From: Actinomycetes bacterium
GTDB lineage: Bacteria; Actinomycetota; Acidimicrobiia; Acidimicrobiales; RAAP-2
Reading direction: 5' to 3'
Length of the DNA stretch: 64,000 nt
Assembly: GCA_021806045.1 (NCBI GenBank)
Contig: JAJZDI010000013.1
Location: 1 to 64,000 of the forward strand
Made by a program: the position numbers and the translations under genes. How positions within the stretch are numbered: position 1 is the first letter of the stretch; every line of letters begins with the position of its first letter. Positions 1-64,000 of this stretch are shown piece after piece. Under the pieces are notes generated by a model, which saw only the letters and a program-made list of their open reading frames with translations, was not told the DNA's origin and made no database searches.

Positions 1-492
1 CGTCCACGCCATGGCCGTCGGGATCCCGAAGGCGTCCTTCACCGCCTCCTCGTTGCGGAAGTTGCCGAGGAACGCGGCACCGAGGCCGGCATCCTCGGCC
101 AGGAGGAGCAGTTGGAGGGCGACGAAGCCGGCGTCGACGTGCCAGTAGGGGACGGGCCAGCCCGTCGTGCCGGCCGGCTCGTCCTTGTCCGGCTCCCGGT
201 AGCGGGCGTCGTAGGCCTCGGGGTCGGCGACGGCCAGCACCACCACCGGTGCTCGTGAAAGCCCGGCGAACCGCCGGGACCGCTGCCGCCACGCCTCGTC
301 GGTCGCCGCCTCCCAGAACCGCGAACGGTGCGCCGCCTGCGTGAGAACGACCAGGTCACGGCCCTGGGTGTTGCCAGCCGAGGGTGCCCGCAGCGCCAGG
401 GCGGCCAGCTCGTCCACGACGTCAGGTTCGACCGGTTCGCCGGTGAACGCCCTCGTCATCCGGCGCCCCCGGATGACGTCGCTCAGTTCCAC
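1..492 (-). CDS. nitroreductase family protein, partial (cut by the left edge)
   Basis: FMN-dependent nitroreductase-like oxidoreductase; only the first 164 codons are present and the C-terminus lies beyond the edge. The N-terminus has the family hallmarks: an Arg-rich segment (VIRGRRMTRAFTGEPV), then APSAGNTQGRDLVVL, the usual FMN-contacting segment. A later stretch (WHVDAGFVALQLLLLAEDAGLGAAFLGNF) matches the helix and AxxLGxF region of the family. GTG at 492 is chosen because a GGAGG sits about 6 nt upstream; the nearby ATG at 518 is out of frame and opens a mini-ORF. The substrate cannot be read. It could be one of the nitroreductases acting on F420-related or aromatic substrates, but nothing here decides that. 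Confidence 0.8.
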   Translation of the reverse strand, partial: MELSDVIRGRRMTRAFTGEPVEPDVVDELAALALRAPSAGNTQGRDLVVLTQAAHRSRFWEAATDEAWRQRSRRFAGLSRAPVVVLAVADPEAYDARYREPDKDEPAGTTGWPVPYWHVDAGFVALQLLLLAEDAGLGAAFLGNFRNEEAVKDAFGIPTAMAWT

Positions 493-518
493 CGCCGCCT
501 CCGGGCCAGGGCTGCCAT
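483..518 (-). CDS. putative leaderless mini-ORF (MAALARRRRWN) overlapping the nitroreductase start
   Basis: Eleven codons plus TGA. The ATG lies 6 nt behind a TAGCGT box, so a transcript from that box would begin at or near this ATG. The mini-ORF contains the nitroreductase Shine-Dalgarno and its stop lies 7 nt beyond the nitroreductase GTG, in another frame. Four consecutive Arg codons precede Trp-Asn. Translation is inferred from geometry only. Confidence 0.35.
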   Translation of the reverse strand: MAALARRRRWN

Positions 519-524
519 GCCGGC

Positions 525-530
525 ACGCTA
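525..530 (-). promoter_or_regulatory. -10 box TAGCGT
   Basis: TANNNT box reading leftward, 6 nt before the ATG of the mini-ORF at 518, the spacing expected for a leaderless start. Confidence 0.4.
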
Positions 531-574
531 CTTCTGTGCCGCATCGGGGCGGGCGGGAATGTCGACCACACTGG

Positions 575-580
575 TAGGGT
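575..580 (+). promoter_or_regulatory. -10 box TAGGGT upstream of the rhodanese-MoeB gene
   Basis: The box predicts transcription starting near 587. That leaves roughly 65 nt of leader before GTG 653, or about 8 nt before the in-frame GTG at 596. Confidence 0.45.
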
Positions 581-652
581 TTAACCACGAGCAACGTGTA
601 CCTGTGGCGCCCGGCCCGAGCGGGCGCCCCCAATCGAAGGACCGTGATCGCC

Positions 653-1828
653 GTGCCGACGTTCAGGGAAATGCTTGCCCAGGCAAAGTCCGCCATCCGC
701 GAAGTCGATCCCGCCACCGCCGAGGTCGAGGCCGCAGGCCCCAACGCCATCATGCTGGACGTCCGCGAGCCCGACGAGTACCAGCAGGGCTCCATCCCCG
801 GAGCGGTCCACCTGCCCCGAGGCAACCTGGAGATCTCCATCGAGAGCCGGATCCCCGACAAGGGTGCCCACGTGCTCGTCTACTGCGCCGGGGGTGTCCG
901 TTCGGCGTTCGCGGCCAAGACCCTCCAGGACCTCGGCTACAGCGACGTCACCTCGGTGATCGGGGGCTTCAACCGGTGGAAGGACGAGGGCCGGCCGTGG
1001 TCGACGCCGAAGTCCCTCACCACCGAGCAGCGCAACCGCTACCAGCGCCATCTGCTCCTGCCCGAGGTGGGCGAGGCGGGCCAGCTCAAGCTGCTCGACT
1101 CCAAGGTCCTGCTGCTCGGTGCGGGCGGGCTCGGGTCGCCGGCCGCCCTCTACCTGGCCGCAGCCGGCGTGGGGACCATCGGGATCATCGACATGGACGT
1201 CGTCGACGCCTCCAACCTGCAGCGCCAGATCCTCCACAACACGGAGCGGATCGGTGAGCGCAAGGTCGACTCGGCCAAGAAGACCCTGACGGCCATGAAC
1301 CCCGACGTCAACGTCGTCACCTACGACGTGCGGCTCGGTGCCGACAACGTGCTCGACATCATCGACGGCTACGACGTGATCGTCGACGGCACCGACAACT
1401 TCCCCACCCGCTACCTGGTGAACGACGCATCGGTGCTGAAGCGGATCCCCGTGGTGCACGGCTCCATCTTCCGGTTCGAGGGGGCGGTCACCGTCTTCAA
1501 CCCGTACCTCGGTCCCTGCTACCGCTGCATGATCCCCGAGCCGCCACCGGCCGAGCTGGCCCCCAGCTGCTCGGAGGCGGGTGTGCTGGGCGTGCTGCCG
1601 GGCATCGTGGGCTCCATCCAGGCCATCGAGACGATCAAGATCCTCCTCGACCTGGGCGACACCCTCCAGGGGCGCCTGCTTTCCTACGACGCCCTGGAGC
1701 AGAGCTTCCGGACCTTCAAGGTCCACCAGGACCCGAACTGCCCGACGTGCGGCCCGAACGCCGGCGAGATCGTCATCGCCGAGTACGACGAGCTGTGCAT
1801 GCCCCACGTGGCGGCGGCGCCCGCCTGA
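653..1828 (+). CDS. moeZ: rhodanese-MoeB/ThiF fusion, sulfur-carrier adenylyltransferase/sulfurtransferase
   Basis: Activates the C-terminus of a small sulfur-carrier protein (MoaD/ThiS/CysO type) by adenylation and supplies sulfur, serving molybdopterin, thiamine or cysteine synthesis. Residues about 20-115 form a rhodanese domain with active-site Cys78 (VYCAGGVRS). The E1-like domain follows, with nucleotide loop GAGGLG at about 156-161, substrate loop NLQRQILHNTERIGERK, and paired Cys motifs CYRC and CPTC that normally bind zinc. The rhodanese precedes the E1 domain, the reverse of mycobacterial MoeZ. GTG 653 is preferred: GAAGGA lies 11 nt upstream and the protein then begins VPTFREML. 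An in-frame GTG at 596 would add 19 residues that look non-coding. Which carrier it serves is unknown. Confidence 0.88.
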   Translation: MPTFREMLAQAKSAIREVDPATAEVEAAGPNAIMLDVREPDEYQQGSIPGAVHLPRGNLEISIESRIPDKGAHVLVYCAGGVRSAFAAKTLQDLGYSDVTSVIGGFNRWKDEGRPWSTPKSLTTEQRNRYQRHLLLPEVGEAGQLKLLDSKVLLLGAGGLGSPAALYLAAAGVGTIGIIDMDVVDASNLQRQILHNTERIGERKVDSAKKTLTAMNPDVNVVTYDVRLGADNVLDIIDGYDVIVDGTDNFPTRYLVNDASVLKRIPVVHGSIFRFEGAVTVFNPYLGPCYRCMIPEPPPAELAPSCSEAGVLGVLPGIVGSIQAIETIKILLDLGDTLQGRLLSYDALEQSFRTFKVHQDPNCPTCGPNAGEIVIAEYDELCMPHVAAAPA

Positions 1829-1836
1829 GCGGGCGC
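1817..1836 (+). terminator. perfect hairpin spanning the moeZ stop codon
   Basis: GCGCCCGC, loop CTGA, GCGGGCGC: an 8-bp perfect stem whose loop contains the stop codon. There is no T-tract. It lies between convergent genes, so termination is a plausible role. Confidence 0.4.
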
Positions 1837-1865
1837 TCCCACCGCTGGTGACCGGGTTCCGGCCG

Positions 1866-4160
1866 TCAGCGGGTCGCAGCGGTCGACAGGCCGGCGCGGG
1901 CGTCCACGGCGTCATCCCCACGCTGCCCGGACCCCTCCGGGGTACGGGCTGCGTCACGTAGTGCCGCCCGGGTGCCCGGCAACCGTAGGGCGACGAGCAG
2001 GTCGGTCACGGCCGCTTCGGCCCGGTCGGCGTCGTCAGCGGTCGCCGCACCGGCGGCGAATGTGGCCCGCTCCAGCGCCCCGGCGAGATCGCCGGCGGCG
2101 CCGGCGGCGTCCAGCTCGCCCGGGAGCATCACCCTGCCGGCCACGGCTCCGGTCGCCCGGGCCAGCCGTTCGGCGAACGCGGTCGGTGGTTCGCCCGGAG
2201 GTCGGGTCCACCCGGCGCCGGCCAGGGCCCGCTCGGCCCGCGTCCAGGATCGCCGGATCCGTTCCTCCGGCGACCGCCGGCGCCGGTGACGCCGCCGGCG
2301 GGCGAGCTCGAGTCCGGAGGCCACCACGACCAGCGCCAGCACGGTCAGGACGGCCAAGATCGTCGGCGTCGCTGTTCGGGCCGAGGCGAGGGTGCCCGCC
2401 CGCCGGCTGCCCCCGACTGCTGGAGCGGTGGTGGTCGATGGAGGCTGGGCGGTGGACGGCGGCGTCACCGTCGTGGTGGTGGCGGGCGGCAGCGTCGTGG
2501 TCACGGCCGGTCCGATCCCACCTCCGGGCGGCAGCGCGCCGCCCGTCCGTACCGACGGAGGCACGGTCGCGCCGCCCGGCAGTTGTGGCGTCGGCTCGAA
2601 CGAGGTCCAACCGGTGGCGGGCCCCAGGTAGACCTCGGGCCAGGCGTGGGCGTCGGCCCCGGTGACCACCGTCGTCGACCCGATCGTGGTGCCCGGCGCG
2701 AAGCCGACGGCCACCCGGGCCGGCAGTCCCAGGGTGCGCGCCATCGCCGCGAAGGCGGTGGCGAACTGCTGGCACGAGCCGGACCTCGTCGTGGTGAGGA
2801 ACGCGACCAGGGGATCGGAACCTCGTGGCACGTGGGGGGGCACCAGGGTGTAGGTGAAGCGCCCGGAGCGGAACCACGCGGTCAGGCGGGCCGCCTCGTC
2901 GGCGGGCGACGTGGCACCCGCTGTGACCTGGTGGGCGAGGGCGGACACCTCCGGCGGCAGGGGGGGCAGGCTCAGATCTGACGTGGGCGATGCCGGTGGC
3001 GACGAAGGCGTGCCCGCGGTGGTCGGCGCACTTCCGGTGAAGGTCGTGTACGTGTCGCCCCGGGTGGGGATGGTGGGTACAGCGGTGCCGAAAGGCGTCA
3101 CTTCGATGCCCGTGAGCCCCGAGACCGCGGTCGTCCCCGGCGGGACAGGGAGGAGCCGGGAACCGTAGGCCTGGAGCGCCACCGAGCCGGAGGGGACGTC
3201 CTGGCCCGCGCTGTCGACGGCCGGCGGCTCCGGGAGCGTCCCGCGGAGCAGCGCGGCGACCCCGGCGGAGGGCAGCCACGAGGTGCCGTTGAAGGTGTCG
3301 AGCACCGCTACCTGCCAGTAGGTGGGCTTGGCCACGAATGCGTCGAACACCACGACGTCGGGCTGGCTCCGCTCGACGGCGTCGACGCTGGCCACCAGGG
3401 CCAAACTGGTCACCACACCGCTCCCGCCACTGGCGCCCCCGGCCGTGCTGCCACGGCCGGCCGGATGGGGCGGTGGCCGGTAGCTGGCGAAGGGGCCGCC
3501 CCACGCGTTCCCGGCGGCCAGGACGGCGACGCCCACCCCGACGGCGACGGCGCTCCCTGCCAGCTCCCTGCTCCTCGGCGCCCCGGAAGCGGCCAGCAGC
3601 ACGGTGGCGGTCACCACGAGGGCGGCCATGGGGACGGCGACCGCTCCACCCACGGCGAACGCCGACAGGCCGACCAACGCGAACGGCGGTGCCAGCGCGG
3701 CCAGCGGGCTCCCCACCGACGTCCCCGCCAGCAGGCGTGCGGCGACCGCTGCGCCGCCGGCGGTGATGGCGGCGACGAGGGTGATGCCGCCGACGGCTCG
3801 GTAGGGCGGGTTGCTGGTGGCGATGACGACATGGGCGGACCGCAGGCCCATGGTGATGGCGTGCCAGGTGCGGGCAGTCGGTATGCCGTCGGTCGTGGCC
3901 CCCCAGGCGGACACCCACGTGGCCACCACGGCCACCACGGCCACCGGCACCGCGGCTGCGACGGGTGCAGGCCACCACCGCCTCCCCCCGACGAGGGCGA
4001 CGGTCCCCCCGGCAGCAGCAGTGGCGAGCACGCGCCATGGCACGCCTGGGGCGGCGACCATGCGCGACAGTGCCGCCGCCCCTACGAGTGAGCTCGCCAG
4101 CAGTGCCAGTTCGGCCACGACCTGGGCTGCCTGGTGCCGTGCCGTCTGGTCCCGGGTCAT
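1866..4160 (-). CDS. transglutaminase-like membrane protein with C-terminal DUF4129-like tail
   Basis: About 764 residues. The N-terminal third is a run of hydrophobic helices (DUF3488-like), followed by an extracytoplasmic transglutaminase fold with nucleophile Cys in CQQFATAFAAMARTLG, His in DAHAWPEVYLG and an acidic residue in SFEPTPQ. A Thr/Pro-rich linker, one more membrane helix and a basic cytoplasmic tail resembling DUF4129 complete it. ATG 4160 overlaps the stop of the DUF58 gene as ATGA; longer starts would run through that gene. MoxR, DUF58 and transglutaminase genes in this order form a common bacterial operon of uncertain function, thought to involve assembly or processing of surface proteins. 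Confidence 0.85.
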   Translation of the reverse strand: MTRDQTARHQAAQVVAELALLASSLVGAAALSRMVAAPGVPWRVLATAAAGGTVALVGGRRWWPAPVAAAVPVAVVAVVATWVSAWGATTDGIPTARTWHAITMGLRSAHVVIATSNPPYRAVGGITLVAAITAGGAAVAARLLAGTSVGSPLAALAPPFALVGLSAFAVGGAVAVPMAALVVTATVLLAASGAPRSRELAGSAVAVGVGVAVLAAGNAWGGPFASYRPPPHPAGRGSTAGGASGGSGVVTSLALVASVDAVERSQPDVVVFDAFVAKPTYWQVAVLDTFNGTSWLPSAGVAALLRGTLPEPPAVDSAGQDVPSGSVALQAYGSRLLPVPPGTTAVSGLTGIEVTPFGTAVPTIPTRGDTYTTFTGSAPTTAGTPSSPPASPTSDLSLPPLPPEVSALAHQVTAGATSPADEAARLTAWFRSGRFTYTLVPPHVPRGSDPLVAFLTTTRSGSCQQFATAFAAMARTLGLPARVAVGFAPGTTIGSTTVVTGADAHAWPEVYLGPATGWTSFEPTPQLPGGATVPPSVRTGGALPPGGGIGPAVTTTLPPATTTTVTPPSTAQPPSTTTAPAVGGSRRAGTLASARTATPTILAVLTVLALVVVASGLELARRRRHRRRRSPEERIRRSWTRAERALAGAGWTRPPGEPPTAFAERLARATGAVAGRVMLPGELDAAGAAGDLAGALERATFAAGAATADDADRAEAAVTDLLVALRLPGTRAALRDAARTPEGSGQRGDDAVDARAGLSTAATR

Positions 4161-5245
4161 GGGACGGCCACCAGGGCCCCGGTGCCGGCCAACGACGCCG
4201 GTAGGCCGGAGACGGCCGCATGGCTGGTGACGGTGATCACCGGCCCCCGGGGTGGGTCCGCTTTCCGGCCGGCCCGGGGTGTCATGGACGCGAGCACCAC
4301 CATGGCCTGTGCCAGGTCGGCGGTGCTGTCGCCGACGATGGTGGTGTCGCCCGACCAGGTCGTGAGGACCACCGGCACTCCGGCGTGCCATCCGGTGACG
4401 ACCAGGCCGCAGGCGGCGGCCAGCATCGACTCGAAGGACTGCCGCGAGTGCACGCCCGCCCTGTCGTCCACGAACACGCACCGCTCGACGCCACCGTCGG
4501 CCCCGAACTCCTTGACGAGGGGCGGCCCGGGTCGGGCGAGGGACGGCCAGTGCACCAGGTGGAGCGGATCGCCGGCGACGTAGGGCCGGACGCCGTCCAG
4601 CTCACCGCTGCCACCGGTGCCGCCCGGCGTTGCCGCCGGCAGGGTGGCAGCGGCCACTCCGGCCGGGCGGGTCGCCTCGACGCCCACCGGCGCGGGTGCG
4701 GGATGCACGACCACGGAGACGGGGGGGACGGTGGCGACGACCACCCCGACCAGGCCGAGCGGGTCGTGGGCCCAGAGGCGCCGGCCGGGGAGGACCAGCA
4801 CGCCCCGGGTGCCGGTGGGCACAGGTGTCGAGGACTGCAGCCCGCCCCCCTTGGCCGCCGACAGGGAGTCGAGGGCGCCGGGAGCGGGTGCCAACCAGCC
4901 GGGTCCGGGCGTGGCGGCGGCCTCGGCCAAGCCGGCGGAGGAGCCGGGCAGGTTCCTCCATCGACCCTGGGCCCGGTCGGCCCGCACGGTGGCACCGATA
5001 CCGGTGGCCGTCACCACGACGGTGGAAGGCGAGCCGGCAGCCACGAGCGCGGGCGCCGCCTGCGTGAACGCCACGACCCGCCGGTGGGCCAGCACGGCGC
5101 CGGTGCCGACAGCGGCGACGGCGACGGCGACGGTCGCTCCTGCCAGGAGCAGCAGGGCATGCGAGTCGAATGTCGCTCCGGCCGCCGCGGTGGCGGCGAC
5201 GATGACCGTGGTGCCCACCCCCCGCGCTGTGGGGCGGCCCGTCAC
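4157..5245 (-). CDS. DUF58 domain-containing membrane protein
   Basis: About 362 residues. Two hydrophobic helices open the protein (TTVIVAATAAAGATF and LLLLAGATVAVAVAAVGTGAVLAH). The DUF58 core follows with the characteristic block GVRPYVAGDPLHLVHWPSLARPG and a von Willebrand-like C-terminal region (ERCVFVDDRAGVHSRQSFE). GTG 5245 starts 10 bp after the MoxR stop, so the genes are coupled. DUF58 proteins are regular partners of MoxR ATPases; the biochemical role is not established. Confidence 0.85.
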   Translation of the reverse strand: MTGRPTARGVGTTVIVAATAAAGATFDSHALLLLAGATVAVAVAAVGTGAVLAHRRVVAFTQAAPALVAAGSPSTVVVTATGIGATVRADRAQGRWRNLPGSSAGLAEAAATPGPGWLAPAPGALDSLSAAKGGGLQSSTPVPTGTRGVLVLPGRRLWAHDPLGLVGVVVATVPPVSVVVHPAPAPVGVEATRPAGVAAATLPAATPGGTGGSGELDGVRPYVAGDPLHLVHWPSLARPGPPLVKEFGADGGVERCVFVDDRAGVHSRQSFESMLAAACGLVVTGWHAGVPVVLTTWSGDTTIVGDSTADLAQAMVVLASMTPRAGRKADPPRGPVITVTSHAAVSGLPASLAGTGALVAVP

Positions 5246-5255
5246 CCGGCCCAGC

Positions 5256-6263
5256 TCACCCGATGCCGGAGGGCGACTCGGCCGGGCGTGACACCGGGAC
5301 GGGCACCGTGGCGACGAGCTCGGACACCAGGCCCTGCGGGGTGGCGCCCCCCAGCTCGGCGCCCGCTGCCAGGACGAGGCGATGGGCGAGGACGGGGACG
5401 GCGGCCCGCTGCACGTCGCCGGGGGCGACGAAGTCGCCCCCCCGGGCGACGGCGACCGCCCGTGCCGCATTGAGGAGGGCGAGGGCGGCCCGGGGGGAGG
5501 CCCCGACGGCGATCGACGGGTGGCGGCGGGAAGCTTCGACCAGGTCCAGGACGTAGCTGCGGAGGGCTGGGGCGACGTGGATGGCGGCGACGGCGCCGGC
5601 GATGCGCTCGAGGCTCCCGGCCGGCACGGCGGGGGGCAGCGAGGCGGCGCGGACGGCCGGATTGGTGCCGGCCAGCATGGCGTCCTCGTGGGTGCGTCCG
5701 GGGTAGCCGAGGGACAGGCACATGAGGAACCGGTCCCGCTGACCGTGGGGGAGGGGGGAGGTCCCCGCAGCGTCGTGCGGGTTCTGGGTGGCGACCACGA
5801 GGAACGGGACCGGAAGGGCGTAGGTGGTGCCGTCCACCGACACCTGCCGCTCTTCCATCGCCTCGAGCAGGGCGGACTGGGCCCGGGTCGAGGCCCGGTT
5901 GAGCTCGTCAGCCATCAGGACGTTGGTGAAGAGCGGGCCCGGGTGGAAGGTGGGTGCGGCGCCGCCATCGCCAAGCACCGTGTAGCCGGTCAGGTCGGCG
6001 GGCAGCAGGTCCGCCGTGCACTGGACCCGCCGGAAGTCGAGCCCGAGGGCCCGGGCCAGCGACTTGGCCAGCGTCGTCTTGCCCAGGCCGGGCAGGTCCT
6101 CGATCAACAGGTGACCGCCGGCCGCCACGCACGTCACGGCAAGCTCGATGAGGTCGCGCTCGGCGTGGAGGACGGACGAGACGGCGTCGACCACCGCGCC
6201 GATCAGCGCTCGGGGCGGGTGCCCCTGCACCTCCGGGTACGCCGTGTCCGCCGTGGTGGTCAC
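5256..6263 (-). CDS. MoxR family AAA+ ATPase
   Basis: 335 residues, normal length for the family. It has Walker A in EDLPGLGKTTLAKSLA, Walker B in VLMADELNRAS, sensor 1 in VVATQNPHDAAGTSPLPHGQRDRF and the C-terminal lid domain. MoxR proteins act as chaperone-like ATPases, here presumably on the DUF58/transglutaminase pair downstream. GTG 6263 has GGAGA 5 nt upstream and forms a GTGA overlap with the stop of a 10-residue mini-ORF that follows a TAGGAT box, so its translation may be coupled to that peptide. Confidence 0.9.
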   Translation of the reverse strand: MTTTADTAYPEVQGHPPRALIGAVVDAVSSVLHAERDLIELAVTCVAAGGHLLIEDLPGLGKTTLAKSLARALGLDFRRVQCTADLLPADLTGYTVLGDGGAAPTFHPGPLFTNVLMADELNRASTRAQSALLEAMEERQVSVDGTTYALPVPFLVVATQNPHDAAGTSPLPHGQRDRFLMCLSLGYPGRTHEDAMLAGTNPAVRAASLPPAVPAGSLERIAGAVAAIHVAPALRSYVLDLVEASRRHPSIAVGASPRAALALLNAARAVAVARGGDFVAPGDVQRAAVPVLAHRLVLAAGAELGGATPQGLVSELVATVPVPVSRPAESPSGIG

Positions 6264-6292
6264 CGGATCTCCCCGGTGACGAGGTTCTCCAT
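6260..6292 (-). CDS. putative leaderless mini-ORF (MENLVTGEIR) in front of moxR
   Basis: Ten codons plus TGA; the TGA shares bases with the GTG of moxR (GTGA). Its ATG lies 7 nt behind TAGGAT at 6300-6305. The moxR ribosome-binding sequence lies inside it. Confidence 0.4.
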   Translation of the reverse strand: MENLVTGEIR

Positions 6293-6299
6293 GGCGGGC

Positions 6300-6305
6300 A
6301 TCCTA
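6300..6305 (-). promoter_or_regulatory. -10 box TAGGAT for the MoxR operon
   Basis: Sits 7 nt before the mini-ORF ATG at 6292 and is the likely promoter of the three-gene operon. Confidence 0.5.
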
Positions 6306-6477
6306 GGGCCCGTGCCCCGATCGGGCGGGGCACGATGCTCCCGCCGTGTCCCGCCCGGACTCCGGCGGCAGCGGGAGGGGGTGCCGGGCAGCAGGATGGG
6401 CGCGTGCCACGGGGCCGGGGCCGGGCACCAGCCTTGCCAATCAGCGCATCTCGGGCGAAGGTGGTGGCGGTGCATCG

Positions 6478-8457
6478 ATGACCCGATCCCGGTACCGCTC
6501 GGTCTCCTACGACCTCGAGTCGGTCCTCGACGTGTGCCGGGCCGTCGAGGACGCAGGCGGCTCCCTCGACGCCGCCGGGCTGGCAGACGCGCTCGGCTAC
6601 AGCGGTGTCCGCAACGGCGCCTTCCTCACCCGGCTGGCCAACGCCCGCCTGTTCGGGGTGGTCACCGGCCCCTCCGGCGCCGTCACCGTGACCGGACGGG
6701 GGCGGGCGATCCTGGACGGCGCCGAGCCACGCGCGTCAGAGTCGCGGGTGGCGGCGGTGCGGGCCGTCCCCCTCTTCCGTATGGTCCTGGACCGGCTGGA
6801 CGGGACGGTGGTGCCCCCACCGGAGCGGCTGGCGAAGCTGCTCGTCGACCGGTTCGGCGAGGACCCGGCGAAGGCGCCGCTGTGTGCGGCGAAGTTGGTC
6901 GACTGTGTAGGTCAGGCCGGGCTCATCATCCAGAGTGAGGACGCGGAGTCCCTGTTCAGAGCTTCGTTTACGGATCTTACGGATCATGCTGGTATTCAGG
7001 TAGCACCAGGAGTAGCGTTGCCGGCAGGACCCAGGCGACCTGAGATCGGCCACCCGGAGTCAGGGGGAGGACCCCGCTCGGCGCGAGGAGGCGGCATGGA
7101 CGGCACCAACGATCCTGGGACCCGGGACGGCACACCGGTCGAAGGTGTCGCTCCCGATGTCGACGCCGGCCTGTTCGCCGACGGACCGTCCGTCCGGCAC
7201 GACCACCCGCGGACTCGGCGGTGGGCCCTGGTCGGCTCGGCCGCAGCCGTGGTGGTGGCGGCAGTGGGGGTCCCGGTCGGATTCGCCCTCAGCGGCAGCA
7301 GCGGCGGGAGCCGGCAGGCGATGCCACCACCCACCCAGGTCCGCCCCGTGCCCGCACCGAGCGGGCCGGCCCGGTCGACGGTGCTGTCCGCCCTGGGCGC
7401 GACGACGGCAGCAGGGAACTTCGACTTCACCTACACGCTGTCGGGGACACGCGGCTCGACCGCCACCACCACGTGCCCGGGAACCTACGGCAGCCCGTCG
7501 ATGATCGGTCCGGGGAGCACGGGGTCGGTGGGTTCGCAGGGTGCGATGGCGACGGTTCCGGGGAACGTGATGACGACAGTTCCCGGCGGCTCGACGCCGG
7601 CCCCGTCGTGCGGCTCGACCATCTCGACCACCACCGGCAACGGCATCGTGGACGTCGCCCCCTATGCCATGGCGGCGTCGGCGGCCATCAACGGCGGCCT
7701 GTCGGTGAACGTCGAGGTGTACCCGTCAGTGACGTATGAGAACGGCATGTCCGGCACGTACCTGACGTCGCCCGCCGGCATGCCCGCGCCGCGGGCCACC
7801 GCCGGGCAACCCCTTTCGCAGTTCGCCGGGCTGGTCGACGGCACGCTGGGCTCCCGAGACGGCGCACTCGCCGTCCTCGGCATGGCCACCCCCACCGGCT
7901 TCCTCGACCTCGAGCAGGCTGAGGTGGGCACCGTCACCGACCAGGGGTTCGCCACCGTCGACGGGGTGACGGTGACCCAGTACCGCGTGGCCATCGATCC
8001 GGCCCAGCTTGCGTCGATCCCCGGATTGAGCGCCGACGAGGTGACGTCGATCGACAATGCGGTGTCGCTGCTGAAGTCCCAGGGCTTCACGGGCACGACG
8101 GACACCGTGTCGGTCGACGCCGCCGGCTACATCGTCCAGTCGGCGTCGGTGACCTCGTTCAAGGACGGCGGCACGGCCACCCTCACCATCAATCTGTCGA
8201 ACATCGGGTGCGCCGGGACCCTCCCCGTTCCGGGCGGTGCGCCCGGCACGGGTGCCCCGGCGGGGTGCACGACGCCGAAGGTGGCGGTCCCGGCCCCCAC
8301 CACCACCGCCCCGGCCCCCACCACCACCGCCCCGGCCCCCACCACCACCACCACCCCGACCCCCACCACCACCACCCCGGCCCCCACGACCACCACCCCG
8401 GCCCCCACGACCACGGTCCCGGCCCCCACGACCACCACCGCCCCGTCAGGAGGGTGA
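6478..8457 (+). CDS. membrane protein with putative winged-helix N-terminus and secreted lipoprotein-like domain
   Basis: Product of unknown function, 659 residues from ATG 6478. Residues about 8-150 resemble one or two winged-helix units (YDLESVLDVCRAVEDAGGS, ALGYSGVRNGAFLTRLANA). After a linker comes one membrane helix (RWALVGSAAAVVVAAVGVPVGFAL), then an exported Ser/Thr/Gly-rich region whose middle (EVGTVTDQGFATVDGVTVTQYRVAIDP) resembles LppX/LprG-type lipoprotein folds, and a tail of APTTT repeats. The frame is open throughout, but ATG 7096 has an AGGAGG 4 nt upstream and follows an unusually AT-rich stretch, so the exported part may also or instead be made alone as a protein of about 453 residues. 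ATG 6478 itself has only a weak ribosome-binding site. Confidence 0.6.
   Translation: MTRSRYRSVSYDLESVLDVCRAVEDAGGSLDAAGLADALGYSGVRNGAFLTRLANARLFGVVTGPSGAVTVTGRGRAILDGAEPRASESRVAAVRAVPLFRMVLDRLDGTVVPPPERLAKLLVDRFGEDPAKAPLCAAKLVDCVGQAGLIIQSEDAESLFRASFTDLTDHAGIQVAPGVALPAGPRRPEIGHPESGGGPRSARGGGMDGTNDPGTRDGTPVEGVAPDVDAGLFADGPSVRHDHPRTRRWALVGSAAAVVVAAVGVPVGFALSGSSGGSRQAMPPPTQVRPVPAPSGPARSTVLSALGATTAAGNFDFTYTLSGTRGSTATTTCPGTYGSPSMIGPGSTGSVGSQGAMATVPGNVMTTVPGGSTPAPSCGSTISTTTGNGIVDVAPYAMAASAAINGGLSVNVEVYPSVTYENGMSGTYLTSPAGMPAPRATAGQPLSQFAGLVDGTLGSRDGALAVLGMATPTGFLDLEQAEVGTVTDQGFATVDGVTVTQYRVAIDPAQLASIPGLSADEVTSIDNAVSLLKSQGFTGTTDTVSVDAAGYIVQSASVTSFKDGGTATLTINLSNIGCAGTLPVPGGAPGTGAPAGCTTPKVAVPAPTTTAPAPTTTAPAPTTTTTPTPTTTTPAPTTTTPAPTTTVPAPTTTTAPSGG
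6968..6985. repeat. two tandem copies of TTACGGATC
   Basis: Perfect 9-bp tandem duplication within the AT-rich patch between the winged-helix part and the membrane helix of the surrounding gene. Flanking sequence (GTATTC, TAGCGT at 7013-7018) looks promoter-like. Confidence 0.6.
8290..8445 (+). repeat. in-gene repeat encoding APTTT units
   Basis: Near-identical CC-rich 18-24 bp units encode about eight (A/T)PTTTx repeats at the C-terminus. Pro/Thr tails of this type are common as wall-spanning or O-glycosylated segments in actinobacterial exported proteins. Confidence 0.8.
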
Positions 8458-8491
8458 CCGGGCCCCGGCACCCGGTGGTCGCCCCAGCCCC

Positions 8492-8497
8492 TAACCT
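8492..8497 (+). promoter_or_regulatory. -10 box TAACCT before the mutase gene
   Basis: 8 nt before ATG 8506, leaderless geometry. Confidence 0.45.
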
Positions 8498-8505
8498 GTG
8501 CGGCC

Positions 8506-10101
<1,596 letters not shown>

Positions 10102-10111
10102 GGCCTCGCCG

Positions 10112-10900
10112 ATGCGCGTCCTCGTCACCGGTGCCGGCAGGGCCATCGGCGCCGCTACCGTCCGCTTGCTCGCCGAGCGGGGCCACGACGTGGTGGCCAC
10201 CGCCCGTGACCCGTCGCTCCTCGACGGCCTGCCGGCGGTGCGCCGCCTGGCCCTCGACGTGCGCGACAGGGCCTCCGTCGGGGCGGCCCTGGAGGCGGCC
10301 GGGGCGGTCGACGCGGTGGTGAACAACGCCGCCCTGAATGCCCGGGGACCGCTCGAGGCCGTGCCCCTCGACGTCGTCCGGGACGTGTTCGACACCAACG
10401 TGTTCGGGCCGCTGGCCCTGGTGCAGTCGCTGGCGCCGGCGTGGCGGGACCGGGGGAGCGGGGTGTTCGTCAACATCAGCTCCATCCAGGGGCGGGTGGC
10501 CACCCCCCTCGAAGGCGCCTACTCCGCCTCCAAGCACGCCCTCGAGGCCATCTCCGACGCCCTCCACTACGAGCTCGGCCACTTCGGGGTCCGGACCGTC
10601 GTGATCCAGCCCGGCTACATCGCCCCGGGCATGAAGCCCGGCAGCCGCCACCCGGGCCCGGACGACTACGGCGACCTGTGGGTGCAGTGGGAGGGGACCG
10701 ACGACCGGGTCACCGGTCCCGGCGGGCGGCCCGGTCCCGACGTGGTGGCCGAGGCGGTCGCCCGTGCCATCGAGGACCCGGACTGCCCCCGCCGCCTGCG
10801 GGTGGGAGCCGACGCCGAGCTGGTGCTGGGGGCACGGGACCAGCTGGACGACCCCGCCTTCGAGGCGGCCATGCGGTCCGTCCTCGGCATGACCTGGTAG
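10112..10900 (+). CDS. short-chain dehydrogenase/reductase (SDR)
   Basis: 262 residues, classical SDR layout: nucleotide motif TGAGRAIG at 6-13, acidic LDVRD, NNAALNARG, catalytic Ser in VNISSIQG and YSASKHALE (Tyr/Lys). The segment after PGYIAPGM is the variable substrate lid. It lies 10 bp after the mutase gene and probably shares its mRNA. The substrate is unknown; the mutase does not imply one. Confidence 0.85.
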   Translation: MRVLVTGAGRAIGAATVRLLAERGHDVVATARDPSLLDGLPAVRRLALDVRDRASVGAALEAAGAVDAVVNNAALNARGPLEAVPLDVVRDVFDTNVFGPLALVQSLAPAWRDRGSGVFVNISSIQGRVATPLEGAYSASKHALEAISDALHYELGHFGVRTVVIQPGYIAPGMKPGSRHPGPDDYGDLWVQWEGTDDRVTGPGGRPGPDVVAEAVARAIEDPDCPRRLRVGADAELVLGARDQLDDPAFEAAMRSVLGMTW

Positions 10901-10984
10901 CCGGGCAGGCGGCCGTGGGCGGCGACGGCGCCACTCGGGCCGACCGACGCCGGGTGGAGGCAGCTCGGCGCGCTGCCCCGGCGC

Positions 10985-11968
10985 TCACCCGCAGGCTGAC
11001 CTGAACCGTTCCAGCTCGCCGACGATGTCGGGTCCGGCCGGCTGGTAGGCGATCTCCGTCACCCCCATCGCGCTCAACTGCTCGATCCGCTGGCGGACCT
11101 GGTCGGCCGGCCCGGTCAGCGTGAGCGTCGGGAGCAGCGACGATGCCTCGGTGATGGCCGGCAGGTCCCGATCGCTCACCCGGACCAGGTGGTCCTCGTG
11201 GACTGCCAGGTGCCGGCGTTCCTCGGGGACCTGCTCGATCGCCGTGCGCCACGTCACCCCGCCCGGCAGGCCGTCCACCCCATCGGCGCCGCCGCGTTCG
11301 TAGAGGGCGTGGAAGGCGACGGCCAACCCGTGTCCGGCCGCCTGGAGGACCCGGGGGTCACCGGGATCCTCGCCGTCAAGCAGGATGGTGCCGAAGGCCA
11401 GCAGGGCCCGCCACGTCGGCAGGTCGGGATCGGTCGGTGGGAGCGCGGCGGCGAACACGCCATCGCCCAGCTGGCGCGCCACCTGGTACCCCTTGGGTCC
11501 ATCCGCGCCGATGAGGATGGGGACCTCGACCGGTCGCGGAGGGGCGAAGCCGGCGGGGTGGACCATCCGGGTGACCGCCCCTTCCCACACGGCGTCCTCG
11601 CCCCGCAGCAGGGCGCGGAGGGTCCGCACGTAGGCGGCCACGTCGGACCACCGCATGGCCCGCTGCCCGAGTGTGTAGCGGCCGGTGAAGCCGGCGCCGA
11701 TGGCCACGGCCACGCGCCCGGGAGCCAGCCCGGCCAGCGTGGCGATGGCTGCCGCGTTCACCATCGGATGCCGCAGCGACGGGACCAGCACCGCCGGCCC
11801 CAGCCCGATCCGGCTGGTGCGTTCGGCTGCGAGCGCCAGGGTCATCCAGACGTCCGGGTAGAGGGCAGGGGAGTCGTAGCACCATGCCCGCCGGTAGCCG
11901 ATGCGCTCGGCGGCGGCGATGTGGTCGGGTGTCTCGGGCGAGGTGGCGAAGGCGCAGGAGCAGTCCAT
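10985..11968 (-). CDS. LLM-class flavin-dependent oxidoreductase (luciferase-like), possibly F420-dependent
   Basis: 327 residues with the luciferase-like barrel: AAAERIGYRRAWCYDSPAL, RTSRIGLGPAVLVPSLRHPMVNAAAIATL, APGRVAVAIGAGFTGRYTLG and PILIGADGPKGYQVARQLGDGVF. In actinobacteria many such enzymes use F420, others FMN; the F420 genes at 29-31 kb make F420 possible. ATG 11968 lies 8 nt behind TACAGT; upstream in-frame codons read as non-coding. Convergent with the SDR gene, with 84 bp between and no obvious terminator. Confidence 0.82.
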   Translation of the reverse strand: MDCSCAFATSPETPDHIAAAERIGYRRAWCYDSPALYPDVWMTLALAAERTSRIGLGPAVLVPSLRHPMVNAAAIATLAGLAPGRVAVAIGAGFTGRYTLGQRAMRWSDVAAYVRTLRALLRGEDAVWEGAVTRMVHPAGFAPPRPVEVPILIGADGPKGYQVARQLGDGVFAAALPPTDPDLPTWRALLAFGTILLDGEDPGDPRVLQAAGHGLAVAFHALYERGGADGVDGLPGGVTWRTAIEQVPEERRHLAVHEDHLVRVSDRDLPAITEASSLLPTLTLTGPADQVRQRIEQLSAMGVTEIAYQPAGPDIVGELERFRSACG

Positions 11969-11976
11969 CGGTTGCG

Positions 11977-11982
11977 ACTGTA
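11977..11982 (-). promoter_or_regulatory. -10 box TACAGT for the LLM oxidoreductase
   Basis: 8 nt before ATG 11968, reading leftward. Confidence 0.45.
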
Positions 11983-12026
11983 GGCCGGTGCTCACCAGGG
12001 GACGGGGCCGGCGTCCCGCTCCCGCA

Positions 12027-12620
12027 TCACCGCTGGCGGGCCGGGTCGGAACGTGCCGGACCCTCCGACGAGCCATCGACCTCCGATGCGACGAAGCGGC
12101 CGAGAAGGGCAAGGAGCACGTCGAAGTCCTCATCGACCTGACGCCGGGAGTGACGCCGGAACCGCCCGGCTACGTCGCTCACGGCGAACCCGAGGACGGC
12201 GGTGCTCACCAACCGCTCGACCTGGGCGACCCGGTCGGCGGGGACCCCGGCGTCCGCCAATGCCGCGTATACGGCTCGACGGGCGCGCCGGGCGCCGGAT
12301 GTGGTCACCGGGTGCTGGAGGAGCACCGGGAAGACGTTCGGGTGTCGACGGGCGGTGCGGAGGATGCCGGAGGCGAGGTCCGTGAGGCGCTCGGACCACG
12401 GGAGGGCGGGTGACGGCTCCGGCATCTGCGTGAGCAGCAGTTCCACCACTCCGTCGACCAGGTCCGCCTTGTTGCCCACGTGACGGTAGAGGGCCATGGG
12501 TGTGACACCGAGCTGCCTGGCGACGGCGCCCATCGTCAGCGCCTCCAGACCATGTTCGTCCGCCAGTTCGAGGGCGGTGGCGAGGACCAGTTCCCGGTCG
12601 ATCAGCGGCGGCCTGCCCAC
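12027..12620 (-). CDS. TetR family transcriptional regulator
   Basis: 197 residues. The N-terminal helix-turn-helix reads LTMGAVARQLGVTPMALYRHVGNKADLVDGV; the rest is the helical ligand/dimer domain (TetR C-terminal type with HPNVFPVLLQHP). GTG 12620 lies 7 nt behind a near-consensus TATACT box, so the mRNA is probably leaderless. It is divergent from an ATP-grasp gene across only 25 bp, which hold a 13-bp palindrome. The likely action is repression of itself and that neighbour, possibly also the LLM oxidoreductase downstream. Confidence 0.88.
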   Translation of the reverse strand: MGRPPLIDRELVLATALELADEHGLEALTMGAVARQLGVTPMALYRHVGNKADLVDGVVELLLTQMPEPSPALPWSERLTDLASGILRTARRHPNVFPVLLQHPVTTSGARRARRAVYAALADAGVPADRVAQVERLVSTAVLGFAVSDVAGRFRRHSRRQVDEDFDVLLALLGRFVASEVDGSSEGPARSDPARQR

Positions 12621-12626
12621 GACGAT

Positions 12627-12642
12627 TAGTATATGTCATATA
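12627..12642. promoter_or_regulatory. overlapping divergent -10 boxes and palindromic operator
   Basis: TATACT on the minus strand (12633-12628) serves tetR; TAGTAT on the plus strand (12627-12632) can serve the ATP-grasp gene with a leader of about 7 nt. They overlap the perfect palindrome TATATG-T-CATATA at 12630-12642. A protein bound there would block both promoters, and the TetR protein next door is the obvious candidate. Confidence 0.55.
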
Positions 12643-12645
12643 TCT

Positions 12646-13836
12646 ATGAAGGTGCTCCTGAGCGACGGATCGGGCCTGACCGCCCGCCAGAGTGCCAACC
12701 GGCTGGCAGAGGCCGGCCACGTCGTCCACGCCCTGGCGCCCGACCGGCTGTGCCTGTGCCGCTTCACCCGCCACGTGGCGCGGATCCACAACGTGCCGGC
12801 ATACGGGTCGGATCCACTCCGGTGGCTCGAGGCCGCGGTGGCCACCTACCGTGCTGGTCGCTTCGACGTGCTGCTCCCCACCCAGGAGCAGGTGGCCGTG
12901 CTCTCGGTGGCAGCGGACGAGTTGGCTGACCAGGGTGTGGCCACCGTCGTACCCCCGTTTGCCTCGCTGGTGGCCGTCCAGGACAAGGTGTCCGCCCGGG
13001 CGACCCTGGAGCGCCTCGGAATTCCCCAGCCGGCCGGCGCCACCGGTCCCGACGGATGGACGGAGTTCCCCGCCTTCGTGAAGAAGCCGATCGGCACCGC
13101 GTCCGGCGGTGTCCGGCGCGTGATGAGCCGCGAGGAGATCGAGCGGGCGATGGGCGGCAACCCCGCCCTGATCCAGGCCGGGGTCGACGGGCCCCTGGCC
13201 ATGTGCCAGGCGGTCTTCGACTCGGGGCAGCTCGTCGCGTTCCACGCCAACGAGCGCACCGGTGAGGGCGCCAACGGCGGCGCCAGCCACAAGCGCAGCA
13301 TCGAGGCGGTGGAGATCCGCCGATGGTTCGAGGTCCTGGGTAGCGGGCTCAGCTGGCACGGGGCGCTCTCGGCCGATGTGATCCTCGGTCCCGACGGTCC
13401 GCTGTTCATCGACGTCAATCCCCGCCTCGTCGAGCCGGAGAATGCCTGGCGCTCGGGGGTGGACCTCGTCGGTCCGATGCTGGAGCTGGCGCGCGGTGCA
13501 CACCCCACCGAGGAGCCCCCGAGCCGTCCAGGGACGGCCACACACCAACTGCTCCTCGCCGTCCTCGGGGCGGCCCAGCATGGGCGGGGGCGGAGGGGCG
13601 TGGCCGCTGAGCTCGTACGTGCCTGGACCAGGACCGGTTCGTACCGGGGCAGCATCGAGGAGCTCACGCCGTCCACCCACGACCCGGTGGCGGCAGTGCC
13701 GGTGGCTTTGGCGGCTGCGGCCACGCTGGTGACGCCTCGGACCTGGTCGTGGTTCGCCGACGGGAGCGTCGGCAGCTATTCGCTCACCGCCGAGGGCTGG
13801 CAGTGCGTGCTCGACGAGGCGGACGGGCCGCAATGA
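12646..13836 (+). CDS. ATP-grasp domain enzyme of unknown substrate
   Basis: 396 residues from ATG 12646. The N-terminal half is a Rossmann-like pre-ATP-grasp domain (MKVLLSDGSGLTARQSANRLAEAGH). The ATP-grasp part has the Lys-containing strand FPAFVKKPIGTASGGVRRV, a metal/nucleotide strand PLFIDVNPRLVEPENAW and a preceding GPLAMCQAVFDSGQLVAFHANER. This resembles carbamoyl-phosphate-synthetase-like carboxylate-amine or carboxylate-thiol ligases. No neighbouring pathway reveals the substrate. In-frame codons upstream of 12646 overlap tetR and are rejected. Confidence 0.75.
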   Translation: MKVLLSDGSGLTARQSANRLAEAGHVVHALAPDRLCLCRFTRHVARIHNVPAYGSDPLRWLEAAVATYRAGRFDVLLPTQEQVAVLSVAADELADQGVATVVPPFASLVAVQDKVSARATLERLGIPQPAGATGPDGWTEFPAFVKKPIGTASGGVRRVMSREEIERAMGGNPALIQAGVDGPLAMCQAVFDSGQLVAFHANERTGEGANGGASHKRSIEAVEIRRWFEVLGSGLSWHGALSADVILGPDGPLFIDVNPRLVEPENAWRSGVDLVGPMLELARGAHPTEEPPSRPGTATHQLLLAVLGAAQHGRGRRGVAAELVRAWTRTGSYRGSIEELTPSTHDPVAAVPVALAAAATLVTPRTWSWFADGSVGSYSLTAEGWQCVLDEADGPQ

Positions 13837-13872
13837 GCCGGGCCGTGGCGGCCGCTCGGCGGGCGCACTCGG

Positions 13873-15063
13873 TCAGGCGCTGCCCCGCCCCAGGAGGTGG
13901 TCGCGGATGGCCTCGTCGCCGGCGGCGTCGATGGCCGTCCACGCCAGGGACAGGGCGCCGTCGACCACGGCCCGGTCGGCCGACGCGGTGGTGCAGGCCG
14001 CCGCGAACGCCGGTTGGTGGTTGACCGCCCCTCCGGCGTCGATCCCGAGGAGGGGGTGGATGGTGGGGACGGCCAGGGAGACGTTGGCCATGTCGGTCGA
14101 GAGGGTGGGCGGTGGCGTGCCGGCGTCGTCGGCGGCGAAGGTGCGCCCGAGGGCCTCGGCGTTCCGGCGGTAGGCGGCGAGCAGGGGGGCGTCGGACACC
14201 ATGTGGCTGTAGACGGGGGCCAGGTCGGTGCGACGGAACGTGACGCCGGCAGCGGTGGCGCCCGCCTCGAAACAGGCCATGACCCTCGGCTCGAGGGCGG
14301 CCAGTCCGTCGAGGGTGCGGGCCCGGACCATGAAGCGCCCGGTCACCCGGCCGGGCACGATGTTGGCCGCCTCCCCTCCGGAGGTGACGAGGCCGTGGAC
14401 CTGGTCGCCCGGGGCCAGCTGCTGGCGCAGCAGCCCGATGGCCACCTGGGCCACCACCATGGCGTCCGCCGCGTTGCGCCCCTCCCACGGGGCGGCCGAC
14501 GCGTGGGCGGTGCGCCCCTCGAAGGCGATGTCGAAGTGGGAGACGGCCAGGCAGGTGGCCTCCAGCCGGTCCTCCGGCCACGGGTGGACCATCATCGCCG
14601 CATGGACCCCGTTGAAGGCGCCCTGCTCCAGAAGGACGATCTTCCCGCCGCCGCCCTCCTCCGCCGGTGTGCCGAGGACCCGGACGGTGAGCCCGGCCGA
14701 GTCGGCCACGCCGGCCAGTCCGATCCCGGCCCCGACGGCGGCGGCGGCGATGATGTTGTGCCCGCACGCGTGCCCGACCCCGGGAAGGGCGTCGTACTCG
14801 GCGCAGATGGCCACCGTGAGGGGCCCGTGCCCGATGGTGGCGCTGAACGCGGTGGCGAGCCCGGCGGTGCCCTCCTCCACGGCGAACCCGTGGCGGGCGA
14901 GGGCCCCGGCCGTCCACGCCGCTGCCCGTTCCTCGGTGAAGTTGGTCTCGGGGTGGGCGTGGATGGTGTGGCTGAGCTCGAGGAGCTCGGCGCCCGCCGC
15001 CTCGATGGCCCGGCGGGCGTCCTCCTTGGCACCTGCCGCCGGTGCCGGGCCGGACGCGCTCAT
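13873..15063 (-). CDS. M20 family metallohydrolase (amidohydrolase, AbgB/M20D type)
   Basis: 396 residues. Zinc-site motifs are HACGHN and EEGGGGK, with FEGRTAHASAAPWEGRNAADA from the dimerization domain, MVSDAP later, and HP..GIDAGGAVNHQPAFAAA near the end. Such enzymes remove acyl or aminobenzoyl-glutamate-type groups from N-acylated amino compounds. It starts 25 bp after the biotin carboxylase stop on the same strand, so cotranscription is likely, though a functional link is not evident. Confidence 0.85.
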   Translation of the reverse strand: MSASGPAPAAGAKEDARRAIEAAGAELLELSHTIHAHPETNFTEERAAAWTAGALARHGFAVEEGTAGLATAFSATIGHGPLTVAICAEYDALPGVGHACGHNIIAAAAVGAGIGLAGVADSAGLTVRVLGTPAEEGGGGKIVLLEQGAFNGVHAAMMVHPWPEDRLEATCLAVSHFDIAFEGRTAHASAAPWEGRNAADAMVVAQVAIGLLRQQLAPGDQVHGLVTSGGEAANIVPGRVTGRFMVRARTLDGLAALEPRVMACFEAGATAAGVTFRRTDLAPVYSHMVSDAPLLAAYRRNAEALGRTFAADDAGTPPPTLSTDMANVSLAVPTIHPLLGIDAGGAVNHQPAFAAACTTASADRAVVDGALSLAWTAIDAAGDEAIRDHLLGRGSA

Positions 15064-15088
15064 CGCGCCCGTGGGACCGCCCCGTCGA

Positions 15089-16873
15089 TCACTCGATCAC
15101 GGCGACGACGTCGCCGGGGCCGACGGCCGCACCCGCCTCGACCCGCACCTCGGTGACCGTGCCCGCCTTCTCGGCGTTGACGTTGTTCTCCATCTTCATC
15201 GCCTCGAGCACGCACACGGTCTGGCCGACCTCGACGGTGTCGCCCACGGCGACCAGGACCTTCACGATGGTCCCCTGCATGGGGACGGCGACGGAGCCCG
15301 ACCCGGTGCCGCTGGCGGCCGCCTTGGGGCGCCGGCCTCCACCACCCTTGGCCGCGCCGGCGGCACCAGCCGCCGCACCGGCCGCCACCACCGTGCCGCC
15401 CAGATCGGGCACCCACAGCTTGACCTGGTAGCGGCGGCCGTCCACCTCGGCGGTGACGTCACGCTGCACCCGAGGCCCCTCGCCGTCGTCACCTGCCGGT
15501 GCCGGATCGGCACCGGGGGCGGCGATCCCGGCCAGGTCGAGGTCGCGCTCGACCCAGTTCGTCGAGTGGGAGCCCTCTGCGAAGTCGACGTGGGCGAGGA
15601 TGGCCTGGTGGGCGGGGATGGTGGTTGCCACCCCGGTGATCTCGACCTCCTCCAGGGCTCGGAGCATCCGCCGGCGGGCCGCCTCCCGGTCGTGGCCCCA
15701 GACGACGAGCTTGGCCACCAGGTTGTCGTAGTACTGGCTGACCGTGTCGCCGCTGCCGTAGCCGGCGTCGAGCCGCACCCCGGGACCACCGGGAGCGATG
15801 AAGCGGGTGATGGTCCCCGGCGACGGCGTGAAGGCACCACCGGCCGGGTTCTCGGCGTTGATGCGGACCTCGATGGCGTGGCCGTCGCGGCGGACGTCGT
15901 GCTGGGTGAAGCCGAGGGGCTCGCCCGACGCCACCCGCAACTGCCACTCGACCAGGTCCAGGCCCGTGACCAGCTCGGTGACCGGGTGCTCCACCTGGAG
16001 CCGGGTGTTCATCTCCAGGAAGTAGAACTCACCGTCCTGGTAGAGGAACTCGACCGTCCCCGCGTTCACATAGCCGCAGGCCTCGGCCACCCGGACCGCG
16101 GCCTCGCCCATGGCCTGGCGGATCTCGTCGGGGAAGTTGGGGGCCGGGCTCTCCTCCACCAGCTTCTGGTGGCGGCGCTGGCAGGAGCAGTCGCGCTCGC
16201 CCAGCCACACGGTGTTGCCGTGGGTGTCGGCGATGATCTGCATCTCGATGTGGCGGGGCCACGACAGGTACCGCTCGATGTAGCACTCGTCACGGCCGAA
16301 GTAGGCCAGTGCCTCGCGCTGAGCCGACTCCAGTGCCGGCCCCGCCTCCTCGGGTGCATTGACGACCTTCATTCCCCGCCCGCCGCCGCCGAAGGCGGCC
16401 TTGATGGCGACCGGCCAGCCGAACTGGTTGCCGAACGCCACCACTTCGTCGGGTGACTGGAGGACCTCGGACCGTCCGGGCACGCCTGACACGCCGGCCC
16501 GCTCGGCAGCGTGACGGGAGCTGATCTTGTCTCCCATGACCTCGATCGCCTCAGGTGGCGGGCCGATGAAGGTGACGCCCTTCTCGGTGATGGCCCGGGC
16601 GAAGTCGGTGTTCTCGGAGAAGAACCCGTAGCCCGGGTGGACGCCGTCGGCCCCGCTGGCCTCGATCGCGCCCAGGATGGCCTCGGTGTTGAGGTAGCTC
16701 TCCGCCGCCGTCTGCCCGCCCAGCGCGTAGGCCTCGTCGGCCAGCCGGACGTGCATGGCGTCGCGGTCGAGCTCCGAATAGACGGCCACGGTGGCGATCC
16801 CGAGCTCCCGGCACGTCCGGATGACCCGGACGGCGATCTCCCCCCGGTTGGCGATGAGGACCTTCTGCAGCAC
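15089..16873 (-). CDS. acyl-CoA carboxylase alpha subunit (biotin carboxylase + BCCP)
   Basis: 594 residues. The biotin carboxylase part begins [24 protein letters not shown], with ATP-grasp glycine loop [33 protein letters not shown] and [17 protein letters not shown] Gly/Ala-rich linker leads to a biotinyl domain with the attachment Lys in EAMKMENNV. It carboxylates biotin for acetyl- or propionyl-CoA carboxylation with a separate carboxyltransferase that is not in the window. GTG 16873 is chosen because AGGAAAGG lies 6 nt upstream and the protein then starts at the family N-terminus. The divergent neighbour is biotin-protein ligase, which would biotinylate it; propionyl-CoA carboxylation would feed the mutase at 8.5 kb. 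Confidence 0.92.
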
Positions 16874-17015
16874 GGTGCGCCTTTCCTGGTCGGTGGTTCG
16901 TGGTGGGTGGTCGTCGTGTCGCGCTGCCGCCGGCGCCACCCACCGCCAGGGTGGCAGGTGGGCGCGGATGGACCGCGCCCCGGCCTGCGGAGCGTTACAA
17001 GAGTGGCACGGGCCG

Positions 17016-17021
17016 TAGGCT
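17016..17021 (+). promoter_or_regulatory. -10 box TAGGCT before birA
   Basis: 7 nt before ATG 17029; leaderless geometry. Confidence 0.5.
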
Positions 17022-17028
17022 CTGTGCC

Positions 17029-17865
17029 ATGTCACCCTACGCCGGAGACGACCGGGCGATGCCCGAACGGGTGCCGGGCCCTCCCGGGTCCCGCTTCGCC
17101 GAGATCCACCGGTTCGAATCGATCGACTCGACCAACCGTTACCTGATGGACCAGGCACGCGGAGGTGCGGCCGAGGGCATGGTGGTGGTGGCCGACCACC
17201 AGGAGGCCGGCCGCGGCCGCCTCGGACGGCGGTGGGAGGCGCCGGCCGGTGCGAACCTGCTGGCGTCGGTGCTGCTCCGGTTGCCACCGGGCGGGGTGTC
17301 CGGCTACCTGGTGACGGCGGCCATGGCACTCGCCGCCGCCGATGCCTGCGCCAGCACCTGCGGGGTGGAGGCGGGGATCAAGTGGCCCAACGACCTGGTC
17401 GATGCCGATGGGCGCAAGCTCGCCGGGATCCTGGCCGAGGCGGACCTCGACGGTCCTGCCGCCGGCATGGTGGTCGTCGGCATCGGGGTCAACGTGACGT
17501 GGCCCGGTCTGGACGACCGGCTCGAGGGTGACGGTGCCGCGGCCCCCCCGACACCGCCGGTCGCCCTGTCGACGATCTGGGCCCGGCCGACCACCCCCTC
17601 CGACCTGCTCGACGCCACGCTGGTGGCGCTGGAGCCGCGCCTCGCCGCGCTGGAGACGGCGGCCGGACGGTCCGGCGTGGCGGCCGAGCTCGCCCGCCGG
17701 TGCGTCACCATCGGTCAGGACGTCCGCGTCGACGTCGACGGCGGCCCGTTCGAGGGTCGGGCCGTGGGGCTGACCGCCGAGGGTCACCTGGAGGTGGACG
17801 TGGCCGGCGAGCGTCGTGAGGTCGTGGCCGGCGACGTCCGCCACGTCAGGCCGGCGGGGGCCTGA
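17029..17865 (+). CDS. birA: biotin--[acetyl-CoA carboxylase] ligase
   Basis: 278 residues; catalytic BirA core without an N-terminal repressor domain. Motifs: [13 protein letters not shown], the biotinyl-AMP loop in [19 protein letters not shown], the catalytic-Lys strand [19 protein letters not shown], then GIGVNVTW and an SH3-like C-terminal domain ([20 protein letters not shown]). It makes biotinyl-AMP and biotinylates the AMKM lysine of the carboxylase subunit encoded divergently. ATG 17059 is an alternative start, but 17029 fits the -10 box. Its 3' end overlaps the convergent membrane-protein gene by about 20 bp. Confidence 0.92.
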
Positions 17866-19789
17866 GCGCGACCAGCCGGGGCACGTCGAACCACGCGGTG
17901 ACCCCTCCGATCGACTGCGGGGGCCCGAGGGCGGCGGTCAGGTAGCGGACCACCCGGTGCGGGTCGGCGCCCACCGGTTCGACGATGACGGTGCTGACGT
18001 GCTCCTTCCCGAGCACGTCGCGGATCCACGAGGTGGTCGCCGGGTCGAGTGGCGGGATGGTGCCCACGGCGGCACCGCCATGGAACGAGGCGACGAAGAG
18101 CTGCCACAGGGGCTGGAAGATGGAGCCGGCCGGGAGCCAGGACGAGCTTCCGTCCTTGCCCGGGACGAAGGCGTAGCCGCCGATGACCTTGTAGCGCATG
18201 CCGGCGACGGCCTGTCCGAGCAGTCCCTGTACCGCACCGTCCTCCGGGTAGGGATAGTCGAGGACGACGCTTCCCGGGGGGATGGCCCGGACCGCCGGGG
18301 ACGTGAAGAATGCGGGGACCGCGGTGGGCACCGTACGGAACATGGAGGTCCTGGGGAGCAGGGGGAGGGCGACAGCCACGGCGACCACGACGGGGAGCAC
18401 GCCGGCCACGGTTGCCGCCCGCCACCGCGGCGACGCGGCGAGCCGCCCGGCCAGGGCACGGTGGAGCTCGTCGAGCCCGACGGCCAGCGCGACCGCGGCG
18501 AACAGCCATTCGAGCAGGGTGAAGCGCACCAGCTCGATGTCCTGGACGAGGGGGATCCTCGTGAGGAGCAGCCCGGGCAGGGGGATGTGGGTGGTCCGGC
18601 CTGCGACCGTCAGGTGGGCGCCGAGGGAGAGCACCCACGACACAGCTGCCATGGCCACGAAGTACAGGAGGGCCCGCCGGCGGCGGAAGGCGACGGCCAG
18701 GCCGGTCAGGGCCACGATGAGGGGGATGCCGAGGTACTCACCGTTCTCGGTCAGGTCGCCGGAGGTGAGGCGGTCGCCGAGCCGTGCCCACGAGGCCGGG
18801 GTCAGCCGGCTGAACGAGGTGGGCGCCACCGCGCCGAGGAGGTCCCCGGGGACCCCCTTCAGGTCCTGCAGCGGGTGGGGCGGCCCCGCGATGTGCTGTG
18901 GTCCCGCCACCAGGTACCAGATCGGCACGGCGGCCAGCACCCCGCCGACCACCAGGGCGGCGGCCCCGACGCGGGCCACGTAGGGCAGCGCTGCCCGCAC
19001 CTCGGACCGGGCCGCAACGGCCAGCACGGCCACGCCCACCACCGCGACGATGCCGACCATGGCCAGTACCTCGGAGGAGATGAGGAGCTCGACGGCGGTC
19101 ACGGCGCCGATGGCCGCGCCGATGGCGAGGGGGGAGCGTCGCCGACGCACCAGCGCCTCGTCGAGGAGCCACAGCAGGACGGGTAGGAGGGGGGCGAAGG
19201 TGAGGAACGCATGCCCCTGGGACTGCCCGATCATGAAGGTCGAGAAGCCGAATGCCAGCCCGCCAGCGAACGCGGCCGGCCACCACCGTGCCCACCTGCG
19301 GGCCACCAGGAACATGGCGAACGCCGAGAGGGTGGGGCCCAGGTGGAGGAGCAGGTTGTAGGTGGCCACCGGGCCGGCCAGGAGGGAGACGGGTGCGCCG
19401 AGCACGCCGAGGGCCGGCATCGACGTGTTCTCCATCATGTTGAAGCCGTGCGGCCAGTTCATCCAGGTCGACGCCAGGATCGACTGGCCATGGGACAGGG
19501 CGTAGGCGGGCCAGGCCAGGAACCAGACCTCCTGGATCTGATCGGAGCAGCTGCACACGTCGATCCGGCCGGCGGGGGCCCACGAGCTGAAGCCGTAGAG
19601 GGCCCACGCCCCCAGTGCGTAGAGGGCCAGGGCGGCGGCGGCACCCGCCAGGCTCCACCGGCCGGCGCGCCGACAGCCGGCTGGACCGGTACCGTCCTCC
19701 GGTGGTGCGGGGGCCCCGGGGGCCCCGGCGGCCCGTCCGGTCCCGCCGGTCCGGAGCGACCCTGCCGCCCGCACCGGCATGTCGATCAT
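17846..19789 (-). CDS. large polytopic membrane protein, putative GT-C-type glycosyltransferase
   Basis: About 647 residues. A short cytoplasmic N-terminus is followed by about 11-13 hydrophobic helices and an extracytoplasmic C-terminal domain (PGSVVLDYPYPEDGAVQGLLGQ, FHGGAAVGTIPPLDPATTSWIRDVLG). An acidic residue after the first helix (GRIDVCSCSDQIQ) and the overall layout resemble GT-C fold transferases that use lipid-linked sugars, but no catalytic motif is certain. ATG 19789 forms an ATGA overlap with the stop of a 9-residue mini-ORF; the in-frame GTG at 19801 lies inside that mini-ORF. Divergent from the rmlB-like gene, which favours a glycan role. Confidence 0.65.
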   Translation of the reverse strand: MIDMPVRAAGSLRTGGTGRAAGAPGAPAPPEDGTGPAGCRRAGRWSLAGAAAALALYALGAWALYGFSSWAPAGRIDVCSCSDQIQEVWFLAWPAYALSHGQSILASTWMNWPHGFNMMENTSMPALGVLGAPVSLLAGPVATYNLLLHLGPTLSAFAMFLVARRWARWWPAAFAGGLAFGFSTFMIGQSQGHAFLTFAPLLPVLLWLLDEALVRRRRSPLAIGAAIGAVTAVELLISSEVLAMVGIVAVVGVAVLAVAARSEVRAALPYVARVGAAALVVGGVLAAVPIWYLVAGPQHIAGPPHPLQDLKGVPGDLLGAVAPTSFSRLTPASWARLGDRLTSGDLTENGEYLGIPLIVALTGLAVAFRRRRALLYFVAMAAVSWVLSLGAHLTVAGRTTHIPLPGLLLTRIPLVQDIELVRFTLLEWLFAAVALAVGLDELHRALAGRLAASPRWRAATVAGVLPVVVAVAVALPLLPRTSMFRTVPTAVPAFFTSPAVRAIPPGSVVLDYPYPEDGAVQGLLGQAVAGMRYKVIGGYAFVPGKDGSSSWLPAGSIFQPLWQLFVASFHGGAAVGTIPPLDPATTSWIRDVLGKEHVSTVIVEPVGADPHRVVRYLTAALGPPQSIGGVTAWFDVPRLVALRPPPA

Positions 19790-19815
19790 GCCGTTCGCCA
19801 CCGCAGTCCGACCAT
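19786..19815 (-). CDS. putative leaderless mini-ORF (MVGLRWRTA) in front of the membrane protein
   Basis: Nine codons plus TGA. The ATG lies 7 nt behind TAGCCT; the TGA is embedded in the next gene's start (ATGA). Same arrangement as the mini-ORF before moxR. Confidence 0.4.
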   Translation of the reverse strand: MVGLRWRTA

Positions 19816-19822
19816 CGTCGGC

Positions 19823-19828
19823 AGGCTA
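19823..19828 (-). promoter_or_regulatory. -10 box TAGCCT
   Basis: 7 nt before the mini-ORF ATG at 19815, reading leftward. Confidence 0.45.
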
Positions 19829-19845
19829 GCCGGGCCGGCCACCCC

Positions 19846-19881
19846 GTCCTGTACCCCATCCTGTACCCCATCCTGTGCCCC
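19846..19881. repeat. three 12-bp tandem repeats between divergent promoters
   Basis: Units run GTCCTGTACCCC, ATCCTGTACCCC, ATCCTGTGCCCC. They fill most of the space between the minus-strand box at 19823-19828 and the plus-strand box at 19900-19905, so they could be a regulator binding array; nothing identifies a binder. Confidence 0.6.
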
Positions 19882-19899
19882 GTCCCCTGGATCGGGCAG

Positions 19900-19905
19900 T
19901 AGTGT
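19900..19905 (+). promoter_or_regulatory. -10 box TAGTGT before the rmlB-like gene
   Basis: 9 nt before ATG 19915. Confidence 0.45.
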
Positions 19906-19914
19906 CTGGCCCGC

Positions 19915-20934
19915 ATGAAACTCATGGTCACTGGCGGCGCCGGATTCATCGGGTCGAACTTCGTTCGGTCGTGGGTCGAGCGGCACCCCGGTGACACGGT
20001 CGTGGCCCTCGACGTCCTCACCTATGCGGGCAACCGCCCGAACCTGGCCGACGTCGAGGACCGGATCACCTTCGTGGAGGCGGACATCGCCGACCTGGAC
20101 GTGGTCACGGGCGTGCTCGCCCGGCACGACGTGGACGTCGTCGTCAACTTCGCCGCCGAGTCCCACAACAGCCTCGCCGTGGTCGACCCCGGCAGGTTCT
20201 TCCGCACCAACGTGCTCGGCACCCAGGCCCTGCTCGAGGCGGCCAGGCGCCATGGCGTCGCCAGGTTCCACCACATCTCCACCTGCGAGGTCTACGGCGA
20301 CCTGGCACTGGACTCGGACGAGCGGTTCACGGAGTCGTCCCCCTACCGGCCCCGTACGCCCTACAACGCGTCGAAGGCGGGGGGAGACCATGCCGTGCGG
20401 GCCTATGCGGAGACGTACGGGCTCCCGGTCACCATCACCAACTGCTGCAACAACTACGGGCCCTACCAGTTCCCCGAGAAGGTGATCCCGCTCTTCACGG
20501 CCCGGGCACTCGACGGGCTGCCCCTCCCCCTGTACGCGTCCACCCAGAACCGCCGGGAGTGGCTCCACGTCGACGACCACGTGCTGGCCATCGAGGCGGT
20601 GCTCGAACGGGGTGACGTCGGCGAGACCTACAACGTCGGCAGCGGCGTGGAGGCGTCGATCGAGGAGATCGCCGACGCGGTGCTGGCTGCCACCGGTCAG
20701 CCGGCGTCGCTCAAGGAGATCGTCCCCGACCGGCCGGGTCACGACCGGCGGTACCTGCTCGACTCGTCGAAGATCGCCGACCGACTCGGCTGGCGGCCGG
20801 CAATCGCCTTCGACGAGGGGCTGGCGGCAACCGTGTCGTGGTACGCGTCCCACCGGGAGTGGTGGGAGCCCCTGGTCGGACGGTCGCCCGTCGTCGAAGG
20901 GTCCTGGACCCCTCCCGCAACCGACCCGCGGTGA
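19915..20934 (+). CDS. rmlB: dTDP-glucose 4,6-dehydratase-like protein (RmlB-like, altered active site)
   Basis: 339 residues, extended SDR. NAD motif GGAGFIG at about 7-13; catalytic Tyr150 and Lys154 in YNASKAG; family blocks TITNCCNNYGPYQFPEKVIPLF and NRREWLHVDDH are those of RmlB. The usual STDEVYG triad region reads STCEVYG: Thr123 and Glu125 are kept, but the Asp that acts as general acid in dehydration is Cys124. The usual ESHVDRSI block is also changed to ESHNSLAVVDPGRF. The normal reaction is dTDP-glucose to dTDP-4-keto-6-deoxyglucose in dTDP-rhamnose synthesis, and rmlD overlaps the stop (GTGA). It is either a variant dehydratase or an enzyme with shifted chemistry. Confidence 0.78.
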   Translation: MKLMVTGGAGFIGSNFVRSWVERHPGDTVVALDVLTYAGNRPNLADVEDRITFVEADIADLDVVTGVLARHDVDVVVNFAAESHNSLAVVDPGRFFRTNVLGTQALLEAARRHGVARFHHISTCEVYGDLALDSDERFTESSPYRPRTPYNASKAGGDHAVRAYAETYGLPVTITNCCNNYGPYQFPEKVIPLFTARALDGLPLPLYASTQNRREWLHVDDHVLAIEAVLERGDVGETYNVGSGVEASIEEIADAVLAATGQPASLKEIVPDRPGHDRRYLLDSSKIADRLGWRPAIAFDEGLAATVSWYASHREWWEPLVGRSPVVEGSWTPPATDPR

Positions 20935-21875
20935 CGGCGACGACGGTCCTCGTGACCGGAGCCGACGGGCAGCTCGGTCGGGACCTGATGGCGGCGCTCT
21001 CGGGCCGCGTTCCCGACGGCGGCCTCGCGTCCCCACCGACGGGACCGCTCCCCGCTGAGGGGACGATCGAGGTGGTGGCGACCGACGTCGGGGATCTCGA
21101 CATCCGGGACCGGAGCCAGGTGCTCGCCGTGTTCGACGCTGTCGGGCCGGACGTCGTCATCCACGCGGCGGCGATGACCGGCGTCGACGCCTGCGAGTCC
21201 GACGCCGAACTGGCCTTCGCCGTCAACGCGTACGGGACACGCAACGTGGCCGAGGCCACCGCCTGGGCCGGGGCCCACCTGGTCGCCGTCTCGACCGACT
21301 ACGTCTTTGACGGGCGGGCGGGGCGGGCGTACCACGAGTGGGACGAGCCGTGCCCGCAATCCGTGTACGGCGCCAGCAAGCTGGCGGGAGAGCGGGAGGC
21401 CCTGGCCTGCTGCCCACGGGCCGCCGTGGTGCGTACCGCCTGGGTGAGCGGCGCGCACGGAGCCAACATGGTGAAGACCGTCCTCCGCCTCTCGTCGGGT
21501 GGGGGCACCTTGCGCTTCGTCGACGATCAACGGGGTTCACCGACCTTCACCGCCGACCTGGCTCCCGCCATCGCCCGGATCGCCCTCGACCGCCGGCCCG
21601 GGATCTTCCACGTCACCAACGACGGCGACGCCACCTGGTTCGACCTCGCCCGTGCCGTCGTGGCCGCGGCGGGGAGTGACCCCGACCGGGTCGAGGCGAT
21701 ATCGACGGCGGAGCTCGACCCGCCCCGCCCCGCCCCGCGCCCCGCCGATTCGCGCCTGGCCAACGCCGCGCTCCGGCTGGCCGGGGTGGGACCCCTGCCA
21801 CCGTGGCAGGACGCGCTGGCCCGGTTGGTGGGAGCTCTGGAGCATGAACGGGCGCCGGCTGGCGGTGGGGACTGA
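20931..21875 (+). CDS. rmlD: dTDP-4-dehydrorhamnose reductase
   Basis: 314 residues. NADPH motif TGADGQLGRDL, VIHAAAMTGVDACESD, STDYVFDGRAGRAYHEWDEPCPQSVYGASKLAGE (Tyr/Lys pair) and DDQRGSPTFTADLA are all RmlD signatures. It reduces dTDP-4-keto-rhamnose to dTDP-L-rhamnose. GTG 20931 is fixed by the GTGA overlap with the previous stop. The 3,5-epimerase RmlC is not in the window; an RmlA-type gene starts at 63.5 kb. Confidence 0.88.
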   Translation: MTATTVLVTGADGQLGRDLMAALSGRVPDGGLASPPTGPLPAEGTIEVVATDVGDLDIRDRSQVLAVFDAVGPDVVIHAAAMTGVDACESDAELAFAVNAYGTRNVAEATAWAGAHLVAVSTDYVFDGRAGRAYHEWDEPCPQSVYGASKLAGEREALACCPRAAVVRTAWVSGAHGANMVKTVLRLSSGGGTLRFVDDQRGSPTFTADLAPAIARIALDRRPGIFHVTNDGDATWFDLARAVVAAAGSDPDRVEAISTAELDPPRPAPRPADSRLANAALRLAGVGPLPPWQDALARLVGALEHERAPAGGGD

Positions 21876-21920
21876 GGTGCGATGCGAAGGATCGGCCAGG
21901 GACAGGGGAGTGAGGGACCG

Positions 21921-23279
21921 ATGACCGGTGGACAGTTCGGGTTGGGCGGACCGTCGGTGCGGGTGCTGCCGCACGGCCGGGGGCACAGTGTCGCGGTCAT
22001 CGGCGTGGGGTACGTGGGCCTGCCCACGGCCGCGACGCTCGCCCACCTGGGTCACCGGGTGACCTGTGGCGACGCGGATGCGGCCAAGGTCGCCATGCTC
22101 GAGGCCGGACGGATCCCCATTGTCGAGGAGCACCTCGACGAGCTTGTGGCCGAGGGAAGAGCCGCTGGCCGGCTCCGCTTCGTGACCGGAGCAGCGGCGG
22201 CTGCTGCGGGTGCCGAGTTCGTCTTCCTGTGCGTGCCGACGCCGCAGGGCGAGGACGGATCGGCCGACCTCTCCTACGTGGAGGCGGTCGCCGCCGAGAT
22301 CGGTCCCGTCCTCGCCCCCGACGCCATAGTCGTCAACAAGTCGACGGTGCCGGTGGGCTCCACCCTGGTCGTCGAGCGGGTCCTCGGCCGGCACGACGTC
22401 GCCGTCGTGTCCAACCCCGAGTTCCTCCGGGAAGGCACGGCGGTGGCCGACAGCCTGCATCCGGGCCGCATCGTGGTGGGGGCGTCCGATCAGGCCGCCG
22501 CCGTCCGGGTGGCCGACCTCTTCGCCGGCACCCATGCGCCCCTCCTGGTGACGGACGCGCCGACGGCGGAGACGATCAAGTACGCCTCCAACGCCTTCCT
22601 CGCCACCAAGCTGAGCTTCATCAACTCGGTGGCCAGCCTGTGCGAGGCGGTCGGGGCGGACGTGCGGGACGTGATCCTGGGCCTCGGCTACGACCGGCGC
22701 ATCGGGTTCGAGTACCTCCGGCCCGGCCCGGGGTGGGGCGGGAGCTGCCTCCCGAAGGACACCCGCGCACTGGTGCACATCGCCCGCGAGGCCGGGTACG
22801 ACTTCGCCTTCCTCGAAGGCGCCATCGCGGCCAACAGCGAGCAGCTGGACCGGGTGGTGGAGAAGATCGAGCGGTCGGTGGGCGGCGATCTGGCCGGGAC
22901 GACGGTGGCGGTGTGGGGCCTGACCTTCAAGGCGGGGACCGACGACCTGCGCGACTCCCCGGCGGTGGAGGTCGTCCGCCGGCTGATCGATCGGGGGGCG
23001 TCGGTGCGTGCGTTCGACCCCACCGTGGCGGGCGAACCGGCCCACCCCTCCCCCCTGGCCGGCCTGGAGAAGTTCCACGTCGCCGACGACGCGTACGGTG
23101 CCTGCAGCGGCGCCGAGGTCGTCGCCGTCCTCACCGAGTGGGACGAGTTCCGGTGGCTCGACTTCGGCAGGGTCCGCCTCGAGCTGGGCCGGCCGGCGGT
23201 CGTCGATGCCCGGAACCTGCTGGACCCGGCGCAGCTCCGCCGCCTCGGCTTCACCTACGAGGGGATCGGTCGCCGATGA
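21921..23279 (+). CDS. ugd: UDP-glucose 6-dehydrogenase
   Basis: 452 residues from ATG 21921. NAD motif GVGYVGLPTAATLAHLGH, VPTPQGEDGSADLSYV, NKSTVPVGST, NPEFLREGTAV, ETIKYASNAFLATKLSF and the catalytic-Cys block GWGGSCLPKDT, then GLTFKAGTDDLRDSPA. It oxidizes UDP-glucose to UDP-glucuronate, the substrate of the next enzyme. Start 21921 has GAGGGA about 4 nt upstream; in-frame ATG 21882 would add 13 residues. The stop overlaps the next ATG. Confidence 0.92.
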   Translation: MTGGQFGLGGPSVRVLPHGRGHSVAVIGVGYVGLPTAATLAHLGHRVTCGDADAAKVAMLEAGRIPIVEEHLDELVAEGRAAGRLRFVTGAAAAAAGAEFVFLCVPTPQGEDGSADLSYVEAVAAEIGPVLAPDAIVVNKSTVPVGSTLVVERVLGRHDVAVVSNPEFLREGTAVADSLHPGRIVVGASDQAAAVRVADLFAGTHAPLLVTDAPTAETIKYASNAFLATKLSFINSVASLCEAVGADVRDVILGLGYDRRIGFEYLRPGPGWGGSCLPKDTRALVHIAREAGYDFAFLEGAIAANSEQLDRVVEKIERSVGGDLAGTTVAVWGLTFKAGTDDLRDSPAVEVVRRLIDRGASVRAFDPTVAGEPAHPSPLAGLEKFHVADDAYGACSGAEVVAVLTEWDEFRWLDFGRVRLELGRPAVVDARNLLDPAQLRRLGFTYEGIGRR

Positions 23280-24319
23280 CCCCGCCGGGCCCGCCGCCGG
23301 TCGAGGGGGTGGCCGTCGTCACCGGCGGCGCCGGCTTCGTGGGCTCCCACCTGTGCGAGGCGCTGGTGGCGCGCGGGAACCGGGTCGTGTGCATCGACGA
23401 CCTGTCCACCGGCCGCTTGGAGAACCTCGCTTCGCTGGACGGTCATCCGTCGTTCGAGCTGCTCGAAGCGGACGTGTCGGCAGGCATCCCCGAGCTCCTG
23501 CCCTTCGGGGAGCCGGCGGCCGTGCTCCACCTGGCCAGCGCGGCGTCCCCGCCCGCCTACCTGGCCCGCCCCCTCGAGACGCTGGCGGTGGGCTCGGAGG
23601 GCACCCGGCACGCGCTCGAGCTGGCCGGCCGCGCCGGGGCCCGCTTCCTGCTCGCGTCGACCAGCGAGGTGTACGGGGACCCTGCCGAACATCCCCAGAC
23701 CGAGCGTTACTGGGGCAACGTCAACCCCATCGGCCCCCGGAGCGTGTACGACGAGGCCAAGCGGTTCGCCGAGGCGCTCACCTTCGCCCACCACCGGGCA
23801 CGGGGGACGGACGTGGCCGTGGCGAGGATCTTCAACACCTATGGCCCCCGGCTTCGCCCGGACGACGGGAGAGTGGTGTCCAACTTCATCCGCCAGGCCC
23901 TGGCCGGCGAGCCGCTCACCGTCTACGGCGACGGGACGCAGACTCGGAGCCTGTGCTACGTCTCCGACCAGGTGGGCGGGCTACTGGCCCTCCTCGACAG
24001 CGGTGTGACCGGCCCCGTCAACATCGGCAACCCCGACGAGCACACCGTCGGTGACCTGGCGCGCCTGGTGGTAGCGTTGCTGCGCTCCACGTCGCCCATC
24101 GTCCACGAACCGTTGCCGGTCGACGATCCCAGCCGGCGGCGCCCGGATATCAGCCGGGCCCGTGATCTCCTCGGATGGGAGCCCGTCGTCCCCGTGGAGG
24201 TCGGGCTGATGGAGACGGCACGCTACCTGGGGGCGCAGGAAGGCCTGGCGGTCGGGGAGTCGACGGTCGGGCCGGAGACCAGCCGCGGGCACGGCGACGG
24301 CCACGAAGGAGGATCCTGA
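23276..24319 (+). CDS. UDP-glucuronate decarboxylase (UDP-xylose synthase-like)
   Basis: 347 residues, extended SDR. GGAGFVGSHLCEAL, then CIDDLSTGRLENL, STSEVYGDPAEHPQTERYWGNVNPIGPRSVYDEAKRFAEAL (catalytic Tyr/Lys) and ARIFNTYGPRLRPDDGRVVSNF, a pattern typical of UXS enzymes. It converts UDP-glucuronate to UDP-xylose, directly downstream of ugd (ATGA overlap). The last 30 residues are polar and dispensable-looking. Confidence 0.85.
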   Translation: MTPPGPPPVEGVAVVTGGAGFVGSHLCEALVARGNRVVCIDDLSTGRLENLASLDGHPSFELLEADVSAGIPELLPFGEPAAVLHLASAASPPAYLARPLETLAVGSEGTRHALELAGRAGARFLLASTSEVYGDPAEHPQTERYWGNVNPIGPRSVYDEAKRFAEALTFAHHRARGTDVAVARIFNTYGPRLRPDDGRVVSNFIRQALAGEPLTVYGDGTQTRSLCYVSDQVGGLLALLDSGVTGPVNIGNPDEHTVGDLARLVVALLRSTSPIVHEPLPVDDPSRRRPDISRARDLLGWEPVVPVEVGLMETARYLGAQEGLAVGESTVGPETSRGHGDGHEGGS

Positions 24320-24321
24320 CG

Positions 24322-25041
24322 ATGAACCTGGCGGACCCGCCCGAGTACCGGTCGCTGTCGGTGATCGTCCCCGTCTTCAACGAACGGGCCACGGTGGCCG
24401 AGATCATCCGACGGATCCGAGCCGTCGACGTCCCCTTCGAGGTCGAGGTGATCGCCGTGGACGACGGGTCGTCCGATGGCACCGACAAGGTACTGGCCAC
24501 CCTGGGCGACTCGACGGTCCGGGTGCTCACCCACCCGGTCAACCGGGGGAAGGGCGCAGCCATCCGGACCGGACTGGCGGCGGCCCGTGGCGACCTGGTG
24601 CTCGTCCAGGACGCTGATCTGGAGTACGACCCGCAGGACTGGCCGAAGCTGATCGATCCGATCCTCCGAGGCAAGGCGCGGGTCGTCTACGGCAGCCGCT
24701 TCACCGGGGGCCGGCTCAACATGCTGCCGCTCCACTGGATCGGCAACCGCTTCCTGTCGCTCGTCACGAACGTCCTCTACTCGTCGACCCTCTCCGACAT
24801 GGAGACGTGCTACAAGCTCTTCGACCGGCGGATCATCGAGGGGATCACCATCGAGTCGGACCGGTTCGACTTCGAGCCCGAGATCACTGCGAAGGTCCTC
24901 CGGCGCGGCCATCGCATCTACGAGGTCCCCATCTCCTACGCTGGCCGTGAGGTGACCGAGGGCAAGAAGATTACGTGGCGCGACGGTTTCAGCGCCCTGC
25001 GGGCGCTGGTGAAGTACCGCTTCGTGCGCATGGACCGGTGA
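24322..25041 (+). CDS. GT2 family glycosyltransferase, dolichol-phosphate-sugar-synthase-like
   Basis: 239 residues. GT-A fold: VIVPVFNERATVAEII, EVIAVDDGSSDGT, NRGKGAAIRTGLAAARGDLVLVQDADLEYDPQDW (metal-binding DAD), GSRFTGG and YKLFDRRII. No membrane helices. It would transfer a sugar from a nucleotide donor to polyprenyl phosphate, making lipid-linked donors for GT-C enzymes. AAGGAGGA sits about 8 nt before ATG 24322. It lies 2 bp after the UXS gene and overlaps the next GT2 gene (GTGA). Confidence 0.88.
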   Translation: MNLADPPEYRSLSVIVPVFNERATVAEIIRRIRAVDVPFEVEVIAVDDGSSDGTDKVLATLGDSTVRVLTHPVNRGKGAAIRTGLAAARGDLVLVQDADLEYDPQDWPKLIDPILRGKARVVYGSRFTGGRLNMLPLHWIGNRFLSLVTNVLYSSTLSDMETCYKLFDRRIIEGITIESDRFDFEPEITAKVLRRGHRIYEVPISYAGREVTEGKKITWRDGFSALRALVKYRFVRMDR

Positions 25042-25964
25042 CAGCGCCGCCAGGAGGCGGCGTAGGTGCCGTGGTGGTCGACTACGAGTCCGGCCCGTTG
25101 CTCGCCGCGTGCGTCGACAGTCTGCTGGCCGATGGCGTAACCCGGGTAGTCGTGGTCGACAACGGGTCGGCCGACGGGCCACCCGGCGGGCTCGACCGGG
25201 CCGATCCCCGGGTCGAGGTGGTCCGCCCCGGGCGCAACGTCGGCTACGGCAGCGCGGCCAACCGGGGCGCGGCGGTCGTGGGCGGGGAGCTGTTCCTCGT
25301 GTGCAACCCGGACCTCCGGGTCGTGCCGGGGACGGTGCGGGCGCTCGAGGACGCAGCGCTCGCCGACCCGTCGGTCGCCGTCGTCGGACCGGTGGTCCGC
25401 AACCCGGACGGCACCCGGTACCCGTCGGCCCGCCGGTTCCCGTCGTTGGTGGACGCGGCCGGGCACGCCGTCCTCGGCCGCCTCCGCCCCGGCAACCCCT
25501 TCACCCGGCGCTACCACGGTGCATCGGCCGCCGGCTCGGACCATCCGCCCGGGGCCGTGGTGCCCTCGGACTGGGTGTCGGGAGCCTTCATGGCCGTGCG
25601 CCGCCAGGCGTTCGAACAGGTCGGTGGGTTCGACGAGGGGTACTTCATGTACGCGGAGGACATGGACCTCTGCTGGCGCCTGCGCCAGGCGGGCTGGTCC
25701 GTGGTCTGGACGGGCGCGGGCGAGGTCGTCCACGTCCAGGGCGCGTCCACGGCACGGCACCCCTGGCGGATGCTGGTCGAGCACCACCGTTCGGCACTGC
25801 GCTTCGCCGCCCGGTCGTCGTCCGGATGGCGCCGCCTCACCCTGCCGGTGGTCGCCGTCGTGCTCGGGCTGCGGCTCCTGGCAGCTGCGGCAGGTGCAGC
25901 GGTGGCCGGCGTTCCACGTGGTGGTTCGCCAGGCGCTAGGGTCTCCCCCGATCATGGCAGCTGA
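25038..25964 (+). CDS. GT2 family glycosyltransferase (rhamnosyltransferase-like)
   Basis: 308 residues. GT-A core: VVDYESGPLLAACVDSLL, VVVDNGSADG, NVGYGSAANRGA, LVCNPDLRV, SGAFMAVRRQAFEQVGGFDEGYFMYAEDMDLCWRLRQAGW. The YAEDxDLCWR block is typical of WbbL-type rhamnosyltransferases, and dTDP-rhamnose genes lie just upstream. A hydrophobic segment near the C-terminus (LPVVAVVLGLRLLAAAAGAAVAG) may tether it. GTG 25038 is set by the GTGA overlap. Confidence 0.85.
   Translation: MTAPPGGGVGAVVVDYESGPLLAACVDSLLADGVTRVVVVDNGSADGPPGGLDRADPRVEVVRPGRNVGYGSAANRGAAVVGGELFLVCNPDLRVVPGTVRALEDAALADPSVAVVGPVVRNPDGTRYPSARRFPSLVDAAGHAVLGRLRPGNPFTRRYHGASAAGSDHPPGAVVPSDWVSGAFMAVRRQAFEQVGGFDEGYFMYAEDMDLCWRLRQAGWSVVWTGAGEVVHVQGASTARHPWRMLVEHHRSALRFAARSSSGWRRLTLPVVAVVLGLRLLAAAAGAAVAGVPRGGSPGARVSPDHGS
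25937..25942 (+). promoter_or_regulatory. -10 box TAGGGT inside the end of the GT2 gene
   Basis: 11 nt before ATG 25954; could start a separate, nearly leaderless transcript for the rest of the cluster. Confidence 0.35.
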
Positions 25965-26733
25965 CCAGACGGGCAAGTGGGTGGCGCGGGCGGCGTCCAC
26001 CGGCGGTGGGCGGACCTATCGCGGCCAGGCGCCGGTCAACTGGTACGCCAGCCTGGTGCTGATCGTCCTCGTCGGGCTCGGCCTGGTCGCCTACAGCCGC
26101 TACGAGCGGACGCACTCGACGGCGTCGTCCGCCGGCCCACCGACGGTGGGGACGGTCTGGCACGCGGCGCTCGGCATCGACATCTGCGGCAAGATCGAGC
26201 CCAACCTCCCAGCTACGCCGACGTCGTCGACCGGCGGGTTCACGACGGACGGGACCGGGGTCGTCACCGTCGCCCCGACGACCGCCTCCCAGGCGGGAGG
26301 CAACGCCGTTCTCGGCAAGTTCGTCTCCGGGGTGCACGGCCTGGTCCTCACCTCCAACTCGCTCGGGTACCCCGGGCAGGGGACCCACACCGACGGGCAG
26401 CGGTGCCCCAAGGGCACGCCTGATGCGGGCAAGACGGGCGTCGTCTCGGTGGTGCAGTGGGCGAACTTCACGGTGAAGAAGGGATCGCCTGTGGGCGGCG
26501 ATCCCCGCCAGCTCCGCTTCTCGGACGGGCAGATGATCACCCTCGCCTTCCTCCCCACCTCGGTCAGCGTGCCGAAGCCGCCCGCCTCGACCATCACCGC
26601 GCTCATCAAGGCGACGGAGTCGTCGTCGACGACGGCGACCACGGTGCCGGTCACGCCTTCGACCGCTGTCACCCCGGCGACCACCGCCACCACTGCACCC
26701 GCGACCAAGACGACGACCGCCCCGGCGAAGTGA
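25954..26733 (+). CDS. single-pass membrane protein of unknown function
   Basis: 259 residues, not recognised. A short basic cytoplasmic N-terminus is followed by one membrane helix (WYASLVLIVLVGLGLVAY), an exported region with a Cys pair (DICGK, QRCPKG), and a Ser/Thr/Ala tail of TTA/PATT type. It overlaps the preceding GT2 gene by 11 bp and the next gene by GTGA, so it belongs to the cluster. A role in surface-glycan assembly is inference from position only. Confidence 0.7.
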   Translation: MAADQTGKWVARAASTGGGRTYRGQAPVNWYASLVLIVLVGLGLVAYSRYERTHSTASSAGPPTVGTVWHAALGIDICGKIEPNLPATPTSSTGGFTTDGTGVVTVAPTTASQAGGNAVLGKFVSGVHGLVLTSNSLGYPGQGTHTDGQRCPKGTPDAGKTGVVSVVQWANFTVKKGSPVGGDPRQLRFSDGQMITLAFLPTSVSVPKPPASTITALIKATESSSTTATTVPVTPSTAVTPATTATTAPATKTTTAPAK

Positions 26734-27836
26734 AGGCGGTCGTCCTCGTCGGCGGTGAGGGGACGCGCCTGCGGCCCCTCACCCTCACCACGCCGAAGCA
26801 GATGCTCCCGGTGGTGGAGGAGCCGATGATCGAGCGAGTGGTTGCCCACCTGCACGCCCACGGCGTCGACGAAGCGGTGCTTTCGCTCGGCTACCGACCC
26901 GACGCCTTCATCGACGCCTACCCTGACGGCCGGATCGCCGGCGTGGCGGTCGCCTACGCCGTCGAGCCCTCACCGCTCGACACGGCGGGCGCCATCCGGT
27001 TCGCGGCCACCGACGCCAGGATCGACGAGACGTTCCTCGTGGTGAACGGCGACGTCCTCACCGACCTGGACATCGGGGCGCTGGTGTCCTTCCACCGCGA
27101 ACGCGGTGCGGAGGCGACCATCGCCCTCACACCCGTGGAGGACCCGTCGGCGTTCGGCGTGGTGCCCACCGACGAGCGGGGGCGGGTCGAGGCCTTCATC
27201 GAGAAGCCGCCGCGTGACGAGGCGCCCACCAACCTCATCAATGCGGGGACCTACGTGCTCGAGCCGTCGGTGCTGGAGCGGATCGACGCCGACCGGCGCG
27301 TGTCGATCGAGCGCGAGACGTTCCCGGCGCTGGTGGCGGCCGGCACCCTGTACGCCAAGGGGTCCGACGCCTACTGGCTGGACACGGGGACGCCGGCCGC
27401 CTACGTGCGTGCCCACCTCGACCTGGTGCTGGGCCGCCGGCCGGGCGTGCCGGCGCCCGGTGCCGAACGCGATGCCTCCCTCGGCGAGGGCGTGTGGAGG
27501 ATCGACGACGTCAGCGTGGCCGGAGACGGCGACCGCGCCGCCAGGGTGCGCGACGCGCTGCTCGGGGCCGGTGCCCACGTGGGGGAGGCCGCCCTGGTGG
27601 AGCGCTCCGTCGTCGGTTCCGGCGCCGTGGTGGAGGAGGGCGCCACCGTCACGGGGTCGGTGCTGCTGCCCGGGTGCAGGGTGGCGGCCAGTGCCACCGT
27701 CGAGGACTCGATCGTGGGACCGGGAGCCACCATCGGCCAGCGGTGCACGATCCAGGCGCTCTCCGTCATCGGCGCCGGTGCGGTGACGGCGTCGGGTTCC
27801 GTACTCGACGGCGAGCGGGTCCCGGCGGGGGGCTGA
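26730..27836 (+). CDS. sugar-phosphate nucleotidyltransferase (mannose-1-phosphate guanylyltransferase-like)
   Basis: 368 residues. N-terminal nucleotidyltransferase: VLVGGEGTRLRPLTLTTPKQMLPV (signature GGxGTRLxPLT), LVVNGDVLTD, FIEKPPRDEAPTNLINAGTYV. The C-terminus carries hexapeptide repeats (SVVGSGAVVEEGATVTGSVLLPG), as in GDP-mannose pyrophosphorylases of the actinobacterial ManC/Rv3264c type. It probably makes GDP-mannose from the product of the phosphomannomutase at 48 kb, though glucose-1-phosphate with UTP or dTTP cannot be excluded. GTG 26730 is set by overlap. Confidence 0.85.
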   Translation: MKAVVLVGGEGTRLRPLTLTTPKQMLPVVEEPMIERVVAHLHAHGVDEAVLSLGYRPDAFIDAYPDGRIAGVAVAYAVEPSPLDTAGAIRFAATDARIDETFLVVNGDVLTDLDIGALVSFHRERGAEATIALTPVEDPSAFGVVPTDERGRVEAFIEKPPRDEAPTNLINAGTYVLEPSVLERIDADRRVSIERETFPALVAAGTLYAKGSDAYWLDTGTPAAYVRAHLDLVLGRRPGVPAPGAERDASLGEGVWRIDDVSVAGDGDRAARVRDALLGAGAHVGEAALVERSVVGSGAVVEEGATVTGSVLLPGCRVAASATVEDSIVGPGATIGQRCTIQALSVIGAGAVTASGSVLDGERVPAGG

Positions 27837-27838
27837 CG

Positions 27839-28795
27839 GTGCGGGCGCTGGTGACCGGCGGCGCGGGCTTCATCGGCTCGACGCTCGTCGACCGGCTCCT
27901 GGCCGAGGGGCACGAGGTCGACGTGATCGACGACCTGTCGACCGGCACGCTGGCCAACCTGACCGACGCCCGGGCCACGGCGGGGGGGAGGCTCACCTTC
28001 CACCACGTGGACGTGCGCAGCGAGGCATGCACGGAGCTGATCGTCCGGCGCCGTCCCGAAGTGGTCTTCCACCTGGCCGCCCAGGCCGACGTCCGTGTGT
28101 CAGTGGCCGATCCCGTGCTCGACGCCGAGGTGAACGTCATCGGCACCCTCCGGGTGCTCGAGGGGGCCCGCGTCGCTGGCAGCGAGCGGGTGGTGTTCGC
28201 GGCGAGCGGTGGGACCCTCTACGGCGATGCCGATCCGGCGTCGCTGCCGCTGCGGGAGGCGGAGCCGCACCGGCCCCTCTCCCCGTACGGGGTGTCGAAG
28301 AAGGCGGCCATCGACTACCTGGTGGCCTACCGGGAGCTCCACGCGCTCGAGTTCGTCGCACTGGCCCTCGCCAACGTCTACGGACCGCGCCAGGACCCGC
28401 ACGGGGAGGCGGGTGTGGTGGCCATCTTCGCCGAGCGCCTGGTCGCCGGCGAGCCGGTGATCATCTTCGGCGACGGGAGCCAGACCCGTGACTTCGTGTA
28501 CGTCGACGACGTGGTGGACGCGTTCGTGCGGGCCGCGTCACGTTCGGGCGGGCTGGTGTGCAACATCGGCACCGGCCGCGAGACGTCGGTGAACGACCTG
28601 TTCGCGGCCATCGCCGGGCACGTGGGGACGGGTGCCGTCCCCGAGCACGCGCCGGCTCGGCCCGGCGAGCTCCTCAGGAACGCGCTGGACCCGGGCCGGG
28701 CCGGGATCCAACTCGGCTGGTCCCCCTGGACCACGCTGGACGACGGGACCGCTGCGGTGGTGGCAGCTGTGCGCGCCAATCGGGCCGACGGCTGA
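27839..28795 (+). CDS. NAD-dependent sugar epimerase (UDP-glucose 4-epimerase-like)
   Basis: 318 residues. GGAGFIGSTLVDRLL, DDLSTGTLANLTDA, FHLAAQADVRVSVADPVLDAEVNVIGT, SGGTLYGDADP, SPYGVSKKAAIDYL (Tyr/Lys), NVYGPRQDPHGEAGVV and DFVYVDDVVDAF are GalE-like. It would epimerize a UDP-hexose at C4; specificity is not readable. GTG 27839 follows the previous stop by 2 bp; it is the last gene of the run. Confidence 0.82.
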   Translation: MRALVTGGAGFIGSTLVDRLLAEGHEVDVIDDLSTGTLANLTDARATAGGRLTFHHVDVRSEACTELIVRRRPEVVFHLAAQADVRVSVADPVLDAEVNVIGTLRVLEGARVAGSERVVFAASGGTLYGDADPASLPLREAEPHRPLSPYGVSKKAAIDYLVAYRELHALEFVALALANVYGPRQDPHGEAGVVAIFAERLVAGEPVIIFGDGSQTRDFVYVDDVVDAFVRAASRSGGLVCNIGTGRETSVNDLFAAIAGHVGTGAVPEHAPARPGELLRNALDPGRAGIQLGWSPWTTLDDGTAAVVAAVRANRADG

Positions 28796-28816
28796 GCGGG
28801 ACCGGTGCCGGCCGCC

Positions 28817-28822
28817 TAGGGT
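28817..28822 (+). promoter_or_regulatory. -10 box TAGGGT before the FKBP gene
   Basis: 6 nt before ATG 28829. Confidence 0.5.
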
Positions 28823-28828
28823 CGGGGA

Positions 28829-29206
28829 ATGACCGAACGAACGAAGCCCGTCATCGCCGTCCCTGCCGGGGAACCACCCGTCGAGCTGGTGGTCGAGGAC
28901 CTCGAGGTCGGTGACGGCGACGGCGCCACCGCCGGTTCGAGGGTGCAGGTCCACTATTCGGGCGTGGCGTGGTCGTCGGGGCAGGAGTTTGACTCGTCGT
29001 GGGACCGGGGGGAGCCGTTCGCCTTCCCCCTCGGGGCCGGCCACGTCATCCCCGGGTGGGACCAGGGCGTGGCCGGCATGCGGGTGGGCGGCCGCCGGCG
29101 CCTGACCATCCCGCCGGACCTCGCCTACGGCTCCCGGGGCGCCGGCGGGGTCATCGCCCCCGGCGAGACCCTCGTCTTCGTGGTCGACCTGCTCGCCGTG
29201 AGCTGA
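28829..29206 (+). CDS. FKBP-type peptidyl-prolyl cis-trans isomerase
   Basis: 125 residues, a single FKBP domain with no signal peptide: VQVHYSGVAWSSGQEFDSSWDRGEPFAFPLGAGHVIPGWDQGVAGMRVGGRRRLTIPPDLAYG, the complete family core. A cytoplasmic folding helper. Convergent with cofE, 26 bp apart. Confidence 0.93.
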   Translation: MTERTKPVIAVPAGEPPVELVVEDLEVGDGDGATAGSRVQVHYSGVAWSSGQEFDSSWDRGEPFAFPLGAGHVIPGWDQGVAGMRVGGRRRLTIPPDLAYGSRGAGGVIAPGETLVFVVDLLAVS

Positions 29207-29232
29207 GGGGGCCCGGGCACCCGCCCGCCCCG

Positions 29233-29952
29233 TTACCGGAACAGGTCCTCCCCGGGCGGCCGGACGATCTCGGCTGCCACCGAGGCGGGCCGGAGCCACG
29301 TGGGGTCGAGGCCGCGGACGATGGCAGCGGGAACGCCCGACGCCTTGCCCATGACCAGCTCGGCGGCGCCGGCGATCTCGTCGGCCACGCACACCTCGGT
29401 CGCCTCGAGCACCCGCCCGTTGGCGTCGGCCGTACCCCGCAGGTCGACCACGCCGGCTACGCCGGCGGCACCGATGGCCACGTCGGTGACCCCCCGGCGC
29501 CACGTGCGGCCGAAGGTGTCGGAGATGACGACGCCCACCGACACCCCGGCCAGGCGGCCGATGCCGGCCCGCAGGCGGCGGGCGGAGCGGTCGGGGTCGA
29601 CCGGGAGCAGCGCGGCTGTCCCCCCGTCCACGTTGGACAGGTCGATCCCGGCGTTTGCGCAGATGAAGCCATGGGCCGTCTCGGTGATGGCCAGGTCCCC
29701 CCGCCGGCGCAGCACCCGGCGGGACTCGCCCTCGACCAGTCGCCGCTTGGCCGCCGGATCGGCGTGGTCGAGGGGGACGATCCTCCCCTCGGCCTTGGAC
29801 ACCACCTTCTGGGTGACCACGATCACGTCGCCGTCGTGCAGCGGCTCCCGGCCGGTGGTGGCCTCCACCAGTGCCGCGGCCAGGTCGTCGCCGGGCCGTA
29901 TCTCGCCGATACCGGCGACGGGGAGGACGGAGAGCGCTCCCGGCACCGTCAC
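29233..29952 (-). CDS. cofE: coenzyme F420:L-glutamate ligase, single-domain
   Basis: 239 residues. VPGIGEI-like start (PVAGIGEIRPGDDL), VVTQKVVSKAEGRIV, ETAHGFICANAGIDLSNVDGG, VVISDTFGRTWRRGVTDVAIGAAGV. It adds gamma-linked glutamates to F420-0. Mycobacterial FbiB carries an extra C-terminal FMN nitroreductase domain; here only the ligase part exists. GTG 29952 overlaps the fbiA stop (GTGA). Confidence 0.9.
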   Translation of the reverse strand: MTVPGALSVLPVAGIGEIRPGDDLAAALVEATTGREPLHDGDVIVVTQKVVSKAEGRIVPLDHADPAAKRRLVEGESRRVLRRRGDLAITETAHGFICANAGIDLSNVDGGTAALLPVDPDRSARRLRAGIGRLAGVSVGVVISDTFGRTWRRGVTDVAIGAAGVAGVVDLRGTADANGRVLEATEVCVADEIAGAAELVMGKASGVPAAIVRGLDPTWLRPASVAAEIVRPPGEDLFR

Positions 29953-30881
29953 CGGCTCCCTACCGCGGCCAGCGCCGTCTCCGACAGCCTGGCCGCCGCG
30001 TCCACGGTCGTCATGACGGTCGGGGCGACGTGGCACCGGACACCGGCGGCCTCGACGTCGGGGGCGTCAGAGGCGTCGGTCTCGTCGATGACCAGCGTCC
30101 CCATCCACGGTGCGTAGCCGCGGGCGATGCCAGCAGACGACGCCTCCCCACCCAGCTCGACCATCATGCGGTCGGCAGGGCCCTTCAGCGCGGCGCCGCC
30201 GACCAGTGGCGAGATGCCGACGACGCTCTCGCGGCGGTGCCGGAGCACGTCGAGCACACCTGGGACGGCCAGCAGCGGCCCGATGGAGACGACCGGGTTC
30301 GACGGGCAGACGACGATGGTGTCGGCCGAGGCCAGGGCGTCGAGGACGGCCGGGCCGGGCCGGGCCGCCCCGGCACCGTCGAACCGGACTCCGCTGACGG
30401 GCACGGCGTGCCGCAGGCGCACGAAGTAGTCCTGGAACGGGACCTCGTCACCGTCCCGCAGGCGCACCATGGTGCGGAGCCGGTCGTCGGTCACCGGGAG
30501 CAGCCGGGGGCCGACGCCGAACGAGCGGCACAGCTCGGCCGTCACCTCGGTGAGGGTCGCTCCCGTGGCCAGCCGCTCGGTACGGAGGAAGTGGGTGGCG
30601 AGGTCCGTGTCACCGAGGCGGAACCAGGTGGGCCCACCCAGTTCCTCGAGGGCGTCCATGACCGTCCACGTCTCGCCGGCGAGGCCCCAGCCCCGACCGT
30701 CATCGACCCGCCCCGCCAGGGTGTACATGACGGTGTCGAGGTCCGGAGAGACGTGCAGGCCGAAGCGCTCGGTGTCGTCGCCGGTGTTGACGACGGCGGT
30801 GATCGACGCCCCGCCGACGGCTCGTTCCATGCCCCGCAGCAGGCGCGCGGCACCCACACCTCCGCAGAGAGCGACGATCAT
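29949..30881 (-). CDS. fbiA: 2-phospho-L-lactate/phosphoenolpyruvate transferase (F420-0 synthase)
   Basis: 310 residues. CGGVGAARLLRGM, TAVVNTGDDTERFGLHVSPDLDTVMYTLAG, DDRLRTMVRLRDGDEVPFQDYFVRLRH and CPSNPVVSIGPLLAVPG are CofD/FbiA signatures. It transfers the phospho-lactyl or phosphoenolpyruvyl unit to Fo in F420 synthesis. FbiC and FbiD are not in the window. ATG 30881 lies 6 nt behind TAGCCT. Confidence 0.92.
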   Translation of the reverse strand: MIVALCGGVGAARLLRGMERAVGGASITAVVNTGDDTERFGLHVSPDLDTVMYTLAGRVDDGRGWGLAGETWTVMDALEELGGPTWFRLGDTDLATHFLRTERLATGATLTEVTAELCRSFGVGPRLLPVTDDRLRTMVRLRDGDEVPFQDYFVRLRHAVPVSGVRFDGAGAARPGPAVLDALASADTIVVCPSNPVVSIGPLLAVPGVLDVLRHRRESVVGISPLVGGAALKGPADRMMVELGGEASSAGIARGYAPWMGTLVIDETDASDAPDVEAAGVRCHVAPTVMTTVDAAARLSETALAAVGSR

Positions 30882-30887
30882 GTCGGC

Positions 30888-30893
30888 AGGCTA
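30888..30893 (-). promoter_or_regulatory. -10 box TAGCCT for fbiA-cofE
   Basis: 6 nt before ATG 30881, reading leftward. Confidence 0.5.
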
Positions 30894-30934
30894 CCGGGAC
30901 AGCCCCGGCTCCGGCATGTGCAAGGCTCCTTGCC

Positions 30935-32092
30935 GTGTCGGGCCCCTCTGTGCCGGTGACGGTCGCCGTGGATGCCACCCCGCTGCTCGGGACTCCCACC
31001 GGGGTGGGGGTGTTCTGCGCCGGCGCCCTGGCCGGGTTGGCGAGGCGCACGGATGTGGCCGTCGACGCCTTCGCCGTCAGCTGGCGCCGGCGGGAGGGGA
31101 TCGCCGCCCGGGTGCCGGCGGGGGTCGGGACGGGCCAGCGCCCCATGCCGGCACGCCCGCTCCATGCCGCGTGGTCGCATGTATCGGTGCCGCCCGTGGA
31201 GTGGTTCGTGGGTCGGCACGACGTCGTCCACGGCACCAATTTCGTCGTCCCCCCCACCCGCCGGGCGGGACGGGTCGTCACCGTGCACGACCTCACCGTG
31301 GTGCGGTTCCCGGAGCTGTGCGACCGCTCGACGGCCGGGTACCCCGCGCTCGTGCGCCGGGCCGTGGCCGAGGGGGCGTGGGTCCACACCCCGTCCGAGT
31401 TCGTGGCCGGCGAGGTGGTCGAGCACTTCGGCGCCGACCCGGGCCGGGTGCGGGCCGTGCACCACGGGGTGCCGCTGCTACCAGCCCCCACGGGGGATGC
31501 GCCCCCCCTCCCGCCGGGCACCGGTCGGGCGGTGGTGGCGGTGGGGACGATCGAGCCCCGCAAGGACTACCCGACTCTCCTGGCCGCGTTCGGCGAGCTG
31601 GTCGCCGATGCCGCCAACCGCGATGTCGCCCTGGTCATCGTGGGCGCGCCCGGTTGGGGGAGCGACGCGTTCGACCGCTCCCTCGGGACCCTCCCGGCCG
31701 GTGTGCGCCACCGGGTGGTGGTCACCGGCTACCTGGACGACACCGCCCTGGCCTCGGTGATCGGGCGGGCCGGCGTGCTCGCCTACCCGTCGCGCTACGA
31801 GGGATTCGGGTTCCCGCCCCTGCAGGCCATGGCCGCCGGGGTTCCGGTGGTGGCGACCCGGGCCGGTGCCGTTCCCGAGGTGGTCGGCGATGCGGCGGTC
31901 ACGGTCGATCCGCTCGACGCCGCCGGGCTGGCCGGTGCCCTGTCCCGGGTTCTCGACGGCGGTCCCGACATCGAGGCGCTGATCGCCCGGGGGCGTGCCC
32001 GTGCCGCCGCCTTCACCTGGGACGCGTGTGCCGCCGGGCTGGCCCGCCTCTACGGCGACGTGGCGGCCGAGCGGGGAGGACGCCGCCGGTGA
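30935..32092 (+). CDS. GT4 family glycosyltransferase (first of three)
   Basis: 385 residues, GT-B fold. N-terminal acceptor half: VAVDATPLLGTPTGVGVFCAGALAGLA, VVHGTNFVVPP, TVHDLTVVRFPELC. C-terminal donor half: VAVGTIEPRKDYPTLLAAF, VVTGYLDDTALASVIGRAGVLAYPSRYEGFGFPPLQAMAAGVPVV (ExG-type donor site). The TIEPRKD block is shared with mannosyl- and rhamnosyltransferases of this family. It overlaps the second GT4 gene by GTGA. GTG 30935 has a near-match AAGGCT 7 nt upstream. Confidence 0.85.
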   Translation: MSGPSVPVTVAVDATPLLGTPTGVGVFCAGALAGLARRTDVAVDAFAVSWRRREGIAARVPAGVGTGQRPMPARPLHAAWSHVSVPPVEWFVGRHDVVHGTNFVVPPTRRAGRVVTVHDLTVVRFPELCDRSTAGYPALVRRAVAEGAWVHTPSEFVAGEVVEHFGADPGRVRAVHHGVPLLPAPTGDAPPLPPGTGRAVVAVGTIEPRKDYPTLLAAFGELVADAANRDVALVIVGAPGWGSDAFDRSLGTLPAGVRHRVVVTGYLDDTALASVIGRAGVLAYPSRYEGFGFPPLQAMAAGVPVVATRAGAVPEVVGDAAVTVDPLDAAGLAGALSRVLDGGPDIEALIARGRARAAAFTWDACAAGLARLYGDVAAERGGRRR

Positions 32093-33192
32093 CCCGGTCG
32101 TGGCCGACGGTGGCCGTCGTGGTCGAGCAGCTGCGCCGCAGGGCGCCGGGAGGGATCGGCACGTACGCGTCGGGCCTGGTCGGCGGGCTCACCCGGCTGG
32201 CCGGACGCCCGGACGGCGGGCCTGCCGTGCGGTTGGTTGCCAGCCGGTGGGCGGGCTCGGGCGCCGACCCACTGGTCGCGCTCGGATGGCCGGTGGAAGC
32301 CTCCCTCCTCCCCGGGCCACTGCTGTCGCGTGCGTGGGACCGGGGCGCGCTGCGGGGGCCGCGGGGCGTCGACGTGGTCCACGCCACCTCGCTCCTGACG
32401 CCGCCCGCCGGTGGCCCGCCCCTGGTCGTCACCGTCCACGACCTGTTGTGGCGGGACCACCCCGAGGCGTACCCGGCCCGAGGTCGTGCCTGGCACGAGG
32501 CGGCACTCCGCCGGGCATTGCGGCGTGCGACCGCGTTCGTCGTGCCCTCCCGGCCGGTGGCCGACCGGCTGGCCGACGCCGGTGCCGACCCGGCCACGGT
32601 GACGGTCATCGGCCACGGCAGCGACCACCTGCCGGCACCCGACCCGGCATCGGAACGGCGCCTGCGGGAGCGGCTGGGCATCGAGGGGCCGTTCGTGCTC
32701 AGCGTGGGCACCCTCGAGCCCCGCAAGAACCTGGACCGGGTGGTCGCCGCCTACCGGTCGGTCCGCCACCGGCTGCCCGGACCCTGGCCCCTGGTGGTGG
32801 CGGGCCCCGGCGGGTGGGGCGAGGAGATCCCCGGAGGCGACGGCGTCGTCCTCGCCGGCCGGTTGGACGACGGCGAGCTGGCGGCCGCTTACCGCTGCTG
32901 CCGGCTGCTCTGCTACGTGCCGCTGGCCGAGGGCTTCGGCCTGCCCCCGCTCGAGGCGATGGCGGCCGGGGCGCCCGTGGTGGCCAGTCCCCTGCCGTCG
33001 ACCGGCGGGGCGTCCTTCGTGGTCGACCCGCTCGACGTGGTGGCGATCGCCGGCGGGCTCCTCGAGGTGGCGTCCGACGACGCCGTGCGAGCGAGGCTGA
33101 TCGAGGCCGGTCGGGCTCACGCCGCCCGCCACCGGTGGGTGGACACGGCAGCCGCTCATGCCGAGCTCTATGCGGAGGTGGCGTCCCGATGA
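32089..33192 (+). CDS. GT4 family glycosyltransferase (second of three)
   Basis: 367 residues, same GT-B layout as its neighbours: PGGIGTYASGLVGGL, DVVHATSLLTPPAGGPPLVVTVHDLLWRDHPEAYP, LSVGTLEPRKNLDRVVAAY and YVPLAEGFGLPPLEAMAAGAPVV. GTG 32089 is fixed by the GTGA overlap and a GGGGAGGA about 8 nt upstream. Sugar and acceptor are unknown; three adjacent paralogues suggest successive additions to one glycan. Confidence 0.85.
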   Translation: MTRSWPTVAVVVEQLRRRAPGGIGTYASGLVGGLTRLAGRPDGGPAVRLVASRWAGSGADPLVALGWPVEASLLPGPLLSRAWDRGALRGPRGVDVVHATSLLTPPAGGPPLVVTVHDLLWRDHPEAYPARGRAWHEAALRRALRRATAFVVPSRPVADRLADAGADPATVTVIGHGSDHLPAPDPASERRLRERLGIEGPFVLSVGTLEPRKNLDRVVAAYRSVRHRLPGPWPLVVAGPGGWGEEIPGGDGVVLAGRLDDGELAAAYRCCRLLCYVPLAEGFGLPPLEAMAAGAPVVASPLPSTGGASFVVDPLDVVAIAGGLLEVASDDAVRARLIEAGRAHAARHRWVDTAAAHAELYAEVASR

Positions 33193-34346
33193 CGGCGGGA
33201 GGGGACGTGCTGCGGGTAACGATCGACGTCACCGCGGTGCCGCCCCGCCCCGTGGGAGCCGGCCACTACACCCTCGAGCTGGCTGGCGCGCTGGGGCGGC
33301 GGGCGGACATCGACCTGACGCTCGTCTCGCGCCGGGATGACGGGGCCCGGTGGGCGCTCCGGGTGCCGGGCGCCCCCGTGGTGGAGGCGGCGCCCACCCC
33401 CCGGCCCCTCAGGCTGGCGTGGGAGCAGGTCGCCCTGCCCCGCCTGCTCGACCGTCTGGGGGTCGATGTCCATCACGGCCCCCATTACACGATGCCCGAA
33501 CGCGCCCGGGTGCCCTCGGTCGTCACCGTGCATGACCTCAGCTTCTTCGTCGAGCCGGCGTGGCACGAGCGGTCGAAGGTGATCCTGTTCCGCCGCGCCA
33601 TCGCGCTGGCCGCCCGCCGGGCCGCCGTCGTCGTCTGCCCCAGCCACACCACGGCGGCCGAACTGGCCCGGTGGTGCCGGGTCGACGCCGAAGTCGTGGT
33701 GGCCCACCACGGCGTGGCCGCCGACCGGTTCACACCGGACGAGGCGGCGCCGGGAAGCGACGAGGAGGTGCTGGCGCGGGCGGTGCCGGGGATCGCCTCC
33801 CGCCCCTACCTGTGCTTCGTCGGAACGCTGGAACCCCGCAAGGCCGTCCCCGAGCTGGTGGCGGCGTTCGACCTGGTCGCCGGCGACCACCCCGACGCCC
33901 TGTTGGTGCTGGCCGGCGGGGACGGGTGGGGGACGGCAGCGGTGGACGCGGCGGTGTCCCGGGCCGTCCACGGCCACCGTGTCGTACGCACCGGGTACGT
34001 CGAGGATGCGGCGGTGCCGGCCCTGCTGCGGCGGTCGGTGGCCGTCGCCTACCCGGCGCGCTACGAGGGGTTCGGCCTGCCGGCTCTTGAGGCCCTGGCC
34101 TGTGGCGCCCGCCTGATCACCACGTCGGGCACGGTCATGGAGGAGGTGGCGGGCGACGCCGCCCGCCTCGTCCCACCGGGTGACGTGCGGGCCCTGGCCG
34201 ATGCGCTCGACGCCGAGCTGCGGGGGAGCGATCCGGGCCGTGAGGCAGCCAGGACCCGCGGGCTCGAGCTGGTCCGGGCCCACACCTGGGAGGCCAGCGC
34301 GGACCGCCACGTCCACGCGTACGGCATCGCAGCCGGTCGCCGCTGA
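33189..34346 (+). CDS. GT4 family glycosyltransferase (third of three)
   Basis: 385 residues: VTIDVTAVPPRPVGAGHYTLELAGAL, VHHGPHYTMPERARVPSVVTVHDLSFF, CFVGTLEPRKAVPELVAAFDLV and VAYPARYEGFGLPALEALACGARLI. Start ATG 33189 overlaps the previous stop (ATGA). Confidence 0.85.
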   Translation: MTAGGDVLRVTIDVTAVPPRPVGAGHYTLELAGALGRRADIDLTLVSRRDDGARWALRVPGAPVVEAAPTPRPLRLAWEQVALPRLLDRLGVDVHHGPHYTMPERARVPSVVTVHDLSFFVEPAWHERSKVILFRRAIALAARRAAVVVCPSHTTAAELARWCRVDAEVVVAHHGVAADRFTPDEAAPGSDEEVLARAVPGIASRPYLCFVGTLEPRKAVPELVAAFDLVAGDHPDALLVLAGGDGWGTAAVDAAVSRAVHGHRVVRTGYVEDAAVPALLRRSVAVAYPARYEGFGLPALEALACGARLITTSGTVMEEVAGDAARLVPPGDVRALADALDAELRGSDPGREAARTRGLELVRAHTWEASADRHVHAYGIAAGRR

Positions 34347-34391
34347 GGGCGCCACTGAGGGGCGCCACCGGAGGGGAGGGCGCCGAGCCGG

Positions 34392-34397
34392 TAGGGT
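34392..34397 (+). promoter_or_regulatory. -10 box TAGGGT before the RMD-like gene
   Basis: 8 nt before ATG 34406. Confidence 0.5.
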
Positions 34398-34405
34398 GCT
34401 GGCCC

Positions 34406-35317
34406 ATGCGTGCCCTCATCACGGGAGGCCGGGGTTTCGTCGGCACCTGGCTGGCCGACCACCTGCGGGCGTGTGGCGATGAGGTGGTGGCCGTCGACGC
34501 CGAGGTCGACGTCACCGACCCGGCGGCCGTCGACGCCGCCGTCGCCGACGCCCGCCCCGATGCCGTCTACCACCTGGCCGCCCTGGCCCACGTGGGCGAT
34601 TCGTGGCGGGACCCGCTCCGGGTCCTGGAGGTGAACGTGCTCGGCACGGCGGCCGTCCTGGCCGCCGCCCGCCGCCACGACGAGGGGACCCGGGTCCTCG
34701 TGACCAGTTCGGCCGAGGTCTACGGCCCGGTGGCCGGAGAGGAGGAGCTGCCCCTGGCCGAGGGCCGGGAGCCTGCGCCCCTCACCCCCTACGCGGCCAG
34801 CAAACTGGCGGCCGAGGCGGTGGCAGGCCAGGCCGTGCGGGGCCACGGCCAGCCGGTGATCGTCGTCCGGCCCTTCAACCACGTGGGCCCCGGCCAGTCA
34901 CCGAACTTCGCGGTCCCGGCGCTGGCCAGGCGGGTCGTCGAGGCCCAGCGGGACGGCGCCGGTGCGATCCCGGTGGGGAACCTGTCGGCCCGGCGTGACC
35001 TGACCGACGTTCGGGACGTCGTGCGGGCCTACCGGCTCCTCATCGAACGGGGCACGCCCGGCCGCGTCTACAACGTGTGCTCGGGTCACGACGTGGCCAT
35101 CGAGGACGTGGCCCGCCGGCTGGTGGCGTTGGCCGGCGCGTCGCTCGAGTTCGTCCCCGACCCCGAGCTCTTCCGTCCCGTCGAGGTCCCCGTCCTGCGG
35201 GGCGACCCGACCAGGATCGAGGCGGACACGGGCTGGAGCCCGGAGATCCCGCTGGAGTCCACCCTGGCCGACGTGCTCGGCGAGTGGCAGCAGCGGGCGG
35301 GAGCGCCCACGACCTGA
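34406..35317 (+). CDS. GDP-4-keto-6-deoxy-D-mannose reductase-like SDR
   Basis: 303 residues. TGGRGFVGTWLADHL, YHLAALAHVGDSWRDPLRVLEVNVLGT, SSAEVYGPV, TPYAASKLAAEAV (Tyr/Lys), RPFNHVGPGQSPNFAVPALARRVVE and NLSARRDLTDVRDVVRAY match the RMD group that makes GDP-D-rhamnose. The partner GDP-mannose 4,6-dehydratase is not in the window. Followed after 16 bp by a strong hairpin. Confidence 0.8.
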   Translation: MRALITGGRGFVGTWLADHLRACGDEVVAVDAEVDVTDPAAVDAAVADARPDAVYHLAALAHVGDSWRDPLRVLEVNVLGTAAVLAAARRHDEGTRVLVTSSAEVYGPVAGEEELPLAEGREPAPLTPYAASKLAAEAVAGQAVRGHGQPVIVVRPFNHVGPGQSPNFAVPALARRVVEAQRDGAGAIPVGNLSARRDLTDVRDVVRAYRLLIERGTPGRVYNVCSGHDVAIEDVARRLVALAGASLEFVPDPELFRPVEVPVLRGDPTRIEADTGWSPEIPLESTLADVLGEWQQRAGAPTT

Positions 35318-35333
35318 CACGGGCCCCGGACGC

Positions 35334-35364
35334 GGACAACGGCCCGCAGTGCGGGCCGTTGTCC
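35334..35364 (+). terminator. 14-bp perfect hairpin terminator
   Basis: GGACAACGGCCCGC, loop AGT, GCGGGCCGTTGTCC. No T-tract follows, as in the I-shaped terminators described for actinobacteria. It lies between convergent genes and could act on both strands. Confidence 0.7.
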
Positions 35365-35473
35365 AGAGGACCGGAGGGGGGGATACCGGTCCGTTGTGGC
35401 CGGCGCGCCGGGGGGAGGCGCGGGCCGTTGCGTGAGCCGGCCGGGGGGGAAGGCCGGCTCGCGAGTGGGTCGA

Positions 35474-35854
35474 TCAGGCAGCTGCCGACAGGATGGCGCT
35501 GCGGATCTGCTGGCGCACCTCGGTGGCCTGGCTGCGCACCTGCCGTGCGACCTCGCGGGCCTGGGTGGGCAGCTTGTCCTCGAGGGGCACGAGGACGGCC
35601 TCGACGCGGGTGAACACGTCCTCCACTCGGGCGTCGACGGCGTGGACCGCACCGGCCAGATCGGTACGGACACCGGCCAGGCGCTGCTCGGCCGTCGCCC
35701 GGGGGCTGCCGATCCGCTTGGCCAGCTCGTGGCGCTGGACCTGCGCCTTCTGGTAGCCGATCACGCCGATGCCGATGGCCACGTAGGTGGCATCCTTGGC
35801 GATCCCGGCGACGTCTCGTGCCACCTTCGTCAGATCGGTGTTCAGTTCGGGCAT
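35474..35854 (-). CDS. small helical protein of unknown function
   Basis: 126 residues, not recognised. A hydrophobic segment (ATYVAIGIGVIGYQKAQVQ) is followed by a long charged amphipathic helix (DLAGAVHAVDARVEDVFTRVEAVLVPLEDKLPTQAREVARQVRSQ), a layout reminiscent of apolipoprotein- or phasin-like and HBHA-like surface proteins; no homology is claimed. GAGGAG before ATG 35854 fixes the start. It has the most canonical promoter in the window with an operator-like palindrome in the spacer, so it is probably tightly controlled. Confidence 0.7.
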   Translation of the reverse strand: MPELNTDLTKVARDVAGIAKDATYVAIGIGVIGYQKAQVQRHELAKRIGSPRATAEQRLAGVRTDLAGAVHAVDARVEDVFTRVEAVLVPLEDKLPTQAREVARQVRSQATEVRQQIRSAILSAAA

Positions 35855-35906
35855 GGGGAACTCCTCGTATCGGGGGCCGGTGGTGTTCCCACTGGCGTCT
35901 GATGCA

Positions 35907-35935
35907 AGTGTATACGAACTGTTAAACAGTTGCAA
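35907..35935 (-). promoter_or_regulatory. -35/-10 promoter with palindromic operator
   Basis: Reading leftward: TTGCAA (35935-35930), 17-bp spacer, TACACT (35912-35907). The spacer contains the perfect palindrome AACTGTT-A-AACAGTT (35917-35931), framed by the inverted pair CAAGTG (35905-35910) and CACTTG (35937-35942), nearly co-centred. A repressor site is the simplest reading. Confidence 0.6.
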
Positions 35936-35983
35936 GCACTTGTTGGCGAGAGGGCGAGATCGCGACGGGCGGCGCCGTGCCAG

Positions 35984-35989
35984 TAGCCT
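35984..35989 (+). promoter_or_regulatory. -10 box TAGCCT before the GT2-membrane fusion
   Basis: 10 nt before ATG 36000. Confidence 0.4.
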
Positions 35990-35999
35990 CGCGGGCCTG

Positions 36000-38900
36000 A
36001 TGGACGAATTGCTGCCACCGGTCGTCGCCGTCGTCGTGGCGCACGACCCCGGGGCGTGGTTCGAGGAGACCCTGGCATCGCTGGCGGCTCAGGACTACCC
36101 GGAGCTTGCCGTCCTCGTCCTCGACGTGGGGGGCGACGGGGACCTGACGACGAGGGTGGCCGGCGTCCTCCCCGACGCCTTCGTTCGCCACCTCGGGACG
36201 GATGCGGGCTTCGGGCCCTCGGCGAACCTGGTGGGCGAGATGGTCGAGGGGGCGTCCTACTACCTGTTCTGCCACGATGACGTGGTCCTCGATCCGGATG
36301 CCGTCCACATCATGGTGGAGGAGTCGTTCCGTTCGAACGCCGGCATCGTCTCGCCCAAGATCGTGCGGTGGGACGACCCGGCGATGCTGCTCCATGTCGG
36401 GATGTCGGCGGACAAGACGGGCTCCGTGGTGGACCGGGTCCAGCCGGGTGAGATCGATCACGGCCAGTACGACGCGGTCCGTGACGTGTTCGTCGCCCCC
36501 GGCGGCTGCATGCTCGTGCGTGCCGACCTCTTCGCCGAGCTGGGCGGGTTCGCGCCGGAGATCTCCTCCATGGGCGAAGACCTGGACCTGTCGTGGCGCG
36601 CCCAGGTGGCCGGTGCCCGGGTGGTGGTGGCACCGGATGCCCGTATCCGCCACCGCGAGACGATGGCCGCCGGTGACCGCCGGCCACCGCCCGGACAGGA
36701 GTCGCGCCCCGCCCCCGCACCTGCGGGGGACGGCGGGGCTCCGGCGGCGGTGCCAGTTCCGGTGCCGGAGGCGCCACCGGGGGAGCCGGAGGCGGAACCG
36801 GCTGCGGTCCTGACACGCTCCCAGCGGCGACGCCGGTCTGGGCGCACCCGACCCGGGCGCCACCAGGCCGGGCGGACGGGCGAGCCGGGCCCGTCGCCAC
36901 CCACCCTCCAGGAGCTCCAGCGGCGCCATGAGCTGTTCGCCGTGCTGTCGTGCTACAGCCGCTTCCACCTGCTCCGGGTCGTGCCCCAGGCGGTCGTGCT
37001 CGCCATGGGAGAGGTGGTGGTGGCTGAGCTGACCGGCGAGCGGGAGCGGGCCCGGGCCGTGGTCGGTGCCTGGGCATGGAACCTGCGCAATCTCGGCCCG
37101 ATCAGGCGCCGGCGGGCGGCGATCGCCGCAACGCGCCGGGTGCCCGACCGCGAGATCAGGGCCCTCATGGTCCGGGGGAGCGAGCGCCTTTCGGTGTTCG
37201 GCCGGCGACTGGTCGAGGACGGCGAACCGGTACGGCCGGGTATGGACGAGGAGCCGGCGGCCCCGACCGGCGTGGCCGGCGCATCCGGTGGCCGGCCCCC
37301 GGGTCCCGGCTCGGGCCGCCGCCGCCAGGCCATCGCGTGGGTGGTGGCCACGGCGGTGGCCGTGCTGGGCACCCGGGGCATCCTCACCGGTGCCATCCCC
37401 TCGGTCGGGCAGTTCGCCCCGTTTCCCTCGCTCGGTGCCACGTTCGGGCAGTTCGTGGCCGGCTGGCACCCGGCGGGAATCGGCACCACCGTCGCCGCCC
37501 CGCCGTCGATGGGGCTGACCGGTGTGCTCGGCACCCTCCTCATCGGCTCCATGGGCCTCACTGGCAAGGTGCTGATCCTCGCCCCCATCCCGCTCGGGGC
37601 GTGGGGCATGGTGCGCCTGGCCCGACCGCTGCACACGCCCTGGGCCGGGACCGTGGCGGGCATCGCCTACCTGGCCATGCCCCTGGCCTGGAACGACGTG
37701 GCGCTCGGCCGGTTCGACGGCCTCGTCGCCTACGGGATCACCCCGTGGGCGCTGGTGATCCTCCACCGCTCGGTGGCCGTCGCTGATGACCGCCGTCGGT
37801 TCCTCCGCTCCGTCCTCGGGCTCGGCGTGCTGGAGGCCCTCGGTGCCGCCTACGCCCCACCGACCACCATCGTCATCCTCGGCCTGGGACTGGTCGTGGC
37901 CGCGGGGGCGCTGGTCACCGGGGCCGGTCGGCCCGCACTCAGGCCGCTGATGGTCGCACTCGGCGCCACCGCGATCACCGCCGTCCTCTGCCTGCCGTGG
38001 CTGATCGGGGTGGTCGCCTCGGGGAATGGCGGCTGGGACGTCCTCGGCCTCGCCGGTGCGCCATCTGCCGGACCGACCTGGGGGGCACTCCTCCGCTTCG
38101 CGCCGGGGCCCATCGGCGGATCCCCCCTGGTCTGGGGATTCGCCGTCGCCGCCGTGCTCGCCCTCCTGGTCGGCCGAGACGAGCGCTACCGGACGGCGGT
38201 GCGGGCGTGGGTGGTGGTCCTCGGCTCGTGGGTAGCCGCCTGGGTCGCCGCCCGGGGGTGGAGCGGCCACCTGGCCCTCGATCCGGCGGTGCTCCTGGCC
38301 CCGGCAGCCGCTGCCCTGGCACTCGCCGTCGGGTGCAGCATCGCCGCCTTCGAGGTGGACCTCCGGGCCCGGGTCTTCGGGTGGCGCCAGCTGGCCACCG
38401 CGCTGACGGCGCTGGCCGCCGGAGCCGGTGCCCTCCCCGTCCTCGCGTCCGCCCTGCCGGGCCGGTGGGACCTCCCCCAGGTCGACCTCGCATCGGCCGT
38501 CACGTGGATGCATCCCCGGCACGGAGGCGACGCTGACTTCCGGGTCCTGTGGCTCGGTGCGCCCGCCTCGCTCAACCAGGCCGGATGGCCGATCATGCCG
38601 GGGCTCGCCTACGCGACCTCCGTCGGCGGTGCGCCCGACGCGACGTGGGGTTGGTCCCCCGGGGGTCCCGGCCCGGCCGGAACGCTGGGCACGGCTGTGG
38701 CCGCGGCCCAGGCGGGCAGGACCGACCAGCTGGGCGCGCTGTTGGCCGGCGCGGGTGTCCGCTACGTGGCGGTGGTCACCGCCCTGGCCCCGGTGGTGCC
38801 CGGCATCCAGACACCGCTGGCCGAACCGGTGCCGGCCACCCTTGAGCCGGCACTGGCCCGGCAGGTCGACCTCCGGGCCGCCTACAGCCAGTCGGGGATC

Positions 38901-39440
38901 ACCGTCTACGAGAACACGTCCTGGATCCCCATCCGGTCGGTTGTCCCGGGCCGGCGGTCACCGGTGGCTCCGGTGGCCCCCGGAGGGACGATCCCGCTGT
39001 CCCACATCCCGGGCGCCCCGATCGTCACCGGTGCCGTGCCGGCGTTGCAGGGGACGGCGGCAGCCCGGAGCTACTCGGGAACGGTGGAGCGCGGCCTCGT
39101 CCTGGCCGCGCTGGCCCCGTCGGGCGCCTGGGGAATGACCACCGCCGACGGCGCGCCGGTCCGCGGGGAGCCGCTGCCTTCCGGCGGGGTCCAGTTCGTC
39201 GCCGCCAACCCGGGCACGGTCACCCTCGCCTTCCACGGGAGCTGGCTGGGCCCGGCCGGTGTGGCCTTCGAGATCGTCGCGTGGCTGGCGGCGCTGGCCC
39301 TGTTGGTGGGGCGCCGCCGGCTGCGGGTCTCCGGGCTCGGGAGCGCCGTCGCCGGCAGGCTGGCCACCGTTCGGGCGGAGCCGGTCGGGCACGTCGACTG
39401 GGACCCGGACCTGGACCCGGACGAGGTGGCGTTCCTGTGA
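36000..39440 (+). CDS. giant GT2 glycosyltransferase fused to polytopic membrane domain
   Basis: 1146 residues. Residues 1 to about 230 are a GT-A glycosyltransferase: VVAVVVAHDPGAWFEETLASLAAQDYPELAVLVLD, YYLFCHDDVVLDPDAV (metal-binding acidic residues), APGGCMLVRADLFAELGGF, SSMGEDLDLSWRAQVAGARVV. A Pro-rich basic linker (about 235-300) and a helical stretch lead to about 12-14 membrane helices and an exported C-terminal domain, ending with a helix and a cytoplasmic tail. Comparable fusions are conserved in actinobacteria next to F420 and DUF5719 genes, with unknown glycan products. It overlaps the DUF5719 gene by GTGA. Confidence 0.85.
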   Translation: MDELLPPVVAVVVAHDPGAWFEETLASLAAQDYPELAVLVLDVGGDGDLTTRVAGVLPDAFVRHLGTDAGFGPSANLVGEMVEGASYYLFCHDDVVLDPDAVHIMVEESFRSNAGIVSPKIVRWDDPAMLLHVGMSADKTGSVVDRVQPGEIDHGQYDAVRDVFVAPGGCMLVRADLFAELGGFAPEISSMGEDLDLSWRAQVAGARVVVAPDARIRHRETMAAGDRRPPPGQESRPAPAPAGDGGAPAAVPVPVPEAPPGEPEAEPAAVLTRSQRRRRSGRTRPGRHQAGRTGEPGPSPPTLQELQRRHELFAVLSCYSRFHLLRVVPQAVVLAMGEVVVAELTGERERARAVVGAWAWNLRNLGPIRRRRAAIAATRRVPDREIRALMVRGSERLSVFGRRLVEDGEPVRPGMDEEPAAPTGVAGASGGRPPGPGSGRRRQAIAWVVATAVAVLGTRGILTGAIPSVGQFAPFPSLGATFGQFVAGWHPAGIGTTVAAPPSMGLTGVLGTLLIGSMGLTGKVLILAPIPLGAWGMVRLARPLHTPWAGTVAGIAYLAMPLAWNDVALGRFDGLVAYGITPWALVILHRSVAVADDRRRFLRSVLGLGVLEALGAAYAPPTTIVILGLGLVVAAGALVTGAGRPALRPLMVALGATAITAVLCLPWLIGVVASGNGGWDVLGLAGAPSAGPTWGALLRFAPGPIGGSPLVWGFAVAAVLALLVGRDERYRTAVRAWVVVLGSWVAAWVAARGWSGHLALDPAVLLAPAAAALALAVGCSIAAFEVDLRARVFGWRQLATALTALAAGAGALPVLASALPGRWDLPQVDLASAVTWMHPRHGGDADFRVLWLGAPASLNQAGWPIMPGLAYATSVGGAPDATWGWSPGGPGPAGTLGTAVAAAQAGRTDQLGALLAGAGVRYVAVVTALAPVVPGIQTPLAEPVPATLEPALARQVDLRAAYSQSGITVYENTSWIPIRSVVPGRRSPVAPVAPGGTIPLSHIPGAPIVTGAVPALQGTAAARSYSGTVERGLVLAALAPSGAWGMTTADGAPVRGEPLPSGGVQFVAANPGTVTLAFHGSWLGPAGVAFEIVAWLAALALLVGRRRLRVSGLGSAVAGRLATVRAEPVGHVDWDPDLDPDEVAFL

Positions 39441-40885
39441 CCTCGGTATCCGCTACCGGCCCGCCCGCCCATCGGCCGACCAGGAGCCGGATCGTGGTGC
39501 TCGGGGGGCTGGTGGCCGTGATCGCCGGCGTCGGCGCGGCCAGCACCGTCTGGCCCCCGCCGCCGGCGGTCCCGGCACCGGTGGCGACCGCCACCGAGGC
39601 CCCGCCGGCGTCGGCCATCAGCTCGTCGTGGTTCTGCGCCGGCGGCACCGTCGGACCGGGCTCGGGCGCCCGCCCTGTCATCTTCCTGGCCAACCCCACC
39701 GACCGTGCCGTGAACGGCGCGGTCACGACCGTGGTGGCGGGTGCCACGACCGCCGGTGCACGTCGGGACCTGGTGGTGCCGGCCGGCGGTGTCGTCGCCG
39801 TGGATCCTGGCGCCGGTACGTCGGGGTCGGGGACGGTGGGGACCACCGTCGTGCTCGCCGGCGGCGGGGTGGTGGCCGACCAGGTCGTGTCGGGCCCTGC
39901 CGGCTGGTCGATGGCGCCGTGTGCCTCGTCCACCTCGTCCACCTGGTACCTGGCCGGGGGAGCGACGACTGGGGGCAACGACCTGTCCCTCACCCTCTTC
40001 AACCCGACGGCGAGCCCCGCCGTCGTCGGGTTGTCCTTCTACACCCCCGGGGGGCTGGTCGTTCCCCAGCCGTACCAGGGGATCGTCGTCCCGCCCCGGG
40101 GGCTGGCGGTGGAGCACGTCGGCGACTACGTGCAGAACCAGCCGGACATCACCACCATCGTGACCGTGTCGTCGGGCCAGGTGGTGGCCGATGGGCTCCA
40201 GCAGCGATCGTCAGCGGCGGGGACGGGGCTCTCCCTCCTGCTCGGCGCACCGGCGATGTCGAACGGATGGTCCATGGCCGCCACCACCGACGTGCACGGC
40301 GGCACCGTCGCCGTGCACGTGGCCAATCCGGGGACGGCGCCGGTGACGGCGACGATCACCGCCGGGTTGGCCGAGGCAAGCATCACGCCGGTCGTCGTGA
40401 CCGTTCCGCCGCAGAGCGCCGTGACCTTCCGACCCACGTCGACACCCCGGTTCCCACCGGCCACGCCCTATTCGCTGACGGTCGAGGGATCGGGTCCGCT
40501 GGTGGTGACGAGGACGGTGGGCGCCCCCGGCGGGGCGCCGGCTTGGGGGGACCTCCGTGCCACCCCCAGGGCCGCTGCCCGTTGGGTGGTCCCGGCGCCC
40601 GGCGTTCCGGGCGCACCGGTGGTGGCCAACGCGGCCCGCAACGAACTGGCCATCGCCGATACCGGCACGTCACCGGCCACCGTCCGGGTCACCACCCTGG
40701 CGGGCGCGGTGGTGGCGACCGTGCACGTCCCGGCCGGGTCGCTCGCCGTCCTCCGCTCCCGCCAGGTCACGGGGTTGTCCTGGCTGGTGGTCGACGCCGA
40801 CGTTCCCGTGGTGGTGGGTGCGGACGCAGCGCCGTCCGGGGCGCCGGGCGTGGTGGCCACGGCAGGTATCGCGCTGGGCGGCTGA
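39437..40885 (+). CDS. DUF5719-like exported protein
   Basis: 482 residues. An N-terminal signal anchor (RIVVLGGLVAVIAGVGAASTVW) is followed by repeated beta-rich modules with FLANPTDRAVNG, TLFNPTASPAVVGLSFYTPGG and HVANPGTAPVTATI, the NP-containing strands typical of DUF5719. Translationally coupled to the GT2-membrane fusion, so probably an extracytoplasmic partner of it. No catalytic residues recognised. Confidence 0.75.
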   Translation: MTSVSATGPPAHRPTRSRIVVLGGLVAVIAGVGAASTVWPPPPAVPAPVATATEAPPASAISSSWFCAGGTVGPGSGARPVIFLANPTDRAVNGAVTTVVAGATTAGARRDLVVPAGGVVAVDPGAGTSGSGTVGTTVVLAGGGVVADQVVSGPAGWSMAPCASSTSSTWYLAGGATTGGNDLSLTLFNPTASPAVVGLSFYTPGGLVVPQPYQGIVVPPRGLAVEHVGDYVQNQPDITTIVTVSSGQVVADGLQQRSSAAGTGLSLLLGAPAMSNGWSMAATTDVHGGTVAVHVANPGTAPVTATITAGLAEASITPVVVTVPPQSAVTFRPTSTPRFPPATPYSLTVEGSGPLVVTRTVGAPGGAPAWGDLRATPRAAARWVVPAPGVPGAPVVANAARNELAIADTGTSPATVRVTTLAGAVVATVHVPAGSLAVLRSRQVTGLSWLVVDADVPVVVGADAAPSGAPGVVATAGIALGG

Positions 40886-40907
40886 CCCCGCCCCCGATGG
40901 TGGACCG

Positions 40908-43097
40908 TCAGCGGGCGGGTGGCGGCGGCGGCGGGTACGGCGCCTGATGGGGCCAGCCCCCCGGGTGGGCGGGCGGCGGCCACGGGGCCGGTGCGTGAGG
41001 CCACGGCGTGGCCCCTCCGGGCGGGGGCGGGGCCGGGGCCGGGGCCGGCACGGCGCCGGTGTCGGCCGAAGCTGACGACTTGCTGGCAGCCGGCTCCACG
41101 TCCGCCGGCTGGCCGGCGGGTGCCTGGTCGCCGGACCCCTCCGCACCGGTGCTCTGGGGCGTGCCGTGGCGGTCCCGGTCGAAGATGGGTGGAACCTGCT
41201 TGGCACCCGGCTCGTGCACGGGCCGTCCATAGGAGGTGTCGACCAGCCGGCCCACCGTCTCACCGTCGATGGTCTCCTCGTCGAGGAGGGCACGGGCCAC
41301 GGCGTCGAGGCCACCCCGGTGCCTGGCCAGCACCTCGAGGGCCCGCTCCTCCTGGGCGCGCAGGATCTTCTCGACCTCGTCGTCGATCACCTGGCTGGTG
41401 TGCTCGGAGTAGTCCCGGGTGTGCATGAGGTCCTCGCCCAGGAACACCTGGCCCTGGGAGCCCCATGCCATGGGGCCGATCTCCTCGCTCATGCCCCACT
41501 CGCGCACCATCTTGCGGGCCAGCTCGGTGTTGCCCACCAGGTCGTTGGCCGCGCCGGTGGACAGGTCGCCGTAGACGAGGAGCTCGGCGGCGCGCCCGCC
41601 CATGCGGACGGCGAGGGAGTCCTCGATGTGGGTCCGGGGGTGGATGTGGCGTTCCTCCATCGGGAGCTGCTGGGTCACCCCCAGCGCCATGCCGGTGGGG
41701 AGGATGGTCACCTTGTGGACGGGATCCGCGTCGGGGAGGACGTAGGCGAGGACGGCGTGCCCCGCCTCGTGGAAGGCGACCCGCTCCTTCTCCGCGGCGG
41801 ACAGGACGAGGCTCTCGCGCCGCTGGCCCATGAGGACGCGGTCACGCGACGCCTCGAAGTCCCGATTCTCGATCCGGGAACTGCCACGCCGCACGGCGTG
41901 GAGGGCGGCTTCGTTCACCAGGTTGGCCAGGTCGGCGCCGCTCATCCCCGGGGTGCCCCGTGCCACCAGTTCCAGGTCGACGTCGGGGCCGATCTTCTTG
42001 TCCTTGCAGTGGACCTTCAGGATCGGCAGGCGCTCCTCCAGGTCGGGGAGGGGGACGACGATCTGCCGGTCGAAGCGGCCGGGGCGGAGGATGGCCGGGT
42101 CGAGGATGTCGGGCCGGTTGGTGGCCGCCATCACCACGATGCCCTCGGTGGTGTCGAACCCGTCCATCTCCGAGAGCATCTGGTTCAGTGTCTGCTCCCG
42201 CTCGTCGTGCCCGCCGCCGAGCCCGGCGCCGCGCTTGCGACCGATGGAGTCGATCTCGTCGATGAACACGATGGCCGGCGCCTGCTTGCGGGCCGTCTGG
42301 AACAGGTCGCGGACCCGGCTGGCCCCCACCCCGACGAACATCTCCATGAAGTCCGAACCGCTCACCGACAGGAACGGCACGCCCGCCTCGCCGGCGACGG
42401 CCCTGGCCAGGAGGGTCTTGCCAGTGCCGGGAGGGCCGACGAGGAGGATGCCCTTGGGGATGCGGGCGCCGATCTCCTTGAAGCGGGCGGGCGTCTTCAA
42501 GAAGTCGACGACCTCGCTGATCTCCAGCTTGACCCCGCTGTAGCCGGCGACGTCGTCGAACGTGGTGGAGGGCCGCTCGGTCGAGTAGAGCTTGGCCCGC
42601 GACCGGCCGATGGACATGATGTTGCCCATCTGCCCCTGGGCCCTGCGCATGAGCAGGAAGAAGACACCGATGAGGAGGGCGGGGAGGATGATCCAGCTGA
42701 GGATGGCCCCCAGCTCGCTGGGTGGCGGGTTGACCACCTTGTAGTCGATCCCTGCGCTGTGGAGCGCGCTGTACTCGGAGTCGATGGCCGGGTTCGGGCC
42801 CTGGACCGAGTAGGTGGTGCCGTCGGCCAGCTGTCCGGTGATGATGCCGGAGGTGGTGTCGATGGTGGCCGTCTTGACCGTCTTGGCCTTGAGGTCGTTC
42901 AGGTAGCTGTTGTAATCGATCTTGGTAGCCGTGGTGCGGTTGAGCAGGGACGACAGGGCGACCAGGGCGATGACGGCGGCGATGACGGCGGCGTAGACGA
43001 TCCAGCGGTTCCGGGGCGGACCGCTGGTCCCGTTCCCGCCGGGCACGCCCCCGGGCCCGAAGGGCCCTCGTGCCGGGTTCTGGTCAGACGGAGTCAC
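40908..43097 (-). CDS. ftsH: ATP-dependent zinc metalloprotease FtsH
   Basis: 729 residues. Two membrane helices ([20 protein letters not shown] and [18 protein letters not shown]) flank a small exported domain. The AAA+ part has GPPGTGKT at about 221-228, [10 protein letters not shown] and the second region of homology [20 protein letters not shown]; the protease has zinc motif HEAGH. It degrades misassembled membrane and short-lived cytosolic proteins. The C-terminus is a long acidic, then Pro-rich extension ending in a run of prolines. GTG 43097 lies 6 nt behind TACCAT. Convergent with the DUF5719 gene, 22 bp apart. Confidence 0.95.
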
Positions 43098-43103
43098 CGT
43101 CCC

Positions 43104-43109
43104 ATGGTA
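43104..43109 (-). promoter_or_regulatory. -10 box TACCAT for ftsH
   Basis: 6 nt before GTG 43097, reading leftward. Confidence 0.45.
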
Positions 43110-43189
43110 CGCGTCCCCGGCCCCCGGTGATGCATCGACCCCCGTCGCGCCGGCCTCCGCCCCGCCTCCCCGGATCGGGAGCCGGTCGC

Positions 43190-43195
43190 TAGGGT
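43190..43195 (+). promoter_or_regulatory. -10 box TAGGGT for the CPBP protease gene
   Basis: 6 nt before GTG 43202. Confidence 0.5.
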
Positions 43196-43201
43196 GTCGG
43201 C

Positions 43202-44104
43202 GTGGCCGACGCCGACGACACCGGGCCGGGGCCGCGCCTTCGCGCCGGATTCCTCCCGACTGAGCCGGACGCGCCCTCGGTGGCGCCGGCCGGCCCGGCG
43301 GGCGGGGGGACGATCGGTGCCCAGCTCCGGGCCGGGGCTGCTCCCACCGACACGCGGCGGGCCTGGTCGTGGCTGGGGTTCGCCGCCGCCGGGTTCCTGG
43401 CCGGCCAGGTGGTCGCGGCCATCTTCGCCGAGGTCACGGCAGCGGTCGCCGGCAAGGCCGGCAGCCTGACGGCCATCGCCAGGCTCTCGGCGCCGCCCGA
43501 GTGGTACGTGGTCTCCACGCTGTTCGGGGTGTGGGTCGGCTTCGGTGGCTCGGCCGTCCTGGCCTCGGCGTTGCGGGGCCGGAGCGGCTGGGTCCGCGAC
43601 CTCGGCCTGCGGTTCCGGCCGATCGATCTGCTGGGGGTACCGATCGGTGTCGCCGGCCAGTATCTGATCGCCCTCATGTACCTGCCGTTCCGGTCGCACA
43701 TCCACGACTTCACCCAGCAGTTCCAGGCACCCGGGCAGCGGTTGACGGGCGGCTCCCACGGAGCGGGCTTCGTCCTCATCGCCGTGTTGACGGTGGTGTG
43801 CGCCCCCTTCGTCGAGGAGGTGTTCTTCCGGGGGCTGCTCCTGCGCAGCCTGGCCCGGCTGTTCGAGCGGTTGCCGGGTGGGGCGGCGCCGGCGGTGGCG
43901 GTGGCGGTCACCGGGATCCTCTTCGGCCTGGCCCACGCCGAGTCGCTCCAGCTACTCGGGCTGGCCACGTTCGGGATCATCCTCGCCACCCTCGCCTACC
44001 GGACCGGGCGCCTGGGGATGGGCATGGTGGCCCACGCGTCCTTCAACCTGGTGGCCGTGATCTCGGTTGCGTCGTCGTCCGGACTGGTGCACCCGTGGTC
44101 GTGA
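43202..44104 (+). CDS. CPBP family intramembrane metalloprotease (Abi/Rce1-like)
   Basis: 300 residues with about seven membrane helices. Catalytic motifs: VEEVFFRGLLLR (EExxxR), FGLAHAESL (FxxxH) and HASFNLVAV (HxxxN). CPBP proteases cleave within the membrane; bacterial roles include peptide maturation and self-immunity. The start is GTG 43202. The following membrane-protein gene begins 22 bp after its stop and may be cotranscribed. Confidence 0.88.
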   Translation: MADADDTGPGPRLRAGFLPTEPDAPSVAPAGPAGGGTIGAQLRAGAAPTDTRRAWSWLGFAAAGFLAGQVVAAIFAEVTAAVAGKAGSLTAIARLSAPPEWYVVSTLFGVWVGFGGSAVLASALRGRSGWVRDLGLRFRPIDLLGVPIGVAGQYLIALMYLPFRSHIHDFTQQFQAPGQRLTGGSHGAGFVLIAVLTVVCAPFVEEVFFRGLLLRSLARLFERLPGGAAPAVAVAVTGILFGLAHAESLQLLGLATFGIILATLAYRTGRLGMGMVAHASFNLVAVISVASSSGLVHPWS

Positions 44105-44126
44105 CGACGGGATCGACCCTGCCGTG

Positions 44127-46622
44127 GTGACGCGGACGCCGCCTGCGCCCCCGGGGAACCGGCCGGGAGGTGGGCGTCCGGCCACCGGCCCGTCCCGACC
44201 CGCCGACCCGCCCCCGCCGGCCACAGCGCCGCCCCGCCGCCGCCCGGCCCGCCCGGCCGCCGTCCGCTGGGTCGACGCCGTCGTCATCCTGGGGGCGACG
44301 GCGGTGGCGCTGTGGCAACTGCACCCGGAGCTACTCGTGGCCGCTACCACCACCACCGGTGGCGACACCGGGGCCCACGTCGCCCTGCCGGCCTTCCTCC
44401 GGTCCGACCTGCTGCCGCACTTCCAGCTCACGGGGTGGGACCCGGGGTGGTACGACGGCTTCCCCGTCTACACCTTCTACTTCCCGCTGCCGGGCATCCT
44501 GGCCGCGCTCATGTCGTTCGTCCTCCCCTACGACATCGCCTTCAAGCTGGTGACGGTGGCCGGCACCCTGACCCTCCCGGTCGCGGCCTGGGCCTTCGGC
44601 CGGCTTGCCGGCCTGCGCGATCCGGGCCCGGCGGCACTGGCCGCCTTCAGCCTCCCGTTCCTCTTCGAGCCCAGCTTCTCCATCGTCGGCGGCAACATCC
44701 TGTCCACGCTGGCCGGTGAGTACTCGTTCTCCCTCGGCCTCTCCTTCGCCCTGGTGTTCCTCGGGGTAGTGGCCGACGGGCTGGGCAACCGGCGCCGGCG
44801 GGTGGCCGCCGCCCTCCTCCTGGCCGCCACCATGCTGTGCCACCTGGTCACCGGGATCTTCGCCGTGGCCGGGGCGCTCGTCTGGCTGGTGCTCGACCGG
44901 GACCTGCTGGCCGTGGTGTCGCACCGGCGGTCCCGGCCGGCGGCACGCCGGTGGGTGCGGCGCCTGGTGTGGCTGGCGGGCACGGGACTGACCGGCACGG
45001 CCCTGACCGCCTGGTGGCTGGTCCCCTTCGCCGCCGACCAGGCCTACACGACCAACATGGGCTGGCAGAACCTGGGGAACTTCCCCCACATCCTCTTCCC
45101 GGCGTCAGCCCGATGGGTGCTCGCCCTCGACCTGGTGGCCGTGGTGTGGATGGTGGTGCGCCGCAACCGGGTCGCCCTCTTCATCGCGGTGATGGGGGGC
45201 CTGTCGGCCGCCGCCCTGTGCCTCGACCCCCAGGGCAAGCTCTACAACGTCCGGTTCCAGCCCCTGTGGTTCCTCTGCCTCTACCTGTTCGCCGGCTGGG
45301 GGGTCGCCGAGACGGTGGCTGCCGCCGCCCGGGCCCTGCGGCGCCTGCGGATGGGCACGTGGACCGAGGGCACCCAGCGACGGATGCCACGGGGACCCGT
45401 GCCCGGCTGGAGGCCGGGGATGCGCTTCCTCCGGTCCCGCCGCCCGGCGTCACCGGCGGTGGCGGCCGGTGGGCTGGCCGGTGGGATCGTGGCATTGGCC
45501 GCCGCCTGCCTGGCCGTGGTGCCACCCATGGTGCTCAGCCCGGCGACGCTGGCGTCGGTGGGCGTCACGGTGGGCGCCAACCAGCCGTCGGCCTGGGCCA
45601 ACTGGAACTACTCGGGCTACCAGCGCAAGCCGGACTACCCCGAGTACCGGGCGGTGATCGACATGATGGCCAAGGTCGGGGCCCGGGACGGGTGCGGACG
45701 CACCATGTGGGAGTACAACTCATCGCTCAACCGGTTCGGCACCACCATGTCGCTCATGCTCCTGCCGTACTGGACCCACGGGTGCGTCGACTCGATGGAA
45801 GGGCTCCTGTTCGAGTCCTCGGCGACCACCCCGTACCACTTCCTCAACCAGAGCGAGCTCTCGGTGTCGCCGTCCGACGCCATGCTGGGCCTGCCCTACG
45901 CCGGCCTCGACGTCCCCCTCGGCATCCAGCACCTGCAGATGCTGGGGGTGCGCTACCTGCTGGTGTCGTCGCCGTCGGTCGAGGCACAGGTGGCGGCGGA
46001 TCCGTCCGCAACCCTGCTGGCCAGGACGGGCCCGTGGTCGACGATCTACGACGGCCAGCCACTGCAGACCACCTGGGAGGTCTTCCAGATCTCGGGGACG
46101 TCGCTGGTCGTCCCCCTGGCCAACCGGCCCGTGGTGTGGACGGGGGTGCCGGCGGCCCAGACCGGGTGGCTGGCCCCGTCGGTGGCCTGGTACCAGCACC
46201 CCGACCGCTGGTCCGTCGTCCCCGCCGCCGCCGGGCCGCCGTCGTGGCCCCGGGTGCGCCCGTCGGTGACCCGGCCGAAGGCGGTGCCGGAACCGCCCAC
46301 CACGGTGACCGGCGTCCACGTCGGCACCGACACCGTGCGGTTCCACGTCGACCGGGTCGGCACCCCCGTCGAGGTGAAGGTGTCGTACTTCCCCAACTGG
46401 CACGCCACCGGGGCGGAGGGCCCATGGCGCGTCGCACCCAACCTGATGGTGGTGGTGCCCACGTCCCACGACGTCACCCTCCACTACGGCACATCGGGGG
46501 CCGACGTCGCCGGCTGGGCGTTGACGGCCGCCGGAGCCGCCGTGGTGGCCGGCTGGATCGCCGCCGTGGTCGTCCGCCGGCGGCGACGCCGGTACGGGGC
46601 GCCGTCCCTCATCGTTCGTTAA
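44127..46622 (+). CDS. large polytopic membrane protein (6-pyruvoyl-tetrahydropterin-synthase-related type, GT-C-like)
   Basis: About 831 residues. A Pro/Arg-rich cytoplasmic N-terminus is followed by a first membrane helix (VDAVVILGATAVALWQL), an exported loop with TTTTGGDTGAHVALPAFLRSDLLPHF, about 10-12 further helices and a C-terminal exported domain bounded by a last helix (WALTAAGAAVVAGWIAAVVV). The DTGAH loop and WDPGWYDGFPVYTFYFPLPG are typical of the membrane family often called 6-pyruvoyl-tetrahydropterin-synthase-related or YfhO-like, thought to act in surface-glycan transfer. GTG 44127 is a choice between adjacent GTGs at 44124 and 44127; no clear Shine-Dalgarno. Confidence 0.7.
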   Translation: MTRTPPAPPGNRPGGGRPATGPSRPADPPPPATAPPRRRPARPAAVRWVDAVVILGATAVALWQLHPELLVAATTTTGGDTGAHVALPAFLRSDLLPHFQLTGWDPGWYDGFPVYTFYFPLPGILAALMSFVLPYDIAFKLVTVAGTLTLPVAAWAFGRLAGLRDPGPAALAAFSLPFLFEPSFSIVGGNILSTLAGEYSFSLGLSFALVFLGVVADGLGNRRRRVAAALLLAATMLCHLVTGIFAVAGALVWLVLDRDLLAVVSHRRSRPAARRWVRRLVWLAGTGLTGTALTAWWLVPFAADQAYTTNMGWQNLGNFPHILFPASARWVLALDLVAVVWMVVRRNRVALFIAVMGGLSAAALCLDPQGKLYNVRFQPLWFLCLYLFAGWGVAETVAAAARALRRLRMGTWTEGTQRRMPRGPVPGWRPGMRFLRSRRPASPAVAAGGLAGGIVALAAACLAVVPPMVLSPATLASVGVTVGANQPSAWANWNYSGYQRKPDYPEYRAVIDMMAKVGARDGCGRTMWEYNSSLNRFGTTMSLMLLPYWTHGCVDSMEGLLFESSATTPYHFLNQSELSVSPSDAMLGLPYAGLDVPLGIQHLQMLGVRYLLVSSPSVEAQVAADPSATLLARTGPWSTIYDGQPLQTTWEVFQISGTSLVVPLANRPVVWTGVPAAQTGWLAPSVAWYQHPDRWSVVPAAAGPPSWPRVRPSVTRPKAVPEPPTTVTGVHVGTDTVRFHVDRVGTPVEVKVSYFPNWHATGAEGPWRVAPNLMVVVPTSHDVTLHYGTSGADVAGWALTAAGAAVVAGWIAAVVVRRRRRRYGAPSLIVR

Positions 46623-46666
46623 CACCCGCCTCACCTTCCCCGAACCCACCGGTCGGACACTGACAC

Positions 46667-46687
46667 CGTCCCGACCGACGGGACGGC
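46667..46687 (+). terminator. 7-bp hairpin after the membrane-protein gene
   Basis: CCGTCCC, loop GACCGAC, GGGACGG. No T-tract. Possible terminator, or a leader element for the lipoprotein gene 34 nt downstream. Confidence 0.3.
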
Positions 46688-46720
46688 CCGGGCACCGGGC
46701 TCCGACTTCGAGGAGGGTGG

Positions 46721-47077
46721 ATGCGCACTCCCCGCGTCACACTCGGCCTGGCACTGGCCGGACCGGCTCTGGCACTGGCTGCCTGCGGCGGCGGTGCGGC
46801 CATCGTCGGGCACGCCCCGACGGCGACCGCCCCTCACCAGTCCGCGACCGCTCCGGCACCGGCCACGGCCGGCGGGTCAACCCAACCGGCACCGGCCACC
46901 GCCGGCGGGACGTCGACGGGTGGGCCGGCTCCGGCGGGCACCCCCTCGGCCCCGAGCGGGGCGGCCCCTGTGTCGCCGTCGGCGGCACTGAACCAGCTCG
47001 ACTCCCAGTTGGGGTCGCTCGATTCCACCCTCAACCAGGTCAACCAGGACCTGGCCAACGCACAAGGAGACAACTGA
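46721..47077 (+). CDS. small lipoprotein of unknown function
   Basis: 118 residues. Signal peptide with lipobox (ALALAACGGG), a low-complexity Ala/Pro/Thr/Gly stretch and a C-terminal coiled-coil-like segment (LNQLDSQLGSLDSTLNQVNQDLANAQ) with hydrophobic residues every 3-4 positions. GAGGAGGGT precedes ATG 46721. It is followed after 1 bp by a second exported protein gene, so the pair is probably made together. Not recognised. Confidence 0.75.
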   Translation: MRTPRVTLGLALAGPALALAACGGGAAIVGHAPTATAPHQSATAPAPATAGGSTQPAPATAGGTSTGGPAPAGTPSAPSGAAPVSPSAALNQLDSQLGSLDSTLNQVNQDLANAQGDN

Positions 47078-47078
47078 C

Positions 47079-47813
47079 ATGCGTACCACCCGCCGCACCC
47101 TCACCGCCCTGACGGCAGCCGCCGTCGGCGGCGGCCTGCTGGGCGTTCCGACCACGGCGTTGGCGGCATCGTCGACTCCGGCGAGCCCCACGCCCAAGGT
47201 GACGTGCTCCGCAGCCAACTTCAGCCAGGCGCAGCAGGCCCTCGAGCAGCAGCTGTCGGCCAGGACCACGAGGCTCGCTGCCCTCACCGGCAGCGTGCAG
47301 GGGTCCAGCGCACTGACGGCCTCCGACCGCACCGCGCTCGAGGGGATCCTGTCGTCGACCACGTCGGGGATCGCCGCCCTCACCTCGAAGGTGCCCGGTG
47401 ACACCACCTGTTCCCAGCTGGGTCAGGACGCCCGCACCATGCTCCAGCAGTACCGGGTCTACGCCGTCGTCGCCCCCCAGACCGACCTGGCCATCGCGGC
47501 CGACCGGGAGTCGTCCGTGATCGCTCTGGTCACGAGCGTCGAGCCCGGCATCTCCTCGGCCATCTCCGCCGCCGCCCAGCAGGGCAAGAACGTGGCCCCC
47601 GCCCAGGCGGCGCTGGCCGACCTGCAGTCGCACCTGGCCGCGGCCACCACGTCGTCCTCGGGCGTGGCGGCGACCGTCCTGGCGGAGACCCCCGCCGACT
47701 TCCCGGCGTCGACGACCGTGTTCCACGGTGCGCACGACGGCCTGGTGAGCGCACGTGCGGACCTCCAGACCGTCCGGTCCGACCTCCACACCATCGTCAC
47801 GTCGCTGACCTGA
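47079..47813 (+). CDS. secreted helical protein of unknown function
   Basis: 244 residues. Signal peptide with AxA cleavage site (GVPTTALAASS), then an all-helical mature part rich in Ala, Ser, Thr and Gln, with two Cys (KVTCSAANF, DTTCSQLG) that could pair. No enzyme motif. AAGGAGA precedes ATG 47079, inside the end of the lipoprotein gene. It may be a partner of that lipoprotein. Confidence 0.75.
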   Translation: MRTTRRTLTALTAAAVGGGLLGVPTTALAASSTPASPTPKVTCSAANFSQAQQALEQQLSARTTRLAALTGSVQGSSALTASDRTALEGILSSTTSGIAALTSKVPGDTTCSQLGQDARTMLQQYRVYAVVAPQTDLAIAADRESSVIALVTSVEPGISSAISAAAQQGKNVAPAQAALADLQSHLAAATTSSSGVAATVLAETPADFPASTTVFHGAHDGLVSARADLQTVRSDLHTIVTSLT

Positions 47814-47850
47814 CCGGGGCTGACCGGGCCAGACCGGACCAGACCGGACC
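47811..47850. repeat. four degenerate 10-bp tandem units starting at the stop codon
   Basis: Units TGACCGGGGC, TGACCGGGCC, AGACCGGACC, AGACCGGACC; the last two are identical. The first includes the stop codon of the secreted protein. Probably slippage-derived. Confidence 0.6.
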
Positions 47851-47894
47851 AGCTCTCCTGAGACCCGGCCCGGCGCGTGCCGGACACGGCCCCT

Positions 47895-47924
47895 GACGGA
47901 CCGGCCCTGAAGGGCCGGTCCGTC
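47895..47924 (+). terminator. 14-bp perfect hairpin terminator
   Basis: GACGGACCGGCCCT, loop GA, AGGGCCGGTCCGTC (in practice a TGAA loop on 13 bp). No T-tract. It ends the lipoprotein/secreted-protein unit before the pmm promoter. Confidence 0.65.
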
Positions 47925-48005
47925 GCGACCGGTCCCGCCGGGTGGCTTGCCACCACCCTGTGGGAGGGCGCGAGGTTGCGCCCAGGGGCCGTCCCGGCCC
48001 CTGGG

Positions 48006-48011
48006 TAGGAT
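48006..48011 (+). promoter_or_regulatory. -10 box TAGGAT before the phosphomannomutase gene
   Basis: 9 nt before ATG 48021. Confidence 0.45.
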
Positions 48012-48020
48012 GTCGGGGCC

Positions 48021-49415
48021 ATGACCCCCCTCTCCCACGTCTTCAAGGCGTACGACATCCGCGGCACCGTTCCCGACCAGCTCGACGAGACCACGTGCCG
48101 GGCCGTCGGGGCGGCGGTGGCACGGTTCGTCGGCGGCCCGTCGCTGCTGGTCGCCCGGGACATGCGCCCCTCGGGCGTGGCCCTGGCCCGTGCGTTCGCC
48201 GAGGGGGCCCGCAGCGAGGGCGTCGGCGTGGTCGACCTGGGGCTGGCCTCCACCGACCTCCTCTATTTCGCCGCCGGTCGCCTCGACCTGCCCGGTGCCA
48301 TGTTCACCGCGTCCCACAACCCGGCCGGCTACAACGGGATCAAGCTGTGCCTGTCCGGGGCCAGGCCGGTGGGGCGGGACACGGGCCTGGCCGAGATCCA
48401 GGCCACGGCAGAGGCGCTGCTCGGCTCGTGGGCCGGCACGCCCCCGGAGTTCGACGAGGCGACCGCTGCGCCCATCGAGCAACGCGATCTGCTGGACGAG
48501 TACGCACGCCATGTCCACTCCTTCGTCGACACGTCGTCCCTGCGCCCCCTGCGGGTGGTGGCCGACGTGGCCAACGGGATGGGAGGGCTCGTGGTCCCCG
48601 CCGTCTTCGCCGGCCTCCCCTTCGAGGTGGAGGTGCTCTTCCCCGAGCTCGACGGGAACTTCCCCAACCACCCGGCCGATCCGATCCAGCCGGAGAACCT
48701 GGCATGGCTGAAGGAGGCCGTGGTCACGCACGGCGCCGATGTGGGACTGGCGTTCGACGGCGACGCCGACCGGGTGTTCCTGGTCGACGAGCGGGCCGAG
48801 CCGGTGTCGGGGTCGCTGACCACCGCGCTGGTGGCGGCGTCGATGCTGGCCAAGCATCCGGGCGCCACCATCCTCTACAACTGCATCTGCTCCCGCACCG
48901 TGCCCGAGGTGATCGCCGAGCACGGCGGCACGGGCATCCGCACCCGGGTGGGCCACAGCTTCATCAAACAGGTGATGGCCGAGACCGGTGCCGTGTTCGG
49001 CGGCGAGCACTCGGGCCACTACTACTTCAGCGACAACTACCGGGCCGACTCGGGGATCATCGCCGCTCTCGTCGTCCTGGAGCTGCTCAGCCAGGCCGAT
49101 GCCCCGCTCTCGGCCCTGCTCGCCCCCTATCGCCGGTACGCCGCCTCCGGTGAGATCAACACGGAGGTGCCCGACCCCGCCGGGGTGGTCGAAGCCCTCG
49201 CCGCCGAGGTGGAGGCGGCCGGCGGCTCCCTCGGGACCGCCGATCGCCTGGACGGTCTGACCGTCGACCGGGGCGACTGGTGGTACAACCTGCGGCCCTC
49301 CAACACGGAGCCGCTGCTCCGCCTCAACGTGGAGGCACCCGACGACGAGGCGTGCGGGCGCCACGTGGGCGAGGTGCTGGCCGAGGTGGCGCGCCTGTCC
49401 CGCCCGACGTCGTGA
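48021..49415 (+). CDS. manB: phosphomannomutase/phosphoglucomutase
   Basis: 464 residues, alpha-D-phosphohexomutase family, four domains: FKAYDIRGTVPDQL, phosphoserine loop FTASHNPAGYNG, metal loop FDGDADRVFLVD, sugar-binding GGEHSGHYYF and phosphate-binding RPSNTEPLLRLNVE. It interconverts mannose-6-P and mannose-1-P (or the glucose forms), feeding the nucleotidyltransferase at 26.7 kb. Followed by a Trm112-like gene and a sugar-phosphate isomerase, a conserved actinobacterial trio. Confidence 0.92.
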   Translation: MTPLSHVFKAYDIRGTVPDQLDETTCRAVGAAVARFVGGPSLLVARDMRPSGVALARAFAEGARSEGVGVVDLGLASTDLLYFAAGRLDLPGAMFTASHNPAGYNGIKLCLSGARPVGRDTGLAEIQATAEALLGSWAGTPPEFDEATAAPIEQRDLLDEYARHVHSFVDTSSLRPLRVVADVANGMGGLVVPAVFAGLPFEVEVLFPELDGNFPNHPADPIQPENLAWLKEAVVTHGADVGLAFDGDADRVFLVDERAEPVSGSLTTALVAASMLAKHPGATILYNCICSRTVPEVIAEHGGTGIRTRVGHSFIKQVMAETGAVFGGEHSGHYYFSDNYRADSGIIAALVVLELLSQADAPLSALLAPYRRYAASGEINTEVPDPAGVVEALAAEVEAAGGSLGTADRLDGLTVDRGDWWYNLRPSNTEPLLRLNVEAPDDEACGRHVGEVLAEVARLSRPTS

Positions 49416-49470
49416 CCATGCGATCGGCGCCCGCCGGGAGGGCGCCGAGAGACGAGAGAGGAATCCCGAC

Positions 49471-49734
49471 ATGACGCTCGACCCGTTGCTGCTCGAGGTA
49501 CTGGCATGCCCCGAGGACAAGGGCCCGCTGTGGTACTTCGCCGCTGAGGGCTTCCTCTACAACCCCCGGCTCCGGCGGGCCTACCAGGTCCGTGACGGCA
49601 TCCCGGTGATGCTGGTCGACGAGGCCCGCGACGTCGATCGCGCCGAGCACGAGCGCCTGGTGGCCCGGGCCGAGGCCGGCGACGTCCCGACCACCGGTCC
49701 CGCCGGCCCGGACGGCGGCGGGGCCGGTCGATGA
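49471..49734 (+). CDS. Trm112 family protein
   Basis: 87 residues. LLEVLACPEDKGPLWYF, EGFLYNPRLRRAYQVRDGIPVMLVDEA is the bacterial Trm112/YcaR pattern; only one Cys is present, so the zinc site of eukaryotic Trm112 is absent. Such proteins can support methyltransferases; here the link to sugar metabolism is positional only. GAGAGGA precedes ATG 49471; the stop overlaps the next ATG. Confidence 0.85.
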   Translation: MTLDPLLLEVLACPEDKGPLWYFAAEGFLYNPRLRRAYQVRDGIPVMLVDEARDVDRAEHERLVARAEAGDVPTTGPAGPDGGGAGR

Positions 49735-50780
49735 CGGGCGGGTACGCCTCGCCGCTGCCCGTCGACTCGCTCGACATGTGGGGAGCCACCGCCGCGCTGC
49801 CCGAACAGGTGGCGGCGGCGGCGGACGCGGCGCGTGGCCTGGGCGGCCTGCCCAACCGCGACGTCATCGAGCACGTCGTCGTGCTCGGCATGGGCGGGAG
49901 CGGTATCGCCGGCGACGTCCTGGTGGCGGCGGCGGCGCCCTTCATGCCGGTGCCGGTGACGGTGGTCAAGGGCTACGAGCCACCCGACTTCGTGGGAACG
50001 GGGACGCTGGTCTTCGCCATGTCGTTCTCGGGCGACACCGAGGAGACCCTCGAGGCGGCGGGCGAGGCTTACGAGGCGGGAGCGTCCATGGTGGTGGTGG
50101 CGAGCGGGGGCAGCCTGGCCCGCCTGGCCGACGAGTGGAAGGTGCCCTTCGTGCCCGTCCCCGGCGACATCCCCCAACCGCGTGCCGCGCTGGGGGCCAT
50201 GGCCGTGCCGCCCCTCATGGCGCTGGAGGAGATCGGGCTGTTCCCCGGGGCGGGGCGGTGGGTCGACCTGGCCGTGGCCCAGCTCCGGCGCCGCCGGGAC
50301 CAGCTGGTGGCGTCGGGGAGCCTGGCCGAGCGGGTGGCGGCGCAGATCGCTCGGACGATCCCGCTGGTGGTGAGCTCGCAGGCGCTGGGGGCGGCCGCCG
50401 CACTCCGATGGAAGGCGCAGATCAACGAGAACGCCAAGACCCCGGCCTTCTGGAACGTCCATCCGGAGCTGTGCCACAACGAGGTCGCCGGCTGGGCCCA
50501 GCTGGGGGACGTGACCCGTCAGGTCGTGTCACTGGTGAACCTCCGCCACGACGCCGAACATCCCCAGGTGGCCCGCAGGGTGGCGCTGGTGACGGAGGTC
50601 CTCTCCGAGGTGGTCGCCGGGGTGGTCGAGGTGGTGGCCGAAGGCGAGGGGGACCTGGCCCAGCTGTTCGACCTCGCACTGGTGGGGGACTTCGTCTCCC
50701 TGCACCTGGCCGCCGCTGAGGGCGTCGACCCGGGTCCGATCCCCGTGCTGGCCGAGATCAAGGCCCGCCTGCGCACCTGA
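49731..50780 (+). CDS. bifunctional phosphoglucose/phosphomannose isomerase (SIS domain)
   Basis: 349 residues, two SIS domains. VVVLGMGGSGIAGDVL, FAMSFSGDTEETLEAAGEAYEAGA (phosphosugar-binding Ser) and a C-terminal domain with NENAKTPAFWNVHPELCHNEVAGW (catalytic Glu/His region). This is the archaeal/actinobacterial PGI/PMI type that makes mannose-6-P from fructose-6-P, directly upstream in pathway terms of manB. ATG 49731 overlaps the Trm112 stop. Confidence 0.85.
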   Translation: MTGGYASPLPVDSLDMWGATAALPEQVAAAADAARGLGGLPNRDVIEHVVVLGMGGSGIAGDVLVAAAAPFMPVPVTVVKGYEPPDFVGTGTLVFAMSFSGDTEETLEAAGEAYEAGASMVVVASGGSLARLADEWKVPFVPVPGDIPQPRAALGAMAVPPLMALEEIGLFPGAGRWVDLAVAQLRRRRDQLVASGSLAERVAAQIARTIPLVVSSQALGAAAALRWKAQINENAKTPAFWNVHPELCHNEVAGWAQLGDVTRQVVSLVNLRHDAEHPQVARRVALVTEVLSEVVAGVVEVVAEGEGDLAQLFDLALVGDFVSLHLAAAEGVDPGPIPVLAEIKARLRT

Positions 50781-50881
50781 CGGCCGGAGTCCGCTGCAGC
50801 CTGCCGGCCGGGCAGCGGCACCGCCGGCCCCGGTCGGGCAGCACCACCACCGTGTGTCGATCGCGTGACGTCCGTGTGACG

Positions 50882-50900
50882 ACCCCCCTCGGCGGGGGGT
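50882..50900 (+). terminator. 7-bp C/G hairpin
   Basis: ACCCCCC, loop TCGGC, GGGGGGT. It lies 100 bp after the isomerase stop and occupies the -35 region of the next promoter. The 100 bp between stop and hairpin contain no gene that I can see. Confidence 0.5.
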
Positions 50901-50908
50901 GTCGGGCG

Positions 50909-50914
50909 TACACT
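50909..50914 (+). promoter_or_regulatory. -10 box TACACT of the putative structured RNA
   Basis: Predicts transcription starting at about 50921, exactly the first base of the long-range stem. No recognisable -35. Confidence 0.5.
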
Positions 50915-50920
50915 TCTCCT

Positions 50921-51203
50921 GTGCGTCCCCTGCGGGTCTGTGGTTGCAAGTCGATGCCAGTCGCAGGCGAAACGACCCACGTAAGGCAACTCGTGGTTGC
51001 TGAGCATGGTGCGGCTTAGGGGTAAGTCCTGCCCGTCGCGTCCCCGGTGGTCGGGGGCGGGCGGAGACGGGGTGATGCGGGCGCGCAACGGTGCCGCTGG
51101 GTCGGGGCGCGTCGATGACGCGTCGTGGCCGCCGGCCCGTGCCCGTGAGCTCCGCTGCAGGCGAGTGTGGGGTCAAAGACCAGGTCAGCCGCAGGTGGCG
51201 CAC
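50921..51203 (+). ncRNA. putative large structured RNA upstream of hpf (raiA-motif candidate)
   Basis: About 283 nt without a convincing gene. Its first 15 nt (GTGCGTCCCCTGCGG, 50921-50935) pair with its last 15 (CCGCAGGTGGCGCAC, 51189-51203) at 14 of 15 positions, one a G-U. Inside are further stems: GTCG..GCC/GGC..CGAC (50951-50974), CCACG/CGTGG (50976-50996), CCCCG-GTGGT-CGGGG nested in GCCCG/CGGGC (51031-51062), CGCGTC-GAT-GACGCG (about 51108-51122) and GGTC-AAA-GACC (51171-51181). A further hairpin (51207-51231) and CCCGGG-TGCG-CCCGGG (51280-51295) precede hpf. The raiA motif is a known large RNA found upstream of hibernation-factor genes in Firmicutes and Actinobacteria; position and size fit, the consensus was not checked. 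A leaderless 32-codon ORF from GTG 50921 is the competing reading. Confidence 0.5.
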
Positions 51204-51319
51204 GCTGCTCCCCGGCACGGGCCGGAGGAGCGGGGGAGGTGCCGCCGAGCACCCTGACCCGAGCATCGGACCGACGGTGCCCGGGTGCGCCCGGGTGCCC
51301 CGACAGAGGAGGCGAGCAC

Positions 51320-51697
51320 GTGGACGTGATCATCGCGAACGGCAGGAGGACGGTCGAGGACGACGTGCGGGCGCTCGTCGAGGAGAAGGTCGGCCGCCTG
51401 GGAACGCGATGGTCATGGCTGGAGCGGGCCACCGTCCGCTTCGCCGAGGAGCACAACCCGCGGATCGCCGACTGCGAGCGGTGCGAGGTGGAGATGGTCG
51501 GGCACGGCCGGGTGGTGCGGGCCCGGGCGGCGGCGCCGGGCACGCTGGCCGCCGTCGACCTGGTGGTGGAGAAGCTCGAGCACCGCCTGGAGCGGACCAA
51601 GGGGTTGCTGGTCGGTCGGTCCCATCCCCGCCGACGCCCGTCCCGCCAGGCACCCGCCCCCGCTCTCGGGGGGATCAGGGGCGCACCGGCTTCTTGA
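51320..51697 (+). CDS. hpf: short ribosome hibernation-promoting factor (S30AE domain only)
   Basis: 125 residues. MDVIIANGRRTVEDDVRALVEEKVGRLGTRWSWLERATVRFAEEHNPRI...VEMVGHGRVVRARAAAPGTLAAVDLVVEKLEHRLERTKG is the beta-alpha-beta-beta-beta-alpha S30AE fold that binds the 30S decoding site in resting cells. The C-terminal dimerization domain of long HPF, usual in actinobacteria, is absent; a basic Arg/Pro tail of about 25 residues takes its place. GTG 51320 has GAGGAGG 7 nt upstream. The 5' leader contains the putative structured RNA. Confidence 0.85.
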   Translation: MDVIIANGRRTVEDDVRALVEEKVGRLGTRWSWLERATVRFAEEHNPRIADCERCEVEMVGHGRVVRARAAAPGTLAAVDLVVEKLEHRLERTKGLLVGRSHPRRRPSRQAPAPALGGIRGAPAS

Positions 51698-51817
51698 GCC
51701 GGCCGGGTGCCGTCCGTCCGACTGACGGCCGCCAGTCCGGGTGCCCTGGTCGGGTCGCCGGGACGGGGCAGGGGGTCCGCGCATCGGTCGCTCCGGCGAG
51801 CCGGTCGTGCGCGACGC

Positions 51818-52615
51818 CTAGCAGGCGTGGATCGTCACCCGCCAGGTGGCGGCCTCGACATGGGCGTCGAAGTCGACGCCATTGATCGTCCCGCTCACGT
51901 CGTCGTGCGCCGCCCACACGATCGGCGGCAGGGTCGTGACGACTGTCCCGCCGGTCGACTCGCACCCGCCGTTCATCCCGTTGGTCCACTGGACGAGCAG
52001 GAGGAGGTCGGCCGCGTCTTGCGACGTCGGGGACGCCACTGCCACCGGTGGCGAGCTCCGGGCGGTGGCGATGAGCCCGTCGACGTCGGAGGTGAACCGG
52101 GCTGCGGCGGGCGCGCCGTTCGCCAGGGCCCGGAGGAGCTCCTCCTGCACGGTGGGGGAGGGTTCCAGGTACGGGAAGCCCTCCGTGCCGAACCAGCGCA
52201 TGGCGAACCACCGTGAGGCGAGGTCGCTGTAGACGAGGATCGACCGACGCAGGAGCTCGGCCGGGAGCCCCGCGGGGATCGTGGTGGTCACCGGCTCGGG
52301 GTTCGCCGCCTCCACCGCGGCCACGATGGGCGCCGGTACGGGAGACGGCCACGGGGGTCCGGCGCCGTTGATCAACGTGGCCGCTGACCGCAGCCGGGCA
52401 TCGGCCTGTTCGGCGGCCCCGACGAACGCGGCCAGCTGGTCATAGGCGGACGGGCCGGGGCGCGTCGTGGTGGTCGGCGAACGGGGCGCCGATGTGGACG
52501 GCGCCGATGTGGACGGCGTTGAGGTCGACGTTGCCGCGTGAGGCCCCCCGCCCCCGCACCCGGCCAGCCCGATCGACACTGCGAACACCGCCGTGAGCCC
52601 GAGAAGCTTCCGCAC
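51818..52615 (-). CDS. putative lipoprotein of unknown function
   Basis: 265 residues. Signal peptide with lipobox (VFAVSIGLAGCGGGG), a Ser/Thr/Pro linker, then a mainly helical domain (YDQLAAFVGAAEQADARLRSAATLING, VQEELLRALANGAPAAARFTSDVDGLI) and a C-terminal part with two Cys (GGCESTGG and the final Cys). GTG 52615 is chosen because GAGGAGG lies 6-7 nt upstream and it starts directly at the signal peptide. Not recognised. Divergent from secA; 236 bp between them contain a nested hairpin at 52785-52818 and the secA promoter. Confidence 0.75.
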   Translation of the reverse strand: MRKLLGLTAVFAVSIGLAGCGGGGPHAATSTSTPSTSAPSTSAPRSPTTTTRPGPSAYDQLAAFVGAAEQADARLRSAATLINGAGPPWPSPVPAPIVAAVEAANPEPVTTTIPAGLPAELLRRSILVYSDLASRWFAMRWFGTEGFPYLEPSPTVQEELLRALANGAPAAARFTSDVDGLIATARSSPPVAVASPTSQDAADLLLLVQWTNGMNGGCESTGGTVVTTLPPIVWAAHDDVSGTINGVDFDAHVEAATWRVTIHAC

Positions 52616-52836
52616 CGCCGCACCTCCTCGTGCACCGGTCCCTTGGTGTGAGCCAACCCCCCGGGAGGCCCGGATGCCAGGGCACAATGACACCTGGACG
52701 TGGGACGGACCGGGACCGCCCTCCCGTGCGCCCCCTTGCTGGCCGCCGGTGAGCGTGGGTGGCGGACCCCGCCGGTCGGGCGGTGGACGGCGGGCCCCCG
52801 CCCGCAGTCCGGCCGTCCGTCCCGGTGCCCTACCGG

Positions 52837-52842
52837 TAGAGT
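52837..52842 (+). promoter_or_regulatory. -10 box TAGAGT before secA
   Basis: 9 nt before ATG 52852. Confidence 0.5.
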
Positions 52843-52851
52843 GATGGCTCC

Positions 52852-55614
<2,763 letters not shown>

Positions 55615-55615
55615 G

Positions 55616-56773
55616 ATGCCGACCGTGGTGACACCCACCGCCGCCGGGGCGGCCGACGGGGACGGCGACGTCCCCGCCCTGCTCGCGGCCCTGGGGGAGC
55701 GCCTGGCCGAGGCCGAGCGCTACCTGGGGCGGGAACGCCTCGAAGTCCGCCGGACGGAGCTGGCCGACGAGGCGTCCCGTCCGGACCTGTGGGATGACGC
55801 CGATCACGCCCGCCAGGTCACGACCGAGCTGGGGCGTGCCGTGGAGGACCTCGAGCTGCTGGACGAGCTGGCTGCCGCGCTGTCCGACGCGTCCACCCTC
55901 TACGAGCTGGGCGTGGAGGAGGGGGACACCGCCACCGTGGCCGAGGCGGCCGCTGCCGGCGCCGAGCTCGACCGCCGGCTGGCCGCCCTCGAGCTGCGGT
56001 CGCTGTTCGCCGGCGACTACGACGACCGCGACGCGGTGGCCGAGATCCACGCGGGCGCGGGTGGGACGGACGCCCAGGACTGGGCGGAGATGCTCCTGCG
56101 GATGTACACCAGGTGGGCCGAGCGCCGGGGGATGACCATCGAGGTGGATGAGGCCACGCCCGGCCAGGAGGCGGGCCTCCTGTCGGCCACCTTCGTGGTC
56201 CGGGGCCGCTACGCGTTCGGCATGTTGGCCGCCGAGCGGGGCGTCCACCGCCTGGTCCGCATGTCCCCGTTCGACGCCCAGCACCGGCGCCAGACGAGCT
56301 TCGCCTCCCTGGACGTGGTGCCGTTCCTGGACGACGTGGGGGAGGTGGCCGAGATCGACGAGAAGGACCTGCGCATCGACACCTACCGGTCGTCGGGGGC
56401 GGGGGGCCAGCACGTCAACAAGACGGACTCCGCCGTCCGGCTCACCCACCTCCCGACCGGGATCGTGGTCTCGTGCCAGAACCAGCGCAGCCAGCACCAG
56501 AACAAGGCGAAGGCCATGCAGATCCTGGCGGCGAAGCTCGCCGAGCGGGAGCGTCTCGAGCGACAGGCCGAGCTGGACGCCCTGTCGGGGGAACGGGCCG
56601 AGAACGCCTGGGGCAACCAGATCCGGTCGTATGTCCTCGCCCCATACCAGCTGGTGAAGGACCTCCGCACCGACGAGCAGACGGGCAACGTCGACGCCGT
56701 GCTCGACGGCGAGATCGACCCGTTCATCGAGGCGGAGCTCCGCCGACAGGCCGAGGTCCGCCGGTCGGCCTGA
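55616..56773 (+). CDS. prfB: peptide chain release factor 2
   Basis: 385 residues. GGQ loop [25 protein letters not shown] and codon-reading SPF in [15 protein letters not shown] identify RF2 (UGA/UAA). The reading frame is continuous from ATG 55616, so the autoregulatory +1 frameshift of many bacterial prfB genes is absent. The N-terminus has about 20 extra low-complexity residues. It abuts secA and precedes ftsE. Confidence 0.95.
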
Positions 56774-56792
56774 CGCACCGGTGCCCCGGGCC

Positions 56793-56812
56793 GCCCCCGG
56801 TCCGCAGGGGGC
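56793..56812 (+). terminator. 6-bp hairpin after prfB
   Basis: GCCCCC, loop GGTCCGCA, GGGGGC. No T-tract; a weak candidate terminator between prfB and the ftsE promoter. Confidence 0.3.
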
Positions 56813-56839
56813 TGCCACCGGCGGCTCGGAGGTTGCGGG

Positions 56840-56845
56840 TAGACT
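56840..56845 (+). promoter_or_regulatory. -10 box TAGACT for ftsE-ftsX
   Basis: Predicts a start near 56852 and a leader of about 77 nt before ATG 56929, unlike the leaderless genes around it. Confidence 0.4.
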
Positions 56846-56928
56846 GCGCCTACCTCCGAACGGGGCGGCCGAGCTTTGCCGGCGGGTTCGTCGATCCCGA
56901 CACCGATACGGCGCCACGAGAGAACCGC

Positions 56929-57735
56929 ATGATCCGATTCGAGAACGTCACCAAGACCTACAAGGGGACCACGGTCGCCCTGCGGGACTGCTCAGTGGAG
57001 ATCGACAAGGGGGAGTTCGTCTTCCTGGTCGGCTCGTCGGGATCGGGCAAGACGACGTTCATCCGGCTCCTCCTGCGTGAGGAGGTCCCCGACTCGGGCA
57101 GGATCTGGGAGGCGGGCAAGGAGATCGTCCACCTCCCCCGGTGGCGGATCCCTTACCTGCGCCGAAACATCGGCTGCGTGTTCCAGGACTTCCGGCTCCT
57201 GCCGAACAAGACCGTCTTCGAGAACGTCGCCTTCGCCCTCGAGGTGATCGGGCGGCCCAAGCACGTCATCTCGTCGCAGGTGCCCCAGGTCCTGGACCTG
57301 GTCGGGCTGGCCAAGAAGCGTGACAACCTCCCCGGCGAGCTCTCCGGCGGCGAGCAGCAACGGGTCGCCATCGCCCGAGCGTTCGTGAACCGGCCCCTGA
57401 TCCTGCTGGCGGACGAGCCGACCGGCAACCTCGACCCGAGGACGAGCATCGGGATCATGCGCCTCCTCGACCGCATCAACCGCACGGGCACCACCGTGAT
57501 CATCGCCACCCACGACGCCGGCATGGTGGACCAGATGCGCCGGCGGGTGATCGAGCTCGACCACGGCGTTCTCGTGCGCGACCAGGCCAGAGGGGTCTAC
57601 GGCATCGACTCGGCCGTGGCGGCCGCCGGGGGCGGATCCCCGACCGGGCTGACAGTCGAGCCGACCCCGACCGGTCCCGTCGCCGTGCCCGACCTCGAGC
57701 CCCGTGCCGTGCCCGGCGTGGCCACCGGATCCTGA
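56929..57735 (+). CDS. ftsE: cell-division ABC ATPase FtsE
   Basis: 268 residues. [20 protein letters not shown], Walker [10 protein letters not shown] at about 36-44, Q-loop [16 protein letters not shown], signature [14 protein letters not shown], Walker [15 protein letters not shown]-loop THD. The FtsE-specific FQDFRLL is present. The last 45 or so residues are a Pro/Val-rich extension. With FtsX it controls peptidoglycan hydrolases at the septum. ftsX follows after 3 bp. Confidence 0.93.
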
Positions 57736-57738
57736 TCG

Positions 57739-58623
57739 ATGCCGGTCTCCTTCGGTTACGTCTCGCGAGAGGCGGCCACCAACCTGTGGCGGAACCGCCT
57801 GATGACGGTGGCGGGCATCCTCACCGTGGCGGTGTCGCTCGCCCTGGTGGGCTCCGCGCTCCTGCTGAAGCAGGGGGCGGCCACGGCGACGGCCCAGTGG
57901 CAGCAGGGCGTGAACGTCATCGTGTGGGTCGCTCCCGGGTCGGCGTCGTCCCAGGTGAGCGCCATCGGGCAGGAGCTGGGCGCGGTTGGCTACGTCGAGC
58001 GCTGCACCTTCCGCAACCAGGCGTACGACTTCGCCGAGTCGCAGCGGATCCTGCCCGCCGACCTGGCCAGCGAGATCACCCAGTCCGACACCCCCGCCTC
58101 CTACCGGTGCGTGCTCACCAACCCGTCGGAGGCCACCGCCCTCGACCAGCAATTCTCCGGCAAGCCGGGCATCGTCAAGGTCACCTACCCCTCACAGCAG
58201 ATCCGCACCATGCAGAGCGTGATCCACGTGCTCCAGTGGGCGTTCCTGGCCGTCGCCGTGGTGCTGCTCCTCTCGGCGTCGGTGCTGATCCTGAACACCA
58301 TCCGCATGGCCATCTTCGCCCGCCGCCGTGAGGTGTCGGTCATGAAGCTGGTGGGAGCGACGAACTGGTTCATCCGCCTGCCCTTCATGGCCGAGGGACT
58401 CGTGCAAGGACTGGCCGGCGCGGCACTGTCCGTCATCGTGGTGCTGCTGCTGTACTGGCGGCTCGGGCTGGGGACGGTGCAGCGTGCGTCGACCAGCATC
58501 TTCGCCCAGATGCACATGGGACTGGCCGAGGTGGCCGGCACCTGCATCTTCGTGGCCATCGTGGGTGTCATCGTCGGCGTGGCCGGTTCGGCGCTCGCCG
58601 TGAGGCGCTTCCTCGACGTGTGA
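57739..58623 (+). CDS. ftsX: cell-division permease FtsX
   Basis: 294 residues, four membrane helices with a large exported loop between the first and second: FGYVSREAATNLWRNRLMTVAGILTVAVSLALVGSALLL, then VNVIVWVAPGSASSQVSAIGQEL, and a C-terminal permease part with NTIRMAIFARRREVSVMKLVGATNWFIRLPFMAEGLVQG. The loop would contact a peptidoglycan hydrolase; none is encoded nearby. Confidence 0.93.
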   Translation: MPVSFGYVSREAATNLWRNRLMTVAGILTVAVSLALVGSALLLKQGAATATAQWQQGVNVIVWVAPGSASSQVSAIGQELGAVGYVERCTFRNQAYDFAESQRILPADLASEITQSDTPASYRCVLTNPSEATALDQQFSGKPGIVKVTYPSQQIRTMQSVIHVLQWAFLAVAVVLLLSASVLILNTIRMAIFARRREVSVMKLVGATNWFIRLPFMAEGLVQGLAGAALSVIVVLLLYWRLGLGTVQRASTSIFAQMHMGLAEVAGTCIFVAIVGVIVGVAGSALAVRRFLDV

Positions 58624-58639
58624 TCTGACAGGAGGCGGG

Positions 58640-59368
58640 GTGAGCACACCGGCCGCACGCGCGGTCGACGCCGTGAAGATCTACGGTGCCGGCGACACGG
58701 AGGTGACCGCGCTCGACCGCGTGACCGTCGCGTTCGACGCGGGGCGCTTCTCCGCCATCATGGGGCCGTCCGGATCAGGAAAGTCGACCCTGCTCCACTG
58801 CCTCGCCGGCCTGGACCGCCTGACCTCGGGCACGGTCTTCGTCGGGGCAACCGAGCTCGGCTCGCTGCGCGACGCCGAGCTCACCAAGGTCCGCCGCGAC
58901 AGGATCGGCTTCGTCTTCCAGGCCTTCAACCTCGTTCCCACCCTGACCGCGGCCGAGAACATCACCTTGCCGGCGGACATCGCCGGTCGGAAGGTCGACG
59001 TCGCCTGGCGTGACGAGGTCGTCGAGGTCCTCGGTATCGGCCCCCGGCTGGGGCACCGCCCTGCGGAGCTGTCGGGAGGGGAGCAGCAGCGCGTGGCGGT
59101 GGCGCGGGCCCTGGTGGGCCGGCCCGAGGTGATCTTCGCCGACGAGCCGACCGGCAACCTGGACTCGAAGGCGGGCGCAGAGCTCCTCGCCCTCATGGCC
59201 GATGCCGTCTCCCACTACGGCCAGAGCGTCGTCATGGTCACCCACGACCCGGTGGCCGCCGGGTACGCGGACCGGGTGGTGTTCCTGGCCGACGGCGCCG
59301 TCGTCGACGAGCTCGCCGACCCGACGCCGGCCACCGTGGGGGCCCGCATGGCCGCTATCCGCGCCTGA
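58640..59368 (+). CDS. ABC exporter ATPase (MacB/LolD type)
   Basis: 242 residues. Walker A MGPSGSGKSTLLHCLAGLD, Q-loop [62 protein letters not shown] precedes GTG 58640. It pairs with the permease downstream (18 bp gap). Such modules expel lipoproteins, peptides or drugs; the substrate is unknown. Confidence 0.9.
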   Translation: MSTPAARAVDAVKIYGAGDTEVTALDRVTVAFDAGRFSAIMGPSGSGKSTLLHCLAGLDRLTSGTVFVGATELGSLRDAELTKVRRDRIGFVFQAFNLVPTLTAAENITLPADIAGRKVDVAWRDEVVEVLGIGPRLGHRPAELSGGEQQRVAVARALVGRPEVIFADEPTGNLDSKAGAELLALMADAVSHYGQSVVMVTHDPVAAGYADRVVFLADGAVVDELADPTPATVGARMAAIRA

Positions 59369-59386
59369 GGGCGCCCTGGGCGATCC

Positions 59387-61963
59387 GTGCTCCGTCTCAC
59401 GCTCGCCGGCCTGGTGCGGCACCGTGCCCGCATGGCCGCCACCGCCATCTCGGTCGTCCTCGGCATCGCGTTCGTCGCCGGCACCTACGTCCTCACCGAC
59501 ACCCTGCACGCCGCCTTCAACACGTTGTTCTCGCAGAGCGCCCAGGGGATCGCCGTCGTCGTGACCGGCCGGTCCGCGCTGCCGGGTGACCAGTCCAGCC
59601 TGGCCACGCCCCCCATCCCCGACTCGGTGGTGGCGAAGGTCGGCCGGGTGCCGGGCGTGGCCGCAGCGGACGGTCAGGTGGTCGGCTTCGCCCAGCTGAT
59701 CGGACCGTCGGGCCGGCCGGCCGGCAACCCCTATGCGCCGACGCTCGCGCTGTCGGTGGGAACCGTCCCCTCCATGCGCGTCCTCACCCTACAGGTGGGG
59801 CGCCTGCCCGAGTCGGGGTCGGAGGTCGTGGTCGACCGCGCCACCGCGGCATCGGAGCACCTCCGGGTCGGGCAGCGGGTCGAGGTGTCGGGATCGGTGC
59901 CGCTCCGGCCCTTCACCGTGGTCGGGTTGGTCGACTACGGAACGGCCCAGAACCTGGGGGGAGCCACCATCCTCGGCTTCGACCTGCGTACCGCCCAGGC
60001 CGAGGCGGGCACGCCCGGCAAGGTCCAGTCGGTCGACGTGGCCGCGGAGCCGGGGGTGACACCCCCGGTCCTGGCTGCGAGGGTGGCTGCTGCGCTCGGC
60101 TCCTCCTACCGGGTCCAGACAGCCGCACAGTCCCGCCAGGAGAGCTCGGCGCAGCTGGCGCAGAGCTTCTCGATCCTCTCGACGGCACTGCTGGTGTTCG
60201 CCGGGGTGGCCCTGTTCGTCGCCGCCTTCATCATCTTCAACACCTTCGCCGTCGTCGTCGCCCAGCGCAGCCGGGAGCTCGCCCTCCTGCGGTGCCTGGG
60301 GGCACGGCGGGCCCAGCTGCTGACGATGGTGCTGGGGGAGGCAGGCGCCGTCGGGTTGGGGGCGTCGGCCGTCGGGCTGGGGGTGGGGGTGGCCATCGCC
60401 GCCGGCCTCGAGTCACTCCTGGGCCGGATCGGCGTCGAGCTGCCCGCCGCCCCACTCCAGGTCGAGGCCAGGACGGTCGCCGTCTCGCTGGTGGTGGGCA
60501 CCCTCGTCACCCTGGCCGCCGCTGCGCTGCCGGCCGTCCGTGCCGGCCGCTCCGCCCCGCTGGCCGCACTGCGCGACGACCACGGGACGGAGACGGCCAC
60601 TTCGAGACCCCTGCGATGGGCGGCGGGCGGCGTGCTCCTGGCCGCCGGTGTGGCGTCCACCGGCCTCGGCCTGGCCGGTGCCGGCGGTCTCGGCCTGCAG
60701 CTGGTCGGTGCGGGGGTGGCGGCAACATTCCTCGGACTGGCGGCACTCGCCCCGTTCGCGGTGCGCCCGCTGGCCGGCGGCCTGGGCCGCCCGCTGGCCG
60801 CCGTGACCGGGATCCCCGGCCGCCTGGCCCGGGGGAACGCCGTGCGACACCCGAAGCGGACGGCGTCGACCTCGGCCGCGCTCATGATCGGCGTGACCCT
60901 CATCACCGTGGTCGCCGTCTTCTCCCAGACCATCAAGGCGTCGCTCACCACCGCGCTCGCCACCGGCCTCACCGCTGACGTCGTCGTGACGCCCCGGTCG
61001 GTGGCGTCGGCCGGGTTCGCACCGACGGTGACGGCCGCGCTGGCCGCCCGGCCCGAGCTGGCCGGCGTCACCGGGGTCGCGTCCGGCCGGGCCGAGCTCG
61101 CCGGGGTGGCCGGGGGGGTGGGGGTACGGGTGACCGGGGTGGCCGTGCCTGCCTACCGGTCCGACATCCGGCTGGCCACCGTCGCAGGTTCACTCGACCG
61201 CCTGTCGTCCGGTCCCGGCGCGGCGAGGGCCGTCGCCGTCTCTGACACGTTCGCCACCGCCCACCGGCTGGCCGCCGGATCGGTCCTCCGGCTGACGTTC
61301 CCGACGTCGGGGACCCGGCAGCTCGACGTGGTCGCCGTCTTCCACGATCCCACCACCGCGTCCGGCGAGGTCCTCATGGGCGAGGACGTGTTCCGGTCCT
61401 CGTACCCGGTGCGTGTTGTCGATCAGGCCGTCCTGGCCCGCTTCGCCCCCGGTGTGTCGCAGCCGGCCGGTCTGGCCGCCGTGCGGCACGTGCTGGCCGC
61501 CTACCCGCAGCTCCAGGTGCAGACAGCAGCCCAGTACGTCGCCCAGCAGGAGGGGAACGTGGACCAGCTCCTGGGCCTGATCACCGCGCTGCTGGGCCTG
61601 GCCGTCGTCATCGCCCTGTTCGGGATCGTCAACACGCTGGCCCTGTCCGTGCTCGAGCGGACCAGGGAGATCGGCCTCCTGCGGATCCTCGGGATGGGGA
61701 GGCACCAGGTGCGGGCCATGATCCGTTGGGAGTCGGTGATCATCACCGTGCTCGGCGCGCTGGCCGGCGTGGTGGTGGGGATCGGGTACGGATGGGTGCT
61801 GTCCCGGGCGTTGCGCTCGAAGGGGATCTCGACGTTCGCCGTCCCCGTGCCGCTGCTCGCCGCCGTCGTCGGCGCCGCCGCCCTTGCGGGGTTGGTGGCG
61901 GCCATCCTGCCCGCCCGTCGGGCATCCCGGATCGAGGTGCTCGCCGCTATCGAGGCCGACTGA
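59387..61963 (+). CDS. ABC exporter permease with duplicated FtsX domains
   Basis: 858 residues. An N-terminal helix (MAATAISVVLGIAFVAGTYVLTDTL) and a MacB-like periplasmic domain are followed by FtsX core 1 (FNTFAVVVAQRSRELALLRCLGARRAQLLTMVLGEAGAVG), a middle helix set, a second exported domain and FtsX core 2 (FGIVNTLALSVLERTREIGLLRILGMGRHQVRAMIRWES). About ten membrane helices; duplicated FtsX units in one chain are usual for actinobacterial permeases of this type. Start GTG 59387; no strong Shine-Dalgarno. Confidence 0.88.
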   Translation: MLRLTLAGLVRHRARMAATAISVVLGIAFVAGTYVLTDTLHAAFNTLFSQSAQGIAVVVTGRSALPGDQSSLATPPIPDSVVAKVGRVPGVAAADGQVVGFAQLIGPSGRPAGNPYAPTLALSVGTVPSMRVLTLQVGRLPESGSEVVVDRATAASEHLRVGQRVEVSGSVPLRPFTVVGLVDYGTAQNLGGATILGFDLRTAQAEAGTPGKVQSVDVAAEPGVTPPVLAARVAAALGSSYRVQTAAQSRQESSAQLAQSFSILSTALLVFAGVALFVAAFIIFNTFAVVVAQRSRELALLRCLGARRAQLLTMVLGEAGAVGLGASAVGLGVGVAIAAGLESLLGRIGVELPAAPLQVEARTVAVSLVVGTLVTLAAAALPAVRAGRSAPLAALRDDHGTETATSRPLRWAAGGVLLAAGVASTGLGLAGAGGLGLQLVGAGVAATFLGLAALAPFAVRPLAGGLGRPLAAVTGIPGRLARGNAVRHPKRTASTSAALMIGVTLITVVAVFSQTIKASLTTALATGLTADVVVTPRSVASAGFAPTVTAALAARPELAGVTGVASGRAELAGVAGGVGVRVTGVAVPAYRSDIRLATVAGSLDRLSSGPGAARAVAVSDTFATAHRLAAGSVLRLTFPTSGTRQLDVVAVFHDPTTASGEVLMGEDVFRSSYPVRVVDQAVLARFAPGVSQPAGLAAVRHVLAAYPQLQVQTAAQYVAQQEGNVDQLLGLITALLGLAVVIALFGIVNTLALSVLERTREIGLLRILGMGRHQVRAMIRWESVIITVLGALAGVVVGIGYGWVLSRALRSKGISTFAVPVPLLAAVVGAAALAGLVAAILPARRASRIEVLAAIEAD

Positions 61964-61980
61964 CGGGCTACCGGACTGGC

Positions 61981-62028
61981 GGACTGGTGGCCTGCCGGAC
62001 TGGTGGCCTGCCGGACTGGTGGCCTGCC
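61981..62028. repeat. three perfect 16-bp tandem repeats
   Basis: Unit GGACTGGTGGCCTGCC, three exact copies, flanked by partial units on both sides. It lies between the convergent permease and lipase genes. A slippage-prone minisatellite useful as a strain marker; no coding or terminator role seen. Confidence 0.85.
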
Positions 62029-62058
62029 GGGTCGGCCGGGCTGCCAGCCTGCCGGTGC

Positions 62059-63402
62059 TCAGTACCTGACGGCGGGCGACCCCCCGCATGTGTCGGGCGC
62101 ACGTGCGCCGGCGAGCCGGGCGCTGATCCAGTTGAGGATGTCGGGACCGGCGGCGGTGAGTACGGACGTGTGCCCTTTGCCGAGGTACTCGTCGAACTGG
62201 ACGGTGTCGTCCTCGGTGCCGCACAGCCGCTGGTCGACCATGGACGCGGTGGCCGACGCCGGCACGATGCTGTCGGACAGTCCCTGGGCCAGGAAGATCG
62301 GGGCGGCCGACGGAGCACCACCGGGCTCGTTGGCCAGGATGGGAACCGCCATCGACCCCGACGTGCTCCAGTCCTTGACGAACAGGCGGTCGGCCGGGAT
62401 GGACGACAAGGCGGCGCCCAGGCGGTCGGCACAGGCCCCGTCCACCACCGGCTTGAAGCGGGCCCCGTAGGGGGTGAGGGCCGATCGGAGGGGCACGCCG
62501 GGGTAGTACTGGGCCCAGGCGATGACGGCCATGAGGGCGAACGTCTCCGCCGGGACCGGTGTGGCCGGTGGGTCGGCCGGGACGAACTCGGCCACGCTTC
62601 CCACCGGTGCGATGGCGACCACGCCGGTGACGGACAGGTCCGGGGCGTAGATGGGGGCGATCTCCCCGGCGAACAGCGCAGCCTGCCCCCCCTGGGAGTG
62701 CCCCATGATGACGACGGTGCGCGACGCCCTCGATCCCAACAGGTCGCGTGCGGCACGGGCGGCGTCGAGCACCCCCCTGCCCTCGCTCGTTCCGACCAGG
62801 TAGGGGTGGATGCCGGCCGTCCCGAGCCCTTCGTAGTCGGTCGCCGCGATCACGAATCCTTGGGCGAGGAGCTGGGCGGCGTAGGGGATGAAGAACTGCG
62901 AGGCCATGGAGGGCGCACACTGGTCGGCCATGCCGGTGGTGCCGTGCGCCCAGGCGAGGATCCGGTAGCCGCCGCGTGGCGGCGGGCCCCCCGGCACCAC
63001 GACGAGTCCCGACACGGCGATGTCGGCACCGGTGAGCGACCGGGAGTGGTACAGGATGCGGTAGCTGTGGGAGCCGACCGGCATGCCGTCGGCGGAGGTG
63101 ATCTCCTGGGTCCGGATGAGGGTGCCTGCCGGTGCCGGCGCCAGGGGGGACGGCGCTCGATAGAAGGCGGACGGTGCCAGGGAGGGGGGAACCGTGCCGT
63201 TCGGGAGGTCGCCCTTGAAGATGCCGGTGGGGGAGAGGGCCGGTCCGTTGCCGCCGTCGCCGGGGGCGGCCGGGGCCAGCGCGGGCAGGGAGCCGTCGGA
63301 GCTCGGTGCGCACGCGGCGAGCAGGATCGAGCCGGCCACTACAGCGGTCACCAGGCGCAACCCGCGGATCCAGGCGCGACCGCTGCGGGTACGGGGGGAC
63401 AT
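62059..63402 (-). CDS. secreted lipase/esterase lipoprotein (LIP family alpha/beta hydrolase)
   Basis: 447 residues. Signal peptide with lipobox (VAGSILLAACAPS). The alpha/beta-hydrolase core has HGTTGMADQCAPS (oxyanion region), nucleophile elbow GHSQGGQAALF, acid in QGLSDSIVPASAT and catalytic His in GKGHTSVLTAAGP. Two Cys near CAPS and CADR are typical of the secretory lipase family. Likely cleaves lipids or esters outside the membrane. ATG 63402 lies 7 nt behind TACTGT; longer in-frame starts read as non-coding. Confidence 0.85.
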   Translation of the reverse strand: MSPRTRSGRAWIRGLRLVTAVVAGSILLAACAPSSDGSLPALAPAAPGDGGNGPALSPTGIFKGDLPNGTVPPSLAPSAFYRAPSPLAPAPAGTLIRTQEITSADGMPVGSHSYRILYHSRSLTGADIAVSGLVVVPGGPPPRGGYRILAWAHGTTGMADQCAPSMASQFFIPYAAQLLAQGFVIAATDYEGLGTAGIHPYLVGTSEGRGVLDAARAARDLLGSRASRTVVIMGHSQGGQAALFAGEIAPIYAPDLSVTGVVAIAPVGSVAEFVPADPPATPVPAETFALMAVIAWAQYYPGVPLRSALTPYGARFKPVVDGACADRLGAALSSIPADRLFVKDWSTSGSMAVPILANEPGGAPSAAPIFLAQGLSDSIVPASATASMVDQRLCGTEDDTVQFDEYLGKGHTSVLTAAGPDILNWISARLAGARAPDTCGGSPAVRY

Positions 63403-63409
63403 CAGATTC

Positions 63410-63415
63410 ACAGTA
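63410..63415 (-). promoter_or_regulatory. -10 box TACTGT for the lipase
   Basis: 7 nt before ATG 63402, reading leftward. Confidence 0.45.
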
Positions 63416-63471
63416 GCCAGCGTTCGCGGGCCGGCGGGGTACCCCGTCCGAACCGGGCGGGGCGGCGCTGC

Positions 63472-63477
63472 TATCGT
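63472..63477 (+). promoter_or_regulatory. -10 box TATCGT for the rmlA-like gene
   Basis: 7 nt before ATG 63485. Confidence 0.45.
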
Positions 63478-63484
63478 CCGGCGG

Positions 63485-64000
63485 ATGAAGGGCGTGATCC
63501 TGGCGGGCGGCACCGGCTCCCGGCTCCACCCGCTCACCCGCATCACCAACAAGCACCTCCTCCCCATCTACGACCGGCCGATGATCGCCTGGGCGGTCGA
63601 GGCGCTGGTCGCCGCGGGTATCACCGACCTGATGGTGGTCACCGGCGGCACCCACGCCGGGGAGTTCCTCCGCCTGCTCGGGAACGGTCACGAGCACGGG
63701 ATCGAGCGCCTCAGCTACGGCTACCAGGAACGGCCCGGCGGGATCGCCGAGGCACTGGGCCTGGCCGAGCGGTTCGTCGGGGACAGCCCGGTCCTCGTCA
63801 TGCTGGCCGACAACATCGTGGAACGGTCCATACGACCCACGGTGGACGCCTTCGGCGCCGATCCGACCGGGGCCCGCATCATCCTCACCCCCGTCGAGGG
63901 GGTCGAGCACCTCCGCCACCTGGGCGTGCCACGCTTCGACGACGGCGGCCGCATCGTCGAGATCGTGGAGAAGCCCGAGGACCCGCCGTCCTCCTACGGG
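63485..64000 (+). CDS. rmlA: glucose-1-phosphate thymidylyltransferase-like, partial (cut by the right edge)
   Basis: The first 172 codons are present with no stop before the edge. MKGVILAGGTGSRLHPLTRITNKHLLPIYDRPMI is the nucleotidyltransferase signature of RmlA; VLVMLADNIVERSI supplies the metal-binding Asp, and VEHLRHLGVPRFDDGGRIVEIVEKPEDPPSSYG the sugar site. It would activate glucose-1-P as dTDP-glucose, the substrate of the rmlB-like enzyme at 20 kb. RmlB/C/D copies may follow beyond the edge. Confidence 0.85.
   Translation, partial: MKGVILAGGTGSRLHPLTRITNKHLLPIYDRPMIAWAVEALVAAGITDLMVVTGGTHAGEFLRLLGNGHEHGIERLSYGYQERPGGIAEALGLAERFVGDSPVLVMLADNIVERSIRPTVDAFGADPTGARIILTPVEGVEHLRHLGVPRFDDGGRIVEIVEKPEDPPSSYG

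Follow-up and report, generated by a model that had tools for sequence, protein, structure and literature searches.

A raiA (ModT) RNA gene upstream of hpf in a member of the Acidimicrobiia, and retention of the RNA in relatives without a recognizable HPF

The window is the whole 64,000-nucleotide stretch of DNA that was analyzed. Within it, a phosphoglucose-isomerase-like gene (49731–50780) is separated from hpf, which begins with a GTG codon, by the 539-bp gap (50781–51319) reported in an earlier reading made from the sequence alone. This gap contains a structured RNA and its promoter, and the features of the region are collected in Table 1. Between hpf and secA lies a 291-residue open reading frame on the opposite strand (51818–52693, −), with a signal of lipoprotein type (GLAGCGGGG); it matches no Pfam family. 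A relative of the same genus (G001) is without this extra 1.1 kb, and its secA is found at +553 from the RNA versus +1655 in the window.

Table 1. Positions of the RNA, its structural elements and the neighboring features in the window
Feature	Positions	Strand	Remarks
−10 box TACACT of the raiA RNA promoter (predicted)	50909–50914	+	No conserved −35
raiA (ModT) RNA	50921–51203	+	Rfam core 50927–51197; P1 adds 6 bp at the ends
P1, 5′ strand	50921–50935	+	6 nt outside the Rfam model; pairing and covariation in 75 loci
P3 stem-loop	50950–50976	+	GTCG 50950–50953 with CGAC 50973–50976; GCC 50956–50958 with GGC 50966–50968
Pseudoknot pk-1 (putative)	50959–51016	+	P3 loop 50959–50965 with 51010–51016, 7 bp
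Variable hairpin domain (P7/P8-type region)	51033–51154	+	Exceeds the family consensus length
P1, 3′ strand	51189–51203	+	Pairing and covariation
Shine-Dalgarno site GAGGAGG of hpf	51306–51312	+	Sequence
hpf, short form, 125 aa, S30AE domain only	51320–51697	+	Pfam PF02482, 42.2 bits
−10 box TAGAGT of the leaderless secA promoter	52837–52842	+	Conserved in both locus types
secA	52852–55614	+	Pfam; next conserved gene, adjoining the RNA in relatives without HPF

The RNA is a clear member of the raiA (ModT) family, with a length of about 283 nt. A cmscan search of Rfam matches the raiA model (RF03072) on the forward strand at 50927–51197 with 134 bits (E 7.8e-33), above the curated cut-off of 101.3, and the model is covered end to end (positions 1–209 of 209). 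It is the only match at gathering score in the 64-kb window, and the whole source genome contains a single copy. The sequence-only reading had connected the gap to the raiA motif and proposed the Rfam search, and on both points it was right; its further suggestions of a divergent member or a new class do not hold in view of the score and the full-length match. The large structured RNA that it described is real, as 56 relatives fold alike, P1 pairs, and the single-sequence fold of the window RNA is more stable than that of shuffled sequences (z −2.57). It had assigned the interval 50909–51319 to this RNA, which does lie there but ends near 51203, the remainder being spacer to hpf.

An alignment of 56 relatives contains 75 invariant columns, in line with the highly conserved core of the family, junctions and loops included. 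The variable hairpin domain differs in length among relatives, and in the window the Rfam alignment omits a 63-nt block of it, at a place occupied by 16 nt in the consensus. With OLE, ROOL and GOLLD the RNA shares a large size, an ornate structure and a role that is in trans or unknown, but the window has no Rfam match to any of these.

The promoter of the RNA was compared in 75 homologous loci from the class to which the window belongs, the window included. A TANNNT motif is found 10–25 nt before model position 1 at all 75 loci, compared to 1–2 of 75 in five control windows. No conserved −35 element is seen in the aligned promoters of the RNA, in which the −10 box alone is conserved. The expected start lies about 7 nt past this box, near 50921. 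The RNA is thus predicted from sequence to be transcribed from its own σ70-type −10 promoter, and the box and start proposed earlier agree with this conservation.

The two strands of P1, whose starts are 268 nt apart, pair at 14 of 15 positions (one G-T pair included) with a single mismatch at 50928/51196, exactly the complementarity that had been noticed by eye. This makes the helix 6 bp longer in the source genome than the ends of the Rfam model. P1 positions are paired in 84–100% of the loci (63–75 of 75) by GC, CG, UA and AU types, and this pairing spans the pairs inside the model plus about four beyond its ends, with support fading from the fifth outer pair. Pairing at variable positions exceeds that of partners dealt anew and that of most slid registers, in shuffles that ignore relatedness. 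Moreover, RNAalifold applied to 56 diverse members with no structure given recovers the raiA architecture. Of the 47 predicted pairs, 22 have compensatory changes, and each of the 11 outermost has such changes in 7–25 of the 56 sequences. Covariation, which had been named as a check, is therefore present both in P1 across 75 loci and in the structure predicted de novo.

P3 and a pseudoknot, pk-1, have been described in the cryo-EM structure of raiA RNA (PMC11751092), and P3 of the window RNA was placed by comparison with that description. By our reading of its numbering, the 7-bp pairing between the P3 loop and the downstream strand appears to correspond to pk-1 (PMC11751092). Rfam shows this helix as a nested one. 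RNAalifold pairs 69–75/132–138 are the same helix, and its last pair changes from AU to GC by compensation in 16 sequences. Two loci of one family (f72; L068 in G243 and L072 in G258) have an insertion of about 25 nt in the 5′ part of the RNA, hairpin-like in appearance (GCCGCTCCGTTTCGACGGAGGCGGC), at a GNRA-like turn that follows P1 and is nearly invariant in the other loci.

The gap might instead encode a small peptide, with the structure being secondary, since GTG 50921 opens a frame of 32 codons, and an ATG or GTG is found at that spot in 26 of the 75 relatives. Of the remaining relatives, three have TTG or CTG at this spot and the others no start codon, and early stops interrupt the frame in many. 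A stop codon is shared by 40 homologues, but this is because the RNA core itself contains the TAG. In addition, the compensatory changes track pairing. The sequence-only reading had set conservation of this frame against an RNA; the frame is not conserved among the 75 homologues, and a peptide is rejected as having next to no chance of being the conserved element.

The HPF encoded downstream contains the S30AE domain typical of both short and long forms and occupies the usual place after the RNA. It is of the short form, with a low domain score (42 bits); PF16321, the C-terminal dimerization domain of long HPF, has no match in the source genome. All 13 HPFs that adjoin the RNA in the same family are short (118–127 aa), while several outgroups have the long form. 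The earlier description of this factor as unusually short is correct compared to long HPF, but for this clade the length is normal. The series of long, short and absent forms suggests a gradual erosion of HPF in the group while the RNA stays.

An hpf gene is found 3′ of the RNA on the same strand at 29 of the 75 loci (the window and 28 others), mostly within 35–307 nt. None of these 29 loci has a −10 box 8–25 nt before hpf, and a Shine-Dalgarno site precedes it in 24; the HPF starts of two genomes (G243 and G277) are unreliable, as the domain begins in a partial or mis-started frame. No intrinsic terminator was seen in the window between 50780 and 51340. With neither a promoter of its own nor an intervening terminator, hpf most likely depends on the promoter of the RNA, and it appears to ride on the raiA RNA transcript. 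A ComFC-like phosphoribosyltransferase is adjacent to the RNA only in other families (cluster c20). The hpf/comFC gene order appears to be typical of raiA RNA but not required.

This arrangement, together with the Rfam type of the family (“Cis-reg; riboswitch”), would fit regulation of hpf by a cis-acting riboswitch or leader. However, hpf is missing after the RNA at 46 of the 75 loci, where a regulator of this kind would be expected to keep its regulated gene. The gene found next to the RNA varies, and may be secA, a LuxR-type regulator or miaA. A TANNNT motif lies 14–17 nt before the secA ATG in all loci with an identified secA start, 18 of 18 with HPF and 33 of 33 without, and a Shine-Dalgarno-like site is found at secA in only 2 of the latter 33. 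Since secA has its own leaderless promoter, the RNA and secA are separate units where hpf is missing. The varied neighbors and this separate promoter also disfavor a role of the RNA as a cis-leader of secA. Furthermore, conservation of the RNA is not relaxed in loci without hpf, no intrinsic terminator that could serve as an expression platform is present in 50780–51340, and complementation in trans has been published (PMC11706538). Control of hpf in cis is accordingly considered improbable, and the Rfam type conflicts both with the published complementation and with the loci studied here.

The absence of HPF is not limited to the RNA locus. A PF02482 search at E≤10 was run on the genomes of all 46 loci without hpf, and in 42 of them no convincing HPF domain was found anywhere. 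An HPF encoded elsewhere was detected in one genome (G260, 43 bits), and remote S30AE-like proteins, in frames of 483–628 aa (23–27 bits), in three more (G009, G013 and G014). One of the 42 (G049) gives a sub-threshold match of 18 bits; for the other 41 the search returned either no match or sporadic hits of less than 16 bits within long unrelated frames. A lineage-specific profile built from 23 HPFs was also run on 41 of the 46 genomes. It recovered 6 of 6 positive controls with at least 119 bits and found the HPF of G260, with G009 and G014 giving weak matches; in 38 of the 41, G049 included, nothing above background was seen.

These results make it unlikely that a diverged HPF was overlooked elsewhere in the genomes. 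Oversight at the locus itself is rejected, because the RNA and secA are only 28–137 nt apart at 33 of the loci without hpf. Absence was judged in mostly incomplete assemblies (81–100% complete), but missing contigs are an unlikely cause, as many species agree. By contrast, HPF was found in every one of 50 RNA-bearing genomes sampled from the rest of the phylum Actinomycetota, beyond the class, which indicates that the domain search is sensitive. Four genomes (G009, G013, G014 and G024; e.g. L127, L128 and L129) have frames of about 480–630 aa with two PF16321 domains. These proteins are encoded away from the RNA locus, and three of the four genomes have a remote S30AE domain.

When mapped onto a SecA tree, the presence or absence of HPF requires four changes, at least three of which are forced by well-supported branches. 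In family f1, a clade with HPF that includes the window is separated from a clade of 28 rows without HPF (support 99). In family f31, whose locus does not contain secA, the order is RNA-hpf-miaA in one genome (G222) versus RNA-miaA in another (G300). The changes are read as losses because other lineages, and Bacillota as well, also commonly have hpf beside the RNA. With the direction inferred in this way, HPF has probably been lost about five times.

The RNA itself shows no decay following the loss of hpf. The mean Rfam score is 142.8 at loci with HPF versus 145.4 at loci without (p 0.23, a guide only, as related genomes were treated as independent), and the numbers of invariant columns are similar (86 versus 83). 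Equal conservation of the RNA in the absence of HPF implies that its function does not need HPF. It is likely, in our judgment, that raiA RNA has survived the disappearance of HPF: several lineages, some with small genomes, lost the protein completely but preserved the RNA unchanged together with its promoter and invariant core, which would make the function HPF-free and hpf a passenger on the transcript. Among open papers, we found none on raiA RNA in genomes without HPF.

Alternatively, HPF may be the partner or the target of the RNA, which could for instance serve as a cofactor in ribosome hibernation, with the gene order mirroring a shared complex. The gene is a frequent neighbor, a shared transcript is probable at the loci that have it, and the sampled genomes outside the class always combine the two. 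Against this, about 40 species retain the RNA with undiminished constraint and no convincing HPF. Nor are HPF and the RNA associated within the group, as among the 61 nearest genomes the 20 without the RNA comprise 9 with HPF and 11 without. Such a partnership is therefore thought unlikely, to about the same degree as control in cis. The partner of the RNA could still be a hibernation factor from a different family that has taken the place of HPF.

It has been reported that raiA RNA acts in trans and is very abundant in Clostridioides difficile and C. acetobutylicum, and that in these species it affects the growth transition, sporulation and c-di-GMP (PMC11706538). More than 2,500 species retain the RNA, which can reach an abundance rivaling that of ribosomal RNA (PMC11706538). 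Four orthologs were swapped into C. difficile, one of which, termed Actinomycetota, is that of Acetohalobium arabaticum (PMC11706538). NCBI taxonomy places this organism in Bacillota, and thus no actinobacterial raiA RNA has been tested as far as that study goes (PMC11706538). The window RNA resembles the known family in its full-length match, helices, pk-1, invariant core, place before hpf and own promoter. It differs in that the upstream gene is phosphoglucose-isomerase-like and not comFC, in its longer variable hairpin domain, and in the persistence of the RNA without HPF among relatives, including the sister lineages of the window.

Taken with the published work, it is very probable that the locus is a raiA (ModT) RNA gene that has its own promoter, is read through into hpf, and acts in trans independently of HPF. 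An RNA that does not need HPF fits the published trans-acting role. The transcript would begin at the first base of P1 near 50921, fold into the compact pseudoknotted raiA architecture and run on into hpf, so that RNA and hpf would be made together. The stable RNA body may later be released by processing, or protected, and would then influence, in trans, a process linked to the growth transition, and not through HPF. Family membership, covariation, promoter conservation, the missing hpf promoter and the retention of the RNA without HPF come from the present analysis; trans action and high abundance, like the stability of the RNA, have been published for clostridia only, and we infer the same role in the phylum of the window.

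The name raiA and the gene order suggest ribosome hibernation, and the lineages that have the RNA without HPF are a natural knockout that weakens the simplest partner hypothesis. They also show that, in this phylum, the RNA is an independent gene, in disagreement with the riboswitch label of Rfam. Their small genomes (1.4–2.5 Mb) allow the genes that always accompany the RNA to be listed. Finally, matches to raiA RNA below the gathering score are found in other families of the phylum (G561:C135:14379-14663, 59.9 bits; G512:C122:425-625, 95.9 bits), and these are possible divergent members of the family.
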